A stretch of DNA of 64,000 nt from Pseudomonadota bacterium (GTDB lineage: Bacteria; Pseudomonadota; Alphaproteobacteria; Acetobacterales; Acetobacteraceae). The translations under genes and the position numbers were made by a program. Where the stretch lies: positions 62,001 through 126,000 of the forward strand of contig JABBOH010000001.1 in NCBI GenBank assembly GCA_019351895.1, in the 5' to 3' direction. The notes beneath the pieces are model-generated. The model was not told the origin of the DNA, ran no database searches, and saw only the letters and a list, made by a program, of their open reading frames with translations. This document shows, in pieces, positions 1 to 64,000 of the stretch (position 1 is its first letter; the number at the start of each line of letters is the position of its first letter).

Positions 1-97
1 GCGCCAGCAGATAGACGCCGATCGTGACGGTCAGCCACAGCAGCGGGCTGGCGGCGAGATAGACCCAAAGATGAAAAAGATCGTGCGGCTGGCTCAT
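1..97 (-). CDS. lrgB: LrgB family protein, N-terminal fragment (cut by window edge)
   Basis: Only the first 32 codons are in the window. The translation begins MSQPHDLFHLWVYL and runs into a hydrophobic helix, as in LrgB/CidB membrane proteins, which are inner-membrane partners of the holin-like LrgA/CidA. The identification rests mainly on position: its ATG overlaps the TGA of the lrgA-type gene by four bases (ATGA), which implies translational coupling in an lrgAB operon. The fragment alone is too short to prove the family. Confidence 0.6.
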   Translation of the reverse strand, partial: MSQPHDLFHLWVYLAASPLLWLTVTIGVYLLA

Positions 98-474
98 GCG
101 GCGGCGCTCCCCGAAACGCCGCGCGAAACCAGGCGGAAGACGAAGACCGTCACCACGAGGGTGATGAGCGTCGAGCCGATCAGGGCGACGACGACCGCCG
201 CGCCGTAGGTGAGCACGAGGTGGAAGCTCTGCACGATGCCGACCCCCGCCGGCACGAAGAGCAGGCCGAGGTGACGCAGCAGCCCGTCGGCGGCAAGGCC
301 GAGCGGGCTTTCGTGGTCCGCCGCATCCGGGCCGCTCGGGCGGCGTCTGGCAAAAAGGTACAGAACGAGCAGCATGATGCCGAGCACCGGCCCGGGGATC
401 GGCAGCGACAGGCCGAGCGCCAGGGCTTCGCCGAACAGCTGGCACGCAAGCAGCACGAAGAAACCTTGAAGCAT
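94..474 (-). CDS. lrgA: CidA/LrgA family holin-like protein
   Basis: A 126-residue, very hydrophobic protein with about four membrane segments. The loop containing SLPIPGPVLGIMLL (about residues 23-36) is the conserved proline/glycine signature of CidA/LrgA proteins, and FVPAGVGIVQ (about 73-82) is the second conserved block. Family members are small inner-membrane proteins proposed to act like holins or anti-holins in murein hydrolase control, and more recently linked to export of small metabolites such as pyruvate. The start is ATG with a GAGG ribosome-binding site five bases upstream. It is the first gene of a two-gene unit with lrgB. The length fits the family (about 120-150). Confidence 0.88.
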   Translation of the reverse strand: MLQGFFVLLACQLFGEALALGLSLPIPGPVLGIMLLVLYLFARRRPSGPDAADHESPLGLAADGLLRHLGLLFVPAGVGIVQSFHLVLTYGAAVVVALIGSTLITLVVTVFVFRLVSRGVSGSAAA

Positions 475-547
475 GATGCCCTCGAAACGATCAGGTTCCG
501 GGGACTATCGGCGGCGCTCAGGAGTGGGGCAAGCGCCGCGTCATCCG

Positions 548-835
548 TCAGATATGCGCGGTTGTCGGAAAATGCAGCCCCGGCATCAGCAGGTTCACGA
601 TCAGCAGGATGAGGAGGACGGTGATGAGAAAGCCGAAGACGCCACCGAGCAGCCGAACCGCACCGATGATCAGCATGATGGCCGCGATGATGAGGATGGC
701 AGATTGCAGCTCGCCATGGATACCGGCGTCGGACAGGAGGCGCCGCAGCGCCGCCTCGATGACACCGATGACGGCCATGACCGCCGCCACAAGCCGCAGG
801 ATCAGCGTAAGGATGAAGTCGATGGCGGATTGCAT
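548..835 (-). CDS. small hypothetical membrane protein
   Basis: A 95-residue protein made almost entirely of hydrophobic stretches: residues 1-30, 44-63 and 66-84 look like membrane helices, separated by one charged segment (RRLLSDAGIHGELQ). The reading frame stays open much further upstream, but the ATG at 835 is preceded by a GAAAGG ribosome-binding site and starts directly with the hydrophobic region, so I place the start there. I do not recognise the family. It sits alone between the lrgAB unit and the divergently read 2-hydroxyacid dehydrogenase, so context gives no function. Confidence 0.6.
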   Translation of the reverse strand: MQSAIDFILTLILRLVAAVMAVIGVIEAALRRLLSDAGIHGELQSAILIIAAIMLIIGAVRLLGGVFGFLITVLLILLIVNLLMPGLHFPTTAHI

Positions 836-1016
836 GGCGTGCCTTTCAGTGGGTCGGCCGCGCCGGCGCGCCCGGTTCGGAGCTTCGGGATTAACTAGCG
901 CTATCCGCAGCCTTGCCAAGCCTGCTCCGCCGCCCGCGAGAATCCGCTTGTCGCAAAATCGATTTACGGCCATGCTCAGTGCCAAGAACAAGACCCGGCC
1001 CGGGAGGGACAAGACT

Positions 1017-2039
1017 TTGGCCGATATCGTGCTCGTCGATCCGCTGCCGCGGACCCTCGACCTCATCATGGATCCGCCGACCCGCGCCCGGTTCGAGCGC
1101 CTGGGCGAACTCGTCATCTCCGAAGACCGGCCGATGCCGGACGAGACGGTCGAGCGTCTTCTGCCGGATACCGTCCTTGTCATCGGCCAGACGGCGCTGC
1201 CGAAAGCGCGCCTCGACAGGGCGCCGAAACTCCGCGCGATCTTCAATGTCGAGACCAACTTCCTGCCCAACATCGACTACGCCGCCTGCCAGTCGCGCGG
1301 CATCTGGGTGCTGAGCCCGGCCTCGGCCTTCGCGGCACCCGTGGCCGAAGCCGCGCTCGGCATGGCGATCGACCTCGCCCGCGGCATCACCACCGCCGAC
1401 CGCGCCATGCGCGCCGGCACTGAGGCTTATGGTCTCGCAGGCAACACCGAAACCTTCCGCTTTGCCGGCAGCACCGTCGGCCTCATCGGTTTCGGCGATC
1501 TCGGGCGGGAGTTCCGCCGCCTCATCATGCCGTTCGACAACAAGGTGCTGGTGCATGACCCCTGGCTGCCGGACGAGATCATCCGCCGCCATCATGCCGA
1601 GCCCGTAGGGCTCGACGATCTGCTTCGCCGCGCCCGGGTCGTCCTCATCTTCGCGACCGTCACCAGCGACAATCAGGGCTTCCTGGGCGCGCGCGAATTC
1701 GCTCTCATCCAGCCGGGTTCGGCCGTTCTGCTGATGAGCCGCGCGGGCGTCGTCGATTTCCCGGCCTTCCTCGACGCCGTGCGCCGCGGCCATATCCGTG
1801 CCGCGACGGACGTTTTCCCCGAGGAGCCGGTGCCCGCCGATGACCCGGTCCGGCGGATCCCCGGCCTGCTGCTTTCGGCCCACCGCACCGGCGGCACCGA
1901 GGACGCGCTCCACGCCGTCGGGCGGATGACGGTCGCGGACGCCGAACTCATCCTGCGCGGCCTGCCGCCGCAGCTCTGCCGCCGGGCCGATCCCGGTATC
2001 GCCGAGCGGCTGCGCTCCAAGCCCATCGCCATCACCTGA
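1017..2039 (+). CDS. D-isomer-specific 2-hydroxyacid dehydrogenase
   Basis: 340 residues, an NAD(P)-dependent oxidoreductase interconverting a 2-hydroxy acid and a 2-oxo acid. Visible are the Rossmann motif GLIGFGDLG (residues 155-163) and the catalytic triad of the family: Arg242 in SRAGVVD, Glu269/270 in FPEEP and His289 in SAHRTGG. I chose a TTG start at 1017 because AGGGA lies seven bases upstream and the protein then begins MADIVLVDPL. An in-frame ATG at 972 has no ribosome-binding site and would add a poorly structured 15-residue tail. It ends seven bases before the LacI regulator and is probably part of the sugar operon that follows. The substrate is unknown; a sugar-derived hydroxy acid is likely from context. 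Confidence 0.85.
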   Translation: MADIVLVDPLPRTLDLIMDPPTRARFERLGELVISEDRPMPDETVERLLPDTVLVIGQTALPKARLDRAPKLRAIFNVETNFLPNIDYAACQSRGIWVLSPASAFAAPVAEAALGMAIDLARGITTADRAMRAGTEAYGLAGNTETFRFAGSTVGLIGFGDLGREFRRLIMPFDNKVLVHDPWLPDEIIRRHHAEPVGLDDLLRRARVVLIFATVTSDNQGFLGAREFALIQPGSAVLLMSRAGVVDFPAFLDAVRRGHIRAATDVFPEEPVPADDPVRRIPGLLLSAHRTGGTEDALHAVGRMTVADAELILRGLPPQLCRRADPGIAERLRSKPIAIT

Positions 2040-2046
2040 TCCTCGG

Positions 2047-3120
2047 ATGAGCATCGCACCCGAAAAACGATTTTCGCCCGTCCCCACGATGCGGGATGTG
2101 GCCGAGCGCGCGGGCGTGGCGCCCGCCACCGTCTCCAACGTCATCAGCGGCCGCCGTCAGGTCCGGCAGGAGCTGCGGGACCGCGTCCTCGCCGCCGTCG
2201 CCGCCACCGGCTACCGGCCCAACCAGCTCGCTTCCAGCCTGCGCCGGATGCGCACGGATACCGTCGGCATCGTCGTGCCGGACCTCACCAACCCGTTCTT
2301 TGCCGCCCTCGTTCATCGGCTGGAAGACCTCGCGGGCGAAGACGGCTACCAGATCCTGCTCGTCGGCTCGAACGAGGACGAGGCCCGCGAGGCCGACCGG
2401 CTGCAGACCCTGCTCTCCCGCCAGATCGACGGCCTCATCATGGCCCCGGCGCGGGACGAGGCCGCCGCGCTCGCCGCCCATCGCGGCCGCCTGCCGCCTA
2501 CCGTGCTCATGGATCGCGGCTTCGGCCATGCCGAATTCGACGCCGTGACCGCCGACAACACCGACGCCGTGCGGCAGGGCTGCCGCCACCTCATCGGCCT
2601 TGGCCACTGCGACATCGCCTTCGTCGTCACCTCGCCCGCGCTCGACAACATGCGCGAGCGGATCGCGGGCTACCGGGACGCGCTCGAGGCCGCGGGGCTC
2701 GGCGACCGCGCCCGCGTCCTCGCCGGCGGTTTCGACATCGAGGGCTGCCGGGCCATGATCGAGCAGGAGCTGCTACGCGCCGAGCCGCCGACCGCGATCT
2801 TCGCCGCCAACTACGTGGCGACGCTCGGCGCGGTGAAGGCCATCCGCGCCCTCGACCTCGATTTTCCGGGGGAGGTGTCGCTTTTCGGCTTCGACGATAC
2901 CGACTGGATGACGGTGCTGCGGCCCTATCTCAGCGTCGTCGTGCAGCCGGTCGCGGCCATGGCAGATGCAGTCTGGGGGCTGTTGCGGCAGCGCCTCGAC
3001 GACCGTCAGGCGCCGTGCAGGCATCTCCGTCTGCCTTGCACGCTCGCCGTGCGTGAATCCACGCAGCGGCCTCGCGTGGCGCCTGATCGGGCGCGGATGC
3101 CGATCGTCGTCTCGTCATAA
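2047..3120 (+). CDS. LacI family transcriptional regulator
   Basis: 357 residues. The N-terminal helix-turn-helix is at about residues 14-35 (TMRDVAERAGVAPATVSNVI), followed by the hinge helix with RPNQLASSLR and then a periplasmic-binding-protein-like effector domain (TVGIVVPDLTNPFF onward). Members usually repress sugar operons and release DNA when the sugar binds. It lies seven bases after the dehydrogenase and 27 bases before the binding protein, reading the same way, so it very likely controls this ABC transporter operon. The C-terminal tail after about residue 330 is arginine-rich and not obviously conserved. No palindromic LacI operator was located with confidence. Confidence 0.92.
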   Translation: MSIAPEKRFSPVPTMRDVAERAGVAPATVSNVISGRRQVRQELRDRVLAAVAATGYRPNQLASSLRRMRTDTVGIVVPDLTNPFFAALVHRLEDLAGEDGYQILLVGSNEDEAREADRLQTLLSRQIDGLIMAPARDEAAALAAHRGRLPPTVLMDRGFGHAEFDAVTADNTDAVRQGCRHLIGLGHCDIAFVVTSPALDNMRERIAGYRDALEAAGLGDRARVLAGGFDIEGCRAMIEQELLRAEPPTAIFAANYVATLGAVKAIRALDLDFPGEVSLFGFDDTDWMTVLRPYLSVVVQPVAAMADAVWGLLRQRLDDRQAPCRHLRLPCTLAVRESTQRPRVAPDRARMPIVVSS

Positions 3121-3147
3121 GAAAATCCACAAAAAGGGGAAGTCCAA

Positions 3148-4125
3148 ATGAAAAACAAAGCACTGACCATCGCCTCGACGCTCGTCCTCGGTCTCGGCCT
3201 CGCGACCGGCGCGCAGGCAGCGGATGCGCCGGTCTACGGGGTGCTGCTGAAAACGCTCTCGAACCCGTTCTGGGACGCGATGGCCAAGGGCATCGCGGAG
3301 GGCGGCCACGAGCAGGGCGTCACGATCTTCCAGGAGGCGGCACAGTCCGACCAGGACGCCGAAACCCAGCTCAACCTCTGCAACACGATGCTGGAGCGAA
3401 GCCCGAAGGCGCTGATCGCCGCGGCGATCAACTCCTCCAACCTGCTGCCGTGCATGAAGAGCGCCAATCAGGTGAACATCCCGGTCGTCGATCTCGACGC
3501 CAATCTCGACCCCGCGATCACCGCCAAAGCGGGCGTGAAAGTCGCCTTCAGCATCGGCTCGGACAACACCCAGGCGGGCGCCAAGGCCGCCGACTTCATG
3601 GCGCAGCACCTCGGCGCCTCCGCGTCCGGCCCTGTGCTGGTGATCGAGGGCCTGCCCGGCAACGTGACCGGCCAGATGCGCGCCAACGGCTTCAAGGCGG
3701 AACTCGCCAAGGTGGCACCGGGTCTCAAGGTCGTGGCCTCGCTGCCCGGTGACTGGGACGCCGGCAAGGCCGCCAACATCACCAACGACATCCTGCAGCG
3801 GAACCCCAACCTCGCCGCGATCTTCGCCTGCAACGACACGATGGCGCTGGGCGCCGTCGAATCCGTCTTCGCGGATGGCCGCGGCGGCAAGGTCACGGTG
3901 GTCGGCGTGGACGGCACGGTCGATGGCGTGAAATCCATCAAGGCGGGCCGGCTGACAGCGACGGTCGCTCAGCTGCCCTATCTCGAAGGGATCGAGGCGG
4001 TCGCCAACGTGAAGAAGGTGGTCGAGGGGCAGAGCGTGCCCTCGGTCATCCACGTGCCGACGCTGGTGCTGACCAAGGAGGTGCTGACCCAGGGCACCAA
4101 TCCCGACCTGAAATACGTGAAGTAA
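3148..4125 (+). CDS. sugar ABC transporter substrate-binding protein (D-allose/ribose-binding-like)
   Basis: 325 residues, a periplasmic binding protein of the ribose/allose cluster. Residues 1-24 are a Sec signal peptide ending GAQA. The mature part begins with VYGVLLKTLSNPFWDAM; the LKTLSNPFW block, VIEGLPGN, PGDWDAGKA and QRNPNLAAIFACNDTMALG match my recollection of E. coli AlsB (D-allose-binding protein), more closely than RbsB. This is from memory, not alignment. The start is ATG with GGGGAAG upstream. It is followed by a perfect intercistronic hairpin and the permease gene. Probable role: delivering an aldo- or ketohexose, perhaps allose or allulose, to the permease. Confidence 0.9.
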   Translation: MKNKALTIASTLVLGLGLATGAQAADAPVYGVLLKTLSNPFWDAMAKGIAEGGHEQGVTIFQEAAQSDQDAETQLNLCNTMLERSPKALIAAAINSSNLLPCMKSANQVNIPVVDLDANLDPAITAKAGVKVAFSIGSDNTQAGAKAADFMAQHLGASASGPVLVIEGLPGNVTGQMRANGFKAELAKVAPGLKVVASLPGDWDAGKAANITNDILQRNPNLAAIFACNDTMALGAVESVFADGRGGKVTVVGVDGTVDGVKSIKAGRLTATVAQLPYLEGIEAVANVKKVVEGQSVPSVIHVPTLVLTKEVLTQGTNPDLKYVK

Positions 4126-4148
4126 CAGCAGCGCCTTCAGTTCTTGTC

Positions 4149-4170
4149 GGAGGGCGGTTCGCCGCCCTCC
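4149..4170 (+). promoter_or_regulatory. intercistronic hairpin between binding-protein and permease genes
   Basis: A perfect inverted repeat: GGAGGGCGG (4149-4157), loop TTCG, CCGCCCTCC (4162-4170). It lies 24 bases after the binding-protein stop and 15 bases before the permease ATG. No T-run follows, so it is not a strong intrinsic terminator. Such hairpins after a binding-protein gene are known to protect the upstream mRNA or cause partial termination, giving more binding protein than permease. That role is inferred here. Confidence 0.7.
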
Positions 4171-4185
4171 GCCGTGGAGACCGAC

Positions 4186-5166
4186 ATGGCCACTACCCTC
4201 GCAGCGACCCGTACTCCCCTGACGATACGCGGCCTCGGCGGCGCGATCCGGCTGGAAAGCCTGATCGTGCTCGTCATCCTCATCGTCGGGCTGTCGATCG
4301 CCTCGCCCTACTTCCTCAGCCTCTCGAACGCCTTCAACATCCTACTGGCGACCTCGGTCATCGGCATCCTCGGCTTCGCCTCCACCTTCGTCATCGCGGC
4401 CGCCGGCATCGATCTTTCGGTGGGCTCTGTGCTCGGCTTCTCGGCGGTCGTCTCGGCCATCTCGGTCAACGCGATCGGGCTGCCCTGGCCTTTCGCCATT
4501 CTATCCGCCCTGCTCGCGGGCGCGTTTTGCGGCGCTATCAACGGCCTGCTGATCGCGCGCGCCCGTATCCCCGCCTTCATCGTGACGCTCGGCATGCTCG
4601 GGGTCGCGCGCGGAGCGGCCTTGGTGCTGACCAACGGCCAGCCGGTCTATGGCCTGCCCGCGCCCATCGTCTGGCTCGGCCAGGGGCGGCCGCTCGGCGT
4701 GCCGGTACCCGCGATCGTCTTCATCCTGGTCGCCCTCGTCACCCATGTCGTTTTGTCGAGCACGACCTTTGGCAAATATGCCCTGGTCATCGGAGACAAC
4801 GAGGCGGCGGCGCGGGCCACCGGCATCCGCGTCGACCGTCACCGCATCCTGCTCTACACGCTGTCCGGCACGCTCGCGGGCCTCGCCGGGCTGCTCTTCG
4901 CGGCGCGGGTGAACTCCGGCGATCCGACGGCGGGCACGAGCTATGAACTCACTGCCATCACCGCCGCCATTCTCGGCGGCACCAACCTGTTCGGCGGCCG
5001 CGCCAGCGTCATCGGCACGCTCATCGGCGCACTCATCATGGGCGTGCTGCAGAACGGCCTCAACCTGCTCGCCGTCTCGTCGTTCTATCAGCAGATGGCG
5101 ATCGGCGCCGTGCTGGTGCTCGCCGTCTGGCTCGACCAGATCAACCGCGGGAGGGCCCGGTCATGA
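4186..5166 (+). CDS. sugar ABC transporter permease (BPD_transp_2 family)
   Basis: 326 residues, a polytopic inner-membrane protein of the RbsC/AlsC/FrcC type. Hydrophobic helices begin at about residue 25 and continue to the C-terminus. Conserved blocks seen are AAGIDLSVGSVLGFSAV, the EAA-like loop GDNEAAARATGIRVDR, and ITAAILGGTNLFGGRAS. The frame is open a little further upstream, but ATG at 4186 has GGAGA six bases before it. It overlaps the ATPase start by four bases (ATGA), so the two subunits are translationally coupled. A sugar permease of this family normally works as a homodimer. Confidence 0.92.
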   Translation: MATTLAATRTPLTIRGLGGAIRLESLIVLVILIVGLSIASPYFLSLSNAFNILLATSVIGILGFASTFVIAAAGIDLSVGSVLGFSAVVSAISVNAIGLPWPFAILSALLAGAFCGAINGLLIARARIPAFIVTLGMLGVARGAALVLTNGQPVYGLPAPIVWLGQGRPLGVPVPAIVFILVALVTHVVLSSTTFGKYALVIGDNEAAARATGIRVDRHRILLYTLSGTLAGLAGLLFAARVNSGDPTAGTSYELTAITAAILGGTNLFGGRASVIGTLIGALIMGVLQNGLNLLAVSSFYQQMAIGAVLVLAVWLDQINRGRARS

Positions 5167-5897
5167 GCCTTCTCGATCTCGTCGACGTCCGCAAAAGCTT
5201 CGGCCCGGTGGAGGCGCTGCGCGGCGTCACCTTCTCGGTCGATGCGGGCGAGGCCGTGGCGTTGCTGGGCGATAACGGCGCCGGCAAGTCGACGCTGATG
5301 AAGACCATCACCGGCATCCACCGGCTGACCTCGGGCACGATCCGCTTCGCGGGTGCGGATTTGGCCGGGCAGGGTCCGGGCGAGATCCGCGCGCGGGGGA
5401 TCGAGATGATCTATCAGGACCTCGCGCTCGCCCGCCAACAGGATGTGGCGTCCAACATCTTCCTGGGCCGCGAGCCGACCCGCCGCGTCTTCGGCATTTC
5501 CGTCATCGACAAGCCCCGGATCGAGCGCGAGGCGGAGGCGATGATCCAGCGTCTCGGCGCGCGGGTGCCGTCGGTGCGGTATCTCGTGGGCAACCTGTCG
5601 GGCGGGCAGCAGCAATCGGTCGCGATCGCCCGCGCGCTGACCTTCTCGCCGAAGCTCGTCATCATGGATGAACCAACCGCGGCCCTCGCGGTGCGGGAGG
5701 TGGAGCATGTGCTCGACCTCGTGCGGGAGCTGAAGCGGCAGGGGATTGCCGTCATCCTCATCAGCCATCGGCTGACGGATGTTTTTGCGGTATGCGATCG
5801 TGTGGTGGCCCTGCGTCAGGGTCAGGTGGTCGCCGACGAGGCGATCGCGGAGACCAGCATGAACGCTGTCGTCGCCCATATCGTCGGCGCGGCCTGA
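5163..5897 (+). CDS. sugar ABC transporter ATP-binding protein (single-domain, FrcA-type)
   Basis: 244 residues with one nucleotide-binding domain: Walker A GDNGAGKST (36-44), Q-loop in MIYQDLALA, signature LSGGQQQ (145-151), Walker B LVIMDEPTAAL (Asp169-Glu170) and switch His202. Most sugar importers of this class use a fused two-domain ATPase of about 500 residues; the single-domain form is known from the rhizobial fructose importer FrcA and works as a homodimer. In Walker B the usual AAL-GV sequence reads AALAVREV. The start overlaps the permease stop. It completes the importer with the two preceding genes. Confidence 0.92.
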   Translation: MSLLDLVDVRKSFGPVEALRGVTFSVDAGEAVALLGDNGAGKSTLMKTITGIHRLTSGTIRFAGADLAGQGPGEIRARGIEMIYQDLALARQQDVASNIFLGREPTRRVFGISVIDKPRIEREAEAMIQRLGARVPSVRYLVGNLSGGQQQSVAIARALTFSPKLVIMDEPTAALAVREVEHVLDLVRELKRQGIAVILISHRLTDVFAVCDRVVALRQGQVVADEAIAETSMNAVVAHIVGAA

Positions 5898-5915
5898 AGA
5901 AAGGAAAACGTCCTC

Positions 5916-6809
5916 ATGAACAAACTCGGTGTGCATGCCTTCGTCTGGGAGAAGGGCTGGAGTCACGACGAATGTACCCGCGCCATCGCGCGCACGGCCG
6001 AGGTCGGGTTCGATCTGATCGAGGTCTCGGTGATGGACCCGAAGCAGGTCGACGTGGACTTCACCCGCAAGCAGCTCGAGCAGCACGGGCTGGGTGCTAC
6101 CATGTCCTTCGGGCTCGACGCCTCGACGGATATCTCGAGCAACGATCCCGAGAAGACGAAGCGCGGTCAGGAGAGGCTCGAGGAATACATCTATCTGTGC
6201 CGTGACTTCGGCGCGACGCATCTCTGCGGCATCCTGCACTCGGCGTTTCAGAAATATGCCGTTCCCACCACGAAGGACGGTGTCGCGCGTTCGGTCGAGA
6301 CGCTGCACCGCGTCGGTGAAATCGCGGCGAAGAGCAACATCACGCTCGGGCTCGAGGTCGTGAACCGCTACGAGTCCAACGTGCTCAACACCGCGTCGCA
6401 GGCGGTCGAGATGTGCAAGCGCATCGGCCTGCCCAACGTGCGCGCGCATCTCGATGTCTACCACATGAACATCGAGGAATCGGACATGGCGCAGGCGATC
6501 GTCGATACCGGCGAATACCTTGGCTATTTCCACACGGGCGATTCGCATCGCGGCTACCTGGGCTCGGGGTCGATCGATCTCGCGGGCGCATTCCGCGCGA
6601 TCGTGAGATCAGGCTATCAGGGCCCGATCACTTTCGAGTCCTTCTCGTCGCGCGTGGTCGGGCAGCCGCTGGAGGGCATTCTCGGCATCTGGCGCAACCT
6701 GTGGGAAGACAGCGTGGATCTCGCAAACCACGCGCTGATGTACACGAAGGCGCAGCTGAAGGCGGCGCAGGAGGCTCAGAAGCAGGCCGAGCGCAGCAGG
6801 CTTCTTTAG
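5916..6809 (+). CDS. sugar phosphate isomerase/epimerase, D-tagatose/D-allulose 3-epimerase-like
   Basis: 297 residues, a TIM-barrel enzyme of the xylose-isomerase-like family. The four metal ligands expected for D-tagatose 3-epimerases are all present: Glu147 (LGLEVVNRYE), Asp180 (AHLDVYHMNIEE), His206 (YFHTGDSHRG) and Glu241 (ITFESFS). These enzymes use Mn or Co to epimerise ketoses at C3, for example allulose to fructose. The gene starts 18 bases after the ATPase with AGAAAGGAAAA upstream, so it is in the sugar operon. Together with an AlsB-like binding protein this suggests a rare-hexose substrate. A related role in inositol or other sugar catabolism is possible. It ends nine bases from the convergent queC stop. 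Confidence 0.85.
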   Translation: MNKLGVHAFVWEKGWSHDECTRAIARTAEVGFDLIEVSVMDPKQVDVDFTRKQLEQHGLGATMSFGLDASTDISSNDPEKTKRGQERLEEYIYLCRDFGATHLCGILHSAFQKYAVPTTKDGVARSVETLHRVGEIAAKSNITLGLEVVNRYESNVLNTASQAVEMCKRIGLPNVRAHLDVYHMNIEESDMAQAIVDTGEYLGYFHTGDSHRGYLGSGSIDLAGAFRAIVRSGYQGPITFESFSSRVVGQPLEGILGIWRNLWEDSVDLANHALMYTKAQLKAAQEAQKQAERSRLL

Positions 6810-6818
6810 GTCCGATCT

Positions 6819-7532
6819 CTACGGATGGCTGGCGACGTAGCGTGACCAGCCATCCGCCCGCAGGTCGCAGGCCGGGCAATCGCCGCAGCCATAGCCCCAG
6901 TCGTGCAGACCATCGCGCTCGCCGCGATAGCAGGAGTGGGTTTCGCGATTGATCAGCGTCACGAGACGCGCCCCGCCGAGTTCCTCCGCCAGTTCCCATG
7001 TCGCCGCCTTGTCGATCCACATCAGCGGCGTGTGCAGGACGAAGCGGCTGTCCATGCCGAGGTTCAGCGCCGCCTGCAGCGCCTTGATGGTGTCGTCGCG
7101 GCAATCGGGATAGCCCGAGTAATCGGTCTCGCAGACGCCGGTGACGATATGCTTGATACCGCGCCGGTAGGCGACGGCAGCGGCGAGCGTCAGGAACAGG
7201 ATGTTCCGCCCCGGCACGAAGGTGTTCGGCAACCCGTTCGCCTGCATGGCAATCTCGGTCTCGCGCGTCAGCGCCGTCTCGCTGAGCGTGCCGATGATCC
7301 CGGCATCGACCACGCGATCCTCGCCGAGGCGCAGGGCCCAGTCGGGGAAGGCATGCCGGACCGCGTCCAGGAACACGGGCCGGACGTCGAGTTCCACCCG
7401 ATGTCTCTGGCCGTAGTCGAAGCCGATCGTCTCGACCTCGGCAAACCGCGCGAGTGCCCAGGCGAGGCATGTCGCGGAATCCTGCCCGCCCGAGAACAAC
7501 ACCAATGCCTTGTCAGCCGTCACGCGCGTCAT
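6819..7532 (-). CDS. queC: 7-cyano-7-deazaguanine synthase QueC
   Basis: 237 residues. QueC converts 7-carboxy-7-deazaguanine to preQ0 with ATP and ammonia, in queuosine biosynthesis for tRNA wobble modification. The ATP-pyrophosphatase P-loop SGGQDS is at residues 14-19. A zinc site is formed by Cys201, Cys216, Cys219 and Cys222 ([13 protein letters not shown]). The block [13 protein letters not shown] is typical of QueC. The frame is open far upstream, but [16 protein letters not shown] is the usual N-terminus. No queD, queE or queF is in the window, so it is a solitary member of the pathway here. Confidence 0.95.
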
Positions 7533-7649
7533 TCTCCCGAACCGCCGACGCAGCCCGCTGCATCGACCCGCGCGAGAAGGTCCCGAGGTTGCCCTCGGGG
7601 TCAAGTCACGCACTTGCCGGCAGCCAGAAACACCCGCATGTCCTGACAC

Positions 7650-8111
7650 ATGGAAAACGTCTGGGACTACCCGAGGCCGCCCGCGCTGGAGCCGGTCGCG
7701 AAACCGCTGCGGATCATCTTCGCGGGCCGGCTGATTGCGGCGACGGACGCGGCCTTCCGTGTGCTGGAGACGTCCCATCCGCCCGTCTATTACCTGCCGC
7801 CCGCTGCCTTCACCGGCTGCCGCCTCGAACGCGCCTCCGGCGGCAGCGTCTGCGAATGGAAGGGCGCCGCGGTCTATTGGAGCATCGCCGCCGACGGGAA
7901 GCGGGCGGAGCGCGTAGCCTGGAGCTATCCCGATCCGGCGCCCGCCTACGCCGCCCTGCGAGACCATCTCGCCGTTTATGCGGGCGCGATGGATCAGTGT
8001 TTCGTGGGCGACGAGGCGGTCACCCCGCAGCCGGGCGGCTTCTACGGCGGCTGGATCACCAGCGATCTGATCGGGCCCTTCAAGGGCGTCCCCGGCAGCA
8101 TGGGCTGGTAG
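7650..8111 (+). CDS. DUF427 domain-containing protein
   Basis: 153 residues matching the DUF427 family: NVWDYPRPP at the N-terminus, [20 protein letters not shown], the WKG motif ([10 protein letters not shown]) and [22 protein letters not shown] are the conserved blocks. The function of the family is unknown; proteins are small, soluble and beta-rich. The C-terminus [21 protein letters not shown] is a well-conserved tail of the longer members. The ATG at 7650 is the first in frame but has no clear ribosome-binding site. It is divergent from queC and lies five bases before the SDR gene, with which it is probably co-transcribed. Confidence 0.85.
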
Positions 8112-8116
8112 CGCCC

Positions 8117-8827
8117 GTGCAAAGCTTTCCGCCCGAGGGCGCGGCGGTCGTCATCGGCGCGTCGGGGGGCATCGGCGGCGCGCTCGCGGCCCAACTCCGC
8201 GCCGATCCCGCGTTCACGGCAGTCCACGCCCTCGCCCGCAGCTTCACCGGCGACGGCCATATCGACGTGACCGAGGAACCGAGCATAGCGGCGGCCGCGG
8301 CCCGGATCGGGCCCCCGCTCCGGCTGGTCATCGTCGCGACGGGCGCGCTGCAGGGACCGGGCTTCGCGCAACCCGAGAAGACCTATCGCGCGATCGACCC
8401 CGTGGCGCTCATGGAAAGCTTCCGCCTCAACACCGTCGGCCCCGCTCTGGTCGCCAAGCACCTGCTGCCGCTGATGGCGCCGCGCGGCAGGACCGTGTTC
8501 GTGGCCCTCTCCGCCCGCGTCGGCAGCATCGGCGACAACCGGGCGGGCGGCTGGCATGCCTATCGCGCCTCGAAGGCGGCGCTCAACATGATCCTGCGCA
8601 ATCTCGCGATCGAGACCAGCCGCCGCAACCCGGAGGCGATCTGCGTCGGGCTGCATCCGGGCACCGTGGATACGGGGCTGAGCCGCCCATTCCAGCGCGG
8701 CCTGCCCGATGGGCAGGTGTTCTCGGCCGAGACATCGGCGCACCATCTGCTCGCCGTGATCGACGGGCTCGGCCCCGCCGACAGCGGCACGGTGCTCGCC
8801 TGGGACGGCAAGACGATCCCGCCCTAG
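8117..8827 (+). CDS. SDR family NAD(P)-dependent oxidoreductase (C-factor-like)
   Basis: 236 residues. The N-terminal [17 protein letters not shown] is the cofactor-binding glycine motif of short-chain dehydrogenases. The catalytic tyrosine and lysine are in YRASKAALN, and the preceding serine block reads [15 protein letters not shown]. The spacing and the C-terminal [12 protein letters not shown] resemble the CsgA/C-factor subgroup. The likely start is GTG at 8117, five bases after the DUF427 stop, because the protein then begins six residues before the nucleotide fold; no ATG is available nearby. Substrate unknown. Confidence 0.85.
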
Positions 8828-8944
8828 GGTCCGATGCCAAAGGGCACTTCCGCCCCCGGCTGGATCGGCCCACCCGATCAATGAGGTGCTTTGACACGAG
8901 CTGAACCTTCCGACTGGGTCAGAGCCTAGACACCGCTCGAGGCA

Positions 8945-9964
8945 TCAATGGGCGAGGCGGACAGCGGCGCCCAGAATGTCGAACAGATCCAGCAATCGCG
9001 CGACGTAGTGGTCATGCACCGCGAAGCCCGGCGCGGCGGGGTCCGAAAACTGCCGCTCGAGAGCGCCGACCATCTTCTCCAGCCGCTTCCGGTGCAGCCC
9101 CGTCGCGCGTTGGATGGGGTCCGAAATGACGCCCGCGAAGGCCGCGAAGGTCGCCGAGGCGATCATCAGGCCGCCGGTCGTCGTCATCACCAGACCGACG
9201 CCGGGCGCCACCGGAAACAGCCCATACCAGACGCCCCCCAACCATCCGCCGAACGGGAAGGCGCTGACCGCCGCGTGCTCCGTGATCACCGCCGCGAGCG
9301 CCGGCCCGAGCGACACCGCGCCCGGCGTCAGCTTGTTCAGCGCCAGCGCCCCGGCGCTGAGGTTGAGCAACCCCGTCGTGATCTCGGCCGCCGCATTGCG
9401 CGTGATGCCGTATTCCGTCATCGCGTGGCGCAGCCGCTCCCGGAAGGCAGGGTCGTCGCCATGACGCCCGATGTCGCGGAGTGCCGCCTGCACGGCTTCC
9501 GTCACCGCCGGTCCCTCCATGATGGCCTCGGAGAGCGCGTCCCGCCGGCTCTCGCGCCGCTTCTGCGCGATCGGGAGCTCGAGGAGTTCGGTATGGATCA
9601 GCCACTCGATCTCCCGCGATACGGCGGTTTCCAGCAGGATCGAGCGCTTCAGGAGCTTCTCGGCCCGCGTGGCGCCGAAGCGACCCGCGGCCTTCGCCCC
9701 CACCTGCATCGCGAGTTGGGGCGCCGCGAGCGACAGGTTCAGCGGCGCGCGCGCGATGTCCCACCCAACTGCCGAGCGGTGCAGGGCGAGCGTGCCGGGC
9801 AGCGAGAAATGGGCGTCGATGAAAGGCTTGATGCGGGTCCGGCGCTCGGCGAAATAGCGCCGCGCGCCGTCGGCGACCGCCGCCGCCGCCATCGTGCGAT
9901 CGAATGGGACGAGCGCCCCACTCCCGGACTGCGTCACTGGTTGCGTATCGGGGTCCCTGTCCAT
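8945..9964 (-). CDS. hypothetical protein, DUF6635-like
   Basis: 339 residues with no catalytic motif I can name. The segment LPGTLALHRSAVGWDIARAPLNLSLA (about residues 56-81) resembles alphaproteobacterial proteins grouped as DUF6635; this is from memory. The middle contains hydrophobic stretches (LLNLSAGALALNKL, GGWLGGVWYGLFPVAPGVGLVMT, IASATFAAFAGVI), so it may associate with the membrane. The ATG at 9964 has GGAGG seven bases upstream, which decides the start over an upstream in-frame ATG at 10018. It is convergent with the SDR gene and follows ppa on the same strand by 81 bases. Confidence 0.6.
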   Translation of the reverse strand: MDRDPDTQPVTQSGSGALVPFDRTMAAAAVADGARRYFAERRTRIKPFIDAHFSLPGTLALHRSAVGWDIARAPLNLSLAAPQLAMQVGAKAAGRFGATRAEKLLKRSILLETAVSREIEWLIHTELLELPIAQKRRESRRDALSEAIMEGPAVTEAVQAALRDIGRHGDDPAFRERLRHAMTEYGITRNAAAEITTGLLNLSAGALALNKLTPGAVSLGPALAAVITEHAAVSAFPFGGWLGGVWYGLFPVAPGVGLVMTTTGGLMIASATFAAFAGVISDPIQRATGLHRKRLEKMVGALERQFSDPAAPGFAVHDHYVARLLDLFDILGAAVRLAH

Positions 9965-10045
9965 GCCACCGCCTCCGGTCCCAGAGATACGACCGGAGGC
10001 ACGCCCGAACCGCCGCACAAGATCGCGAGTGCGGTGGTTCGCCCG

Positions 10046-10579
10046 TCAGTCCTTATGCGCGGCGAAGGCCTTGATGGCGGTCTCGATCGCGGCCTCGGCG
10101 GCGGCGCGGTCACCCCAGCCGATGACCTTCACCCATTTCCCGGGCTCCAGATCCTTGTAGCGGGTGAAGAAGTGCTCGATCACCTGCCGCGTGATCTCGG
10201 GGAGGGTCGCCACCTCGGTCGTGTCCTTGAACTGAGGGTGGATCTTCTCGTGCGGCACGCAGACGATCTTCTCGTCCTTGCCGGACTCGTCCTCCATGAA
10301 CAGCACGCCGATCGGCCGCGCCCGGATGACGGCGCCCGGCACGACCTGCGCCGGCACCAGGACCAGCGCATCCGCGGGGTCGCCGTCCTCGGAGAGGGTG
10401 TTGGGGATGAAACCGTAGGCCGCAGGATAGGCCATCGGCGTGAACAGGAAGCGGTCGACGAAGATCGCGCCGCTCGCCTTGTCGACCTCGTATTTCACCG
10501 CCGACCCCTGGGGGATTTCAATCACGACGTTGACATCGTGAGGCGGAGCCTTGCCGGTGGAAATCTTGGTTAGGTCCAT
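10046..10579 (-). CDS. ppa: inorganic diphosphatase
   Basis: 177 residues, family I soluble inorganic pyrophosphatase hydrolysing PPi to two phosphates and so driving biosynthetic reactions forward. The active-site blocks are EIPQGSAVKYEVDK, FIPNTLSEDGDPADALVL (the usual GDPLDVLV acidic motif, with A in place of L) and GWGDRAAAEAAI near the end. Length fits bacterial hexameric enzymes (about 175). The ATG at 10579 has GGAGA upstream; an earlier in-frame codon would add 14 unconserved residues. It is a stand-alone housekeeping gene. Confidence 0.95.
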   Translation of the reverse strand: MDLTKISTGKAPPHDVNVVIEIPQGSAVKYEVDKASGAIFVDRFLFTPMAYPAAYGFIPNTLSEDGDPADALVLVPAQVVPGAVIRARPIGVLFMEDESGKDEKIVCVPHEKIHPQFKDTTEVATLPEITRQVIEHFFTRYKDLEPGKWVKVIGWGDRAAAEAAIETAIKAFAAHKD

Positions 10580-10682
10580 AACGGTCTCCGGTGTCGGAAC
10601 GGGTTCAGAAACGCGCCGCAAACTCCCCTATTCGCGCCGTCTTGCCAACCCGCTCCCTGTCGGGCCACGCGCTTTAGGGGCC

Positions 10683-11987
10683 TTAACGGTTGGTCAGCTC
10701 GCTCTGCCGCGTCTCGCGCATGGCGAGCACGGCGAGGAAGCTCACGATCGCGGTCCCGGTGATATAGTAGCCGACCCAGGGCAGGCCGCCGGCAGCCACG
10801 AGGCGCTGCGCGATGTAGGGGGCGAGCGAGCCGCCGAGGATGCCGCCAAGGCTGTAGGCGGAGGCGGCGCCGGTGTAGCGCACGGGCGTCGGGAACAGCT
10901 CGGGCAGCAGCGCGCCCATGGGCGCGAAGGTGAAGCCCATGATGGCCAGTTCCAGGATCAGGAACAGCAGCACCACGCCGGTGCCCCCGCCGCCCAGCAT
11001 GGGCGCCACCAGGAAGCCGGAAATGGCGGCGGCGAACGAGGCGCCGAGAAGCACAGGCCGGCGCCCGAGCCGGTCCGCCAGCGCCGCCGCGATCGGGGTC
11101 GCGACCGCCATGCCGACGATCGCGATGCAGAGCAGCCCCAGGAAGGTGCCGCGCGGAATATGACGGATGCGGGTGCCGTAACCGAGCGCGAACACCGTCG
11201 AGATGTAGAACAGCGCGTAGCAAACGGCCATCGCGAGCGCCCCCAGAACCAGCGGCAGCAGATGGCGCGACAGCACATCCCGCAGCGGCAGCCGCACGCG
11301 CTCCATCCGCGCGCGCGCACGGGTGAAGGCGACGGTCTCGGTGAGGTTGCCCCGGACATAGAGGCCGATGCCGACCAGCACCGCGCTCGCCAGGAAGGGG
11401 ATGCGCCAGCCCCAGGCCATGAACTGCGCGTTCGTCAGCACGGCGAACAGCAGCAGAAAAAGCCCGTTCGAGATCAGGAACCCGATCGACGGCCCGAGTT
11501 GCGGGAACATGCCGAACCAGGCCCGGCGTCCTCGCGGCGCGTTTTCGGTGGCGAGAAGCGCCGCCCCGCCCCATTCGCCGCCCAGGCCGATGCCCTGCCC
11601 CAGCCGCAGCAGACAGAGCAGAATCGGTGCCGCGAGCCCCGCCATGGCGTAGCCCGGCAGCAATCCGATAAGGGTCGTCGAAATGCCCATCACCAGCATG
11701 GAGGCGACGAGCGTCGCCTTGCGTCCGACGCGGTCGCCGAAATGTCCGAAAAGAAACGCGCCGAGGGGCCGCGCGAGGAAGGCGATCCCGAAGGTCAGGA
11801 ACGCGGCGAGCGTCTGGGATTGCGGGGCGTGCGACGGAAAGAACACCGGCCCCAGCACCAGCGCGGCGGCGGTGCCATAGATATAGAAGTCATAGAACTC
11901 GATCGTCGTGCCGATCAGGCTGGCGACGACGATGCGGCCGGTGCTGGGCGCGGCCACGGATCCCCTGCGAAGGCGGGTGCTGGTCAT
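10683..11987 (-). CDS. MFS transporter, metabolite:H+ symporter family
   Basis: 434 residues with about 12 membrane helices. The N-terminal IGTTIEFYDFYIYGTAAAL and GHFGDRVGRKATLV are the signatures of the metabolite:H+ symporter (ProP/ShiA/KgtP) branch; GLGGEWGGAALLATENAP is a further block of that branch. Substrates in the family include proline/betaine, shikimate, citrate and alpha-ketoglutarate, and cannot be chosen from sequence alone. The MFS motif between helices 8 and 9 is ALADRLGRRPVLL. No adjacent enzyme gives a clue; the neighbours are ppa and the tRNA gene. Confidence 0.9.
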   Translation of the reverse strand: MTSTRLRRGSVAAPSTGRIVVASLIGTTIEFYDFYIYGTAAALVLGPVFFPSHAPQSQTLAAFLTFGIAFLARPLGAFLFGHFGDRVGRKATLVASMLVMGISTTLIGLLPGYAMAGLAAPILLCLLRLGQGIGLGGEWGGAALLATENAPRGRRAWFGMFPQLGPSIGFLISNGLFLLLFAVLTNAQFMAWGWRIPFLASAVLVGIGLYVRGNLTETVAFTRARARMERVRLPLRDVLSRHLLPLVLGALAMAVCYALFYISTVFALGYGTRIRHIPRGTFLGLLCIAIVGMAVATPIAAALADRLGRRPVLLGASFAAAISGFLVAPMLGGGGTGVVLLFLILELAIMGFTFAPMGALLPELFPTPVRYTGAASAYSLGGILGGSLAPYIAQRLVAAGGLPWVGYYITGTAIVSFLAVLAMRETRQSELTNR

Positions 11988-12110
11988 GAAGGCGTTACTC
12001 TCCCTGGGGCTTTGGGAGAGTTTCGCTCAGCGCCCGTGCCAGGGGAAGGGGCAGCCTCCCGCCCCCCCTGCTTGCCAAAGCGCCTCGCCTTGGAGGATAT
12101 CGGGTCCCCT

Positions 12111-12183
12111 GCGCCTGTAGCTCAACGGTTAGAGCGGGCCGCTCATAACGGCTTGGTTGCGGGTTCGATTCCTGCCAGGCGCA
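12111..12183 (+). tRNA. tRNA with anticodon CAT, probably tRNA-Ile2 (lysidine-modified)
   Basis: A full cloverleaf is readable: acceptor GCGCCTG (12111-12117) pairs with CAGGCGC (12176-12182); D-arm GCTC/GAGC; anticodon stem GGCCG/CGGCT around loop CTCATAA with anticodon at 12144-12146; T-arm GCGGG/CCTGC around TTCGATT; discriminator A. The 3' CCA is not encoded. The compact D-loop and the CTTGGTTGC stretch resemble E. coli ileX, so I favour tRNA-Ile2, whose C34 is changed to lysidine by TilS. Elongator tRNA-Met is the alternative. The initiator is unlikely, since its three anticodon-stem GC pairs are missing. Confidence 0.9.
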
Positions 12184-12272
12184 GTCGTGCTACCGCCCTT
12201 CGTGGTTGCCCCTGACCCCGACATTCCCTAGAGCACGACTACTCTCTCCCCGCGCGCATTCGGAGCACCGCC

Positions 12273-13952
12273 ATGGCCGCCTACCAATACGTCTATGTGA
12301 TGAAGGACGTGACCAAGGCCTATCCGGGCGGCCGCGAGGTCTTCAAAGGCATCACCCTCTCCTTCCTGCCCGGCGTGAAGATCGGCGTGCTTGGCGTCAA
12401 CGGCGCCGGCAAGTCGACGCTGCTCAAGATCATGGCGGGCATCGACCACGAGTTCGGCGGCGAGGCCTGGGCCGCCGACGGCGTCCGCATCGGCTACCTC
12501 GAGCAGGAGCCGCAGCTCGATTCCACCAAGACGGTCGGGGAGAACGTCGCCGAGGCCTTCGCAGAGGTGAAGGCGGCGCTGACGCGCTTCAACGCCATCT
12601 CCGAGCGCTTCATGGAGCCGATGGAGGAGGACGAGATGAACGCCCTCCTCGCCGAACAGGCGGCGCTGCAGGAGAAGATCGACGCCGGGGACGGCTGGGA
12701 GATGGACCGCAAGATCGAGATCGCCCTCGACGCGCTGCGCTGCCCTCCGGCGGATGCCGATGTCACGAAGCTCTCGGGCGGCGAGAGGCGGCGGGTAGCG
12801 CTCTGCCGCCTGCTGCTGGAAAAGCCCGACCTCCTGCTGCTCGACGAACCGACAAACCATTTGGACGCCGAGAGCGTCGCCTGGCTCGAGCATACGCTGC
12901 GGGAATTCACGGGCACGGTGATGATCATCACCCATGACCGCTACTTCCTCGACAACGTCACGAACTGGATCCTGGAGATCGAGCGCGGTCGCGGCTATCC
13001 GTTCGAGGGCAACTATTCCTCGTGGCTCGCTCAGAAGCGCAAGCGGCTCCAGCAGGAGGAGAAGGAGGAAAGCGCGCGGCAACGGGCGCTCGCCGCCGAG
13101 GAGGAATGGATCGCCTCCTCCCCCCGCGCCCGCCAGACCAAAAGCCAGGCCCGCATCAAGCGCTACGAGGAGATGCTGCAGGAGAGCCAGGAGCGCGTCA
13201 CGGGTGTTGCTGAAATCGTCATCCCGCCCGGGCCCCGCCTCGGCGGCACGGTGATCGAGGCCGACAAGCTCCGCAAAGGCTTCGGCAACCGCTTGCTCAT
13301 CGAGGATCTCGACTTCAAGCTGCCGCCGGGCGGGATCGTCGGTGTCATCGGCCCCAACGGCGCGGGCAAGTCGACGCTGTTCCGCATGATCGTGGGACAG
13401 GAGGAGCCCGATGGCGGCAGCCTCAAGATCGGCGAAACCGTGAAGCTCGGCTATGTCGACCAGTCGCGCGACAGCCTGGACCCGAACAAAAGCGTCTGGG
13501 AGGAGATCTCGGGCGGCACGGACGTGATCCATCTCGGCAAGCGCACCGTCGCCTCGCGGGCCTATGTGGGCGCCTTCAACTTCAAGGGATCGGACCAGCA
13601 GAAGAAGGTCGGCATCCTCTCGGGCGGCGAGCGCAACCGCGTCCACCTCGCCAAGATGCTGCGCACCGAGGCCAATGTCATCCTGCTCGACGAACCGACC
13701 AACGATCTCGACGTGGATACGCTCCGCGCGCTCGAGGAGGCGCTGACCGAGTTTCCCGGCTGTGCCGTCATCATCAGCCATGACCGCTGGTTCCTCGACC
13801 GGCTGGCGACGCATATCCTGGCCTTCGAGGGCGACAGCCGCGTCGAGTGGTTCGAGGGCAACTTCCAGGCCTACGAGGAGGACAAGCGGCGTCGCCTCGG
13901 CGCGCAGGCGACCGAGCCACACCGGATCAAGTACCGCCCCCTCGCGCGGTAG
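12273..13952 (+). CDS. ettA: energy-dependent translational throttle protein EttA (ABC-F)
   Basis: 559 residues with two ABC domains and no membrane part. Walker A motifs are GVNGAGKST (about 41-49) and GPNGAGKST (about 360), with LSGGERRRVALCRLL and LSGGERNRVHLAKML as signatures. The arm region with EPMEEDEMNALLAEQAALQ and the charged linker (SSWLAQKRKRLQQEEKEESARQ) are those of EttA, which binds the ribosomal E site and gates the first elongation step according to ATP/ADP. Length is close to E. coli EttA (555). The ATG has CGGAG upstream. It stands alone, 90 bases downstream of the tRNA. Confidence 0.97.
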   Translation: MAAYQYVYVMKDVTKAYPGGREVFKGITLSFLPGVKIGVLGVNGAGKSTLLKIMAGIDHEFGGEAWAADGVRIGYLEQEPQLDSTKTVGENVAEAFAEVKAALTRFNAISERFMEPMEEDEMNALLAEQAALQEKIDAGDGWEMDRKIEIALDALRCPPADADVTKLSGGERRRVALCRLLLEKPDLLLLDEPTNHLDAESVAWLEHTLREFTGTVMIITHDRYFLDNVTNWILEIERGRGYPFEGNYSSWLAQKRKRLQQEEKEESARQRALAAEEEWIASSPRARQTKSQARIKRYEEMLQESQERVTGVAEIVIPPGPRLGGTVIEADKLRKGFGNRLLIEDLDFKLPPGGIVGVIGPNGAGKSTLFRMIVGQEEPDGGSLKIGETVKLGYVDQSRDSLDPNKSVWEEISGGTDVIHLGKRTVASRAYVGAFNFKGSDQQKKVGILSGGERNRVHLAKMLRTEANVILLDEPTNDLDVDTLRALEEALTEFPGCAVIISHDRWFLDRLATHILAFEGDSRVEWFEGNFQAYEEDKRRRLGAQATEPHRIKYRPLAR

Positions 13953-14011
13953 CCCTCTGTCCTGCATCGTCACCGGCTGGACGGCGGCGGGCACGCCGCC
14001 ACATTCGGCGC

Positions 14012-14644
14012 ATGAGCATGGCGTTGGATAACTGGTGGAACCCGGCCTGGGTGCTACGGACGGGGCGCATGGTGATGCGCCCGGTCTCCGGCATCGACGC
14101 GCGCGCCATCGCGACCCTCAAGGCCGACCCCCGGGCCTTCGCCATGATGCTGGGCGGCGTCCGCAACGAACAACAGGCGGCGGAGGAACTGGCTGAGGAA
14201 ATCCGCACCTGGGGCGCGTTCGGCATTGGCCTCTGGTCGGCCCGCGACGTCGACAGCGGAGCCTTCCACGGCGTCGCCGGCATCGTGCAGCGCCGGGACG
14301 GTCGCGGCATGGGGCTGCGTTTCGCCTTCTGGCCTGAAGCGCGGGGACATGGTCTGGCGCGGGAGGCGGCGGTGGCGGCCCTGCGTTTCGCGCATGAACG
14401 GGCGGGGCTGCGGCGCGTCGTCGCGGTCGCCCGGGAAAGCAACACTGCCTCCCGGATGCTGCTGACCAGCATCGGTATGCGGGAGGCCGCCGGCCAGAAT
14501 TTCTGGCGCGATGGCTACGAGATGGTGGTGCACGCCAGCGAGACCGGTGATGCCATCATCCCCTGGGGTCGAGGCCTGAGCGCGCCCGGGGGCAGCGATT
14601 TTCGGTCCTCTGCCCCTCTTGCAGAACAGCTTTTCACGACTTGA
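14012..14644 (+). CDS. GNAT family N-acetyltransferase
   Basis: 210 residues of the RimJ/RimL-like acetyltransferase type: LRTGRMVMRPVSGIDA at the N-terminus, and the acetyl-CoA motif region FWPEARGHGLAREAAVAALRFAHE, followed by VARESNTASRMLLTSIGM. The usual Q/R-x-x-G-x-G/A is present as ARGHGLA. Two in-frame ATGs at 14012 and 14018 are possible starts; neither has a strong ribosome-binding site. The last 30 residues are not conserved-looking. The substrate, a protein N-terminus or small amine, is unknown. It follows ettA by 59 bases. Confidence 0.85.
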   Translation: MSMALDNWWNPAWVLRTGRMVMRPVSGIDARAIATLKADPRAFAMMLGGVRNEQQAAEELAEEIRTWGAFGIGLWSARDVDSGAFHGVAGIVQRRDGRGMGLRFAFWPEARGHGLAREAAVAALRFAHERAGLRRVVAVARESNTASRMLLTSIGMREAAGQNFWRDGYEMVVHASETGDAIIPWGRGLSAPGGSDFRSSAPLAEQLFTT

Positions 14645-14740
14645 CCCGCTGCGGGCCGGGCGTCCATATCCGCTGAGATCCGGACATGAACCGCTTACCC
14701 CTCATCCGCGACCTCGCGGGTGACATCAGGTGCTTCGACA

Positions 14741-15322
14741 ATGACCCTCCCATTAATGCCTAAAGCCACTGCCGTCTGGCTGATCGACAAGACCGCGCTG
14801 ACCTTCGACCAGATCGCGGAATTCTGCGGCATGCACCCGCTTGAGGTTCAGGCCATCGCGGATGGCGAGGTGGCGCAGGGCATCATGGGCTATGACCCCG
14901 TGGCCAACAGCCAGGTGACCGCCGAGGATATCGAACGCTGCGAGGCCGACCCGTCGGCGCGCCTGCGCATCCTGGCCAACAGCAGCCCGGCGCCGAAGAA
15001 GACGCGCGGCGGTCGCTACACGCCCGTCGCCAAGCGCAACGACCGCCCCGATGCGATCGCCTTCCTGCTGCGCAACTATCCGCAGCTCTCCGAATTGCAG
15101 CTTTCGAAGCTGCTGGGCACTACAAAGGAGACGATCCAGAAGGTCCGCGAGCGGAGCCATTGGAACAGCGCGAACATCAAGCCGCGCGACCCGGTGATCC
15201 TTGGGCTCTGCAAGCAGAGCGACCTCAACGACGCCATCGCTCAGGCGAACGAGCGTCTGACGCGGGAAGGCCGTGCGGTGCCCCCGCCTCCGCCGCCGAT
15301 GGCCGAAATCGACGCCGCCTGA
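14741..15322 (+). CDS. trcR: DUF1013 protein, TrcR-type cell-cycle transcriptional regulator
   Basis: 193 residues, almost wholly within the alphaproteobacteria-specific DUF1013 family. The start MTLPLMPKATAVWLIDKTAL and the block FCGMHPLEVQAIADGEVAQG are its hallmark, and the region NYPQLSELQLSKLLGTTKETIQ looks like a helix-turn-helix. Databases label this family cell cycle transcriptional regulator TrcR; its function in this organism is inferred. I chose ATG 14741, because homologues begin with the same xLPLMPKATAVWL block; ATG 14756 is the alternative. The tail is proline-rich (PPPPPPMAE). It stands upstream of the DUF465 pair. Confidence 0.9.
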   Translation: MTLPLMPKATAVWLIDKTALTFDQIAEFCGMHPLEVQAIADGEVAQGIMGYDPVANSQVTAEDIERCEADPSARLRILANSSPAPKKTRGGRYTPVAKRNDRPDAIAFLLRNYPQLSELQLSKLLGTTKETIQKVRERSHWNSANIKPRDPVILGLCKQSDLNDAIAQANERLTREGRAVPPPPPPMAEIDAA

Positions 15323-15484
15323 TAAGGGCGGGGAGGCTTCCGGCCGTCTCGCCGGCCGCAATCCTCGCCGCCGAGGAATTGGCGGCAAGGACCGCGGGCG
15401 CGGACGTGAGCGGTTTTCGACGGGGGTGAGGCTCACGGGGCTCGGACCGAAGGCTTTCGCCCATCGGTCTGAACCGGGTGGGTC

Positions 15485-15670
15485 CTAGTGGTGCTGGTGG
15501 TCGGACTGGGTCGACAACCGCACCATCTCTTCCTTGAGCCGGAGTTTTTCTCGCTTGAGATGGCCCATCGTCTCGCTGTCCGGCGCGGGGCGGCGATCCT
15601 CGGAAGCGATGCGCTCCTCCAGGTTGGCGTGACGATCTTTGAGGGTTTCGAGGCGGGCCTGTAGATTCAT
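15485..15670 (-). CDS. YdcH family (DUF465) small protein
   Basis: 61 residues, charged and helical: LQARLETLKDRHANLEERI followed by LKREKLRLKEEMVRL, the antiparallel coiled-coil hairpin of YdcH/DUF465 proteins. The family is common in Proteobacteria and its function is unknown. The C-terminus is histidine-rich (DHQHH). Start ATG at 15670 has GGGAG eight bases upstream. It is divergent from a second DUF465 gene at 15859, with 188 bases between. Confidence 0.85.
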   Translation of the reverse strand: MNLQARLETLKDRHANLEERIASEDRRPAPDSETMGHLKREKLRLKEEMVRLSTQSDHQHH

Positions 15671-15858
15671 GGGAACTCCCTTGTCTAGTACAAGCGTCCT
15701 GATAAGCCATCCGCCCGCCGCTTCAGGGCCGGGCAGATCCTGAACGCTACGCCTCTCCGGTGCGGGGATGCCAGCGCGAACCGCACACAGAAACGCGATT
15801 GCTTGGCCTTATTGGGGAAGGGTATGAGCAGTCTCCCGCCCGTGTTAAGCGAACCGCC

Positions 15859-16062
15859 ATGCTCTCCGATCGTGACACGCTGCTGCGCCGCCTCCACGAG
15901 CTTCGTAGTGAGCACCGCGACCTCGACACGGTGATCATCCGGCTCAGTGACATGGGTGGCCAGGATCAGCTCAACGTCCAGCGCCTCAAGAAGCGCAAGC
16001 TCGTCCTCAAGGACGAGATCGCGCGGCTGGAAAGCCGCCTCATCCCTGACAGCATCGCCTGA
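15859..16062 (+). CDS. YdcH family (DUF465) small protein
   Basis: 67 residues. Two predicted helices, [19 protein letters not shown] and [22 protein letters not shown], form the DUF465 hairpin; the LKKxKLxLKDEI block is the most conserved part. The frame is open upstream to 15760, but that extension is arginine-rich and unlike the family, so ATG 15859 is preferred. It lies four bases before purE and is probably co-transcribed with purEK. Function unknown. Confidence 0.88.
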
Positions 16063-16066
16063 TCCC

Positions 16067-16582
16067 ATGACGGACGAGAAAAAAGACGGCAGGCTCCCGG
16101 TCGTCGGGATCATCATGGGCAGCCAGTCGGACTGGCCGACCATGCGCTTCGCCGCGGAAACGCTGGCGGCGCTCCATGTGCCCTATGAGACGCGGATCGT
16201 CTCCGCCCATCGCACGCCGGACCGTCTGGCCGAATATGCCAAGGCCGCTCGCGGGCGCGGCCTGCGCGTGATCGTGGCGGGCGCCGGGGGCGCTGCCCAC
16301 CTGCCCGGCATGTGCGCCGCCTGGACCATTCTGCCCGTGATGGGCGTGCCGATGGAAACCCATGCGCTCAAAGGCATGGATAGCCTGCTTTCCATCGTGC
16401 AGATGCCCGGCGGCGTGCCCGTCCCGACCTTCGCCATCGGCCGCGCCGGCGCCATCAACGCGGCGCTGACCGCCGCCGCCATCCTGGCCCTGTCGGATAG
16501 CGGGCTCGCCGATCGACTGGAGGCTTGGCGCGCCAATCAGACGGATGGCGTGGCGCACGAGCCTGCGGAGGAGCCCGGCTGA
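16067..16582 (+). CDS. purE: 5-(carboxyamino)imidazole ribonucleotide mutase PurE
   Basis: 171 residues. PurE (class I) rearranges N5-CAIR to CAIR in purine biosynthesis. The glycine/serine-rich substrate loop [13 protein letters not shown] (residues 14-26), the catalytic histidine in SAHRTPDRL and the [11 protein letters not shown] block are all present, as is [22 protein letters not shown]. The length fits the class. Its stop overlaps the purK ATG by one base (TGATG), so the pair is translationally coupled. Confidence 0.97.
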
Positions 16583-17766
16583 TGCTGCCGCCCGCCCGCC
16601 TGACGCCCGCCCCCCTGCCGCCCGGCGCCACCATCGGCATCGTCGGCGGCGGGCAGCTCGGCCGCATGTCGGCGATGGCGGCCGCCCGCCTCGGCTATCG
16701 TGCCCACATTCTGACCGAGGAGGCCGACGGCCCCGCCGCCCAGGTCGCCGCCGGCATCACCCGCGGCGGCTACGAGGACGAGGCGGCGCTCCGCGCCTTC
16801 GCCGCTGGCGTGGATGTCATCACCTTCGAGTTCGAGAATGTCAGCGCCGCCGGGCTCGACCTGTTGGCCGGTCTCCGCCCTGTGCATCCTTCGCCCGCGA
16901 TCCTCGGGATCAGCCAGGACAGGATTGCGGAGAAGTCCTTCCTGAACCGCCACGGCATCGCGACCGCGCCCTGGGCGCCGGTCGAGGACCGCGCCAGCCT
17001 CGACGCCGCCATCGCGCGGCTCGGCCTTCCGGCAATCCTGAAGACGACGCGGCTCGGCTACGACGGCCGCGGTCAGGCGCGCGTCGCGACGCCCGAGGAG
17101 GCGCATGCAGCCCTCGCCCGCCTCGCGCCGAAGCCGCTCGTCCTCGAAGGGCTGGTCGATTTCGCCTGTGAGATCAGCGTCGTCGTGGCGCGCGGCGCGG
17201 ACGGGCGGATCGCGAGCTTCGACCCGGTCGAGAACCGGCACGCCCACGGCATCCTCGACCTCACCTTCGCGCCCGCCCGCATCCCCGAGGACACTGCCGC
17301 GCAAGCGACGGCGCTCGGCCGGCAGGTGGCGGAGGCGCTTGATCTCGTCGGCCTCCTCGCGGTCGAGATGTTCGTCGACCGCAACGGCACCCTGCGTGTG
17401 AACGAGATAGCGCCCCGGCCCCACAATTCGGGTCATTGGACGATCGACGCCTGCCCCGCGAGCCAGTTCGAGATGCACATCCGCGCCGTGGCGGGCCTCC
17501 CGCTGCCGATCGCCACCCGCCATTCGGATGCGGTGATGAAGAACCTCATCGGGCCCGCGGACATGGCGCTGTGGCCCGAGATCCTGGCGAGCCCCGGCCT
17601 GATCCCGCACCACTACGGCAAGGCGGAGGCCCGCCCGGGCCGGAAAATGGGCCATGTCACCAGGCTGTTTCCGCGCGGCAGCCTGCCGGGGGACTTCGGC
17701 ATCGCCGGCGCGCTCGGTTGCCTTGCCCCTGCCGAGGGTTGCGACCGTCAGGACGAGAGGCCATAG
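16582..17766 (+). CDS. purK: 5-(carboxyamino)imidazole ribonucleotide synthase PurK
   Basis: 394 residues, an ATP-grasp enzyme that carboxylates AIR with bicarbonate and ATP to make N5-CAIR for PurE. The N-terminal nucleotide fold begins IGIVGGGQLGRMSAMAA; the ATP-grasp body has AILKTTRLGYDGRGQ and the metal/ATP residues in LRVNEIAPRPHNSGHWTID. It is a little longer than typical PurK (355-370) because of a proline-rich N-terminus (PPARLTPAPLPPG) and a C-terminal tail. The start overlaps the purE stop. Confidence 0.96.
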   Translation: MLPPARLTPAPLPPGATIGIVGGGQLGRMSAMAAARLGYRAHILTEEADGPAAQVAAGITRGGYEDEAALRAFAAGVDVITFEFENVSAAGLDLLAGLRPVHPSPAILGISQDRIAEKSFLNRHGIATAPWAPVEDRASLDAAIARLGLPAILKTTRLGYDGRGQARVATPEEAHAALARLAPKPLVLEGLVDFACEISVVVARGADGRIASFDPVENRHAHGILDLTFAPARIPEDTAAQATALGRQVAEALDLVGLLAVEMFVDRNGTLRVNEIAPRPHNSGHWTIDACPASQFEMHIRAVAGLPLPIATRHSDAVMKNLIGPADMALWPEILASPGLIPHHYGKAEARPGRKMGHVTRLFPRGSLPGDFGIAGALGCLAPAEGCDRQDERP

Positions 17767-17811
17767 AAAACGTCCGCCACTCCGGCGGCCCCCTCTGACG
17801 CGAGAACTGCC

Positions 17812-19746
17812 ATGCCCGCCATCACCCTGCCTGACGGCTCCGTGCGCCATTTCGCGGGTCCCGTCACCGGCACCACGGTGGCGGCGGATATCGGCCCCGG
17901 CCTCGCCCGCGCCGCCCTGGCCATGAAGGTCGACGGCCGCCTCGTCGACCTCTCCCGCACCATCGAGGACGACGCCGCCGTCACCTTCGTGACGCGAAAG
18001 GACCCCGAGGCCCTGGAGATGATCCGCCACGATACGGCGCATGTGCTGGCGGAGGCCGTGCAGTCGCTGTTTCCGGGCACGCAGGTCACGATCGGCCCCC
18101 CGATCGAGAACGGCTTCTATTACGACTTCGCCCGCAACGAGCCCTTCACGCTGGAAGACCTGCCGGCGATCGAGGCGCGCATGCGCGAGATCGTCGCAGC
18201 CAACGCCCCCTTCATGCGGGAAGTCTGGGACCGGAACGACGCCATCGCCTTCTTCCAGGCGCGCGGCGAGCGCTACAAGGCCGAACTCATCCAGGATCTG
18301 CCGGTCACGGAGACGATCACGCTCTACCGACAGGGGGAGTGGATCGACCTCTGCCGTGGTCCGCATATGCGCGGCACCGGCGATGTGGGCACGGCCTTCA
18401 AGCTCCAGAAGGTCGCCGGCGCCTATTGGCGTGGCGATCATCGCAACGCCATGCTCAGCCGCATCTACGGCACCGCCTGGCGCGACCAAAAGGAACTCGA
18501 CGCCTATCTGAAGATGCTGGAGGAGGCGGAACAACGCGATCACCGCCGCATCGGCCGCGCCATGGACCTGTTCCACATGCAGCAGGAAGCCCAGGGCTCG
18601 GTCTTCTGGCACCCGAAGGGCTGGCGCCTGTACCGGACGGTCGAGGCCTATATGCGCCGCCGGCAGGAGGCGGGCGGCTATGACGAGGTGCGCACGCCCC
18701 AGCTGGTGGACCGCGCGCTGTGGGAAGCGTCCGGCCACTGGGAGAAGTTCCGCCACCACATGTTCATCGCGACGGTCGAGGAGGAGCCCGATGTCACCCT
18801 CGCGCTGAAGCCGATGAACTGCCCCTGCCATGTGCAGATCTTCAACCAGGGCCTGCGGTCGTACCGGGAACTGCCGTGGCGCATGGCGGAGTTCGGCTCC
18901 TGCCACCGCTACGAGCCCTCGGGCGCGCTGCACGGCATCATGCGGGTGCGCGCCTTCACCCAGGACGACGCGCATATCTTCTGCACGGAGGACCAGATCA
19001 CCGGCGAGACGGTGCGCTTCGTCGCCTTGCTCTCCGCGATCTACAAGGATCTCGGCTTCGAGACCTTCCGCGTGAAGTTCTCGGACCGGCCGGATATGCG
19101 GGCCGGGACGGATGCGGTCTGGGATCAGGCGGAAGCCGCGCTGAAACGCGCCTGCGCCGAGGCGGGCGTCGAATACGAGCTCAACCCGGGCGAAGGCGCC
19201 TTCTACGGCCCCAAGCTCGAATTCGTGCTGCGCGATGCCATCGGCCGGGACTGGCAATGCGGCACGCTACAGGTGGATTTCGTCCTGCCCGAGCGTCTCG
19301 GCGCGGAATACATCGGCGAGGACGGCGCGCGGCACCGCCCGGTCATGCTGCACCGCGCGATCCTCGGCAGTTTCGAGCGGTTCCTCGGCATTCTGATCGA
19401 GCAATATGCCGGCCGCTTCCCGCTCTGGCTGGCACCGGTGCAGGTTGTGGTCGCACCGATCGTCTCGGACGCCAACGACTATGCCGAGGAGGTTGCGGCG
19501 GCGCTGCGGGCGCAGGGCATGAACGTCGCGACCGATCTCCGCAACGAAAAGATCAATGCCAAGGTGCGCGAACACAGCCTCGCCCATGTGCCGGTGATCG
19601 CGGTCGTCGGCCGGCGGGAGGCCGAGAACCGGCAGGTCAGCCTGAGGCGCCTCGGCTCCGACGGGCAGGAGGTCCTGGCGCTCGACGTGGCGGTCGCGGC
19701 GCTGGCGGCGGAGGCGACCCCGCCCGATCTTCGCCCGGCTGCGTAA
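17812..19746 (+). CDS. thrS: threonine--tRNA ligase
   Basis: 644 residues, class II synthetase charging tRNA-Thr. In order: TGS domain (residues 1-62, [16 protein letters not shown]), the editing domain with [12 protein letters not shown], the catalytic core with the zinc-binding cysteine in [10 protein letters not shown] and motif 2 [21 protein letters not shown]-like sequence, motif 3 [17 protein letters not shown], and the anticodon-binding domain from about residue 540. Length is as in E. coli (642). It starts 45 bases after purK and precedes infC, the common thrS-infC order. Confidence 0.98.
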
Positions 19747-19876
19747 CGTCGGCATAGGGCAACGCAGGCTTGATGACGCGCCTCTTGCGAAAGTGGGGCG
19801 TGATCAACGATATAGAGGTGCGTGAGGTGGCTGCCACGGTTGTGGCGCCGCCTTTCGACGGTTCCGTAACTATGAC

Positions 19877-19890
19877 AGGAGAGCTCCATC
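19877..19890 (+). promoter_or_regulatory. ribosome-binding site and rare AUC start of infC
   Basis: AGGAG at 19877-19881 is followed after six bases by ATC at 19888. No ATG, GTG or TTG in this frame is placed to include the conserved IF3 N-terminus, and translation from ATC restores it. infC genes commonly use AUU or AUC starts, which lets IF3 repress its own translation by rejecting non-canonical start codons. Confidence 0.8.
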
Positions 19891-20427
19891 CCTAGACCAC
19901 CCCAAAGCACGACGCCACCGCGTGGCGATGGCCCGCGCGTCAACGAGGAAATCCGGTCCGCCCAGGTTCGCCTGATCGATCAGGACGGCGAGATGGCAGG
20001 CGTCATGACCAGCCGCGAAGCGCTGCAGCGCGCGTTCCAGGTGGGTCTCGACCTGCTCGAGATCAGCCCCAACGCCGAGCCGCCGGTCGTGAAGATCCTG
20101 GACTTCGGCAAGTTCAAATACGAACAGCAAAAAAAGAAGAACGAGGCCAAGAAGAAACAGAAGGTCATCGAGATCAAAGAGATCAAGGTGCGCCCGAACA
20201 TCGACGAGAACGACTACCAGGTGAAGCTGCGGGCGATGAAGAGCTTCATCGAGGAAGGCGACAAGGTGAAGGTGACGCTCCGCTTCCGCGGCCGCGAGAT
20301 GGCTCACCAGGACATCGGCGTGAAGGTGCTCGAGCGTATCCGCACGGACATGGACGTGCAGACGAAGGTCGAGCAGATGCCCCGCATGGAAAATCGCCAG
20401 ATGGTCATGGTGCTGACGCCACGCTGA
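19888..20427 (+). CDS. infC: translation initiation factor IF-3
   Basis: 179 residues if read from the ATC at 19888. IF3 binds the 30S subunit, keeps it from joining 50S and checks the start codon and initiator tRNA. The N-domain block [20 protein letters not shown] lies upstream of the first ATG (19993), so an ATG start would delete about 35 residues including this block. The rest is typical: [23 protein letters not shown], the lysine-rich linker [15 protein letters not shown], and the C-domain from [21 protein letters not shown] to [16 protein letters not shown] 141-base leader separates it from thrS. Confidence 0.96.
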
Positions 20428-20530
20428 GCGGGCCTCGATCGAGACGTGCGTGCACGGTCGGGAGGCTGATGCCTCCCGCGCCGGCTTCTTGTATGGATCG
20501 GCCTCGGTGTCGCTGGATGGATCGGGGTCG

Positions 20531-22351
20531 ATGATGGCTGCCTTCGGACTGGATTTCACACGCCTCCGCGCGGCCTATGAAAGCGGCGGGACGACACCGC
20601 TGCACGTCATCGCGGACGTACTGGCCCGCATCACGGCCCATGGCGACGAGGCCATCTGGATTTCCCGCCGGCCGGACGATGCACTGCTGGCGGAAGCCGA
20701 GGAGCTGACGGCGCGCTTCCACGACAGGGCGCTGCTGCCGCTTTACGGCATCCCTTTCGCGGTCAAGGACAATCTCGACGTGGCGGGCCTCGCCACCACG
20801 GCTGGCTGCCCCGCCTTCGCCTATCGGCCTCCGCAATCGGCCCCCGTCGTCGAAGCACTCGTCGCGGCCGGCGCCATCGTCATCGGCAAGACCAACCTCG
20901 ACCAGTTCGCGACGGGCCTCGTCGGCGTCCGCTCCCCCTACGGCGTGCCGCGCAACACGTTCGACCCGGCCATGGTGCCCGGCGGATCGAGTTCGGGCTC
21001 GGCGGTGGCCGTCGCCGCGGGGCTGGTGAGCTTCGCCCTCGGCACCGATACGGCGGGTTCCGGCCGTGTGCCGGCCGCGTTCAACAATATCGTCGGCCTC
21101 AAGCCCACCCGGGGCCTGCTGAGCAATCGCGGCATGGTGCCCGCCTGCCGCTCCCTCGACTGCATCTCCATCTTCGCGCTGACGGTGCCGGATGCGCTGG
21201 CGGTGCTGGATGTCGCGCAGGGCTTCGACGAGCGGGAGGCCTATTCCCGACCGGCGCCCGCGGGGTTCGGGGCCACTCTGCGCCCGGCGCCCGGAACCTT
21301 TGCGTTCGCGGTGCCGCATCAGGCGCAACTGGAATTCTTCGGCGACGCCGAGGCGCAGACGCTGTTTGCCGAAGCGGTGGCGCGCGCTGAAGACCTCGGC
21401 GGCACGCGGATCGAAATCGACTTCGGGCCCTGGATCGAGACCGCCAACCTGCTCTACGGCCCCTGGACCGCCGAGCGCGCCGCGGCCGTGGGTCCGATGC
21501 TGGCGGTCGAGCCGGACGTCCTGCATCCGGTGACCCGCGCCGTCATCGAGCGCGGGCTCGCCCCTTCGGGCGTCGACACCTTCCAGGCGCAATACCGGCT
21601 ACAGGAACTGGCCCAGGCAATTCATCCGGTCTGGGAAACGGCGGACGTGCTGCTGGTGCCGACGACCGGCACCGCCTTCAGCCTCGCCGACCTCAAGGCC
21701 GAGCCGATCGCGCGCAACAGCGACCTCGGCTACTACACCAACTTCACCAACCTGCTGGATCTCTCAGCGATCGCGGTGCCGGCGGGCTTCAAGGCCAGCG
21801 GCTTTCCCGTGGGCGTCACCCTGATCGGCCCCGCATGGCACGACGCGAAGCTCGCGGCCCTCGGCCACGCCCTGCACCGGGCGTTCGGCGGCCCCCTCGG
21901 CGCCACAGGCGCGCGACTGCCGGAGCCGGAAGCGCCCGCAGCCACCGTCGCGACCTATCCGACCGTCGATCTCGCGGTCTTCGGTGCTCATCTCACCGGG
22001 GGCGCGCTCAACCCGCAGCTTAAGGCGCTCGGCGGGCGCTTCCGCCGCACCTGCCGCACGGCACCGTGCTACCGGATGGTGGCGCTGCCGGGGAAGATCC
22101 TGCGGCCCGGGCTGATCGACATCGGCGCCGACGGCCGCTCGATTCAGGGCGAGATCTGGTCGCTGCCCGCCGCCTCGCTCGCTGCTTTCCTCGGCACGAT
22201 CACGCCGCCCCTCGGCCTCGGCACAGTGCGGCTGGCGGAGGACGAAGCCTGCCTCGGCTTCATCTGCGAAGGCGGCGCGCCGCTCGCCGACGCCCAGGAC
22301 GTCAGCCATTTCGGCTTCTGGCCGACCTATCTGCAATCGCTTTCCGGATGA
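20531..22351 (+). CDS. atzF: allophanate hydrolase (AtzF-type)
   Basis: 606 residues in two domains. The N-terminal amidase-signature domain has the triad Lys79, cis-Ser153 and Ser177; their spacing (74 and 24) equals that of AtzF (Lys91, Ser165, Ser189). The C-terminal domain (from about residue 475, VDLAVFGAHLTGGALNPQL to SHFGFWPTYLQSL) is specific to allophanate hydrolases, where it decarboxylates the intermediate. The enzyme turns allophanate into ammonia and CO2 in urea or s-triazine catabolism. No urea carboxylase, urea transporter or cyanuric acid enzyme is in the window. ATG 20534 is an equally possible start. It sits between infC and infA. Confidence 0.92.
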   Translation: MMAAFGLDFTRLRAAYESGGTTPLHVIADVLARITAHGDEAIWISRRPDDALLAEAEELTARFHDRALLPLYGIPFAVKDNLDVAGLATTAGCPAFAYRPPQSAPVVEALVAAGAIVIGKTNLDQFATGLVGVRSPYGVPRNTFDPAMVPGGSSSGSAVAVAAGLVSFALGTDTAGSGRVPAAFNNIVGLKPTRGLLSNRGMVPACRSLDCISIFALTVPDALAVLDVAQGFDEREAYSRPAPAGFGATLRPAPGTFAFAVPHQAQLEFFGDAEAQTLFAEAVARAEDLGGTRIEIDFGPWIETANLLYGPWTAERAAAVGPMLAVEPDVLHPVTRAVIERGLAPSGVDTFQAQYRLQELAQAIHPVWETADVLLVPTTGTAFSLADLKAEPIARNSDLGYYTNFTNLLDLSAIAVPAGFKASGFPVGVTLIGPAWHDAKLAALGHALHRAFGGPLGATGARLPEPEAPAATVATYPTVDLAVFGAHLTGGALNPQLKALGGRFRRTCRTAPCYRMVALPGKILRPGLIDIGADGRSIQGEIWSLPAASLAAFLGTITPPLGLGTVRLAEDEACLGFICEGGAPLADAQDVSHFGFWPTYLQSLSG

Positions 22352-22506
22352 GGCCGGGCATCACGATAAGCTCTCTCGCGAACGTCCGCGGCCTCAGTTC
22401 TGTCTCCAAGGCGTCCCTGAGCGGCGCGTGACTCTGCTTGACCGCGCGGTTGCAGAGGGCCATTTAACCATCGCAATCATAGCTTTCAGAGGAAAATTAC
22501 CGCTAG

Positions 22507-22725
22507 ATGTCAAAAGAAGACATGATCGAATTCAGTGGCATGGTCGCTGAGCTTCTGCCCAATGCCATGTTTCGCGTGAAGCTCGACAATGATCATGTGA
22601 TCCTTGCCCATACCAGCGGCAAGATGCGCAAGAACCGCATCCGCGTGCTGGCCGGCGACCGCGTGAACGTCGAGATGACGCCTTACGACCTCACGAAGGG
22701 TCGCATCACCTTCCGGTTCAAGTAG
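22507..22725 (+). CDS. infA: translation initiation factor IF-1
   Basis: 72 residues, the S1-like OB-fold protein that occupies the 30S A site during initiation. The sequence from [19 protein letters not shown] through [17 protein letters not shown] to [12 protein letters not shown] is canonical, and the length is exactly that of the family. It is followed five bases later by maf. The 155-base upstream stretch is locally AT-richer (around 22460-22505) and probably contains its promoter. Confidence 0.98.
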
Positions 22726-22730
22726 CCGCT

Positions 22731-23282
22731 TTGCTCGCCTGCGGGTTGGTGCTGGCTTCGGCCAGTCCACGCCGCCGCGAACTTCTCGCTCAGATCGGCA
22801 TTGTCCCTGAGCGCATCGTCGCCCCGGACGTCGACGAGACGCCGTTGCGGCACGAACCCCCCCGTGACTACGTTCGCAGGATCGCCCGCACCAAGGCGGC
22901 AGCGGTCAGCGGCGCCGTCGTGCTCGCCGCCGATACGGCGGTCGCGGCCGGACGTCGAATTCTGCCCAAGGCCGAGACCGAGGCCGAGGCGCGGGACTGC
23001 CTCGCCATCCTCTCCGGCCGGCGCCATCGGGTGTTCACGGCGGTGGTCGTGCGCTTCGCCTCCGGCGAGACGCGCGAGCGGCTGGTCGACAGCATCGTGA
23101 CCTTCGCGCGGCTGACCCCGGCGGACATCGACCAATACATCGCGAGCGGGGAGTGGCGCGGGAAGGCGGGCGGCTACGCCATCCAGGGGGAGGCCGCACG
23201 CTTCATCCGCTTCCTCTCGGGAAGCTACTCAGGCGTGGTCGGACTGCCGCTGTTCGAGACTGCGCAGTTGTTACGGAATTAG
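22731..23282 (+). CDS. maf: Maf family nucleotide pyrophosphatase
   Basis: 183 residues. Maf proteins hydrolyse dTTP/UTP or modified nucleotides to the monophosphate. The N-terminal substrate loop LVLASASPRRRELLAQIGI and the acidic block DVDET are present, as are ARTKAAAV, VLAADTAV and GKAGGYAIQG. TTG at 22731 is taken as start, five bases after infA; a GTG a few codons on is the alternative. In many alphaproteobacteria infA-maf is followed by an RNase G/E gene and yacG; here it ends at a hairpin facing ahcY. Confidence 0.92.
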   Translation: MLACGLVLASASPRRRELLAQIGIVPERIVAPDVDETPLRHEPPRDYVRRIARTKAAAVSGAVVLAADTAVAAGRRILPKAETEAEARDCLAILSGRRHRVFTAVVVRFASGETRERLVDSIVTFARLTPADIDQYIASGEWRGKAGGYAIQGEAARFIRFLSGSYSGVVGLPLFETAQLLRN

Positions 23283-23303
23283 AACATACGGCCGCTCCGG
23301 GAT

Positions 23304-23323
23304 GAGTTGCCGGCCGGCAACTC
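23304..23323. terminator. perfect palindrome between maf and ahcY, likely bidirectional terminator
   Basis: GAGTTGCC (23304-23311), GGCC, GGCAACTC (23316-23323): a perfect 20-base palindrome, extendable by two further pairs past one mismatch. It lies 21 bases after the maf stop and 60 bases after the end of the convergent ahcY gene. No clear T-run follows on either strand, so termination strength is uncertain. Confidence 0.6.
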
Positions 23324-23383
23324 GTCGCATAACGGCCCCAATCGGCCCGCAAACCCGCCAATTAGGCTCGCGGGGCGCGGGGA

Positions 23384-24703
23384 TCAGTAGCGGTAGAGGT
23401 CGTGCTTGAACGGCCCGTTGACGCTGGCGGCACCGATGTATTCGGCCTGCTTGGGCGAAAGCTTCGTCAGCGCCGCGCCGACCTTGGCGAGATGCAGTGC
23501 CGCCACCTTCTCGTCCAGCACCTTCGGCAGCGTGTAGACCCGCTTCTCGTAGGTGCCGGGCTTCGCCGTCCAAAGCTCGATCTGAGCCAGAACCTGATTG
23601 GTGAAGGAGGCCGACATCACGAAGCTCGGATGGCCCGTGGCATTGCCGAGGTTCACCAGCCGCCCCTCGCTCAGCACGATCAGCCGCTTCGCATTGGGGA
23701 AGACGACCTCGTCCACCTGCGGCTTCACATTCTCCCAGCGGTAGTTGCGCAGCGCCTCAATCTGGATCTCGCTGTCGAAGTGGCCGATGTTGCAGACGAT
23801 GGCGCGGTTCTTCATCGCGCGCATATGCTCGATCGTGATCACGTCGATATTGCCCGTGGCCGTCACGAAGATGTCGCCGCGCGGAGCGGCATCCTCCATG
23901 GTCACGACCTCATAGCCCTCCATCGCCGCCTGGAGCGCGCAGATGGGATCGGCTTCCGTCACCAGCACGCGGCAGCCGCCGTTGCGCAAGGAGGCGGCAG
24001 AGCCCTTGCCGACATCGCCGAAGCCCGCGACGACCGCGACCTTGCCGGCCAGCATGACGTCGGTTCCGCGCCGGATGGCGTCGACCAGACTTTCCCGGCA
24101 GCCATAGAGGTTGTCGAACTTCGACTTCGTCACGCTGTCATTGACGTTGATCGCGGGCACCCGCAGCGTGCCGGCCTTCGCCATCTCCCACAGGCGATGC
24201 ACGCCGGTCGTCGTCTCCTCGGAAATGCCACGCACATCGGCCAGCATCTCGGGGTATTTGTCGTGCATGAGCACGGTGAGGTCGCCGCCATCGTCGAGGA
24301 TCATGTTCGGCGTCCAGCCGTCCGGGCCGCGCACCGTCTGTTCGATGCACCACCAGAACTCGTCCTCGTTCATGCCCTTCCAGGCGAAGACGGGAATGCC
24401 CGCGGCGGCGATGCCGGCGGCGGCATGGTCCTGGGTCGAGAAGATGTTACAGGAGGACCAGCGGACGGTCGCACCGAGGGCAGTTAGGGTCTCGATCAGG
24501 ACCGCGGTCTGGATCGTCATGTGGAGACAGCCGGCAATGCGGGCGCCTGCCAGCGGCTTCGACTGCCCGTATTCGGCGCGGAGCGCCATCAGCCCGGGCA
24601 TCTCGTCCTCGGCGAGGGAAATCTCCTTCCGGCCCCAATTGGCAAGCGCGATGTCGCGGACCTTGTAATCCTCTGCGCGGGAATTGATGGCAGTATCGGG
24701 CAT
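23384..24703 (-). CDS. ahcY: adenosylhomocysteinase
   Basis: 439 residues. It hydrolyses S-adenosylhomocysteine to adenosine and homocysteine, removing the product inhibitor of methyltransferases. The NAD-binding motif [16 protein letters not shown], substrate blocks [16 protein letters not shown] and [17 protein letters not shown], and the C-terminal [13 protein letters not shown] ... [10 protein letters not shown] ... [10 protein letters not shown] are all canonical. The insert of about 40 residues typical of the longer bacterial enzymes appears to be mostly absent. The frame is open for 900 further codons upstream, but that is antisense to the fused acyltransferase; [15 protein letters not shown] at 24703 is the natural start. 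No SAH riboswitch was recognised upstream. Confidence 0.97.
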
Positions 24704-24907
24704 GGGTTTTCTGTTCCGTTCTATTTCTAGGCGGGGCATAGCCGAGCGCCGGCCTGGGGGAAACCTTTTCGGAGGCCGCTCCGCGTCGTCGCGCGGCTGA
24801 TCTGCCACAGACGAGGGTATAGTCCGAGTCGCCAGGCCAGCCGACCATAAAAACGAGGAGCGCCCGGATCGGCCGAGACCGGGAGCGACAAGGGAGACCG
24901 TCTGCGC

Positions 24908-27900
24908 ATGATTCGTTCGCTTCTGACTGAGCGTCGCTTCGCGCCCCTGTTCTGGTGCCAGTTCTTCGCCGCCTTCAACGACAACTTCCTTAAGAACGCT
25001 CTGCTGTTTCTGATCCTCTGGGGTGCGACGGGGGCGGCGGCGCACGGCGCGGCGCCGCACGGGTCGAACGCGCTCGTCACCTTGGCCGGCGCCTTCTTCA
25101 TCCTGCCCTTCTTCCTGCTCTCGGGGATCGGCGGGGAGATGGCCGACCGTTTCGACAAGGCGATGCTGGCCCAACGGATCAAGCTTGCCGAACTCGGCGC
25201 CGGATTGATCGCGGTCGCGGGCTTCCTGGTGCAGAGCGTGCCCATCCTGTTCGTGGCGCTGTTTTCCTTCGGCATCCTGTCGGCCCTGTTCGGCCCGGTG
25301 AAATACGGCATCCTCCCCGACCATCTCCCGCGGGAGGACCTGCCCCAGGCCAATGCGCTGGTCGAGGGCGCCACCTTCATGGCGATCATCGGCGGCACCG
25401 TCGCCGGAGGTCTCGCCGCCACCTTCCCCGCGGGCCACTACGTGCTGGCCGTCGCCGTCATGGTCTTCGCTCTCCTCAGCTGGCTCACCGCCCGGCTCAT
25501 ACCGCCGACGGGCGAGGCGGCCCCTGATCTCCGCATCCGGCGCAACATCTTCGGCTCGACCGTCACCCTCATCCGCGACCTCCGGGTCGACCACCGGATC
25601 TGGCGGGCGAGCCTCGCCTCGAGCTGGTTCTGGCTCGTCGGCGCGATCGCGCTCGCGATGATGCCGGCCATCGTCCAGCAGGAACTGGGCGGCACCCGGG
25701 AAACCGCCACCCTCGCGCTCGTCGTCTTCTGCTTCGGCATCGCCATTGGCTCGCTGATCGCCGCATGGCTCTCCGGCGGACGGGCGACGCTGCTGCCAGC
25801 GGCGATCGGCACGGCGCTGATGGGGGTGTTCCTGATCGACATCTGGGTGGTGACCCATGGCCGCGCGCCACACGGCCCGCCCACGTTGCTGCCGCCCCTG
25901 ATGGGGCACGTCATTATCGATCTTTTCGCGCTGTCGCTCGCCGGCGGCCTGCTGGCCGTGCCGACCTTCGCCGCCGTCCAGGCCTGGGCGGGACCGGACC
26001 GCCGGGCGCGCGCCGTCGCCGGCGTCAACGTCATCTCCGCCGCCTCCATGACGATCGGCGCGCTGATGATGTCGGGCCTGCTGGCGATCGGCGTCAGCGT
26101 GCCGCTGCTGTTCGCGGCCCTCGGCGTCTCCTGCCTCGCCGTCGCCGTCTGGATGCTGATGACGCTGCCGACCGGCATCCTGCGCGACCTGATGTGGATG
26201 ATCTTCCGTATTGCCTACCGGATCGAGGTCGTGGGCACGGACCATCTGGCGGAGGCGGGGCCTCGGTCGATCATCGCGCTCAACCATGTAAGCTGGCTGG
26301 ACGCGGCACTCGCGCTCGCGATCCTCGACCGGCCGCCGGTCTTCGCCATAGACAGGGGCGTCGCCGACGTCTGGTGGGTGCGGATCGCGCTGCGCTACGT
26401 CCACGCGATCCCGCTCGATCCCGCCCGGCCCTTCGGCGCGCGGCGGCTGATCCATGCGGTGCAGGACGGCCAGAATGTCGTGATCTTCCCCGAGGGCCGC
26501 ATCACCGTCACCGGCAGCCTGATGAAGGTCTATGACGGCGCGGCCATGATCGCCGCGCGCGCGGATGCGACGATCGTCCCGGTGCGGATTTCCGGGCTGG
26601 AGGCGACGCCCTTCTCGCGCCTGCGGCCGGGGCAGGTGCGGCGGCGCTGGTTCCCCCGCGTGCGCGTGACGATCCTCGAACCCGAGCGGCTCATGATCGA
26701 CCCGCACCTGCATGGCCGCCGGCGGCGCGAAGTTGGGGGCGCGGCGCTTTACGGCATCATGTCCGACCTCATCTGGCGCACGACCTCGACCGACCTCACC
26801 ATCTTCGAGGCCGTCGCGGCGGCCGCGAAGATCCATGGCAAAGGCCGTATCGCCGCGGAGGACACGACCTCCGGCACCATGACCTACCGACGCGTGCTGA
26901 CGGGTGCGGCGGTTCTCGGCCGCGCGCTCGCACCCCTCTCCGCGCCGGCCGAGGCCGTCGGCGTCCTCATGCCGAACGCCAACGCGACGATGGCGCTGGT
27001 GCTCGGCCTGATGTCCTCGGGCCGGGTGCCGGCGATGCTGAACTTCACGGCGGGCCCGGCCAATGTCCTGAACGCCTGCCGCGCCGCGCAGGTCCGCACC
27101 ATCGTCACCTCCCGCGCCTTCGTCGCCCGCGGGCAACTGGAGAAGCTGATCGAGGGGTTGGAGGCAGGGGTGCCAGGGCTGCAGCCGAAGCTCGTCTATC
27201 TCGAGGATCTGCGCGGCGAGATTGGGCTCGCCCAGAAGCTCCGGGGCATGGTGCAGGGCGGACGTCCGCTCAGCCCCCGCAGCGCCGATGATCCGGCGGC
27301 GATCGTCTTCACCTCGGGCTCGGAGGGGACGCCCAAGGGCGTCGTGCTCAGCCATCGCAACATGCTGGCCAATATCGCCCAGATCGCCGCGCGCATGGAG
27401 TACGGGCGGACGGACAAGGTCTTCAACGTACTCCCGCTGTTCCATTCATTCGGCCTCACCTGCGGCCTCGTGCTGCCGCTGGTCTATGGCGTGCCGGTCT
27501 TCATGTATCCCTCGCCGCTGCACTACAAGACGATCCCGGAACTCATCTACACCACGAACGCAACGGCGCTGTTCGGCACCGACACCTTCCTCGCGGCCTA
27601 CGCGCGCAGTGCCAATGCCTATGATTTCCGGTCGCTGCGATACGTGATCGCGGGCGCCGAACCGGTGAAATCCGCCACACGCGCGACCTATCTCGAAAAA
27701 TTCGGACTGCGCCTGCTGGAAGGCTACGGCGTCACGGAGACCGGGCCGGTGCTCGCCCTCAACACACCGATGTTCAATCGCTTCGGCACCGTGGGCCGGC
27801 TGCTGCCGGGGATCGAGGCGCGGCTCGCCGCCGTGCCCGGCATCGACATCGGCGGCCGGCTGCAGGTGCGCGGCCCCAACGTCATGCTCGGCTATCTGCG

Positions 27901-28336
27901 GGCCGAGCAGCCCGGCATGCTGGAGCCGCCGCCCGACGGCTGGCACGACACCGGCGACATCGTCGCGATCGACGAGGACGACGGCTATCTGTCCATCAAG
28001 GGCCGGGCCAAGCGGTTCGCGAAGCTTGGCGGCGAGATGGTGTCCCTCGCGGCGGTCGATGCCTTGGCGGGGGAGCTTTGGCCCGACGTCGCCTCGACGG
28101 CCGTGGCGTTGCCCGACCCTCGCAAGGGCGAACGCATCATGCTGTTGACGGAGCAGCCGGGGGCGGACCGCTCGGCGATCCTCGCCCATGCCCGCGCCCG
28201 GGGCGCGACGGAGTTGATGGTCCCGGCTGATGTCCGCGTGGTCGAGGCGGTGCCGCTTCTGGGCTCCGGCAAGATCGACTTCGTGGGCACCCAGCGTCTG
28301 GCAGAGGCGCTCGTCGCGGCGTCTCAGGCGGCGTAG
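24908..28336 (+). CDS. fused MFS / PlsC acyltransferase / acyl-ACP synthetase (LplT-Aas type)
   Basis: 1142 residues in three domains. Residues 1-410: MFS lysophospholipid-flippase-like domain ([20 protein letters not shown], as in LplT). About 440-620: PlsC acyltransferase with HX4D at His460/Asp465 ([10 protein letters not shown]) and [12 protein letters not shown]. About 640-1142: AMP-forming acyl-ACP/acyl-CoA synthetase with [18 protein letters not shown] (about 801), YGVTETGP and DTGDI. The protein is expected to take up lysophospholipid across the inner membrane and re-acylate it. E. coli has the same activities in two genes, lplT and aas. It is divergent from ahcY and overlaps the convergent amidase gene by 13 bases. 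Confidence 0.95.
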
Positions 28337-29742
28337 AGCGCTTCCAGGGCAGCGGCGACGGCCAGCACCCCGCCGTCCTCGCCGCGCGGGCCGATGATCT
28401 GCAGCCCCACCGGGAGGCCGCTATCCGGCAGGCGCTCGCTGCGGATGACGGCGGCTGGGGCCTGAGCGAGGTTAACCGGATAGCTGAAGCCCGCCCATTC
28501 GGTCCAGCGCGTGAGGCCGGACCCCGGCGGCACCTCGGCCCCGGCGGCAAAAGGCAAGACCGCGCAGGCGGGCGAGACGATGGCGTCGTAGCCCGCGAGC
28601 AGACGGTCGAAGGCGGCGCCGAACACCGCGCGGCGGATCTGGGCGCGGATCAGATCGACCGCGGACAATGCCTCGCCCTGAGCCGCGATGTCGCGCAGGC
28701 CGGGATCGACCTCGGGGAGAGCCTCGCGCGGGAGCATGGCGAGACGGGCGGCAGCGCCGGAGAACCAGTGCGCATGGAACAGCCCGAGCAGATCCTCGTC
28801 GTGTGGGAGCGTCACGGGTTCCAGCACCGCGCCGGCATCCTCCAGCCGCTGAAGCGCGCGGGCGAAGGCGGCGGCGATCGCCGGGTCAACATGACCGCCG
28901 GGAGGGCGGTCCCAAATGCCGAGACGCAGGCCCTTGAGCCGGGCGGGCGGCGCGGCATCGGCGGGCGTGAAGGCGAGCGGGTTCTGGTGCCAGTCCCGCA
29001 TATCGCGGCCCGACATGACCTGGAGCATGATTTGAGCGTCGGCCACCGTCCGGGTCATCGGCCCGATATGCGCGACGGTGCCGAAAGCGCTTGCCGGGAA
29101 GGCCGGCACCCGCCCGAAGGTCGGCTTGTGGCCGACGATGCCGGTGAAGGCCGCGGGCACGCGGATCGAGCCGCCGCCATCCGTGCCCAGATGGAGCGCG
29201 CCCGCGCCGGTCGCCGCCGCGACGGCCGCGCCGCCGGAGGAGCCGCCGGGCGTCAGCTCCGCGTTCCAGGGGTTGCGCGTGATGCCGGTCAGCGGACCGT
29301 CGGTCAACGCCTTCCAGCCGAATTCGGGTGTCGTGGTGATGCCTAGGAAGACCGCGCCCGCATCGCGCAGCAGAGCGACGGAGGGCGCGTCCTCGGTGCA
29401 GTGCGTGCCGGGCGCGCGGGAGCCGAAGCGCGCCTCCCCGCCGCGAACCCAGACGATGTCCTTGATGGTGGTCGGAATCCCGTCGAGCGGGCTGAGCGGC
29501 TTGCCCGTCCGCCATCTGTGCTCGGAGAGGGTGGCTGCCGCCAGCGCTGCCTCGACCTCGATCCGCACGAAGGCGTTGAACCGGGTCTGCACAGCCTCGG
29601 CGCGGGCGAGACTGGCCCGGGCGACCTCCAGGGGCGAGGTCTCGCCCCTGGCATAGCGCTGGATGAGCGCGGTCGCCGTCAGCCGGCAGAGGTCATCCGC
29701 ATCGGCGAGAGGCTCGGGCGGGAGCGGCTTCTCCGGCGCCAT
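28324..29742 (-). CDS. amidase (amidase signature family)
   Basis: 472 residues. The triad Lys94 (TTIKDI), cis-Ser168 (PGGSSGGA) and Ser192 (GTDGGGSIRVP) has the standard spacing. The family hydrolyses amides ranging from indoleacetamide to aryl-amides and includes the GatA subunit; the lack of gatB/gatC neighbours argues against GatA. Substrate unknown. It overlaps the end of the acyltransferase gene and is read in the same direction as rho, ten bases after the rho stop, so it may be carried on rho read-through transcripts. Confidence 0.9.
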   Translation of the reverse strand: MAPEKPLPPEPLADADDLCRLTATALIQRYARGETSPLEVARASLARAEAVQTRFNAFVRIEVEAALAAATLSEHRWRTGKPLSPLDGIPTTIKDIVWVRGGEARFGSRAPGTHCTEDAPSVALLRDAGAVFLGITTTPEFGWKALTDGPLTGITRNPWNAELTPGGSSGGAAVAAATGAGALHLGTDGGGSIRVPAAFTGIVGHKPTFGRVPAFPASAFGTVAHIGPMTRTVADAQIMLQVMSGRDMRDWHQNPLAFTPADAAPPARLKGLRLGIWDRPPGGHVDPAIAAAFARALQRLEDAGAVLEPVTLPHDEDLLGLFHAHWFSGAAARLAMLPREALPEVDPGLRDIAAQGEALSAVDLIRAQIRRAVFGAAFDRLLAGYDAIVSPACAVLPFAAGAEVPPGSGLTRWTEWAGFSYPVNLAQAPAAVIRSERLPDSGLPVGLQIIGPRGEDGGVLAVAAALEALYAA

Positions 29743-29752
29743 GCGGCGGTCG

Positions 29753-31027
29753 TCAGGTGTTCATAGCGTCGAAGAAGTCCTGGTTCGTCTTGCTGTACTT
29801 CAGCTTGTCGAGCAGGAACTCCATGCCGTCTGTCGAGCCCATCGGGTTCAGGATGCGGCGCAGCACCCACATCTTGGAGAGCGTGCTCCGCTCCACCAGA
29901 AGCTCTTCCTTCCTGGTGCCGGACTTGGTGATGTCGATCGCCGGGAAGGTGCGCTTATCGGAGATCTTGCGGTCCAGGATGATCTCGGAATTACCCGTGC
30001 CCTTGAACTCCTCGAAGATGACCTCGTCCATGCGGCTGCCGGTATCGACCAAGGCTGTCGCGATGATGGTCAGGCTGCCGCCTTCCTCGATGTTACGCGC
30101 GGCGCCGAAAAAGCGCTTCGGGCGCTGCAGCGCGTTGCTGTCGACGCCGCCGGTCAGCACCTTGCCCGAGCTCGGCACCACGGCGTTGTAAGCACGGGCG
30201 AGGCGGGTGATGCTGTCGAGCAGGATCACGACATGCCGCTTGTGCTCGACGAGGCGCTTGGCCTTCTCGATCACCATTTCCGTGACCTGGACGTGGCGGG
30301 TCGCAGGCTCGTCGAAGGTCGAGCTGATGACCTCGCCCTTCACGCTGCGGGCCATGTCGGTGACTTCCTCCGGCCGCTCGTCGATGAGCAGCACGATGAG
30401 GAAAATCTCGGGATGATTGGCCGAAATCGAGGTCGCGATGCTCTGCAGCATCACGGTCTTGCCAGTGCGCGGCGGCGCCACGATCAGGGCGCGCTGGCCC
30501 TTGCCGATGGGGGCGATGAGGTCGATGACCCGGGCCGTGTTGTCCTTCTGCGCGCCCTTCGGCAGCGTCGGCGGATTGTCCATCTCCATCTTCAGCCGCT
30601 CGTTGGGATAAAGCGGCGTCAGATTGTCGAAGTTGGTGCGGTGGCGCACCGCCTCGGGCGGCTCGTAGTTGATGGTGTTGATCTTAAACATGGCGAAGTA
30701 GCGTTCGCCGTCCTTGGGCGCGCGGATCTGCCCCTCGACCGAATCGCCCGTCCGCAGACTGAAGCGCCGCACCTGATGCGGACTGACATAGATGTCGTCG
30801 GGTCCGGGCAGGTAGTTCGACTGCGGGCTGCGCAGGAAGCCGAAGCCGTCGGGCAGGATTTCAAGCGTGCCCTCGCCGTGGATGGCCTGATCGTTCTCCG
30901 CCAGGTTCTTGAGAATGGCGAACATCATCTCCTGCTTGCGGAGCGACGACGCGTTCTCGACCTGCAGCGACTCAGCGAGGCTGAGCAGGTCGGTTGGGCT
31001 TTTTGTTTTCAGTTCGGCGAGATGCAT
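29753..31027 (-). CDS. rho: transcription termination factor Rho
   Basis: 424 residues, a hexameric RNA helicase that ends Rho-dependent transcripts. In order: Rho N-terminal helical domain ([19 protein letters not shown]), the RNA-binding OB fold with [18 protein letters not shown], the ATPase domain with Walker A PPRTGKT, Walker [17 protein letters not shown], and the R-loop/secondary RNA site with [14 protein letters not shown]. Length is close to E. coli (419). A long non-coding leader (31028 onward) lies upstream, which would suit the known autoregulation of rho. Confidence 0.98.
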
Positions 31028-31462
31028 AGGAACGCCTTTGGGGAGTGTCGGGTCAGCCTGTCAGATCAGGCCGGACGAACGGATAAGAACGATCGGTGCG
31101 GTGATGGGGTAGCGCTGATGATAAGGATGAACCGTTCGGCGGCAGAGACCCGGAATGGGCACGCCGCACAGTGGTGGGAGGAAATCCGACCACTCAGATC
31201 GTTCTCAAGTGGACTGCCGGGAGCCACAAGTCAAGTCCTCGCGCGGGGTCAAAATCAGAGCAAAACGTCACGGCTATGGGAACCTACGGGAACCACTGGC
31301 GAGTCCCGCGGCGGACCGCAGAGGATGATTGCGGCCGACTGCCCGAGACTGATACCCTGCCCGGGCAGCGGGCGCTTTGATCTCCATCAACGCGGGAACC
31401 GGGCGATTAACTAAAAGCACATAATAGAGCGTAAACAACAAACGCTCGAGGGAGAAGAAAAC
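31028..31462. promoter_or_regulatory. intergenic region between divergent rho and aldehyde dehydrogenase
   Basis: 435 bases without a supported gene. Small frames inside it have no family resemblance. The left part should hold the rho promoter and leader. The right end (31400-31462) is AT-rich compared with its surroundings and contains ATAAT at 31421-31425, an inverted repeat just after it, and GGGAG before the ATG at 31463, so it is the likely promoter of the dehydrogenase. No sigma-54 motif was found. Confidence 0.5.
31427..31447 (+). promoter_or_regulatory. inverted repeat in the aldehyde dehydrogenase leader
   Basis: GAGCGT (31427-31432), nine bases AAACAACAA, ACGCTC (31442-31447): perfect six-base arms. 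It starts right after an ATAAT box and ends 15 bases before the ATG. It may be an operator or an RNA hairpin close to the ribosome-binding site. The centre is unusually AT-rich for this genome. Function is inferred. Confidence 0.45.
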
Positions 31463-32983
<1,521 letters not shown>

Positions 32984-32994
32984 TCGCCCGGGAA

Positions 32995-33024
32995 CGCCCC
33001 GCCACCAACGCCGGTGGCGGGGCG
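32995..33024. terminator. hairpin terminator between aldehyde dehydrogenase and hemJ
   Basis: CGCCCCGCCACC (32995-33006), loop AACGCC, GGTGGCGGGGCG (33013-33024): a perfect 12-base-pair stem. It starts 11 bases after the dehydrogenase stop and ends four bases before the hemJ stop, so it can serve both convergent genes. There is no T-run. Confidence 0.75.
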
Positions 33025-33028
33025 GGTC

Positions 33029-33463
33029 TCAGAACGGCTTCACGATCACCATGATGACGATGACGACCATAAGGATGGTCGGCACCTCGTTGGCGATGCG
33101 GTAGAACCGCTCGGGCCGCCTGTTGCGGTCGTTGAGGAAGTCCTTCCGCCACTTCGACATGGCGCCGTGAAATCCCGTCAGCAGAATGACGGAGACGAGC
33201 TTCACGTACCACCACCCTTGCATCCAGGTGATGATGCCGGGGGTCAGCACGAGCAGGATCCCGAACACCCAGGTCGAAATCATGGCGGGCGTCATGATTT
33301 GCTTGAGCAACCGGCGCTCCATGACCTTGAAGCGCTCGCTCTCGGCCGAGCCCACGGCGAGCTGGCAGTGATAGACGTAGAGCCGTGGCAGATAGAAGGT
33401 GCCGGCCATCCACGCGATCAGGCTGATGACGTGGAAGGACAGAACCCACGGGTAGAGACGCAT
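33029..33463 (-). CDS. hemJ: protoporphyrinogen IX oxidase HemJ
   Basis: 144 residues with four predicted membrane helices. HemJ oxidises protoporphyrinogen IX to protoporphyrin IX and is the usual enzyme in alphaproteobacteria. The conserved histidine is in LSFHVISLIAWMAGTFYLPRLYVYH, and further blocks are MTPAMISTWVFG, WWYVKL and the C-terminal RIANEVPTILMVVIVIMVIVKPF-type helix. ATG at 33463 overlaps the HAD stop (TGATG); a GTG two codons upstream is also open. It is the last gene of the leftward hemE-hemH-HAD-hemJ run. Confidence 0.95.
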   Translation of the reverse strand: MRLYPWVLSFHVISLIAWMAGTFYLPRLYVYHCQLAVGSAESERFKVMERRLLKQIMTPAMISTWVFGILLVLTPGIITWMQGWWYVKLVSVILLTGFHGAMSKWRKDFLNDRNRRPERFYRIANEVPTILMVVIVIMVIVKPF

Positions 33464-34182
33464 CAGCACGGCTGCGTCACCTGCTTCCCGATGCCCAGCA
33501 GGGCTGGGAGTTCGGCCATGTCCTTGAACACCCCGGCCCCTTCGGCCGCGAGTTCGACGCCTGAAGCGCGCGGGCTGAAACCGAGGCAGGTCATGCCTGC
33601 CGCCCGCGCCGCCCGGGATCCCGGCACGGAATCCTCGATCACGACGCAGCGCGCCGGGGGCACCCCGGCCGCCCGCGCCGCCGCCAGGAAAAGATGCGGG
33701 TCCGGCTTTCCGTTCAGCCCGATGCGCGTCATGTCCTCGGCGCTATGCTGCCGTTCGCCCACGAGACCCGCGAGACCCGTGCGGCCGAACTTCACGGCCA
33801 TCTCCTCGTGGCTGGAGTTGGAGGCGACGCGCCACGGCATGCCGGCCTCCGTCAGCAGCTCCAGCACCTCCGCCGCACCCGGGATCGCGGCCACGTCTTC
33901 CCGCAGGGCCGCCACCATCGAGCGGGAAAAGGACGCGCCGAAATCGGGCGGCACAGGGCGGCCGGTGACCGCCTCCGCGCGCGCGACGATGTCGCGGAGC
34001 GAGGTGCCTAGGAAGGTGATCTCGCATTCCTCCGGCGTGATCATCCAGCCGAGCGTCCGCAGCGCCTTGGAGAGGACGATGCTGGCCACGCCTTCGCTGT
34101 CGATCAGGACCCCGTCGCAGTCGAAAATGACCAGGTCGATCGGCTGATCGCGCCTGGCCAGCACCTCACGAGCCGTCAACAT
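33463..34182 (-). CDS. HAD family hydrolase (beta-phosphoglucomutase/phosphatase-like)
   Basis: 239 residues. HAD motif I is FDCDGVLIDSEG (about residues 20-31), motif II is VASNSS and motif III is KPDPHLFLAAA followed by VIEDSVPGSRAA (motif IV). The cap domain between motifs I and II is the helical C1 type of phosphoglycolate phosphatases and beta-phosphoglucomutases. Substrate unknown. It overlaps hemH by seven bases and hemJ by one base, so it is translated as part of the haem operon, but nothing in the sequence ties it to haem. Confidence 0.88.
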   Translation of the reverse strand: MLTAREVLARRDQPIDLVIFDCDGVLIDSEGVASIVLSKALRTLGWMITPEECEITFLGTSLRDIVARAEAVTGRPVPPDFGASFSRSMVAALREDVAAIPGAAEVLELLTEAGMPWRVASNSSHEEMAVKFGRTGLAGLVGERQHSAEDMTRIGLNGKPDPHLFLAAARAAGVPPARCVVIEDSVPGSRAARAAGMTCLGFSPRASGVELAAEGAGVFKDMAELPALLGIGKQVTQPC

Positions 34183-35309
34183 ACAGTGGCCACTGTCCTG
34201 GCTGAAAAGGCTTGGCCCGCGCGCGCGAAGGGGCAGTCGCGGTGCGGTGCGGGGCAGGCCCGGCCGCTGCTGGCGCTGCAGAGACCGGCGCCGTGCCGTT
34301 GCGCCGCGCGCGCCAGCTGCCCCAGCGCCGCGATGAAGCCCGGGTCGTCATTCTGCACCGGCGCCCGGAAATAGCCCGGCACACCGCTGTTGTGCGCGAG
34401 TTCGCGGTATTCCATGTCGAGTTCGACCAGCGTCTCGGAATGGTCCGAGACGAAGGCCACGGGCACGACCACGACCGCGCAGCCGTCCCGCCCCGCCGCC
34501 ACCACGGCCTCGTCCGTACTCGGCCCCAGCCACTTCTGCGGCGTCGCGCGGGACTGGTAGCAGACCACGCCGTCAGCCTCGGGGTCGCGCAGGTAGCGTC
34601 GGAGCGAGGCCACATAGGCCTCGATCTGGAACTGGTAGGGATCGCCGCGATCGACGATCGTCTGCGGCAGACCATGCGCCGAGAACAGGATGCGGAGCGG
34701 CACGTCGGGCGGCAGCGCCGCGCGCGCCGCGTCGATGGTGTCCTGGAGGATCGCCGCGGCGTTGGCCGCGATGCGGTCGTCGTTGAACCAGCAGCAGAGT
34801 GTCGTCGTATTGGCCACGAGCCCCACGCGGGCCGCGGCTTCCCGCCACGCGGTCAATGAGCTGCCCGTCGTGGTGGTCGAGAAATGCGGGTAGAGCGGCA
34901 GCAGCAGCACCTCATCGGGCTGCCAATCCCGCACCGCACGGGCCGCCGCCTCGCTGAAGGGATGCCAGTAGCGCATGGCGATGAAGCATTTCACGTCCCA
35001 GTCCCGGCGGAGATCGGCTTCCAGCGCGTGGGCCTGCTTCTCGGTCAGCGGCAGCAGGGGCGAGCCGCCGCCCATCAGGCGGTAGTTCTCGCGCGCGGCG
35101 GGAACCCGCCGGTAGGCGATGAGCCGGGCCAGGAAGGGCCGGATGAAGGGCGGCACGCGCAGGATGGCGGGGTCGGTGAAAAGGTTCAGCAGAAACGGCT
35201 TCACCGCCTCCTGATTGTCCGGGCCGCCGAGGTTGAACAGCACGACCGCGACCTTGGGCCGCCGGCCCTCGATGACGAGGTCGGCCGGCTCGCGGCTCAG
35301 GACATCCAC
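34176..35309 (-). CDS. hemH: ferrochelatase
   Basis: 377 residues. It inserts ferrous iron into protoporphyrin IX. Conserved parts are VVLFNLGGPDNQEAVKPFLLNLF, the catalytic histidine in LFSAHGLPQ and the acidic metal path in FVSDHSETLVELDMEY. The C-terminal tail has three closely spaced cysteines (GLCSASSGRACPAP then DCPFA), like ferrochelatases known to carry a [2Fe-2S] cluster. GTG at 35309, one base past the hemE stop and eight bases after GAGG, is the likely start; the frame is open to an ATG at 35348 inside hemE. The gene overlaps the HAD gene. Confidence 0.95.
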   Translation of the reverse strand: MDVLSREPADLVIEGRRPKVAVVLFNLGGPDNQEAVKPFLLNLFTDPAILRVPPFIRPFLARLIAYRRVPAARENYRLMGGGSPLLPLTEKQAHALEADLRRDWDVKCFIAMRYWHPFSEAAARAVRDWQPDEVLLLPLYPHFSTTTTGSSLTAWREAAARVGLVANTTTLCCWFNDDRIAANAAAILQDTIDAARAALPPDVPLRILFSAHGLPQTIVDRGDPYQFQIEAYVASLRRYLRDPEADGVVCYQSRATPQKWLGPSTDEAVVAAGRDGCAVVVVPVAFVSDHSETLVELDMEYRELAHNSGVPGYFRAPVQNDDPGFIAALGQLARAAQRHGAGLCSASSGRACPAPHRDCPFARAGQAFSARTVATVC

Positions 35310-35310
35310 C

Positions 35311-36342
35311 TCAGCCACCTCGCACGAGATCGACCAGCGCCGCCACATGGGCGGGCGAGGTCGGCGGCATCACGCCATGACCGAGGTTGAACACGAAGGG
35401 ACGATGTCTCATCGCGGCCAGGATAGCACGGGTTTCCCGTTCCATCACCTCACCACCCTGCATCAGCGCGAATGGATCGAGATTGCCCTGCAGCGCCAGC
35501 CCGTCGGGCACCAGCGTGTCAATGACGGCAGGGTCGGAGGCGGTGTCCATCCCCATCGCATCGACGCCCGCATCGGCCCCGTAAGCCGCGACCATCGTCC
35601 CGGCTAGGCGCGGGAAGCCGATGACCGGAACGCCCGGATGCAGCTGCTTGATGGCCGCCGCGATCCGGGCCGTGGGCCCGATCACATGCCGCCGGAACGC
35701 CGACGGCGGCAGCAGGCCGGCCCAGCTGTCGAACAGCATGACGGCTTCCGCTCCCGCCGCGATCTGGGCCAAGAGGTAGGTGATGCTCGTGGTCGTCAGC
35801 ACCTCGATCAGCCGGTCGAAGTCTTCCGGCTGTCCCGCCGCCATGCGGCGGGTGGCGGCGAACTCCTTCGAGCCGCCGCCCTCGATCATGTAGCAGGCGA
35901 CGGTGAACGGGGCGCCTACGAAGCCTATCAGGGCGGTCGTCGGATGCTTCCGCGCAAGCTCCGCCCGGATCAGCCCGATCGTCTCCAGCACCGGCTCCAC
36001 CCTGGTCAGGAACCCCGCGGAATCGAGCGCCCGGACTTCATCCACAGCCTTCAGCGGCGGCAGGCTGGGGCCGTGACCTTCGGTGAACTTCAGGTCGCGT
36101 CCCAGTGCCCAGGGAAGGATCAGGATATCGCTGAAGAGGATCGCGCCATCCATTCCGAAGCGCCGGATAGGCTGCAGCGTGGCATCGGCGGCCCGCGACG
36201 GATCCAGGCAAAACGACACAAAATCGGGCGTTTCAGCTCTTAGATTGCGATATTCCGGCAGATATCGGCCTGCCTGACGCATCAGCCATATGGGCGGCGG
36301 CCAGACCGGTTCCCCCGAAAGCGCCTGAAGCAGTCTTTTCAC
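35311..36342 (-). CDS. hemE: uroporphyrinogen decarboxylase
   Basis: 343 residues. It decarboxylates the four acetate side chains of uroporphyrinogen III. The signature PIWLMRQAGRYLPEYR is at about residues 18-33 and GFVGAPFTVACYMIEGG in the middle; the active-site aspartate is in ILFSDILILPWALG, and FNLGHGVMPPTSP closes the protein. GTG at 36342 with GGGGA five bases upstream is preferred to a TTG at 36354. It begins the haem operon and faces away from the PPDK regulator across a 305-base interval, the arrangement known around the Caulobacter and Rickettsia origins. Confidence 0.97.
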   Translation of the reverse strand: MKRLLQALSGEPVWPPPIWLMRQAGRYLPEYRNLRAETPDFVSFCLDPSRAADATLQPIRRFGMDGAILFSDILILPWALGRDLKFTEGHGPSLPPLKAVDEVRALDSAGFLTRVEPVLETIGLIRAELARKHPTTALIGFVGAPFTVACYMIEGGGSKEFAATRRMAAGQPEDFDRLIEVLTTTSITYLLAQIAAGAEAVMLFDSWAGLLPPSAFRRHVIGPTARIAAAIKQLHPGVPVIGFPRLAGTMVAAYGADAGVDAMGMDTASDPAVIDTLVPDGLALQGNLDPFALMQGGEVMERETRAILAAMRHRPFVFNLGHGVMPPTSPAHVAALVDLVRGG

Positions 36343-36647
36343 GTCTATCCCCAACCAGCTGGTGCTTCCCTTACATGACTAAAGAAGATCTAGGAATTGT
36401 GAGATGGAGGATGGGCCGGTGGATGCTGGGGTACCCCGTCCGCCTTGCGTTCGTCCCCAGAGTTGTCCACAGGCATGCTGGCTCTATCCTCCTGTTTTCC
36501 ATCAAGACTCTGTGAACCTTCTGCTGCGTCGGCGTGGCGCGGCCCACTCCTCCACACGACACGGCGAATACCGTCTTATACGCGCTGAGCCGGGCCCGGA
36601 TGCGATCGCCTCTCCCTTACCCCCGTTATCCCCATTATGGTTCCGAC
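36343..36647. other. candidate chromosomal replication origin (hemE / PPDK-regulator interval)
   Basis: 305 non-coding bases between divergent hemE and the PPDK regulator. DnaA-box-like sites on the + strand: TTGTCCACA (36463-36471, one change from TTATCCACA), TTATCCCCA (36626-36634, one change) and TCCTCCACA (36548-36556, two changes). Positions 36371-36400 are 21/30 A+T, far above the surroundings, and could be an unwinding element. One GACTC (36506-36510) is a GANTC methylation site. In Caulobacter and Rickettsia the origin lies between hemE and the RP001-type gene, which is this regulator family. It must also hold the two promoters. The region is short and has no perfect DnaA box, so this is a candidate only. 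Confidence 0.45.
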
Positions 36648-37532
36648 ATGTCCACGCACCGGCTCAACCTCCATCTTGTCTCAGACGCGACCGGCGAGAC
36701 GCTCAACTCGATCGTCCGCGCGACGACGGTCCAGTTCGAGCATCTCAGCATCATCCCGCATCGCTGGAGCCTGATCCGCACGCGCTTCCAGCTGCACCGC
36801 GTGCTCGACGGGCTGCAGGCGGAGCCCGGCCCGGTCCTGTCGAGCCTTGTCGACAAGGCGCTGCGGAGCGAACTCGACATGGCCTGCGCCAAGCTCGGCG
36901 TGCCGATCGTCCATGTGCTCGATCAGGTGATGGAGATGCTGCAGGAGAATGCGGGGGAGCAGGCGGCGGCGCGGCCGGGGCGGCAATATACCTTGGATGC
37001 CGACTACTTCCGGCGCATCGACGCGATCCACTACGTGCTGGCGCATGATGACGGGCAGGCCCAGGCCGGCATCGCGGAGGCGGACGTGGTGCTGGTCGGC
37101 GTCTCTCGCTCCTCCAAGACGCCGACCTCGTTCTACCTCGCCAATCGCGGCATCAAGGCCGGCAACATCCCGCTGGTGCCGGGCATCGCGCTGCCGCCGG
37201 CGCTGGATAACCCGGCCTGTCCCGTCGTGGGGCTGACGCTCGACCCGCAGGCGCTGATCGACATCCGCCGCCACCGGCTGCGGATGCTGGGCACGAACAA
37301 TGTCGGTCACCGGGACAGCGGCGAATATACCGACGAGGAGGCGGTCACGGCCGAACTGCTCTGGGCCAAGCGCCTCTGCACCAGCCGTGGCTGGCCGGTC
37401 ATCGATGTCAGCCGTCGCTCGATCGAGGAAACGGCCGCGACCATCATCCAGCTGATCGACGCGTGGCGCGAGCGGCAGCGCAAGGCGGCCGATGCGCGCA
37501 AGGCCGCGAGTTCCCCCCCATCCGCGCCTTGA
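36648..37532 (+). CDS. pyruvate, phosphate dikinase/PEP synthase regulatory protein (DUF299)
   Basis: 294 residues. Proteins of this family are bifunctional Ser/Thr kinase-phosphotransferases that use ADP to inactivate pyruvate phosphate dikinase or PEP synthase and phosphate to reactivate it. The N-terminal [17 protein letters not shown] and the P-loop [18 protein letters not shown] (about residues 151-168) are diagnostic, with [14 protein letters not shown] and [10 protein letters not shown] further on. The ATG at 36648 starts the protein exactly at the conserved region. The tail ([17 protein letters not shown]) is not conserved. It is the RP001-type gene flanking the origin in some alphaproteobacteria. 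Confidence 0.94.
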
Positions 37533-37621
37533 AGGTCCGCGGCCTTGCCTTGACTGCAGCCCCGCTTGCGACCACGAACATGCGGGCTGATTGACCAGTC
37601 TCCTTGAACCTCGGACGCCGC

Positions 37622-38074
37622 ATGCTGTCCAGCCGCGCCAAATACGCCTTGCGAGCCACGCTTGCGCTCACCGAGGAGCTGCCCTCCGGCCGCTGGACCA
37701 GCGCCCAGACGATTGCCGAGCGCAGCGACATTCCGCGCAAGTTTCTTGAAGCGATCCTCGTGCAGCTTCGCGATCAGGGGCTGGTGCAAAGTCGCCGTGG
37801 TCCGGTGGGCGGTCACAAACTTATGAAGCCGGCCGAGGCGATCACGGTGGCCGACGTGATCCGCATCATCGACGGGCCGATCGCGCTCACGCCCTGCGCC
37901 AGCCGGACAAGATTCGGGGTCTGCCGGGACTGCAAGGACATGCACAGCTGCCAGCTGACCGGGCTGATGCAGCGCGTGCGGGACGCCGCCGCCGGCGTGC
38001 TGGAGGGCTGTACCCTCGCCGATCTCACCAAGGCGCCCAAACTCGCGACGGACCTCGACCTCACGCCGTTCTAG
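37622..38074 (+). CDS. Rrf2 family transcriptional regulator with cysteine cluster
   Basis: 150 residues. The N-terminal winged helix MLSSRAKYALRATLALTEEL and GPVGGHKLMKPAEAITVADVIRIIDG are typical of Rrf2 proteins. The effector region has Cys92, Cys101, Cys104 and Cys110, enough to bind an Fe-S cluster as in IscR, NsrR or RirA, although the spacing differs from the IscR pattern. No isc, suf or nitric-oxide gene is adjacent, so the regulon is unknown. ATG 37622 puts the conserved helix right at the N-terminus; a TTG six codons upstream is also open. It lies 89 bases downstream of the PPDK regulator. Confidence 0.9.
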   Translation: MLSSRAKYALRATLALTEELPSGRWTSAQTIAERSDIPRKFLEAILVQLRDQGLVQSRRGPVGGHKLMKPAEAITVADVIRIIDGPIALTPCASRTRFGVCRDCKDMHSCQLTGLMQRVRDAAAGVLEGCTLADLTKAPKLATDLDLTPF

Positions 38075-38227
38075 GCGGATATCGGGTTCAGGCAAGCGGC
38101 AGGGCGTGTGTCCCGGTCATGGGTTCCCCTTGCACGACAGCCTCGGGAATTTCTCGACCGGCATGGGAAGGTCGAAGCCGCGCTGACCGGGCGAGCCGCG
38201 TCGCCCACCAGAGGCAGGGCAGGGTAG

Positions 38228-38400
38228 ATGACCACCACAAACGATCGCCGTGGTCGGCGCGGGGGGATTGAGCGGAACCCTGCTGGCGTTGCAGCTCATG
38301 CACCAGTGCTCTCCCCCGAGGCGCGCATCGTGCTCGCCGAACGGAACGCACACTTCCGGCGGGGCGCAGGCTATGGCGGCGCACGCGAGGTCCGAGCCCG
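38228..38400 (+). pseudogene. frameshifted N-terminal remnant of an FAD/NAD(P)-binding protein gene
   Basis: From the ATG at 38228 (GGGTAG upstream) the nucleotides from 38241 encode TIAVVGAGGLSGTLLALQLM in one frame, then from about 38308 LSPEARIVLAERNAHFRRG in another. Joined, these read like the start of an FAD-NAD(P)-binding protein: a dinucleotide-binding GxGxxG strand, a helix, then an acidic-ended second strand and the rGxGYG turn. Two frame changes break it, and after GAGYG the similarity stops. It is therefore a truncated, decayed gene start. The flanks 38075-38227 and 38401-38503 hold nothing I recognise. Confidence 0.55.
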
Positions 38401-38503
38401 CTTCGGCCAAAGCCTCCGACGTCGCCTGGTCGATCTGACCTGGGCTTGCGCTCGGGGATCGTATCGTCTTGGTAGCGCGGAGAATGAGCGGGGAGCGGTG
38501 AGA

Positions 38504-39280
38504 ATGGCCAGTCTGGGCTTCGTCGGCACGGGCGTTCTCGCCGAGGCCGTGATCCGCGGCCTGCAGACGACGGAGGCGAGGGAGCATCGTTTTCTGCTCT
38601 CGCCGCGCTCGGAGGAGCGGTCCCGCGCGCTCGCCGCCGCCTATCCCAACACGACGCGCGAGGAGAGCAACGAGGCTGTCGTCGAACAGAGCGACATGGT
38701 CCTCCTCGGCGTGCTGCCGAAGCAGATCGGGCTGCTCGGCGATCTGCCGTTCCGCGCCGACCAGATCGTGGTGAGCTTCCTGGCCGGAGTGCCGCTGGAA
38801 CTGGTGCGCGCGAATGTCGGCCCCGTGACCCGCGTGGTGCGGATGATCCCCCTGCCCTGCATCGAATACGGCAAGGGTCCGATCCTGATGACGCCGCCCG
38901 ACCCCACCGTCGAAGGGCTGTTCGCGCCCGTCGGCGAACTCGTGATCCCGGCCACCGAGAGCGAGCTCGACACGATCAGCATCGCGAGCGGCCTCATGTC
39001 ATCGCATTTCCAGTTGCAGAACACCGTGGTGGATTGGCTGGAGGCGCGCGGGCTTGCGCGCGATCAGGCGGCGCGCTTCGTGCGGTCCCTGTTCGTCGGC
39101 CTGGGCGAACTCGCCGCCGCCGATGAGCGCAGGACCGGATCGCTCCCGCCCGAGCACTACGAGACGAAAGGCGGCCTCAACGAAACGGCGCGCGCCTACT
39201 TCAACCGAGCCGGGTGGTTCAACGAGATGAGCCGCGTGCTCGACATCGTCGACATCCATCGCAAGACGCTGGCGAAGTAG
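38504..39280 (+). CDS. NAD(P)-binding oxidoreductase, pyrroline-5-carboxylate reductase-like
   Basis: 258 residues. The N-terminal MASLGFVGTGVLAEAVIRGL is the F420/ProC-type Rossmann motif, and VVSFLAGVPLELVRANVGP with VVRMIPLPCIEYGKGP matches the ProC block that contains the proline-site residues. The C-terminal dimerisation domain of true ProC normally has a PGGTT motif; here the equivalent stretch reads HYETKGGLNETARAYF, so the enzyme may act on a different substrate. ATG 38504 has GGGAG eight bases upstream. The frame is accidentally open back into the flavoprotein remnant. It ends four bases from the convergent zinc dehydrogenase. Confidence 0.82.
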   Translation: MASLGFVGTGVLAEAVIRGLQTTEAREHRFLLSPRSEERSRALAAAYPNTTREESNEAVVEQSDMVLLGVLPKQIGLLGDLPFRADQIVVSFLAGVPLELVRANVGPVTRVVRMIPLPCIEYGKGPILMTPPDPTVEGLFAPVGELVIPATESELDTISIASGLMSSHFQLQNTVVDWLEARGLARDQAARFVRSLFVGLGELAAADERRTGSLPPEHYETKGGLNETARAYFNRAGWFNEMSRVLDIVDIHRKTLAK

Positions 39281-39284
39281 GGCG

Positions 39285-40295
39285 TCAGACCTCCAGGATC
39301 GCCTTGATGACGCCGGCCTCGGGCGTGCTCCAGACGGGCATGCTCGCCGGCGCGTCGGCGAGCGGCGCGCGGTGCGTGCCGAGCGCCTCGGTCGGCACCG
39401 CCCCCGCCTCGATCTGCCGCATGACCTCATCGAAGTCCGAGCGGAGCGCGTTGCGGCTCGCCAGCAGCGTCGTCTCCCTTTTGTGGAATTCGGGGTCCGG
39501 GAAGGCGAGGTCGTCCTGCACGATGCTGAGCAGAACATAGCGCCCGCCGTGGCCGACGAAGGAGAGGCCGCGCGTCATGGAAGGCGCGTGACCGGTGGCG
39601 TCGATGACGACGTCGAAGAACTCCCCGCCCGTCAGGGCCGCCAGCCGGTCGGCCGCTTCGGTGGAAGCGATGACAGTCGCCGCCGCGCCAAGCTCGGTGC
39701 GGGCCACGTCCAGCCGGTCCTGGCGCAAATCCATGACGGTGACCTCGGCGCCGCGGGCGCGGGCAAAAATGAGGGCCGCGATGCCGATGGGCCCCGCGCC
39801 CACCACCAGCACGCGGTCCTCGGGCGTGATCGCCGCACGCCGCACGCCATGCGCGCCGATGGCGAGAAACTCCACCATGGCCGCCTGATCGAGCGAGAGG
39901 TTCGGCGCCGGGATGACGTTGCCCGCGGGAACGGCGAGATACTCCGCCATGCCGCCATCCTGATGCACGCCGAGCACGCTGATGCGCCGGCAGCAATTCG
40001 TCAGGCCACGACGACAGGCCCGGCAGGTGCCGCAGCTGAGGTAGGGCATGACGACCGCCGTCATTCCCGGCGGGAGGCCGCTACCGGCCGGCGCCTCGAC
40101 CACCTCCGCGCCGAGTTCGTGGCCCATGACGCGCGGGTAGCTGAGATAGGGCTGCCGGCCGCCGAGGATGTGAAAGTCGGTGCCGCAGACGCCGACGCGG
40201 CGAATGCGCAGCAGCGCCTCGCCCGGCCCCGGACGGGGTTCCGGCCGGTCGATGAGGCTCAGACTGCCGGGCCGGTCGCAGATGATGGTCTTCAT
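39285..40295 (-). CDS. zinc-binding alcohol dehydrogenase of the fucose-type operon
   Basis: 336 residues of the medium-chain dehydrogenase family. Catalytic zinc ligands are Cys37 (GVCGTDFH) and His59-Glu60 (MGHELG); the structural zinc cysteines are in LSCGTCRACRRGLTNCC. The cofactor motif is VVGAGPIGIAALIFA. Members act on polyols, threonine or sugars such as L-galactonate and L-idonate. The ATG follows the permease stop with no gap, so it is the last gene of the seven-gene operon, and a role in oxidising a sugar or sugar acid of this pathway is likely. The exact substrate is not known. Confidence 0.88.
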   Translation of the reverse strand: MKTIICDRPGSLSLIDRPEPRPGPGEALLRIRRVGVCGTDFHILGGRQPYLSYPRVMGHELGAEVVEAPAGSGLPPGMTAVVMPYLSCGTCRACRRGLTNCCRRISVLGVHQDGGMAEYLAVPAGNVIPAPNLSLDQAAMVEFLAIGAHGVRRAAITPEDRVLVVGAGPIGIAALIFARARGAEVTVMDLRQDRLDVARTELGAAATVIASTEAADRLAALTGGEFFDVVIDATGHAPSMTRGLSFVGHGGRYVLLSIVQDDLAFPDPEFHKRETTLLASRNALRSDFDEVMRQIEAGAVPTEALGTHRAPLADAPASMPVWSTPEAGVIKAILEV

Positions 40296-41285
40296 TCAGC
40301 GCGTCTTCCTGCGGCGGAGCTGGTCGAAATAGACGATCACGATGATCAGCAGCCCCGTGATGATGCCCTGCCAGAACGGGTTCACATTCATCAGGTTGGC
40401 GCCGTTGTTAATCGTCGTCAGCAGCATCGCGCCCAGCAACGGCCCAATGACGGTGCCGACCGCGCCGAACAGGCTGGTGCCGCCGATGACGGAGGAGGCG
40501 ATGCTCTGCAGTTCCCAGCCTTGGCCGGTGGTCGCGATGCCGATGCCGATGCGCGACGCCACCAGAACGCCGACCACGGAGGCGAGCAGGGCCGACACGA
40601 TATAGGCAAGGTAGATGGTGCGGTTGACGCTGACGCCCGACAGGCGCGCGGCTTCCGGGTTGCTGCCGACGGCGAACAGGTAGCGGCCCCAGCGGCTGCG
40701 ATGCAGGAGGAAATAGCAGGGGACGGCGATCAGGATCACGATGATGAACAGATTCGGGATGCCGAGCGTCCTGTGGCTGGAGAACAGGATAAATTTCAGC
40801 GGCAACCCGCCGATCGTCTGACCGTCGGTTATGAGCAGGCCGAAGCTGCGGAGCGCGGTCATGGTCGCGAGCGTCATGATGAAGGGCGGCAGCCGCAGGT
40901 TGACGATGCCGAAGGCGTTGATGGCGCCGAGCAGGCCGCCGATCAGCAGCGTGATGACGATCGACGCCCAGATCGGCACGCCGCCGGCCAGCAGCATGGC
41001 GATGACCGTGCTGGTGAGCCCGACGACGGCGCCGACGGAGAGATCGATGCCGGCCGTGATGATGACGAAGGTCTGGCCGACCGCCATGATCGACCACATC
41101 GAATCCTGGCGCAGCAGGTTCTCGAAATTGCCGAAGGTCGCGAAGCTTCTCGTCGAGACCGAGAGCGCGAGCCACAGCACAACGAGCAGCGCGAGCAGCG
41201 TGAGGTTGAGCAGAAAACCGAAGCGGTGGCTTTTGAGGGCGGGGCGCTTCGGTGCCGGAATGGCGGCTGTGCTGATGTCAGACAC
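40296..41285 (-). CDS. sugar ABC transporter permease (BPD_transp_2)
   Basis: 329 residues, a polytopic inner-membrane protein of the RbsC/XylH class. Seen are ITAGIDLSVGAVVGLTSTVIA, the cytoplasmic EAA-like loop FAVGSNPEAARLSGVSVNR and SIASSVIGGTSLFGAVG. About ten helices. The N-terminal PKRPALKSHRFG is cytoplasmic. It overlaps the upstream ATPase gene by eight bases and abuts the zinc dehydrogenase. It completes the importer of the fucose-type operon. Confidence 0.93.
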   Translation of the reverse strand: MSDISTAAIPAPKRPALKSHRFGFLLNLTLLALLVVLWLALSVSTRSFATFGNFENLLRQDSMWSIMAVGQTFVIITAGIDLSVGAVVGLTSTVIAMLLAGGVPIWASIVITLLIGGLLGAINAFGIVNLRLPPFIMTLATMTALRSFGLLITDGQTIGGLPLKFILFSSHRTLGIPNLFIIVILIAVPCYFLLHRSRWGRYLFAVGSNPEAARLSGVSVNRTIYLAYIVSALLASVVGVLVASRIGIGIATTGQGWELQSIASSVIGGTSLFGAVGTVIGPLLGAMLLTTINNGANLMNVNPFWQGIITGLLIIVIVYFDQLRRRKTR

Positions 41286-42786
41286 CGATGGCCTCCGTTA
41301 GAATAGTTTCGGGGTGGGCGGACTTCGCGTCATGACTGGCGACGATCGTGCCGCGGCTGAAGACGTGCAGCCGGTCGCTGAGGTCGTAGACCTCGGGCAG
41401 GTAGGAGGAGATCAGGATGATGCCGGCCCCGGCCTTGAGCAGGCTCGCGAAGACCTTGTAGATTTCGACCTTGGTGCCGACGTCGACGCCGACGGTCGGC
41501 TCGTCGAAGATGAAAAGCTCGGCGCCGTGGTTGAGCCATTTGCCCACGACGATCTTCTGCTGGTTGCCGCCCGAGAGCGTGGCGGCCGGGACGCCTGCCG
41601 AAGCCGCGACGATGCGGAGATCGGCGATCTGCTTCGCCGCTCCCCGCCGCTCGGCCCCGGTATCGACCAGGCCGGTCGGGCTGATGCGGCCGAAGACCGG
41701 CAGGTTGAGGTTGAACCCCACGCCCATGTTGAGACAGAGGCCCTGGTCGCGCCGGCTTTCCGGCACCAGAGCGATGCCGCGCGCGATCGCGTCGCTCTCG
41801 TGGTGGATGGTCACCGGCTCGCCGCGCAGCTTGACCTGGCCCGCGCTGCGTTTCGTGCGGCCGAACAGGCATTGCACGAACTCGCTGCGCCCGGCGCCCA
41901 CGAGCCCGTAGAGGCCGACGACCTCGCCGCGCCGCACGGTGAGCGACACGTCGCGGAAGCCGGGGCCGCTGAGCCCCGTCACCTCCAGCAGCACGTCGCC
42001 CGCCGGGATTGCCTCCTTGTAGTGCACCTCCTCGATGGTGCGGGCGACCATGTCGCGGATCAACTCTCGCTCGTTCGTCTCGGCCACCACATGCGTCGCG
42101 ACCTTCTGCCCGTCGCGCAGCACGGAGACCCGGTCCGCAAGCTGGAAGATCTCCTCCATGCGGTGACTGATATAGACGATGGTGACACCCTCGCCGTTCA
42201 GCCGCCGGATGAGGCGGAAAAGCTTGTCGGTGTCCTGGCGCGTCAGATAGGCGGTAGGCTCGTCGAAGATGAGGAACTTCACGCCGCGCGCGGCGGCGCG
42301 CGCCGTCGCCACCAGCTGTTGCTGGCCGATGGCGAGGTCTCCCAGCACCGCATCCGCCCGGAGATCGAAACCGAGATCGTCCAGCAGGCGCTGCGCCTCG
42401 GCGACCATTGCGCGGTCGCGGAGCAGGCCGGCATTGGTGCGCTCGTCGCCGAGGAAGATGTTCGCGGCCACCGTGAGGTGTGAGCACAACACAACCTCCT
42501 GATGCACCGCGTTGATGCCGAGGCTGATGGCGTCCAGGGGGGAGGCGAGCGCCACCTCCCTCCCCTGCCACAGGATGGTGCCCGCCGAGCGCACATGCGC
42601 GCCCGTCAGGATCTTGATGAGCGTGGATTTTCCCGCGCCGTTCTCGCCGACGATGGCGTGGATCTCGCCTTGCCGGAAGGCGAGATCCACCTGCTTCAGC
42701 GCATGAGTGCCCAGGAAGCGCTTGTCGACCTGCCGCAGTTCAAGAATCGGCGCATCGGTCGGTGGGCGCGGCGCGGGATTGTCCAC
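41278..42786 (-). CDS. sugar ABC transporter ATP-binding protein (two-domain, RbsA/MglA type)
   Basis: 502 residues with two nucleotide-binding domains. Domain 1: Walker A GENGAGKST, signature LAIGQQQLVATARA, Walker B FLIFDEPTAYLT. Domain 2: degenerate Walker A GLVGAGRSE, signature LSGGNQQKIVVGKWL, Walker B LFIFDEPTVGVD. The degenerate second A-loop is normal for this family. In domain 1 the signature has AIGQQQ where LSGGQ is more common. It powers the permease encoded next. Eight bases separate it from the binding-protein gene as transcribed. Confidence 0.94.
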   Translation of the reverse strand: MDNPAPRPPTDAPILELRQVDKRFLGTHALKQVDLAFRQGEIHAIVGENGAGKSTLIKILTGAHVRSAGTILWQGREVALASPLDAISLGINAVHQEVVLCSHLTVAANIFLGDERTNAGLLRDRAMVAEAQRLLDDLGFDLRADAVLGDLAIGQQQLVATARAAARGVKFLIFDEPTAYLTRQDTDKLFRLIRRLNGEGVTIVYISHRMEEIFQLADRVSVLRDGQKVATHVVAETNERELIRDMVARTIEEVHYKEAIPAGDVLLEVTGLSGPGFRDVSLTVRRGEVVGLYGLVGAGRSEFVQCLFGRTKRSAGQVKLRGEPVTIHHESDAIARGIALVPESRRDQGLCLNMGVGFNLNLPVFGRISPTGLVDTGAERRGAAKQIADLRIVAASAGVPAATLSGGNQQKIVVGKWLNHGAELFIFDEPTVGVDVGTKVEIYKVFASLLKAGAGIILISSYLPEVYDLSDRLHVFSRGTIVASHDAKSAHPETILTEAIGV

Positions 42787-42794
42787 GGGCGGCC

Positions 42795-43757
42795 TCAGAC
42801 CTTCGGGTTCAGCAGCGCCTGGGCGCGCGGCGTGTCGATGTTGGCTTTGGTGATGGCGGTCACGCCCGTGTCGATCTCCTTCGGCACGGCCTCGCCCTTG
42901 CTGGCCTTCAGCGCGATCTGCACGCCCTCATAGCCCATGCGATACGGGTCCTGCACGATCAGCGCGTAGATCACGCCACTCTTCAGGCCCGCGACGAGGT
43001 TCTTGTCGCTGTCGAAGCCGACCAGGGTCAGCTTCTTGTTGCCGGATTCGGACAGCGCCTGGCTCGCGCCTTCCACCATCTGCAGGTTGCTCGCGAAGAC
43101 GCCGACGAGATGCGGATGAGCGGTCATCAGATCGGTCATGATGTTGAGGCCCGTGGTCGGCTGGCCGTCGGCGATGCGGTTGGCGATGATCTTGATGTCC
43201 GGATACTTGGCCGCGATCTCCTCCTTGAAGCCTTGCGCGCGCTGGTCGAGCGAGCCGACGCCGGGCAACGAGGTGATGATAGCGACCTCGCCCGCGGCCT
43301 TGCCTGTTTTCGCCTTGATGCCCTCGGCCATCGCATCGGCCGCGACCTTGCCGCCGGTCACGTTGTTGGTCGAGAGGAAGGAGGTCCAGGCGGTCGTGTT
43401 GGCGGCGGAATCGATGCCGATGACCTTGATGTTCTGCGCGACGGCGGTGATCGGCGCGCCGAGCGCCGTGTACTGCGTCGGCGCGATGACGATCGCGGCC
43501 GGGCTCTCGGCGGCGGCATTCTCAAGCGCGGTGATCTCGCCCGAGATGTCGGCTTCGCTCTGCGCGCCGAGTTCCGGCACCTTGATGTGCAGTTCCTTGC
43601 CGGCCTCGCGCGCGCCGGCGAGCACGATCTGCCAATACTGCGACGTCGTGTCCTTCACGATGACGGGGATCGTCTGGGCATGGGCGGCCGGAACCTGCCA
43701 TGCGGCGAAGGCGGTGAACAGCGTGGCGGCGAGCAGGGATTTGGATAGCGGTGTCAT
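42795..43757 (-). CDS. sugar ABC transporter substrate-binding protein
   Basis: 320 residues, a periplasmic binding protein of the ribose-binding cluster. Residues 1-27 form a Sec signal peptide ending AAHA. The mature part starts IPVIVKDTTSQYWQIVLAGA, then AIVIAPTQYTALGAPI, VIGIDSAANTTAWTSFLSTNN and LVGFDSDKNLVAGL. Start ATG at 43757 with GAGGAA eight bases upstream. Expected ligand from neighbouring enzymes: L-fucose or a related 6-deoxy or galacto-configured sugar. That is inferred from context only. Confidence 0.92.
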   Translation of the reverse strand: MTPLSKSLLAATLFTAFAAWQVPAAHAQTIPVIVKDTTSQYWQIVLAGAREAGKELHIKVPELGAQSEADISGEITALENAAAESPAAIVIAPTQYTALGAPITAVAQNIKVIGIDSAANTTAWTSFLSTNNVTGGKVAADAMAEGIKAKTGKAAGEVAIITSLPGVGSLDQRAQGFKEEIAAKYPDIKIIANRIADGQPTTGLNIMTDLMTAHPHLVGVFASNLQMVEGASQALSESGNKKLTLVGFDSDKNLVAGLKSGVIYALIVQDPYRMGYEGVQIALKASKGEAVPKEIDTGVTAITKANIDTPRAQALLNPKV

Positions 43758-43801
43758 CGGGATATTCCTCGTTTTATTGTCGTTGTTGAGGCGAAGCGTC
43801 G

Positions 43802-44581
<780 letters not shown>

Positions 44582-45859
44582 TCAGCCCTTGTACTCGTAT
44601 TGCGCGAGCGATGCCGCCCGCATCGTGATGGAGAAGCCCGGCGCCTTGGGCGCAAGGTAGTTGGCGTCGAGCACCTCGCAGGGGTCGAGGAAATGCTCGT
44701 GCAGATGATCGACATATTCGATCACCCGATCCTCCATCGTGCCGGAGATCGCGAGGTAGTCGATCATCGAGAGGTGCTGGACGTATTCGCAAAGCCCGAC
44801 GCCGCCGGCATGCGGGCACACCGGCAGGTCGTAGCGCGCGGCCATCAGCATCACGGCGAGGATCTCGTTGACGCCGCCGAGGCGGCAGCTGTCGATCTGC
44901 ACGATGTCGATCGCGCCGCGCATCATGAACTGCTTGAAGACGATGCGGTTCTGGCACATCTCGCCGGTCGCGATCAGCATCGGTGACACGGCATCCCGGA
45001 TCTTGCGGTGTCCCTCGACATCGTCGGGGCTCGTCGGCTCCTCGATGAACCAGGGCTTGGCGAAGGCGAGCTGGCCGAGCCACTCGATCGCCTGATCGAC
45101 CTCCCAGACCTGATTGGCGTCGATCATCAGGCGACGGTCCGGCCCCATGATCTGCCGCACGATGGAGAGCCTGCGGATATCGTCCTCAAGATCGTGCCCG
45201 ACCTTGAGCTTGATGTGGTTGAAGCCGTTATCGACCGCGAGCTTCGCCAGCCGCGTCAGCTTCTCGTCGCTGTAGCCGAGCCATCCGGCCGAGGTCGTGT
45301 AGCAGGGATAACCGTGCGTCAGCAGATGGCCGAGCCGTTCCTCCTTGCCGCGCGCCGCGTCGGTGAGGAAGTCGAGCGCCTCCTCCGGCGCCATGCAGTC
45401 GGTGATGTAGCGGAAGTCGATGCAGCGGACGAGGTCCTCGGGGCTCATCTCGCCCACCAGACGCCAGAGCGGCTTGCTCTCGGCTTTCGCCCAAAGATCC
45501 CACACAGCGTTGACGACGGCGCCGGTCGCGAGGTGGATCGCGCCCTTGTCGGGACCGATCCAGCGCAGCTGGCTGTCGCCCGTGACGTGCCGCCAGAAGC
45601 GGCCCGGGTTCTCCCGGATCCAGTCGAGTTCCAGCCCCACGACGCGCCCGGTCAGCGCCCGGATCGCGGCACAGACGATCTCGTTGCCGCGCCCGATCGT
45701 GAAGGTGAGACCGTGGCCCTCGAGGCCGTCCTGGTTCGTCTCCAGGATCACATAGGCCGCCGAATAGTCGGGATCGGGGTTCATCGCATCCGAGCCGTCG
45801 AGCATGGCCGAGGTCGGAAAGCGAATGTCGAGCGCGCGGAGACCCGTGATGCGGATCAT
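44582..45859 (-). CDS. L-fuconate dehydratase (enolase superfamily)
   Basis: 425 residues. The enolase-superfamily acid/base set is complete: Lys217 and Lys219 (HIKLKVG), metal ligands Asp247 (MIDANQVW), Glu273 (FIEEPTSPDD) and Glu300 (TGEMCQN), and His350 (VCPHAGGVG). The N-terminal DIRFPTSAMLDGSDAMNPDPDYS-type capping block is the one that marks L-fuconate dehydratases. It converts L-fuconate to 2-keto-3-deoxy-L-fuconate. Its ATG overlaps the stop of the upstream SDR (TGATG). It is the best functional anchor for this operon. Confidence 0.94.
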   Translation of the reverse strand: MIRITGLRALDIRFPTSAMLDGSDAMNPDPDYSAAYVILETNQDGLEGHGLTFTIGRGNEIVCAAIRALTGRVVGLELDWIRENPGRFWRHVTGDSQLRWIGPDKGAIHLATGAVVNAVWDLWAKAESKPLWRLVGEMSPEDLVRCIDFRYITDCMAPEEALDFLTDAARGKEERLGHLLTHGYPCYTTSAGWLGYSDEKLTRLAKLAVDNGFNHIKLKVGHDLEDDIRRLSIVRQIMGPDRRLMIDANQVWEVDQAIEWLGQLAFAKPWFIEEPTSPDDVEGHRKIRDAVSPMLIATGEMCQNRIVFKQFMMRGAIDIVQIDSCRLGGVNEILAVMLMAARYDLPVCPHAGGVGLCEYVQHLSMIDYLAISGTMEDRVIEYVDHLHEHFLDPCEVLDANYLAPKAPGFSITMRAASLAQYEYKG

Positions 45860-46599
45860 CAGATCGACCAGCCGCCGTCGATCATCTGCGCCGTGCCGGT
45901 GGTGTAACTGCTCTCGTCCGAGGCGAGGTAGAGGGCGAGGTAGGCGATTTCCTCCGCGCTGCCGAGGCGGCCCATCGGCTGACGTCGCACGAAGCCCGCG
46001 CGCGCCTCTTCCTCGGTGATGCCGCCCGCCGCCGCCTGCGCCTTGATGCGCTCGTCGAGCGAGGGCGATTGGACGGTGCCGGGGCAGATCGCGTTGCAGC
46101 GGATGCCCTGACCCACGAAGTCGGCCGCCACCGATTTGGTGAGGCCGATGACGGCCGCCTTGCTGGCGCCGTAGGCGGCGCGGTTCGGCACGCCTTTCAC
46201 CGACGAAGCGAGGGAGGCCATGTTGACGATCGAGCCGCCGCTGTTCGCCAGCATGTCCGGCAGGAAGGCGCGGATCATGCGGAACATCGCGGTCACGTTG
46301 AGATCGAAGGAGAAGGCCCAGGCGCGGTCGTCGCAATCCAGGATCGAGCCGTGATGCACATAGCCCGCGCAGTTGAAGAGGATGTCGACCGGCCCCGCTT
46401 CGGCGGCCGCGGCCGCTATGGCGTCGGGCGACAGCACGTCGAGCGCGCGGGTAGTGCAGCCCGTGAGGGAGCCGAGGACCGCGAGGTTGAGGTCGGTCGC
46501 GATGACCTCCGCGCCCTCACGGATGAACAGTTCCGCCGTTGCCCGGCCGATGCCCTGCCCCGCCGCCGTGATGAAGGCGCGCTTGCCCTTTAGTCTCAT
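45859..46599 (-). CDS. SDR family oxidoreductase, 2-keto-3-deoxy-L-fuconate dehydrogenase-like
   Basis: 246 residues. Cofactor motif ITAAGQGIGRATAELFIREGA, LFNCAGYVHHGSIL in place of the usual NNAG, SIVNMASLASSVKGVPNR and YGASKAAVIGL (Tyr/Lys). The start MRLKGKRAFITAAGQGIG and the end GTAQMIDGGWSI match the group that includes 2-keto-3-deoxy-L-fuconate dehydrogenase and human BDH2/DHRS6. It is the first gene of the operon, right after the operator region, and overlaps the dehydratase start. The product would be 2,4-diketo-3-deoxy-fuconate. Confidence 0.88.
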   Translation of the reverse strand: MRLKGKRAFITAAGQGIGRATAELFIREGAEVIATDLNLAVLGSLTGCTTRALDVLSPDAIAAAAAEAGPVDILFNCAGYVHHGSILDCDDRAWAFSFDLNVTAMFRMIRAFLPDMLANSGGSIVNMASLASSVKGVPNRAAYGASKAAVIGLTKSVAADFVGQGIRCNAICPGTVQSPSLDERIKAQAAAGGITEEEARAGFVRRQPMGRLGSAEEIAYLALYLASDESSYTTGTAQMIDGGWSI

Positions 46600-46636
46600 G
46601 CCGCTTCCCTGTCCCGCCGCGTTGTCATTGTCTTTG

Positions 46637-46664
46637 GGTCCTCAAAGGACCAATGGTCGGACCA
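46637..46664. promoter_or_regulatory. FadR/GntR-type operator in the fucose-type divergent promoter
   Basis: TGGTCGGACCA at 46654-46664 is an exact match to the TGGTnnnACCA-like sites of FadR-subfamily regulators, with five-base arms around one central G. Just upstream, GGTCC (46637-46641), five bases, GGACC (46647-46651) forms a second inverted repeat, so the sites may be paired. They lie 37-60 bases from the SDR start and 60-87 bases from the regulator ATG, well placed to repress both directions. Confidence 0.72.
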
Positions 46665-46723
46665 CTTAGGATGTGTTGTAGTGCGTCCGGCAACATCTGC
46701 CAAGTGGAACGAACGGGAAAAGA

Positions 46724-47476
46724 ATGGCACTGGAAGCCATCCACAGCCGGCGGCTGTACAGCCAGATCGCCGACCGGCTTTGCGATCTCATCGCTCGCGG
46801 CGACTATCCCCCCGGCAGCTTCCTGCCCTCGGAGCGGGAGCTGGCGGCGACGCTCGAAGTCAGCCGCTCGTCCGTGCGGGAGGCGCTGATTGCGCTCGAG
46901 GTGCTCGGGCTGGTCGATGTGCGCGTCGGGGCCGGGGTCGAGGTGCTGCGGGCGCCGGACGATGCGGCGGCCAGCGACGTCATGGGCCGGGTGATGCGGA
47001 TGAGCCCCGCCGAACCTGACCCGGAGCTGCCGGTGACGCTCGATCTGTCGGTCGAGATTCCGCCCTTCGCGCTGTTGCAGGCGCGGCGGCTGGTGGAGCC
47101 CGAGACGGCGGCGCTGGCGGCCGAGCATGCCTCGCCCGCGCAGATCGACGGCCTGCGCGCGGCCTTCGAGCGGAATTTGCGGGACAACCGAGAGGGCTCG
47201 CGGACCAACCCCGGCGACCGGCAGTTCCACATCCGGATCGCGCAGGCGAGCGGCAACCCGGCGTACGAGATGCTGATCACGCTGCTGCTCGGCCACCGCT
47301 ACGGAACGATGTTTCAGCGCCTGCAGCGCCTCTACACGCCGGAGGACATGCCCTTCCGGTCCGAGCAGGAGCATTGGGAGGTGCTGAAGGCCATCGTGGC
47401 GCGGGACGCGGCGGCGGCGCGAGCGCGGATGGCCGACCACCTCGACGCGGTGATTGCCATCTTCGCGCGGGAGTAG
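46724..47476 (+). CDS. FadR/GntR family transcriptional regulator
   Basis: 250 residues. Winged-helix domain: QIADRLCDLIARGDYPPGSFLPSEREL and LEVSRSSVREALIALEVLGLVDV (about residues 10-65). The C-terminal FCD domain has LLQARRLVEPETAALAA, FHIRIAQASGNPAY and HWEVLKAIVARDAAAARARM, with the histidine/aspartate positions that usually bind a metal and a sugar acid. It is divergent from the fucose-type operon and very probably represses it, being released by fuconate or a keto-acid. The ATG at 46724 fits the family start. Confidence 0.93.
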   Translation: MALEAIHSRRLYSQIADRLCDLIARGDYPPGSFLPSERELAATLEVSRSSVREALIALEVLGLVDVRVGAGVEVLRAPDDAAASDVMGRVMRMSPAEPDPELPVTLDLSVEIPPFALLQARRLVEPETAALAAEHASPAQIDGLRAAFERNLRDNREGSRTNPGDRQFHIRIAQASGNPAYEMLITLLLGHRYGTMFQRLQRLYTPEDMPFRSEQEHWEVLKAIVARDAAAARARMADHLDAVIAIFARE

Positions 47477-47560
47477 GTTCGGCTCGCGCGTGGATGTCCC
47501 GGGCGCTTGCAGCGCGACGCCAACCGCCTGACAACAGCGCATCGGCCCAGGAGCTTCGCC

Positions 47561-49129
47561 ATGACGCACACTGCCCTCGACCAGACGCTCGCGGCCCTGC
47601 CGAGCCGTTACCTCGGACCCGGGGGCGCCGTCGCCGTGTTGCGGGACGGCGAGGTGCTCGCCCGCCACTGCTGGGGATGGGCCGATGCCGAGCGCCGCAT
47701 CCCCTTCACGCCGCTGACGATGAGCCTCATCTGCTCGATCACGAAACAGTTCACCTGCGGCCTGTTGCTCGACCGGTTCCCCGATCCGAGCGTCCTCGAC
47801 GCCGACCTCCGCCGCCGTCTGCCGGGGCTGACCGAGGGCATGCCCACGGTCCTCGACCTCGCGCATAACCAGTCCGGCCTGCGCGACTATTGGGCCGTCG
47901 CCATGCTCTACGGCGCGCCGGTCGAGGGGCACTTCGGCCTCGACGACGCCGACCGGATCATCAGCCGCACCGGCAGCCTGCATTTCGAGCCGGGCACCCG
48001 GTACTCCTATTGCAACCAGAATTTCCGGCTGCTGTCGGACTTGATCGAACAGCGGACGGGCGAGGGTTTCGGCGATCTTCTGCGCCGCCGCATCTTCGAC
48101 CGTGCCGGAATGCCCCAGGCGCGGCTGGCGGCGGACACGTCGCATGTGCCGGGCGGCACCGTCGGCTACGAGGGCAGCCTCGCCACCGGCTTCCGCCCCG
48201 CCGTCAACAACATCCACTGGACCGGGGACGCCGGGATCTCTGCCTGCCTCGAGGACATGATCGCCTGGGAGCAGTTCATCGACGCGACGCGCGGCGACCC
48301 CGACGCGCTCTACAGCCGCCTCTCCGCGCCCGTTACCTTCCGCGACGGGGCCCCCGCCGCCTACGGCTTCGGCCTTGCCCGCGCGCAGTTCTTCGGCCGG
48401 GCCGCGACCTGCCATGAGGGCGGGTTGCGCGGCTTCCGCAGCTTTCGCGTCTATGTGCCGGAGGAACGCATCTCGGTCGTCGTGCTCTTCAACCACATGG
48501 CCGATCCGCGCGCGCCGGCCATCGATGTTCTGGGCACCCTGCTCGATGCTCCGCCCGCGCCCGCGCCCGGGCCGGCGGCGGCATCGCCGGAAGGCTTCGC
48601 CGGCCGCTATATCGAGCCCGAAAGCGGCATCGCGGTCCGCATCGAGGCTGCGCCGGACCATCATCTGCGGCTGCAGTTCGGGCACGGTTTCGACGTGCTG
48701 TCGCCCAGCACGGATGGCGACTACCTCTCCGCCTCCGTCCGCCTGCACCGGAGTGAGGCGGGCGTCTGGATGACGCGACCGCATGAGAACCTCTCAGCGC
48801 TGCTGACGCCCTGGGACGGCGAGAGCGCCCCAGACAGTGCCGGCGACATCGAGGGCGTCTTCCGCTCCGAGGAACTCGGAGCCGAAATCACCTGCGTCTC
48901 CGCCGGCGGCACCCTCTACGGCAGCTTCTCGGGGATGCTTGGCCAGGGGGCGATGCAGCCGCTGCTGCCCTACGGCCCGGACACTTGGCTGCTGCCCTGC
49001 CCGCGCGCGCTCGACTACAGCGCGCCCGGCGACTGGACGCTGCGTTTCGCCCGCGATGGGGCGGGCCGCGTCTCTGGCCTCACCGCGGGGTGCTGGCTCG
49101 CGCGCGGGATCGCCTACAGCCGCGTCTGA
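47561..49129 (+). CDS. D-aminopeptidase-like serine hydrolase (penicillin-recognising family)
   Basis: 522 residues. The catalytic residues correspond closely to D-aminopeptidase of Ochrobactrum anthropi (520 residues): Ser59/Lys62 in SITK, Tyr150/Asn152 in YCN and His285 in HEGG (there Ser62, Lys65, Tyr153, Asn155, His287). Domain A is the beta-lactamase fold (1-330); two smaller eight-stranded barrels follow, with EGFAGRYIEPESGIAVRI and GDIEGVFRSEELGAEI as their starts. The enzyme removes N-terminal D-amino acids such as D-Ala from peptides. No signal peptide, so cytoplasmic. ATG has AGGAG upstream. The LysR gene follows after five bases. Confidence 0.9.
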   Translation: MTHTALDQTLAALPSRYLGPGGAVAVLRDGEVLARHCWGWADAERRIPFTPLTMSLICSITKQFTCGLLLDRFPDPSVLDADLRRRLPGLTEGMPTVLDLAHNQSGLRDYWAVAMLYGAPVEGHFGLDDADRIISRTGSLHFEPGTRYSYCNQNFRLLSDLIEQRTGEGFGDLLRRRIFDRAGMPQARLAADTSHVPGGTVGYEGSLATGFRPAVNNIHWTGDAGISACLEDMIAWEQFIDATRGDPDALYSRLSAPVTFRDGAPAAYGFGLARAQFFGRAATCHEGGLRGFRSFRVYVPEERISVVVLFNHMADPRAPAIDVLGTLLDAPPAPAPGPAAASPEGFAGRYIEPESGIAVRIEAAPDHHLRLQFGHGFDVLSPSTDGDYLSASVRLHRSEAGVWMTRPHENLSALLTPWDGESAPDSAGDIEGVFRSEELGAEITCVSAGGTLYGSFSGMLGQGAMQPLLPYGPDTWLLPCPRALDYSAPGDWTLRFARDGAGRVSGLTAGCWLARGIAYSRV

Positions 49130-49134
49130 TCCCG

Positions 49135-50040
49135 ATGCGCCATCCGCTGACCCTGGAGCAACTGCGCGTCTTCGTCGCGGTCGCCGAGCGACAGCACATG
49201 ACCCGCGCGGCGGAGGCGCTCAACCTTGCCCAGTCGGCGGCGAGCGCCGCCATCTCGGGGCTGGAGCAGCGCCACGGCGCCAAGCTGTTTCACCGCGTGG
49301 GCCGAGGGATCGCGCTCACCGAGGCCGGCAGCCTGTTCCTGCCCGAAGCCCGCGCCGTGCTCGCCCGCGCGGAGGCCGCCGAACTCGTGCTTTCGGAGTT
49401 GGGCGGGTTGAAGCGCGGCACGCTCTCGGTCCAGGCGAGCCAGACCATCGCGAGCTATTGGCTGCCGCGCTACCTCGTGGCGTTCCGCCGCGCCCATCCC
49501 GGCGTCGAGATCAGGCTCGCGATCGGGAACACTGCGCAGGTCGCGGCGGCGGTGCACGACGGCGCCGCCGAATTGGGGTTCGTGGAGGGCGCGGTCGACG
49601 ATTTGACGCTCAGCCTGGCGCAGGTGGCGCGCGATCAGCTGGTGATCGTGGTCGCGCCGGATCATCCATGGGTCGCGGCCAAGCGCGTGGAATCTCGGAT
49701 GCTGCCCAAGACCGACTGGGTGCTGCGGGAGCCGGGTTCCGGCACGCGGTCGGTGTTCGAGGCGACCTGGGAAGGCTTCGGTTTGCGGCCGGGAGACTTG
49801 CGGGTGGCGCTGGAACTGCCGTCGAACGAGGCGGTGCGCGCGGCGGTCGAGGCCGGCATGGGGGCGACGGCGCTTTCGGCCTCGGTCGCAGCCCCGAGCC
49901 TGGAAGCAGGCCTGCTGACGCAGATCGAACTCGCCTTGCCGGATCGGCCCTTCAACGTGATCAGCCGGGGCGACCGCTACCACAGTCGCGCCGCGGAGGC
50001 GCTGCTTGGGCTCATGGGCCTGCCCCTCCGCAGCCCGTGA
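49135..50040 (+). CDS. LysR family transcriptional regulator
   Basis: 301 residues. The N-terminal helix-turn-helix is LEQLRVFVAVAERQHMTRAAEALNLAQSAASAAI-type (about residues 6-40), and the effector-binding domain runs from about residue 90 (KRGTLSVQASQTIASYWLP). The region resembles CysB/CbbR-like regulators with the LPRYLVAFRRAHPGVEI block. It begins five bases after the hydrolase gene on the same strand, which is unusual for LysR genes, more often divergent from their targets. Its target is unknown; the hydrolase is one possibility. Confidence 0.92.
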   Translation: MRHPLTLEQLRVFVAVAERQHMTRAAEALNLAQSAASAAISGLEQRHGAKLFHRVGRGIALTEAGSLFLPEARAVLARAEAAELVLSELGGLKRGTLSVQASQTIASYWLPRYLVAFRRAHPGVEIRLAIGNTAQVAAAVHDGAAELGFVEGAVDDLTLSLAQVARDQLVIVVAPDHPWVAAKRVESRMLPKTDWVLREPGSGTRSVFEATWEGFGLRPGDLRVALELPSNEAVRAAVEAGMGATALSASVAAPSLEAGLLTQIELALPDRPFNVISRGDRYHSRAAEALLGLMGLPLRSP

Positions 50041-50042
50041 AG

Positions 50043-50834
50043 TCAGCGAACCCTGAAGGCGGGCTTACGCTTCTCGACGAAGGCCGCCATGCCTTCCTTC
50101 TGGTCCTCGGTGCCGAAGGCCGCGTGGAACATCCGCCGCTCCTGGCGCACACCCTGAGCCAATGGCGTCTCATAGGCGGCATCGACCAGCTCCTTCGCCA
50201 GCTGCACCGCAAGCGGCGAGAGGCTCGCGATCTTGGCGGCGACCACCCGCGCCTCGTCGATGAGCTGGTCCGCCGGCACGACGCGGCTGACGAGGCCGGC
50301 CCGTTCCGCCTCGGCCGCGGTCATCATGCGGCCGGTGAGGATCATCTCCATGGCGCGCGCCTTCCCGATGGCGCGCGGCAGGCGCTGGGTGCCCCCCGCG
50401 CCGGGCGGGATGCCGAGCGTCACCTCCGGCTGCCCGAACCGCGCCGTGTCGGCCGCGAGGATGATGTCGCACATCATGGCAAGCTCGCAGCCGCCGCCGA
50501 GCGCGTAGCCGGCGACGGCTGCGATCACCGGCGTCCGACAACGCGCGACCGACTCCCAGTTGCGGGTGATGAAGTCCTCGGCCACCGCCTGGGGGAAGGT
50601 CTTGTCGGCCATCTCGCGGATGTCGGCACCGGCGGCGAAGGCCTTGTCCGACCCGGTCAGCACGATGGCCCGCACGTCAGGATCGGCGTCGAGCGCCGGG
50701 ATGACGGCGCTCAGCTCGTCCATCATGGCGTCGTTGAGCGCGTTGAGCGCCGCCGGGCGGTTGAGGCGGACGATCGCGTAACCCTCCCCCCGCTCCAGGA
50801 TCAGGCAGGTCAGCGTGGCGTCCGGAAAATCCAT
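50043..50834 (-). CDS. enoyl-CoA hydratase (crotonase family)
   Basis: 263 residues. Crotonase fold with the oxyanion-hole blocks [14 protein letters not shown] and [20 protein letters not shown]; the two catalytic glutamates of E. coli-type enoyl-CoA hydratases are present (GCELA and [24 protein letters not shown]). It hydrates trans-2-enoyl-CoA in beta-oxidation. The C-terminal FVEKRKPAF is typical. The ATG at 50834 has GGAGGAGTTGG upstream. It is convergent with the LysR gene (two bases apart) and divergent from the dehydratase. Confidence 0.94.
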
Positions 50835-51009
50835 CCTCCAACTCCTCCTCAAGCGGTCTGGGTGCCGCGCGTGCGGCGCACTTTGTAGCATGGCGGCGTC
50901 GGTTGACACTGCAGGGGGCGAGGGGCAGCCTGCGCGCCCCGATAAAGGTCTGCCCCTGCCGCCGGTCGCGGACCTTCCGGGTAGAGAAGAGACGAAGGAA
51001 ACTCGCAGC

Positions 51010-52806
51010 ATGGCCAGCAACGACAACGACACCGGCCCGAAGCGCCTGAGAAGCCGCCGCTGGTTCGACAATCCCTCCGATCCCGCGATGACGGCGCTCT
51101 ATCTCGAACGCTACATGAATTACGGCCTGACCCGGGCCGAGCTGCAGTCCGACAAGCCGATCATCGGCATCGCCCAGACCGGCTCCGACCTGGCACCCTG
51201 CAACCGCCATCACCTCGACCTCGCCCATCGCGTGAAGGACGGCATCCGCGAGGCGGGCGGCGTGCCGCTGGAATTCCCCTGCCACCCCATCCAGGAGACG
51301 GGCAAGCGGCCGACGGCCGCGCTCGACCGCAACCTCGCCTATCTCAGCCTCGTCGAGGTCCTGCACGGCTATCCGCTGGACGGTGTCGTGCTGACGACCG
51401 GCTGCGACAAGACGACGCCCGCCTGCCTGATGGGTGCGGCGACCGTGAACATCCCGGCGATCGTGCTGTCGGGCGGCCCGATGCTGGACGGCTGGTTCAA
51501 GGGCAAGCTCGCGGGTTCCGGCACCGTCGTCTGGCACGCGCGGAAACTCTATGCCGAGGGCGAGATCGCCTACGAGGAGTTCATGCAGATGGTGGCGGCG
51601 TCCGCCCCCTCCGTCGGCCACTGCAACACTATGGGCACGGCAAGTTCGATGAATGCGCTCGCCGAGGTGCTGGGCATGTCATTGCCCGGATGCGCCGCCA
51701 TCCCCGCGCCTTACCGCGAGCGCGGCCAGATCGCCTACGAGACGGGCCGGCGCATCGTCAGCATGGTCCATGAGAACCTGCGCCCGTCCGACATCATGAC
51801 CAAGACCGCCTTCGACAACGCGGTGGTGGCGGCGGCGGCGCTTGGCGCTTCCTCCAACTGCCCGATCAGCATGGTGGCGATCGCCCGGCACATGGGCGTG
51901 GATCACAGCTTGGATGACTGGCAGCGGCTTGGCCCGCAAATCCCGCTCCTGGTCGACATGCAGCCGGCGGGGCGTTTCCTCGGCGAATCCTTCCACCGCG
52001 CGGGCGGCGTGCCGGCGGTCATGAAGGAGCTGCTGCGCGCCGGCAAGATCGACGGTTCGGCGCTGACGGTCACCGGGCGCTCGATCGCCGAGAACATCGC
52101 CGCCTTCGAGGATGGCGACCGCGAGGTGATCCGCGCCTATGATGCGCCGCTGCGCGAGGAGGCGGGCTATGTCGTGCTCTCCGGCAATATCTTCGAGACG
52201 GCGGTGATGAAGACGAGCGTCATCGACCGCGAATTCCGCGAGCGCTTCCTCAGCGACCCGGCGCATCCCAACGTGTTCCTCGGCAAGGCGGTCATCTTCG
52301 AGGGGCCGGAGGACTATCACGCGCGGATCGAGGACCCCGATCTCGGCGTCGACGAGGATTCCGTGCTCATCATCCGCAACGTCGGTCCCGTGGGTTATCC
52401 GGGCAGCGCGGAGGTCGTGAACATGCAGCCGCCGGCGGTGATGCTGAAGCGCGGCGTCAACGCTCTGCCGACGATGGGCGACGGGCGGCAATCCGGCACC
52501 TCGGGCAGCCCCTCGATTCTCAACATCTCGCCCGAGGCGGCCGTTGGCGGTGGCCTCGCCTTGCTCCGGAACGGCGATCCGATCAGCATCGACCTGAACA
52601 AGCGGCGGGTGGACGTGCTGATTCCCGATGCCGAGCTGGCGGCGCGGCGCGCGGCCTGGAAGCCGCCCGTGCTCGACAACAAGACGCCGTGGGAGGAGAT
52701 CTACCGCAGCATGGTGGGGCAGATGGGCACGGGCGCCTGCCTGGAGCCGGCGACCCAGTATCTCGACATCATCGAGCGGCGCGGGGAGTCGCGCAACAAC
52801 CACTGA
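51010..52806 (+). CDS. IlvD/Edd family sugar-acid dehydratase (D-xylonate dehydratase-like)
   Basis: 598 residues. The Fe-S cysteines are in [19 protein letters not shown] and [10 protein letters not shown]. From memory the N-terminus ([31 protein letters not shown]) and [18 protein letters not shown] are closer to Caulobacter XylD and arabonate dehydratases than to dihydroxyacid dehydratase IlvD, and the length fits those (about 580-600). It would dehydrate an aldonate to a 2-keto-3-deoxy acid. No other pentose gene is adjacent. The frame is open upstream, but ATG 51010 gives the conserved start. The glycosyltransferase gene follows 22 bases later. Confidence 0.9.
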
Positions 52807-52828
52807 TCGGTGCTATGGCGCGTCGGAC

Positions 52829-54382
52829 ATGGCGGGCGACCGCCTGCCGGCCGCCACAGCTGAAGGACTGACGCCGATCGTGTCCCCGCTTCTTCTGCTC
52901 ATCCTCGTCACCACCCTCATCCGGCTGGTGATGGGATGGGCGCTCGGTCTCGGCATCGACGAGACATACATGGTGGCGGCGAGCCGTCACCTCGAACTCT
53001 CCTATTATGATCATCCGCCGATTTCCTGGTGGCTGACCCATGCCGCCATGGCGATCACGGGCAGCCAGGCGCCCGACATCGTGCGGCTGCCTTTCATCCT
53101 GCTCTTCGCGCTTTCGACCTGGCTGATGGCGCGGATCACGACGCGCCTTTCGGGTGACGAGCGTGCCGGCTTCTGGGCGGCGCTGATCCTCAACCTGTCG
53201 CCGGTCTATGCGGTGACCGCCGGCGGCTGGGTGCTGCCCGATGGTCCGCTCGACTGCGCGTTGCTGGGCTTCCTGCTGTTCTCCGCGCGCGCGGTGGGCC
53301 TCATTCCCGGCGGGCGGGCCTGGGGCGACTGGTTGGCCGCCGGGGCCTGCGCCGGCCTTACGATGCTCTCCAAATACAACGGCCTGCTCGTGCTGATCGG
53401 CCTGCCGGCCTATCTCCTGACGGTGCCGCAGGCGCGGGTATGGCTTCGCCGCCCGCAGCCGTGGGTCGCCGGGCTCCTGGCCCTCGCCCTGTTCAGCCCC
53501 GTGGTCGTCTGGAACGCGGAGCACCACTGGGCGTCCTTCGCCTTCCAGGGTGATCGCGCCGGCGGTTTGCGCTTCCACCCCTTAGCGCCGATCGTGGTCT
53601 GGGCCGGCGAGGCCCTGTTCGTCCTACCCTGGATCTGGGTGCCGCTCATCCTGCTCTGGCTGCGGGCGCTGCGGCGTGGGCCAGCCGAGCCCCGCGGCTG
53701 GCTGCTTGCCCTGATGGCGGCGACGCCGATCCTGCTCTTCGCCATCGTCTCGATCTGGTCGTCGGACCACATCCTGTATCACTGGTCGGCACCCGGCACG
53801 CTGATGCTGTTCCCGCTCCTGGGCGTCGAGGTCGCTCGTCGGCTGAGGCTCGGCGCGCCCGGGCTGCGGCGCGGCATCGTGGCGGCGGCGGCGGTGCTGG
53901 TTGTCGGGCTCGTGCTGGTGGGCACGCAGATGCGGTTGAACTGGCTCACCGCCGTCGCGGGACCCGCCTTCATGGCGCATGCCAAGGACGCTGCCGGCGG
54001 CGTCAACTGGAACCCGCTGAAGCCTGAGCTGGAGGCACGCGGGCTGCTATCGGAGCCCGGTCTGGTCGTGGCCGTGACGCGGTGGGACGATGCCGGAAAG
54101 ATTGACTATGCGCTCGACGGCAGCCTGCCGGTCACCGTGCTGGCGCGCGATGCCCGCGAATACGGTATCGTCGCGCCAGCCGATCGGTTTATCGGTCATC
54201 CGATGCTCATCTTGGTGCCAAACAGCGATGCAGCAGCACTCGCAGCGCGCCTCGGCCCAATGTTCAGTCACATTACGGTTCGGAAACCCATTTCCCTCAT
54301 CTTCGGCACCTACCCTCTCCTGAAATTATCCGTCTTGACAGGAAAGGATTTCCGCGGTCTCCCCATTAGCCGTAAGCATTAA
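52829..54382 (+). CDS. GT39-type membrane glycosyltransferase (ArnT/PMT-like)
   Basis: 517 residues with about 11 membrane helices. The first periplasmic loop has the catalytic acidic residue in [16 protein letters not shown] and the [10 protein letters not shown] block; [17 protein letters not shown] and [18 protein letters not shown] are also typical of the dolichyl-phosphate-mannose/ArnT family. Such enzymes move a sugar from a polyprenyl-phosphate donor to lipid A, protein or a polymer. Acceptor unknown. The last 30 residues include AT-rich codons unlike the rest of the gene (54300-54390). The ATG at 52829 is 22 bases after the dehydratase. Confidence 0.88.
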
Positions 54383-54399
54383 GCAATCATAACATCCGA

Positions 54400-55101
54400 A
54401 TGGTCGGCACCGCGTTGCACGAGGAGCCGAGGACAGCGTCTAATCCCCCTGCGTTAAATCGGAGCCGAGCCTTGGATACGCATGTGTCTCAACCTTCGAC
54501 TGAAAAGAACCGGCCATCGCGGGAGGAGGCGGAGGAAGCAGTGCGCGTGCTGCTCCGCTGGGCGGGGGAAGACCCCACCCGCGAAGGGCTGCTGGACACG
54601 CCGGGCCGCGTGACCCGCGCCTATGAGGAATATTTCGCGGGATACGCCGTCGATCCGATCGCGATCCTCGCCCGCACCTTCGCCGAGACCGATGGCTACG
54701 ACGAGATGGTCCTCCTGCGCGACATCCGGTTCGAGAGCTTTTGCGAGCATCATATGGCGCCCATCATCGGTCGCGCCCACGTGGCGTATCTGCCGCGCAC
54801 GCGCGTTGTCGGCATCAGCAAGCTTGCGCGCGTGGTCGACGCCTATGCGCGCCGCCTGCAGATCCAGGAAAAGATGACGGCACAAATCGCCAATACGCTG
54901 GACGAGGTTTTGCAGCCCATGGGCGTCGCCGTCGTGATCGAGGCCACGCACCAGTGCATGACGACGCGCGGTGTGCACCGGCCTGGAACGAGTTTGGTGA
55001 CGAGCCGGATGCTGGGTGCGTTTCGCACCAACGCCACGACGCGGCGCGAGTTTCTCGCGATGCTGCAGAGGCCCGGGATGGGCGCGGCGGCAGAGGGCTA
55101 G
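54400..55101 (+). CDS. folE: GTP cyclohydrolase I
   Basis: 233 residues. FolE converts GTP to dihydroneopterin triphosphate for folate, and in some bacteria for queuosine; the window also has queC. Zinc ligands are the cysteine and histidine of [22 protein letters not shown] and the cysteine in [13 protein letters not shown]. The core begins at about residue 35 ([27 protein letters not shown]); the first 34 residues are unconserved, so a TTG start near 54472 is possible. It follows the glycosyltransferase after an AT-rich gap of 17 bases. Confidence 0.95.
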
Positions 55102-55134
55102 GGTCGACCCCGCCGGGCGCCAAGCTCCGGTGCT

Positions 55135-55992
55135 TCAGCCGCCCGGCCCCTCCTGCGGCAGGAGATGCAGGTTCGGCGTCCCTTCGAGCAGCACCTCCAG
55201 CGGGTCGCCAACGGCGATCCGGCCGGGGACGTCCGGGATCAGGTTCTGCCCGAACATCACCCCGCCGACGGCGCGGCGAATGCGGCCAAGGGTGCGCAAG
55301 GGCTCCGCCTTGTCCGGGCGATCGCCCGTCATCTGGTCGACGGTCGTGACCACGCAGCGTGCACAAGGCTTGGCGACGCGGAACACCGCCGTGCCGATGC
55401 GGATGCGCTGCCACCCGTCCTCGGCCCAGGGCGCGGCCCCCTCCACGACAAGGTTGGGGCGGAACCGCGTCATCGGAATCGGGTTCGGCAGCGCCGCGTT
55501 GAGCGCCGCGAGAGACGCGGTGTTGGCGAGCAGCACGGGGAAGCCGTCGCCGAACGCCACCCGGTCCTCCGGCTGCCCATAAAGCTGGTCGACGGGGCGC
55601 GCCCGGGTGTCATCCAGAAAGACCAGCCCCACGGCGAGCCCAAGCCGCGCGCTGAGCCAAGCGGCGGCCTCCGGCCCCGCATCGAGCGCGGGCACCCGGT
55701 CGCGCCAGACCTGCACCTCGCGCCGCTCGCCTGAAGGCGGGGGCACCGGCACGTTCAGGGACGGCTGGCCCTCGGCCATGAGGATGACGCCCGCGTGTTT
55801 CGCCCGCGCCTCGATGGTCGCCATCGCCGGCAGTTCCCGTTGGGTCAGAAAACCGCCGTCCGGCTGCACCACCATCCAGCGGCGGTCCCCGGCGAAGCCA
55901 CAGGGCTCGACATCCACCGAGCCGGCGGCATAGCCGCGCAAAGACTTGACCGGATAGAGATGGAGGCTCGCGACCCGCGCCGCCCCACTCAC
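55135..55992 (-). CDS. MOSC domain-containing protein
   Basis: 285 residues with an N-terminal MOSC beta-barrel (VASLHLYPVKSLRGYAAGSVDVE ... GDRRWMVVQPDGGFLTQREL) and a C-terminal MOSC domain with the conserved cysteine in VAKPCARCVVTTVDQMTGD. This is the arrangement of YcbX and mARC, which bind molybdenum cofactor and reduce N-hydroxylated compounds. The usual C-terminal 2Fe-2S ferredoxin domain of YcbX is absent. Its start overlaps the stop of the upstream methyltransferase gene by four bases (ATGA). Confidence 0.92.
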   Translation of the reverse strand: MSGAARVASLHLYPVKSLRGYAAGSVDVEPCGFAGDRRWMVVQPDGGFLTQRELPAMATIEARAKHAGVILMAEGQPSLNVPVPPPSGERREVQVWRDRVPALDAGPEAAAWLSARLGLAVGLVFLDDTRARPVDQLYGQPEDRVAFGDGFPVLLANTASLAALNAALPNPIPMTRFRPNLVVEGAAPWAEDGWQRIRIGTAVFRVAKPCARCVVTTVDQMTGDRPDKAEPLRTLGRIRRAVGGVMFGQNLIPDVPGRIAVGDPLEVLLEGTPNLHLLPQEGPGG

Positions 55993-57698
55993 GGGGCGAG
56001 TTCCGGCACGCGCTCGTACAGCGCCTGGGTCAGCGTCTCCCGCCGCTCGATCAGGCTGCGGTACCAGCCGATCCGCCCGGCGACGCCATAGGCGTCCATC
56101 CGCGTCTCCGCGACCCGAAGCCGCGCGGCCTCCCCGAGGGCCAAGGCGAGGCTCGGCATCGTCGCCAGCCGGATGAGCTTCTCATAAAGGTCGGACGTGC
56201 TGCGGAAGATCAGCCCGGTCACCCCGTCCTCGATCGAATCCTCGTAGACGATGGGGCTCGCCAGCGCGGCGACGCGCGCGGCTCCGGCCTCGATGAACTT
56301 CAGGTCGGACTTGGCGCGGTTGAAGGGCGTGTCGCGCAGCGGCATGAAGCTGATCTCGGACCGCGCGAGCAGCCCGAGATAGGTCGGGTAGTCGCAGGTC
56401 GGCGTGAAGCGTTTGTGCGGCGTCTCCAGCGCGTCGAAGAAAAGCTTGTCGTGGACGACCTGGACATGCAGCCGCGCCCCCAGCGCGAGGGCGGCGGCGT
56501 TGATCGCGGGAAAATACGGCATCCAGTCCTGCTGCCGGTTGATCGCGCCGAAGAACAGGGTGACGCGCTCCTCCGACACGAAATTGGCGACCCCGGGCAA
56601 CTCCCCGACGCCGTTGCGGAAGACGGCGACCTCGGCGTTCTGCGGACGGAGCGTCTCGGCCAGAACCTCGGTGCTCGTCTGCACGGCATGGGCGGCGCGG
56701 AAATTCATCAGCGTCTCGTCCTGCAGCTCGGGCATGAAATCCGGCCGGTCGTCGAACTCGGTGACCACGATGAACCCGCGCCGCAGCAGCTGGCGGAAGA
56801 CCATGAGGCCGTTCTCGCCCAGAAGCAGCGGGCGATGCAGGACGCAGATCGCCGGCAACTGCCCGTCCGGCTCCGGGAAGCCGTCGACATCGCCGACCTG
56901 TACGACGACCGAGGGATCGGTCCTGAGCGCGCGCAGCGGCAGCAGCACGCGGATGTCGCTCACGCCGCCATAGGGCTTCAGCATCGTGGAGCGGATGGCG
57001 ATGGTCTGCTGCGGCGTGCGGCGCGCCCGCCAGACGAACTGGACGGGCGCGGCGCGGGCGAGGAAGCCGTCGCGGCTGACCCCGAGCGCGGCAAGACCCC
57101 CCTGCAACGCGTCGGCGGCGGCCTCGGCCCCGGCCCGGTCGAAAACTCTCGGCGTCACGTCGCAAAGCTGCAGTCCGGTCTCGGCGAGCGCCTTTTCCAT
57201 GGAGGCCAGGGTGAACCAACGGAGATGCGAGCGGTCGAGGATGCCCTGATCCTCGTAGTCGAAAGTACCGTTCAGAAGCTTGAGAGCGACGCTCCAATGC
57301 GCCGCGTTCGGCACGCAGATGAGCATGACGCCGCGCGGGCTGAGGAGATCGGCATGCTCGCGCATGACGCGCCAGGGGTCGCGCAGATGCTCCAGCACAT
57401 CGCCATAGATGATGCAGTCGTAGCCGCCCGGCGCGTCGAAGGGGAGCGGCTCGGTCTCGATATCGAGACAGGCGGCTTCGTGGAGCCGGGTCGCCGCCAC
57501 GCCGACGGCCTCCGCATCCGCGTCGACGCCGAAAACCACGGCGCGGGGGTTGCGCCGCCGGTAGGCCGCGCCGAGCATCCCCTTGTGGCAGCCCACATCC
57601 AGCACCAAAGAAGCATCGAGTGGGATGCGGTCGAGCAGGTCCGGATTGAGGATGTCCGGGTAGCCCGAGGCCAGTCGCGTCGATCGAGGCTGGGCCAA
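55989..57698 (-). CDS. methyltransferase/glycosyltransferase fusion protein
   Basis: 569 residues from a TTG at 57698 that has GGAGG seven bases upstream; an in-frame ATG at 57758 lacks a site. Residues 1-215: class I SAM methyltransferase, with LVLDVGCHKGMLGAAYRRR, VFGVDADAEA, CIIYGDVLEHLRDPW and the LLNGTFDYEDQGILDRSHLR block of sugar/polysaccharide methyltransferases. Residues 255-569: a glycosyltransferase group 1-like region with FIVVTEFDDRPDFM, AEVAVFRNGVGELPG, LFFGAINRQQDWMPYFPAIN and FIEAGAARVAALASPIVYEDS. It probably makes or decorates a surface polysaccharide. Cytoplasmic. The assignment of the second half is by general pattern. Confidence 0.8.
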   Translation of the reverse strand: MAQPRSTRLASGYPDILNPDLLDRIPLDASLVLDVGCHKGMLGAAYRRRNPRAVVFGVDADAEAVGVAATRLHEAACLDIETEPLPFDAPGGYDCIIYGDVLEHLRDPWRVMREHADLLSPRGVMLICVPNAAHWSVALKLLNGTFDYEDQGILDRSHLRWFTLASMEKALAETGLQLCDVTPRVFDRAGAEAAADALQGGLAALGVSRDGFLARAAPVQFVWRARRTPQQTIAIRSTMLKPYGGVSDIRVLLPLRALRTDPSVVVQVGDVDGFPEPDGQLPAICVLHRPLLLGENGLMVFRQLLRRGFIVVTEFDDRPDFMPELQDETLMNFRAAHAVQTSTEVLAETLRPQNAEVAVFRNGVGELPGVANFVSEERVTLFFGAINRQQDWMPYFPAINAAALALGARLHVQVVHDKLFFDALETPHKRFTPTCDYPTYLGLLARSEISFMPLRDTPFNRAKSDLKFIEAGAARVAALASPIVYEDSIEDGVTGLIFRSTSDLYEKLIRLATMPSLALALGEAARLRVAETRMDAYGVAGRIGWYRSLIERRETLTQALYERVPELAP

Positions 57699-57841
57699 GT
57701 CGCATCCTCCCGCCGGCTGTCGCACCCGCTCATGTTGCAGTGCATGATAAACCTGCATGGGTGCGTCGGCGCCAGTTTCCTTTGCAGCATCCGCTGTCAG
57801 CGCGCAAATACCGCCCGCTTCCATCAACGCCAGGAGGCCCC

Positions 57842-59320
57842 ATGGACGCCACCGCTCCTGTCATCAGCCAGACGACCGGCTCCCCGCGCACCACGGTCAC
57901 CGCAATCCCGGGCGACGGCATCGGCCCGGAGGTGATGCGCGCCGTCCAGCGCGTCCTCGCGGCCGCGGGCGCCCGCATCACCTGGGAGGAGGCCGAGGCC
58001 GGCGCGGCTGTCTTCAAGCGCGGCATCGCTTCCGGCTGTCCGCAGGATACGTTGGACTCGATCGCGCAGACCGGCATCGTGCTCAAGGGTCCTCTGGAGA
58101 CCCCGGTCGGCTACGGCGAGAAATCCGCCAACGTCACGCTCCGCAAATTCTTCGAGCTTTACGGCAATATCCGCCCGGTGCGGGAACTGCCGGGCATCCG
58201 CACGCCCTTCTCCGGGCGCGGCATCGACCTCGTCATCGTGCGCGAGAATGTCGAGGACCTCTACACCGGCATCGAGCACATGCAGAGCGCGGGCGCCGCC
58301 CAATGCCTCAAGCTCATCACCGAGCCGGGCTGCGAACGCATCATCCGCCTCGCCTTCGCGCTGACCCAGGCGGAGAGCCGCCGGAAGCTCGCCTGCGCCA
58401 CCAAGGCGAACATCATGAAGATGACCGAGGGCATGATGAAGCGCGTCTTCGAGCGCGTGGCCCCCGAGTATCCCGGTATCGAGGCGTCCCACATCATCAT
58501 CGACAACTGCGCTCATCAGCTGGTGATCGCGCCCGAGCAGTTCGACGTGATCGTGACGACCAACATGAACGGCGACATCATCAGCGATCTCGCCGCCGGT
58601 CTCGTCGGCGGCCTCGGCGTCGCCCCCTCATCGAACATCGGCGACAATGCCGCGATGTTCGAGGCGGTGCATGGCTCGGCGCCGCAGATCGCGGGCCGCG
58701 ACCTCGCGAACCCGACGGCGCTGATGCTCTCGGCGGTCATGATGCTGCGCCACATCGGGGATTTCGCGGCGGCCGAGATGGTCGAGCAGGCGCTGCTGGT
58801 GACGCTGGAGGAGGGCCGCAACCTCACCGGCGACATCGCGCCGAAAGGCACGGGCGTCGGAACCACCGCCTATACGGATCAGGTCATCGCCAATCTCGGC
58901 CGCACCAGCGGCCATCCGTCACGCCAGTATCAGCCGCTCAACCTGCCGGTCTGGCCAAAAGGCGTCTGGCACCACGACAGCGACAGCCGGATCATGATGG
59001 GCCTCGATGTGTTCATCGAGAGCGACCATGCGCCGGAACGGCTTGCCGCCTCGCTGCAGGCGGCGACGGAGGGGACGGACTTCACGCTCAAGATGATCGA
59101 GAACCGTGGCGTGCAGGTGTGGCCGGCGCATACCGGCGAGCCCTTTCTGGTCGATCTCTTCCGCTGCCGTTTCCTGCTCGGCACGCCGAGCGAGGGCGCA
59201 CCCGACGAGATCGCGCATCTGATGAAGCGGCTTACCGCCGAACACCACTGGATGCATGTCGAGAAGCTGCAGCGCTTCGACGGGTTGGACGGCTTCACCC
59301 GCGCGCAGGGCGAGAACTGA
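57842..59320 (+). CDS. icd: isocitrate dehydrogenase, long (Thermus/Rickettsia-type) form
   Basis: 492 residues: a core of about 340 residues plus a C-terminal extension of about 140. Isocitrate and metal residues are seen: Ser95, Asn97, Arg101 (SANVTLRK), Arg111, Arg134, Tyr141, Lys188, Asp221, Asp245, Asp249. At the cofactor position the sequence is HGSAPQIAGRDLANP: Gln282-Ile283 replaces the Lys-Tyr pair of NADP-specific enzymes and resembles NAD-specific ones. ATG 57842 has AGGAGG upstream. Most alphaproteobacteria use an unrelated NADP enzyme of about 404 residues; none is in the window. Confidence 0.92.
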   Translation: MDATAPVISQTTGSPRTTVTAIPGDGIGPEVMRAVQRVLAAAGARITWEEAEAGAAVFKRGIASGCPQDTLDSIAQTGIVLKGPLETPVGYGEKSANVTLRKFFELYGNIRPVRELPGIRTPFSGRGIDLVIVRENVEDLYTGIEHMQSAGAAQCLKLITEPGCERIIRLAFALTQAESRRKLACATKANIMKMTEGMMKRVFERVAPEYPGIEASHIIIDNCAHQLVIAPEQFDVIVTTNMNGDIISDLAAGLVGGLGVAPSSNIGDNAAMFEAVHGSAPQIAGRDLANPTALMLSAVMMLRHIGDFAAAEMVEQALLVTLEEGRNLTGDIAPKGTGVGTTAYTDQVIANLGRTSGHPSRQYQPLNLPVWPKGVWHHDSDSRIMMGLDVFIESDHAPERLAASLQAATEGTDFTLKMIENRGVQVWPAHTGEPFLVDLFRCRFLLGTPSEGAPDEIAHLMKRLTAEHHWMHVEKLQRFDGLDGFTRAQGEN

Positions 59321-59335
59321 AGCCTCGCCTCTAGT

Positions 59336-59728
59336 CTAGGCGTGGCGGGTGGCCGCGCGCTCCATGCGGACGCGGCCTGGGTTCGCGGGTTCCACCCAGC
59401 TTCGGCGGGTGACAGCGCTTGCGACCCAGACGGCCACCATCTGCCGTCGTCCGTCGATCTCCGCCCGGACCTGCCTCAACGTGTAGGCCGCGCCCTCGTA
59501 TGCGATCAGACGGGGCTGCGCGGGCGCGGGCAGGCGCGCCACGAAGCCCGCGACCTCCGAGCCGGGGCTGCGCACGACGGAGGCGTAGCGGGACCGCCAA
59601 CTGCCGATATGCACGCGCGACCAGCCCACCAGGCGTGCGGGCCGCACCGTGCGGCCGAGGCGCGGGTCGCCGGCGATCTGGCCCAGCAGGACCGGATCGC
59701 GCAGCGAACCGTAGAGAAAGACCAGCAC
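59336..59728 (-). CDS. gamma-glutamylcyclotransferase family protein
   Basis: 130 residues. The N-terminal MLVFLYGSLRDPVLLGQIAG carries the YGSL substrate loop of the AIG2/GGCT fold, and the catalytic glutamate is expected at RLIAYEGAAYTL. Other blocks are RLVGWSRVHIG and VWVASA. The fold releases 5-oxoproline from gamma-glutamyl compounds, though many small bacterial members have other or unknown substrates. It is convergent with the isocitrate dehydrogenase gene (15 bases apart) and precedes nothing in an obvious operon. Confidence 0.85.
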   Translation of the reverse strand: MLVFLYGSLRDPVLLGQIAGDPRLGRTVRPARLVGWSRVHIGSWRSRYASVVRSPGSEVAGFVARLPAPAQPRLIAYEGAAYTLRQVRAEIDGRRQMVAVWVASAVTRRSWVEPANPGRVRMERAATRHA

Positions 59729-59765
59729 GGCGCCACCCGGTAGCCGTTACGGCGCCGCGAGCCGA

Positions 59766-61175
59766 TCAGTGGCCGGAAGCGGCGGCGGTGAAGTCGGGCG
59801 CTTCGATGCCGGACGCCTCGAGCTGCGTCACGAGATCAGCCTTCAGCCGCTCCAGACCCGCCGTGTCCTTCGCCTCCGCGCGGGCAACGAGCACCGACTG
59901 CGTGTTTGAGGCGCGCAGCAGCCACCAGCCGTCATCCGTCTTCACGCGCACGCCGTCGGTCTCCGAAACCGCGGCTCCGGCCGTCTTCAACCGGCCGGCG
60001 ACTTCGGTGATGACGGCGAACTTGCGCTCGTCGTCGCACTCGAAACGCAGCTCCGGCGTGTTGACGACGGTCGGCAGCGCGTCATGCATCTCGGCGAGGC
60101 TGAGCGGGGAGCGCGCGACGATGCCCGCGAGCCGCACGGCGGCATAGAGCGCGTCGTCGAAGCCGTACCACTTGTCGGCGAAGAAGACGTGGCCCGACAT
60201 CTCGGCGGCCAGCGGCGAACCGGTCTCGGCCATCTTGGCCTTGATCAGGCTGTGGCCGGTCTTCCACATCAGCGGCGATCCTCCCGCCTTGCCGATCTCG
60301 TCGAACAGCACCTGACTCGCCTTCACGTCCGAGATGATGATGGCGCCGGGATGCGTCTTCAGCACGTCGCGCGCCAGGATCACCAGCAGCTGGTCGCCGA
60401 AGAGGATGTTGCCGTTGCCGTCCACGGCACCGATGCGGTCCGCGTCGCCGTCGAAGGCGATGCCGAGATCGGCGCCCGTCCCGGTGACGGCCGCAATGAG
60501 CGCCTCGAGATTCTTCGGCACCGTGGGATCGGGGTGGTGGTTCGGGAAGTGCCCGTCGATCTCGGGGAACAGCACCGTGTGGTGGCCGGGGATATGGGTG
60601 ATCAGCTTCTGCAGGACATCGCCCGCGGCGCCGTTGCCATTATCCCAGACGATCTTGAGCTTCTGGTCGCCGCCGTCCCAGTCGCGCGCGAGGCGCGCCA
60701 CGTAGTCGTCCCGAAAGTCGACGATCTCGTCGTGGCCCTTGGTCTCCTCGACCACATCGCCCGCGGCTGACAGACGGCCGAGTTCGAGGATATCCTTCCC
60801 GAAGAACGGCTTCTTGCCGATCATCATCTTGAAGCCGTTATATTCCGGCGGGTTGTGGCTGCCGGTCACCATCACCGCACCATCGGTGCCGCGCGTGAAG
60901 GCGGCGAAATAAAGCAGCGGCGTCGGGCCGCGCCCGACCCGCAGCACGTTCATGCCCGAGGCCTTGAGCCCCTTGACTAGCGCCGTCTCCAGCTCAGGCG
61001 AGTGGGTCCGGCCGTCATAGCCGACGGCGACGATGGAGCCACCCGAGCGGGCGATCATGCTGCCGAAGGTTCGGCCGATCGCGAAGCCATCCTCGGGCTT
61101 CAGGGTTTTGCCGACGACGCCGCGGATATCGTATTCGCGGAGCGAGGTCGGATGGAAGCTGTGAGAGAATGCCAT
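59766..61175 (-). CDS. phosphomannomutase/phosphoglucomutase
   Basis: 469 residues, an alpha-D-phosphohexomutase. The phosphoserine loop is [14 protein letters not shown] with Ser106; the magnesium loop is [12 protein letters not shown]; the sugar-binding loop is [14 protein letters not shown]; and the phosphate loop is [10 protein letters not shown]. It interconverts mannose-6-phosphate/mannose-1-phosphate and the glucose forms, supplying GDP-mannose and UDP-glucose. Length fits AlgC/PgmG proteins (about 460). galU lies 21 bases upstream on the same strand, so the two likely form one transcript for sugar nucleotides. Confidence 0.95.
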
Positions 61176-61196
61176 CGGACGTCCTTACGAAGTTTC

Positions 61197-62072
61197 TTAG
61201 GTGTATTTCTTGAGGAACCTGCGCACGTCGCCGGCCAGATCCGGCCGCGCCAGGCTGAACGCGATCTGCGCTTCCAGGAAGCCGACCTTATCGCCGCAGT
61301 CGAACCGTTCGCCCTCGAATCGCAGCCCGTGGAAGGGCGAGTGGCCGATCAGCTTCGCCATGGCGTCGGTCAGCTGCACCTCGTTGCCGGCGCCGCGCTC
61401 CATGCGGGAGAGATGCTCGATGACCTCGGGCATCAGCACGTAGCGCCCGATGATCGAGAGGTTGGAGGGCGCCACGTCGGGCTTCGGCTTCTCGACAAGG
61501 CCCGTAACCTCGACGAGGCGGCCGTCGTCCTCGCCGATCTTGAGGATGCCGTAGCGGTTGGTCTGGTCGCGCGGTACCTCGACCACGGCAACGACGCTGC
61601 CTTCGGTCTCCTTATAGGCCTGGGCGAGTTGCGCCATGCAGGGCGTCTTGGAGAGCACGAGGTCGTCCGGCAGCAGGATCGCGAAGGGCTCGTCGCCGAT
61701 GAAGGTGCGGGCGCACCAGATGGCGTGGCCGAGGCCGAGCGGCTCCTGCTGGCGCACCGTGGTGATGGAGCCGGGCTGCAGCCTGTCCTGCTGCAACTGG
61801 GCGAGTGCCTCGGTCTTGCCGCGCTCCTTGAGCGTCGCCTCAAGCTCGTAGGAGACATCGAAATGGTCGATGAGCGCGGTCTTGCCGCGTCCCGACACCA
61901 TGCAGAACTGCTCGATCCCGGCGGCTCTCGCCTCATCCACGGCATATTGGATGAGCGGGCGGTCGACGACCGTCATCATCTCCTTCGGCATGGACTTCGT
62001 TGCCGGAAGAAAGCGGGTGCCCAGACCGGCCACGGGAAGTACCGCCTTGCGCAACGGTTTGGCAGACATCAT
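61197..62072 (-). CDS. galU: UTP--glucose-1-phosphate uridylyltransferase
   Basis: 291 residues. The nucleotidyl-transfer signature is LPVAGLGTRFLPATKSMPKEMM (residues 13-34), with DRPLIQYAVDEARAAGIEQF, ILLPDDLVLSKTPCM and GLVEKPKPDVAPSNLSIIGRYVLMPEV following. It makes UDP-glucose for polysaccharides and lipid glycosylation. Length and order are canonical. The start MMSAKPLRKAVLPVAG could be either of two adjacent ATGs. It is upstream of the phosphomutase that supplies its substrate. Confidence 0.97.
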   Translation of the reverse strand: MMSAKPLRKAVLPVAGLGTRFLPATKSMPKEMMTVVDRPLIQYAVDEARAAGIEQFCMVSGRGKTALIDHFDVSYELEATLKERGKTEALAQLQQDRLQPGSITTVRQQEPLGLGHAIWCARTFIGDEPFAILLPDDLVLSKTPCMAQLAQAYKETEGSVVAVVEVPRDQTNRYGILKIGEDDGRLVEVTGLVEKPKPDVAPSNLSIIGRYVLMPEVIEHLSRMERGAGNEVQLTDAMAKLIGHSPFHGLRFEGERFDCGDKVGFLEAQIAFSLARPDLAGDVRRFLKKYT

Positions 62073-62215
62073 CGACCTCGGATCGTAAGAGTTTCAGTCA
62101 CTAAGCGCGACAAAAAAGCAGAAAAACAACCAGTATGCGAGGCCTACGGACGGTTTCACGCCGTTCCGGGGGCCATGTCCCTACGATATAGCGCGTATGT
62201 CACGCATTCCGAGGC

Positions 62216-64000
62216 TCAACGGCGTGAATTCGCCTCCGCCGCCGCGACCGCCGAGATATTGATGATGGCCCGCGCCGTGACCGTTGGCACGAGAATGTGA
62301 ATGGGCTTGGCGAGCCCGAGCAGCAGCGGCCCGACCTGCAGCCCGTCCCCTGCCGCCTTGATCAGGTTGAAGGCGATATTGGCGGCATCGAGGGTCGGCA
62401 GCACCAGCAGGTTCGCGGTTCCGGTCAGCCTGCTGTCCGCGATCGCACGGGCACGGGTCGCCTCGGCCAGCGCCGCATCCGCCTGCATCTCACCGTCGAC
62501 CTCGAGATCGGGCAGCCGTTCGCGGATGAGCGCGAGCGCGCGCCGCATCTTGCGCGCGGTCTCGGTGTTGCTCGACCCGAAGGAGGAGTGGGAGAGCAGC
62601 GCCACCTTTGGCGTCTGGCCGAAGGATGTCACAGCCTCGGCGGCGAGCGCCGTCATCTCCGCGACCTGCTCGTCGGTCGGGTCGACGTTCATGTGCGTGT
62701 CGCAGAAGAACAGCGCCCCTTCCTGCAGGATGACCGCGGTCATGGCATAGATGCGCGAGCAGCCCGGCCGGCGTGGGATGATCGGCAGGGCGTATTGCAG
62801 ATGACGCCACCAATCCCCGAAGCCGCCGCAAAGCGCGCCGTCGGCCAATCCCTCGGAGACCATCAGGGACGCGCAGATGGTGGAATGCGTGCGCACGCGG
62901 ATTTCGGCGGCGTCGGGCCGCACGCCCCGCCGTCCGGCGAGCTTCTTGTACTTATCGAGGAGCGGCGCGAAATACTCGGTGTCCGTCGCCGGGTCGAGCA
63001 CGGTGACCGCGCGCCTGAGATCGAGGCGCAGACCCATCTGCCGCACCTTGCGCTCGATCGCTTCCCGCGAGCCGAGCAGGATGGGGCGGGCCATGTTGTC
63101 GTCGACCACGGTCTGCACCGCCCGCAGAACCCGCTCATCCTCGCCCGCGCCATAGACGATGCTGCGCAGATTCTGCTGGGCCGCCAGGAAGACCGGCCGC
63201 ATCAGCTGGCCCGACCGGTAGGTGAAGCGCTCCAGCTCGCGCTTGTACTGGTCGAAATCCGCGATCGGGAAGCGCGCGACACCGCTTGCGAAGGCGGCGC
63301 GCGCGACCGCCGGGGCGATCTCCAGGATGAGGCGCGGGTCGAATGGCTTCGGGATGATGTAATCGGGGCCGAAGATTGGCGCCGCGCCGCCATAGGCGGT
63401 CACCACCACCTCGCTCGCCTCCATGCGTGCGAGACCGGCCAGCGCCTCGACCGCCGCCTGCTTCATCTCCTCGTTGATCGTCGTCGCGCCGCAGTCGAGT
63501 GCGCCGCGGAAGATGAAAGGGAAGCAGAGGACGTTGTTGACCTGGTTCGGGTAGTCGCTGCGCCCGGTCGCGATGATGGCGTCAGGCCGGTCCTGCCGCA
63601 CGAATTCGGGCAGGATTTCCGGCTCGGGATTGGCGAGAGCCATGATCACCGGCTTGGGCGCCAGCCTTGGCAGCCATTCGCGCTTCAGGACGCGGGGCGC
63701 CGAGAGGCCGAGGAACAGGTCCGCATCCTGCAACACCTCCTCGAGCCGGCGGGCATCGGTATCCTGAGCGTAGCGCGCGAGGTTCGGCCCCATGCCGTTC
63801 CGTCCGCGATGCACGACGCCGTCGATATCGGTGAGGAACACGCGCTCGGGCTTGAGGCCCATCGTCACCAGCAGGTCGATGCAGGCGAGCGCGGCGGCGC
63901 CGGCCCCCGAGGTCACGACCTTAATGTCCTCGAGCCGCTTGCCCTGCAGGGTGAGCCCGTTCAGGACGGCGGCGGCCACGGTAATGGCCGTGCCGTGCTG
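62216..64000 (-). CDS. maeB: NADP-dependent malic enzyme, MaeB type (N-terminus beyond window)
   Basis: 594 residues are visible; the gene continues past 64000, starting in the window within QHGTAITVAAAVLNGL of the malic enzyme domain. The NAD(P)-binding region follows (KVVTSGAGAAALACIDLL, FLTDIDGVVHRGR, ALANPEPEILPEF, GRSDYPNQVNNVLCFPFIFRG). From about visible residue 265 a phosphotransacetylase-like domain extends to the end (PVFLAAQQNLRSIVYGAGEDERVL ... VLPTLDAANIAFNLIKAAG). This two-domain form decarboxylates malate to pyruvate and is often inhibited by acetyl-CoA through the second domain. Confidence 0.96.
   Translation of the reverse strand, partial: QHGTAITVAAAVLNGLTLQGKRLEDIKVVTSGAGAAALACIDLLVTMGLKPERVFLTDIDGVVHRGRNGMGPNLARYAQDTDARRLEEVLQDADLFLGLSAPRVLKREWLPRLAPKPVIMALANPEPEILPEFVRQDRPDAIIATGRSDYPNQVNNVLCFPFIFRGALDCGATTINEEMKQAAVEALAGLARMEASEVVVTAYGGAAPIFGPDYIIPKPFDPRLILEIAPAVARAAFASGVARFPIADFDQYKRELERFTYRSGQLMRPVFLAAQQNLRSIVYGAGEDERVLRAVQTVVDDNMARPILLGSREAIERKVRQMGLRLDLRRAVTVLDPATDTEYFAPLLDKYKKLAGRRGVRPDAAEIRVRTHSTICASLMVSEGLADGALCGGFGDWWRHLQYALPIIPRRPGCSRIYAMTAVILQEGALFFCDTHMNVDPTDEQVAEMTALAAEAVTSFGQTPKVALLSHSSFGSSNTETARKMRRALALIRERLPDLEVDGEMQADAALAEATRARAIADSRLTGTANLLVLPTLDAANIAFNLIKAAGDGLQVGPLLLGLAKPIHILVPTVTARAIINISAVAAAEANSRR

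Follow-up and report, generated by a model that had tools for sequence, protein, structure and literature searches.

A predicted chromosomal replication origin between hemE and a PPDK-regulator gene in a probable Acidisoma species

Where does replication begin on the chromosome from which this DNA was taken? The window, by which we mean the whole 64-kb stretch analysed, corresponds to positions 62001-126000 of the 280,324-bp contig C99, part of a draft genome of 4.70 Mb and 141 contigs. Within it, two genes diverge around a gap of 305 bp: hemE, which runs leftward, and a rightward gene for a PPDK/PEP-synthase regulator of the Kinase-PPPase type (DUF299/COG1806/RP001). According to PMC1914354, the origins of Caulobacter and R. 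prowazekii lie between the same two genes. The first-pass annotation placed a chromosomal origin at this junction, and its proposal is now supported by skew minima in three genomes, a cluster of DnaA boxes and a conserved sequence element. It is highly probable, in our judgement, that the interval 36343-36647 (C99:98,343-98,647) is the oriC of an Acidisoma species.

The genus is suggested by the regulator protein, whose closest named relatives come from Acidisoma of the Acetobacteraceae (85, 87 and 89% identical); other full-length named matches reach 67-73% and are mostly labelled Acetobacteraceae or Rhodospirillales, and two partial ones stand at 79%. The opposite orientations of the two boundary genes, described in the first-pass annotation, are borne out by matches to TIGR01464 and PF03618. 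Left of hemE lies hemH and, further out, rho. The break in synteny that the annotation held against an origin is likewise real, with maf (22731-23282) sitting beside infA (22507-22725) about 14 kb from the interval. The features to which the argument refers are the following, in window coordinates.

35311-36342, minus strand: hemE, uroporphyrinogen decarboxylase, the left boundary; GTG start at 36342 (TIGR01464, 368 bits; PF01208)
36343-36647, no strand: the entire hemE/PPDK-regulator gap, predicted oriC (skew minima, box cluster, profile match)
36345-36353, plus strand: CTATCCCCA, of weak-box type with a TCCCCA core; alignment rows L027 and L028 carry TTATCCCCA here
36371-36400, no strand: A+T-rich stretch (21/30 A+T), candidate DNA unwinding element
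36418-36426, minus strand: position of reverse DnaA box 1, degenerate in the window (GCATCCACC), from the alignment of 28 gaps
36428-36436, no strand: GGGGTACCC, adjoining box 1; GGGTACCC in 15 of the 28 gaps
36454-36459, plus strand: TCCCCA weak-box core
36463-36471, plus strand: TTGTCCACA, DnaA box 2, a strongly conserved position
36506-36510, no strand: GACTC, a GANTC site; GANTC is enriched across the 28 orthologous gaps
36548-36556, plus strand: TCCTCCACA, weak DnaA box
36626-36634, plus strand: TTATCCCCA, conserved weak box right before the regulator start codon
36648-37532, plus strand: PPDK/PEP-synthase regulator, the right boundary; ATG at 36648 (PF03618, 282 bits; NF003742, 297 bits)

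Strand asymmetry around the junction

Cumulative GC skew, which the first-pass annotation had proposed to follow over the complete chromosome, was computed over the whole of the window's own contig; its minimum lies at C99:89,790, 8.6 kb from the interval, and two other genomes of the genus agree. The skew of C99 turns slightly negative again at 110-140 kb, giving a second, shallower low (-877 vs -1,016). In a contiguous 400 kb of genome G004 the minimum is at 281,918 and the interval at about 290,880-291,186. The third genome, G003, was sampled as 60 stretches of 20 kb along its contig C1 (4,542,221 bp), which was taken to be circular: the interpolated minimum falls at 4,165,000, beside an interval at about 4,170,955-4,171,262, and the maximum at 1,825,000, which is 2.34 of 4.54 Mb from the minimum, or about half a chromosome. 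The best step fit with two breaks has the origin at 4.16-4.17 Mb, positions from 4.12 to 4.19 Mb coming within 5% of it; the bootstrap range of the break (5-95%) is wide, 4.10-4.36 Mb, and counts against the reading. The skew minima of the three genomes lie 6-9 kb from the junction.

The switch of strands is also visible when the three genomes are aligned on the interval. Averaged over them, skew in three successive bins of 20 kb is -0.0214, -0.0111 and -0.0127 to its left, and 0.0076, 0.0074 and 0.0246 to its right. The bin directly to the left (-20 to 0 kb, mean -0.0127) is negative in every one of the three; in the bin directly to the right (0 to 20 kb, mean +0.0076) C99 and G004 are positive and G003 stands at -0.0027. 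Further single-bin deviations are +0.0008 in G003 (-40 to -20 kb) and -0.0019 in C99 (20 to 40 kb).

Other measures of asymmetry are less sharply focused. Heptamers learned from G003 have their minimum on C99 at 111,484, 13 kb off. The architecture-imparting leading-strand octamers given in PMC3751514 separate the halves of G003 (294/157 vs 163/279) without localising the origin in C99 or G003; their cumulative minimum falls away from the interval in both, at 184,246 on C99 and at coordinate 0 among the G003 samples. The skew of G015, available as one 1.45-Mb contig sampled in 12 stretches, is irregular. In G029, a single-contig genome of the family in which no regulator was found, the conserved element described below adjoins hemE, about 65 kb from the sampled skew minimum; samples near that minimum are 60-100 kb apart.

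DnaA boxes and conserved blocks of the gap

What does the interval itself contain? Direct reading of the sequence confirmed that TTGTCCACA, TTATCCCCA and TCCTCCACA, which the first-pass annotation had reported for one strand, are all on the plus strand. Its GANTC site and its 30-base stretch of 70% A+T (21/30, starting at 36371) are likewise present, and it was correct that the interval holds no perfect DnaA box. Stretches of 30 bases with 21 A+T occur in just three places in the window, this one included, which also encloses AGATCT at 36386-36391. GANTC occurs 50 times in the window, and the single site of the interval is unremarkable alone.

Sequences within one mismatch of TTATCCACA number four in the window and 13 on the whole of C99, and two of them are inside the interval. 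In a weighted scan of C99 for box clusters in 300-base windows the interval came first with a score of 6, followed by a place at 212 kb with a score of 5; the remaining ten of the 12 top clusters listed scored 3. A score of 6 was reached by none of 60 order-1 Markov contigs of the length of C99, whose maxima were 3 (24 contigs), 4 (32) and 5 (4). The TCCCCA core of weak boxes occurs three times on the plus strand of the interval and not at all on the minus strand. The genome as a whole is poor in DnaA boxes, since perfect TTATCCACA occurs three times in the entire draft and the same pattern read backwards 12 times.

The second-ranking cluster (C99:212,134-212,288, with a perfect TTATCCACA at 212,155) was rejected as an origin: it lies in positive skew and begins within the 3' end of an acyltransferase gene. 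It precedes an HPr-kinase-like gene and rapZ, and is possibly a DnaA-titration or regulatory site.

The gap can be compared across a wider set of relatives. The regulator was sought in 60 genomes, the own genome among them, and is present in 41. Among the 53 sequences examined (the window and 52 loci), hemE diverges upstream of the regulator in 37 and was not found in 16, in at least some of which the contig ends there. Leaving out the identical duplicates L054, L055 and L074 gives 34 gaps, 28 of them 280-335 bp long; the alignment of 28 rows also leaves out the six gaps longer than 335 bp. Of the 34, 28 hold a box that is perfect or one mismatch away from it.

Along the 28 aligned gaps, the conserved blocks follow one another from hemE to the regulator as an A+T-rich stretch, GGGCC-TGTGGATAA (box 1, reverse), GGGGTACCC, TTGTCCACAG (box 2, forward), TCCCCA-type sites, TTATCCCCGC and, directly ahead of the regulator, TTATCCCCGCTAT. 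Mean A+T content peaks at 0.68-0.72 some 20-50 bases left of box 1, as expected of an unwinding element. Box 1 is perfect in seven gaps and has one mismatch in another seven; the window has three mismatches at this position and the four other Acidisoma rows one to four. The TTATCCCCGC block is lost in the window, which reads TTATACGCGC. Within Acidisoma the interval is 63-69% identical, vs 73-85% for the adjoining gene ends; conservation therefore rests with the short blocks, as would be expected of binding sites.

The weak sites are directional. TCCCC[AG] is found on the plus strand in all 28 gaps, with 81 occurrences there vs 10 on the opposite strand, and its density is 9.38 per kb in the gaps vs 0.37 per kb per strand in the flanks; the wider core TCC[AC]CA shows a weaker strand bias (57 on the plus strand, 26 opposite). 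GGGTACCC, the form taken in 15/28 gaps by the block next to box 1, occurs at a single place in the 173 kb of flanks, a palindromic site that counts as two when both strands are scored. On C99 it also occurs at 150,722 and 186,446, and GGGGTACC recurs at 61,829 on the opposite strand. GANTC is present in 23/28 gaps, at 6.60 per kb vs 1.20 per kb in the mostly coding flanks, an enrichment which suggests that methylation may matter in the control of the site. Ten of the 28 gaps, none of them from Acidisoma, have a GANTC within the A+T-rich stretch, a placement by which methylation could be coupled to melting.

Some expected signals are missing. Strict DnaA-trios, defined as three or more.A. within 16 bases of box 1, occur in 3/28 gaps, the window having none, and are rarer than in shuffled sequences (mean 11.7, with 300/300 shuffles reaching the observed count). 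In a relaxed version of the test the longest.A. run at bases -65 to -15 of box 1 averages 4.11 vs 3.12 in shuffles, none of 500 of which reached the observed value; this result is only suggestive, because the test was chosen after the strict version had failed. TAG left of box 1 averages 1.39 vs 0.75 in shuffles (0/200 reach). CtrA sites of the form TTAAN7TTAA are absent from the interval and present in two of the 28 gaps; as the window's gap and 26/28 in all lack them, control probably differs from that of Caulobacter. The G-boxes of Caulobacter, TGATCCACA, do not occur in the interval, which has TTGTCCACA instead.

Promoter, partition locus or dnaA: where else could the origin be?

The most durable alternative holds that through these boxes DnaA controls the promoter region of hemE, of the regulator or of both, the true origin being elsewhere. 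The gap is by position a divergent promoter region, and wherever the element is clearly found it lies directly 5' of hemE. A nucleotide profile derived from 23 gaps outside Acidisoma matches solely the interval on C99 (E 1e-15) and the junction alone on the sampled stretches of G003 (E 1.1e-19); in 400 kb of G004 it matches the junction (2.6e-19) and one further place weakly (E 1.8). All six gaps longer than 335 bp match the profile, L053 weakly (1.9e-4), and the 16 loci without hemE yielded no convincing match (L076, E 1.7). A shorter model of 98 positions, running from the A+T-rich stretch to box 2 and made without Acidisoma rows, has the hemE junction as its top match in 8/8 genomes when 150 of several hundred first-look candidates are scored in each; the own genome gives 5.5e-10, with the next match at 0.207 (150 of 612 candidates scored), and the weakest genome, G017, gives 0.00113.

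Two weak matches to the 98-position model away from the origin, G002:C1:610578-610619 and G004:C1:332827-332868, cover the same model positions and have a perfect DnaA box each. They are perhaps a conserved DnaA-regulated site.

The element proves to be independent of the regulator gene. The search for hemE covered nine genomes of the family (the regulator not found, or not known to be beside hemE) and four of other families; of these 13, 12 have the gene, and in G035 it was not found. The profile matches directly 5' of hemE, with E of 2e-11 or better, in 6/8 family genomes, three in which no regulator was found (G012, G013, G029) and three in which it lies elsewhere in the genome (G005, G026, G034). 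Matches are weak or partial (3.7e-7 to 0.05) in G017, G033 and the four genomes of other families, where hemE and the regulator are adjacent. Since the element is kept 5' of hemE without an adjacent regulator, it belongs to the side of hemE and is not simply the promoter of the regulator. The number of boxes, their strand bias and the conserved A+T-rich peak go beyond the needs of a promoter, and in three genomes of the genus GC skew has its minimum close to this gap. The two roles are, besides, compatible, the Caulobacter origin being placed at this very junction by PMC1914354. We therefore give the promoter reading little credence.

An origin beside parB and mnmG is less probable again. In many bacteria oriC is close to parABS, and on C99 parB (195,066), mnmG (197,215-199,056) and a parS-like site (197,185) lie together about 97-100 kb from the interval, with the minimum of the leading-strand octamers at 184,246. 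A skew minimum beside parAB/gidA, which the first-pass annotation named as evidence against the junction, was not found: parB (195 kb) and mnmG (197-199 kb) are in clearly positive skew on C99. The skew is positive on both sides of them, likewise at the matching distance in G004, and by this measure the parB-mnmG locus of the own genome is a poor origin candidate. Of the 12 highest-ranking box clusters listed on C99, the closest to this locus scores 3 and lies at 190 kb, and the 98-position model has no match there among the 150 of 612 candidates scored.

The parS-like sites, taken across the genus, favour the junction. Besides the site at 197,185, about 99 kb away, the own genome has a second parS-like site at C99:247,842 (149 kb away), and four other genomes of the genus have one each (at most one mismatch), 60-94 kb away on the regulator side, so that a parS-like site stands on the junction's contig at 60-99 kb in 5/5 genomes of the genus. 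In Caulobacter, in contrast, parS is a few kilobases from the origin.

The least likely location is dnaA, near which oriC is predicted for A. pasteurianus 386B in PMC3751514 and, at the skew maximum, for A. cerevisiae KSO5 in PMC13209655: the gene is on another contig (C124) of the own draft; in G003 it lies 0.86 Mb from both the junction and the skew minimum; and in G029 its position is 0.60 Mb, which is 1.27 Mb from hemE and inside a long negative arm (skew -0.068). By skew it is a poor candidate in both of the latter genomes, and we can see almost no case for it. The skew of G029, the one single-contig family genome sampled, has its minimum near hemE and far from dnaA and argues against a dnaA-linked origin as a rule of the family.

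Initiation at the hemE junction and its relation to known origins

How might initiation proceed at the predicted oriC? In Caulobacter two stronger G-boxes are accompanied by weak TCCCCA W-boxes that are filled cooperatively (PMC4468827, PMC4285127). By analogy, DnaA would bind first to the stronger TCCACA boxes, namely box 2 at 36463 and perhaps the degenerate reverse box 1 at 36418, and would then fill the array of weak boxes on one strand. The assembly would melt the A+T-rich stretch at 36371-36400 by hemE, helicase would be loaded there, and two forks would depart in opposite directions.

A bolder and rather doubtful reading is that the Acetobacteraceae have a hemE-bound origin design of their own, in which one reverse box is combined with directional TCCCC-type weak boxes on the other strand, GGGGTACCC beside box 1 would serve a putative regulator, GANTC would replace the CtrA control of Caulobacter, and the reverse box would have decayed in the species of the window. 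With that box decayed, weak sites would have to carry nearly all of initiation. Were this reading true, the published dnaA-linked origins of Acetobacter would be wrong.

The predicted oriC otherwise confirms a known rule of alphaproteobacterial origins, the hemE-junction type of site being already known from Caulobacter and Rickettsia. It provides a base-level address of the origin for the genus and, by conservation, for many acetic acid bacteria and their kin, and the 98-position model locates the origin in draft genomes. The dnaA-linked predictions for two Acetobacter genomes now stand against the hemE-proximal skew minimum of G029. Among the open-access papers listed for Acetobacteraceae, Acidisoma or Gluconobacter origins or for alphaproteobacterial hemE origins, we found no description of this origin; databases such as DoriC may list it.

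Among known systems, the basal unwinding system of PMC8287927 shares with the gap a reverse box, a short G+C-rich spacer and an A+T-rich stretch; it differs in its trios, of which strict examples occur in just 3/28 gaps here. Wolbachia, Ehrlichia and Anaplasma (hemE/COG1253) resemble several genomes of the family in that the predicted origin stays with hemE when the gene on the other side changes, hemE of Wolbachia being predicted in PMC1914354 to have kept the origin after rearrangement; their boundary gene is COG1253, whereas the COG1806 gene is still in place in the window. The origin of Rickettsia prowazekii has the same boundary genes, hemE and RP001, but PMC1914354 gives it, like that of C. 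crescentus, a length above 400 bp, and the host here is G+C-rich; the likeness noted is that of the boundary genes. The closest parallel is Cori of Caulobacter crescentus, which has the hemE/COG1806 boundary, the TCCCCA core of W-boxes, few stronger boxes and an A+T-rich stretch in common with the interval (PMC1914354, PMC4285127, PMC4468827); it is set apart by its CtrA sites and G-boxes and by a length of more than 400 bp against a gap of 305 bp here, where maf lies 14 kb away on the other side.
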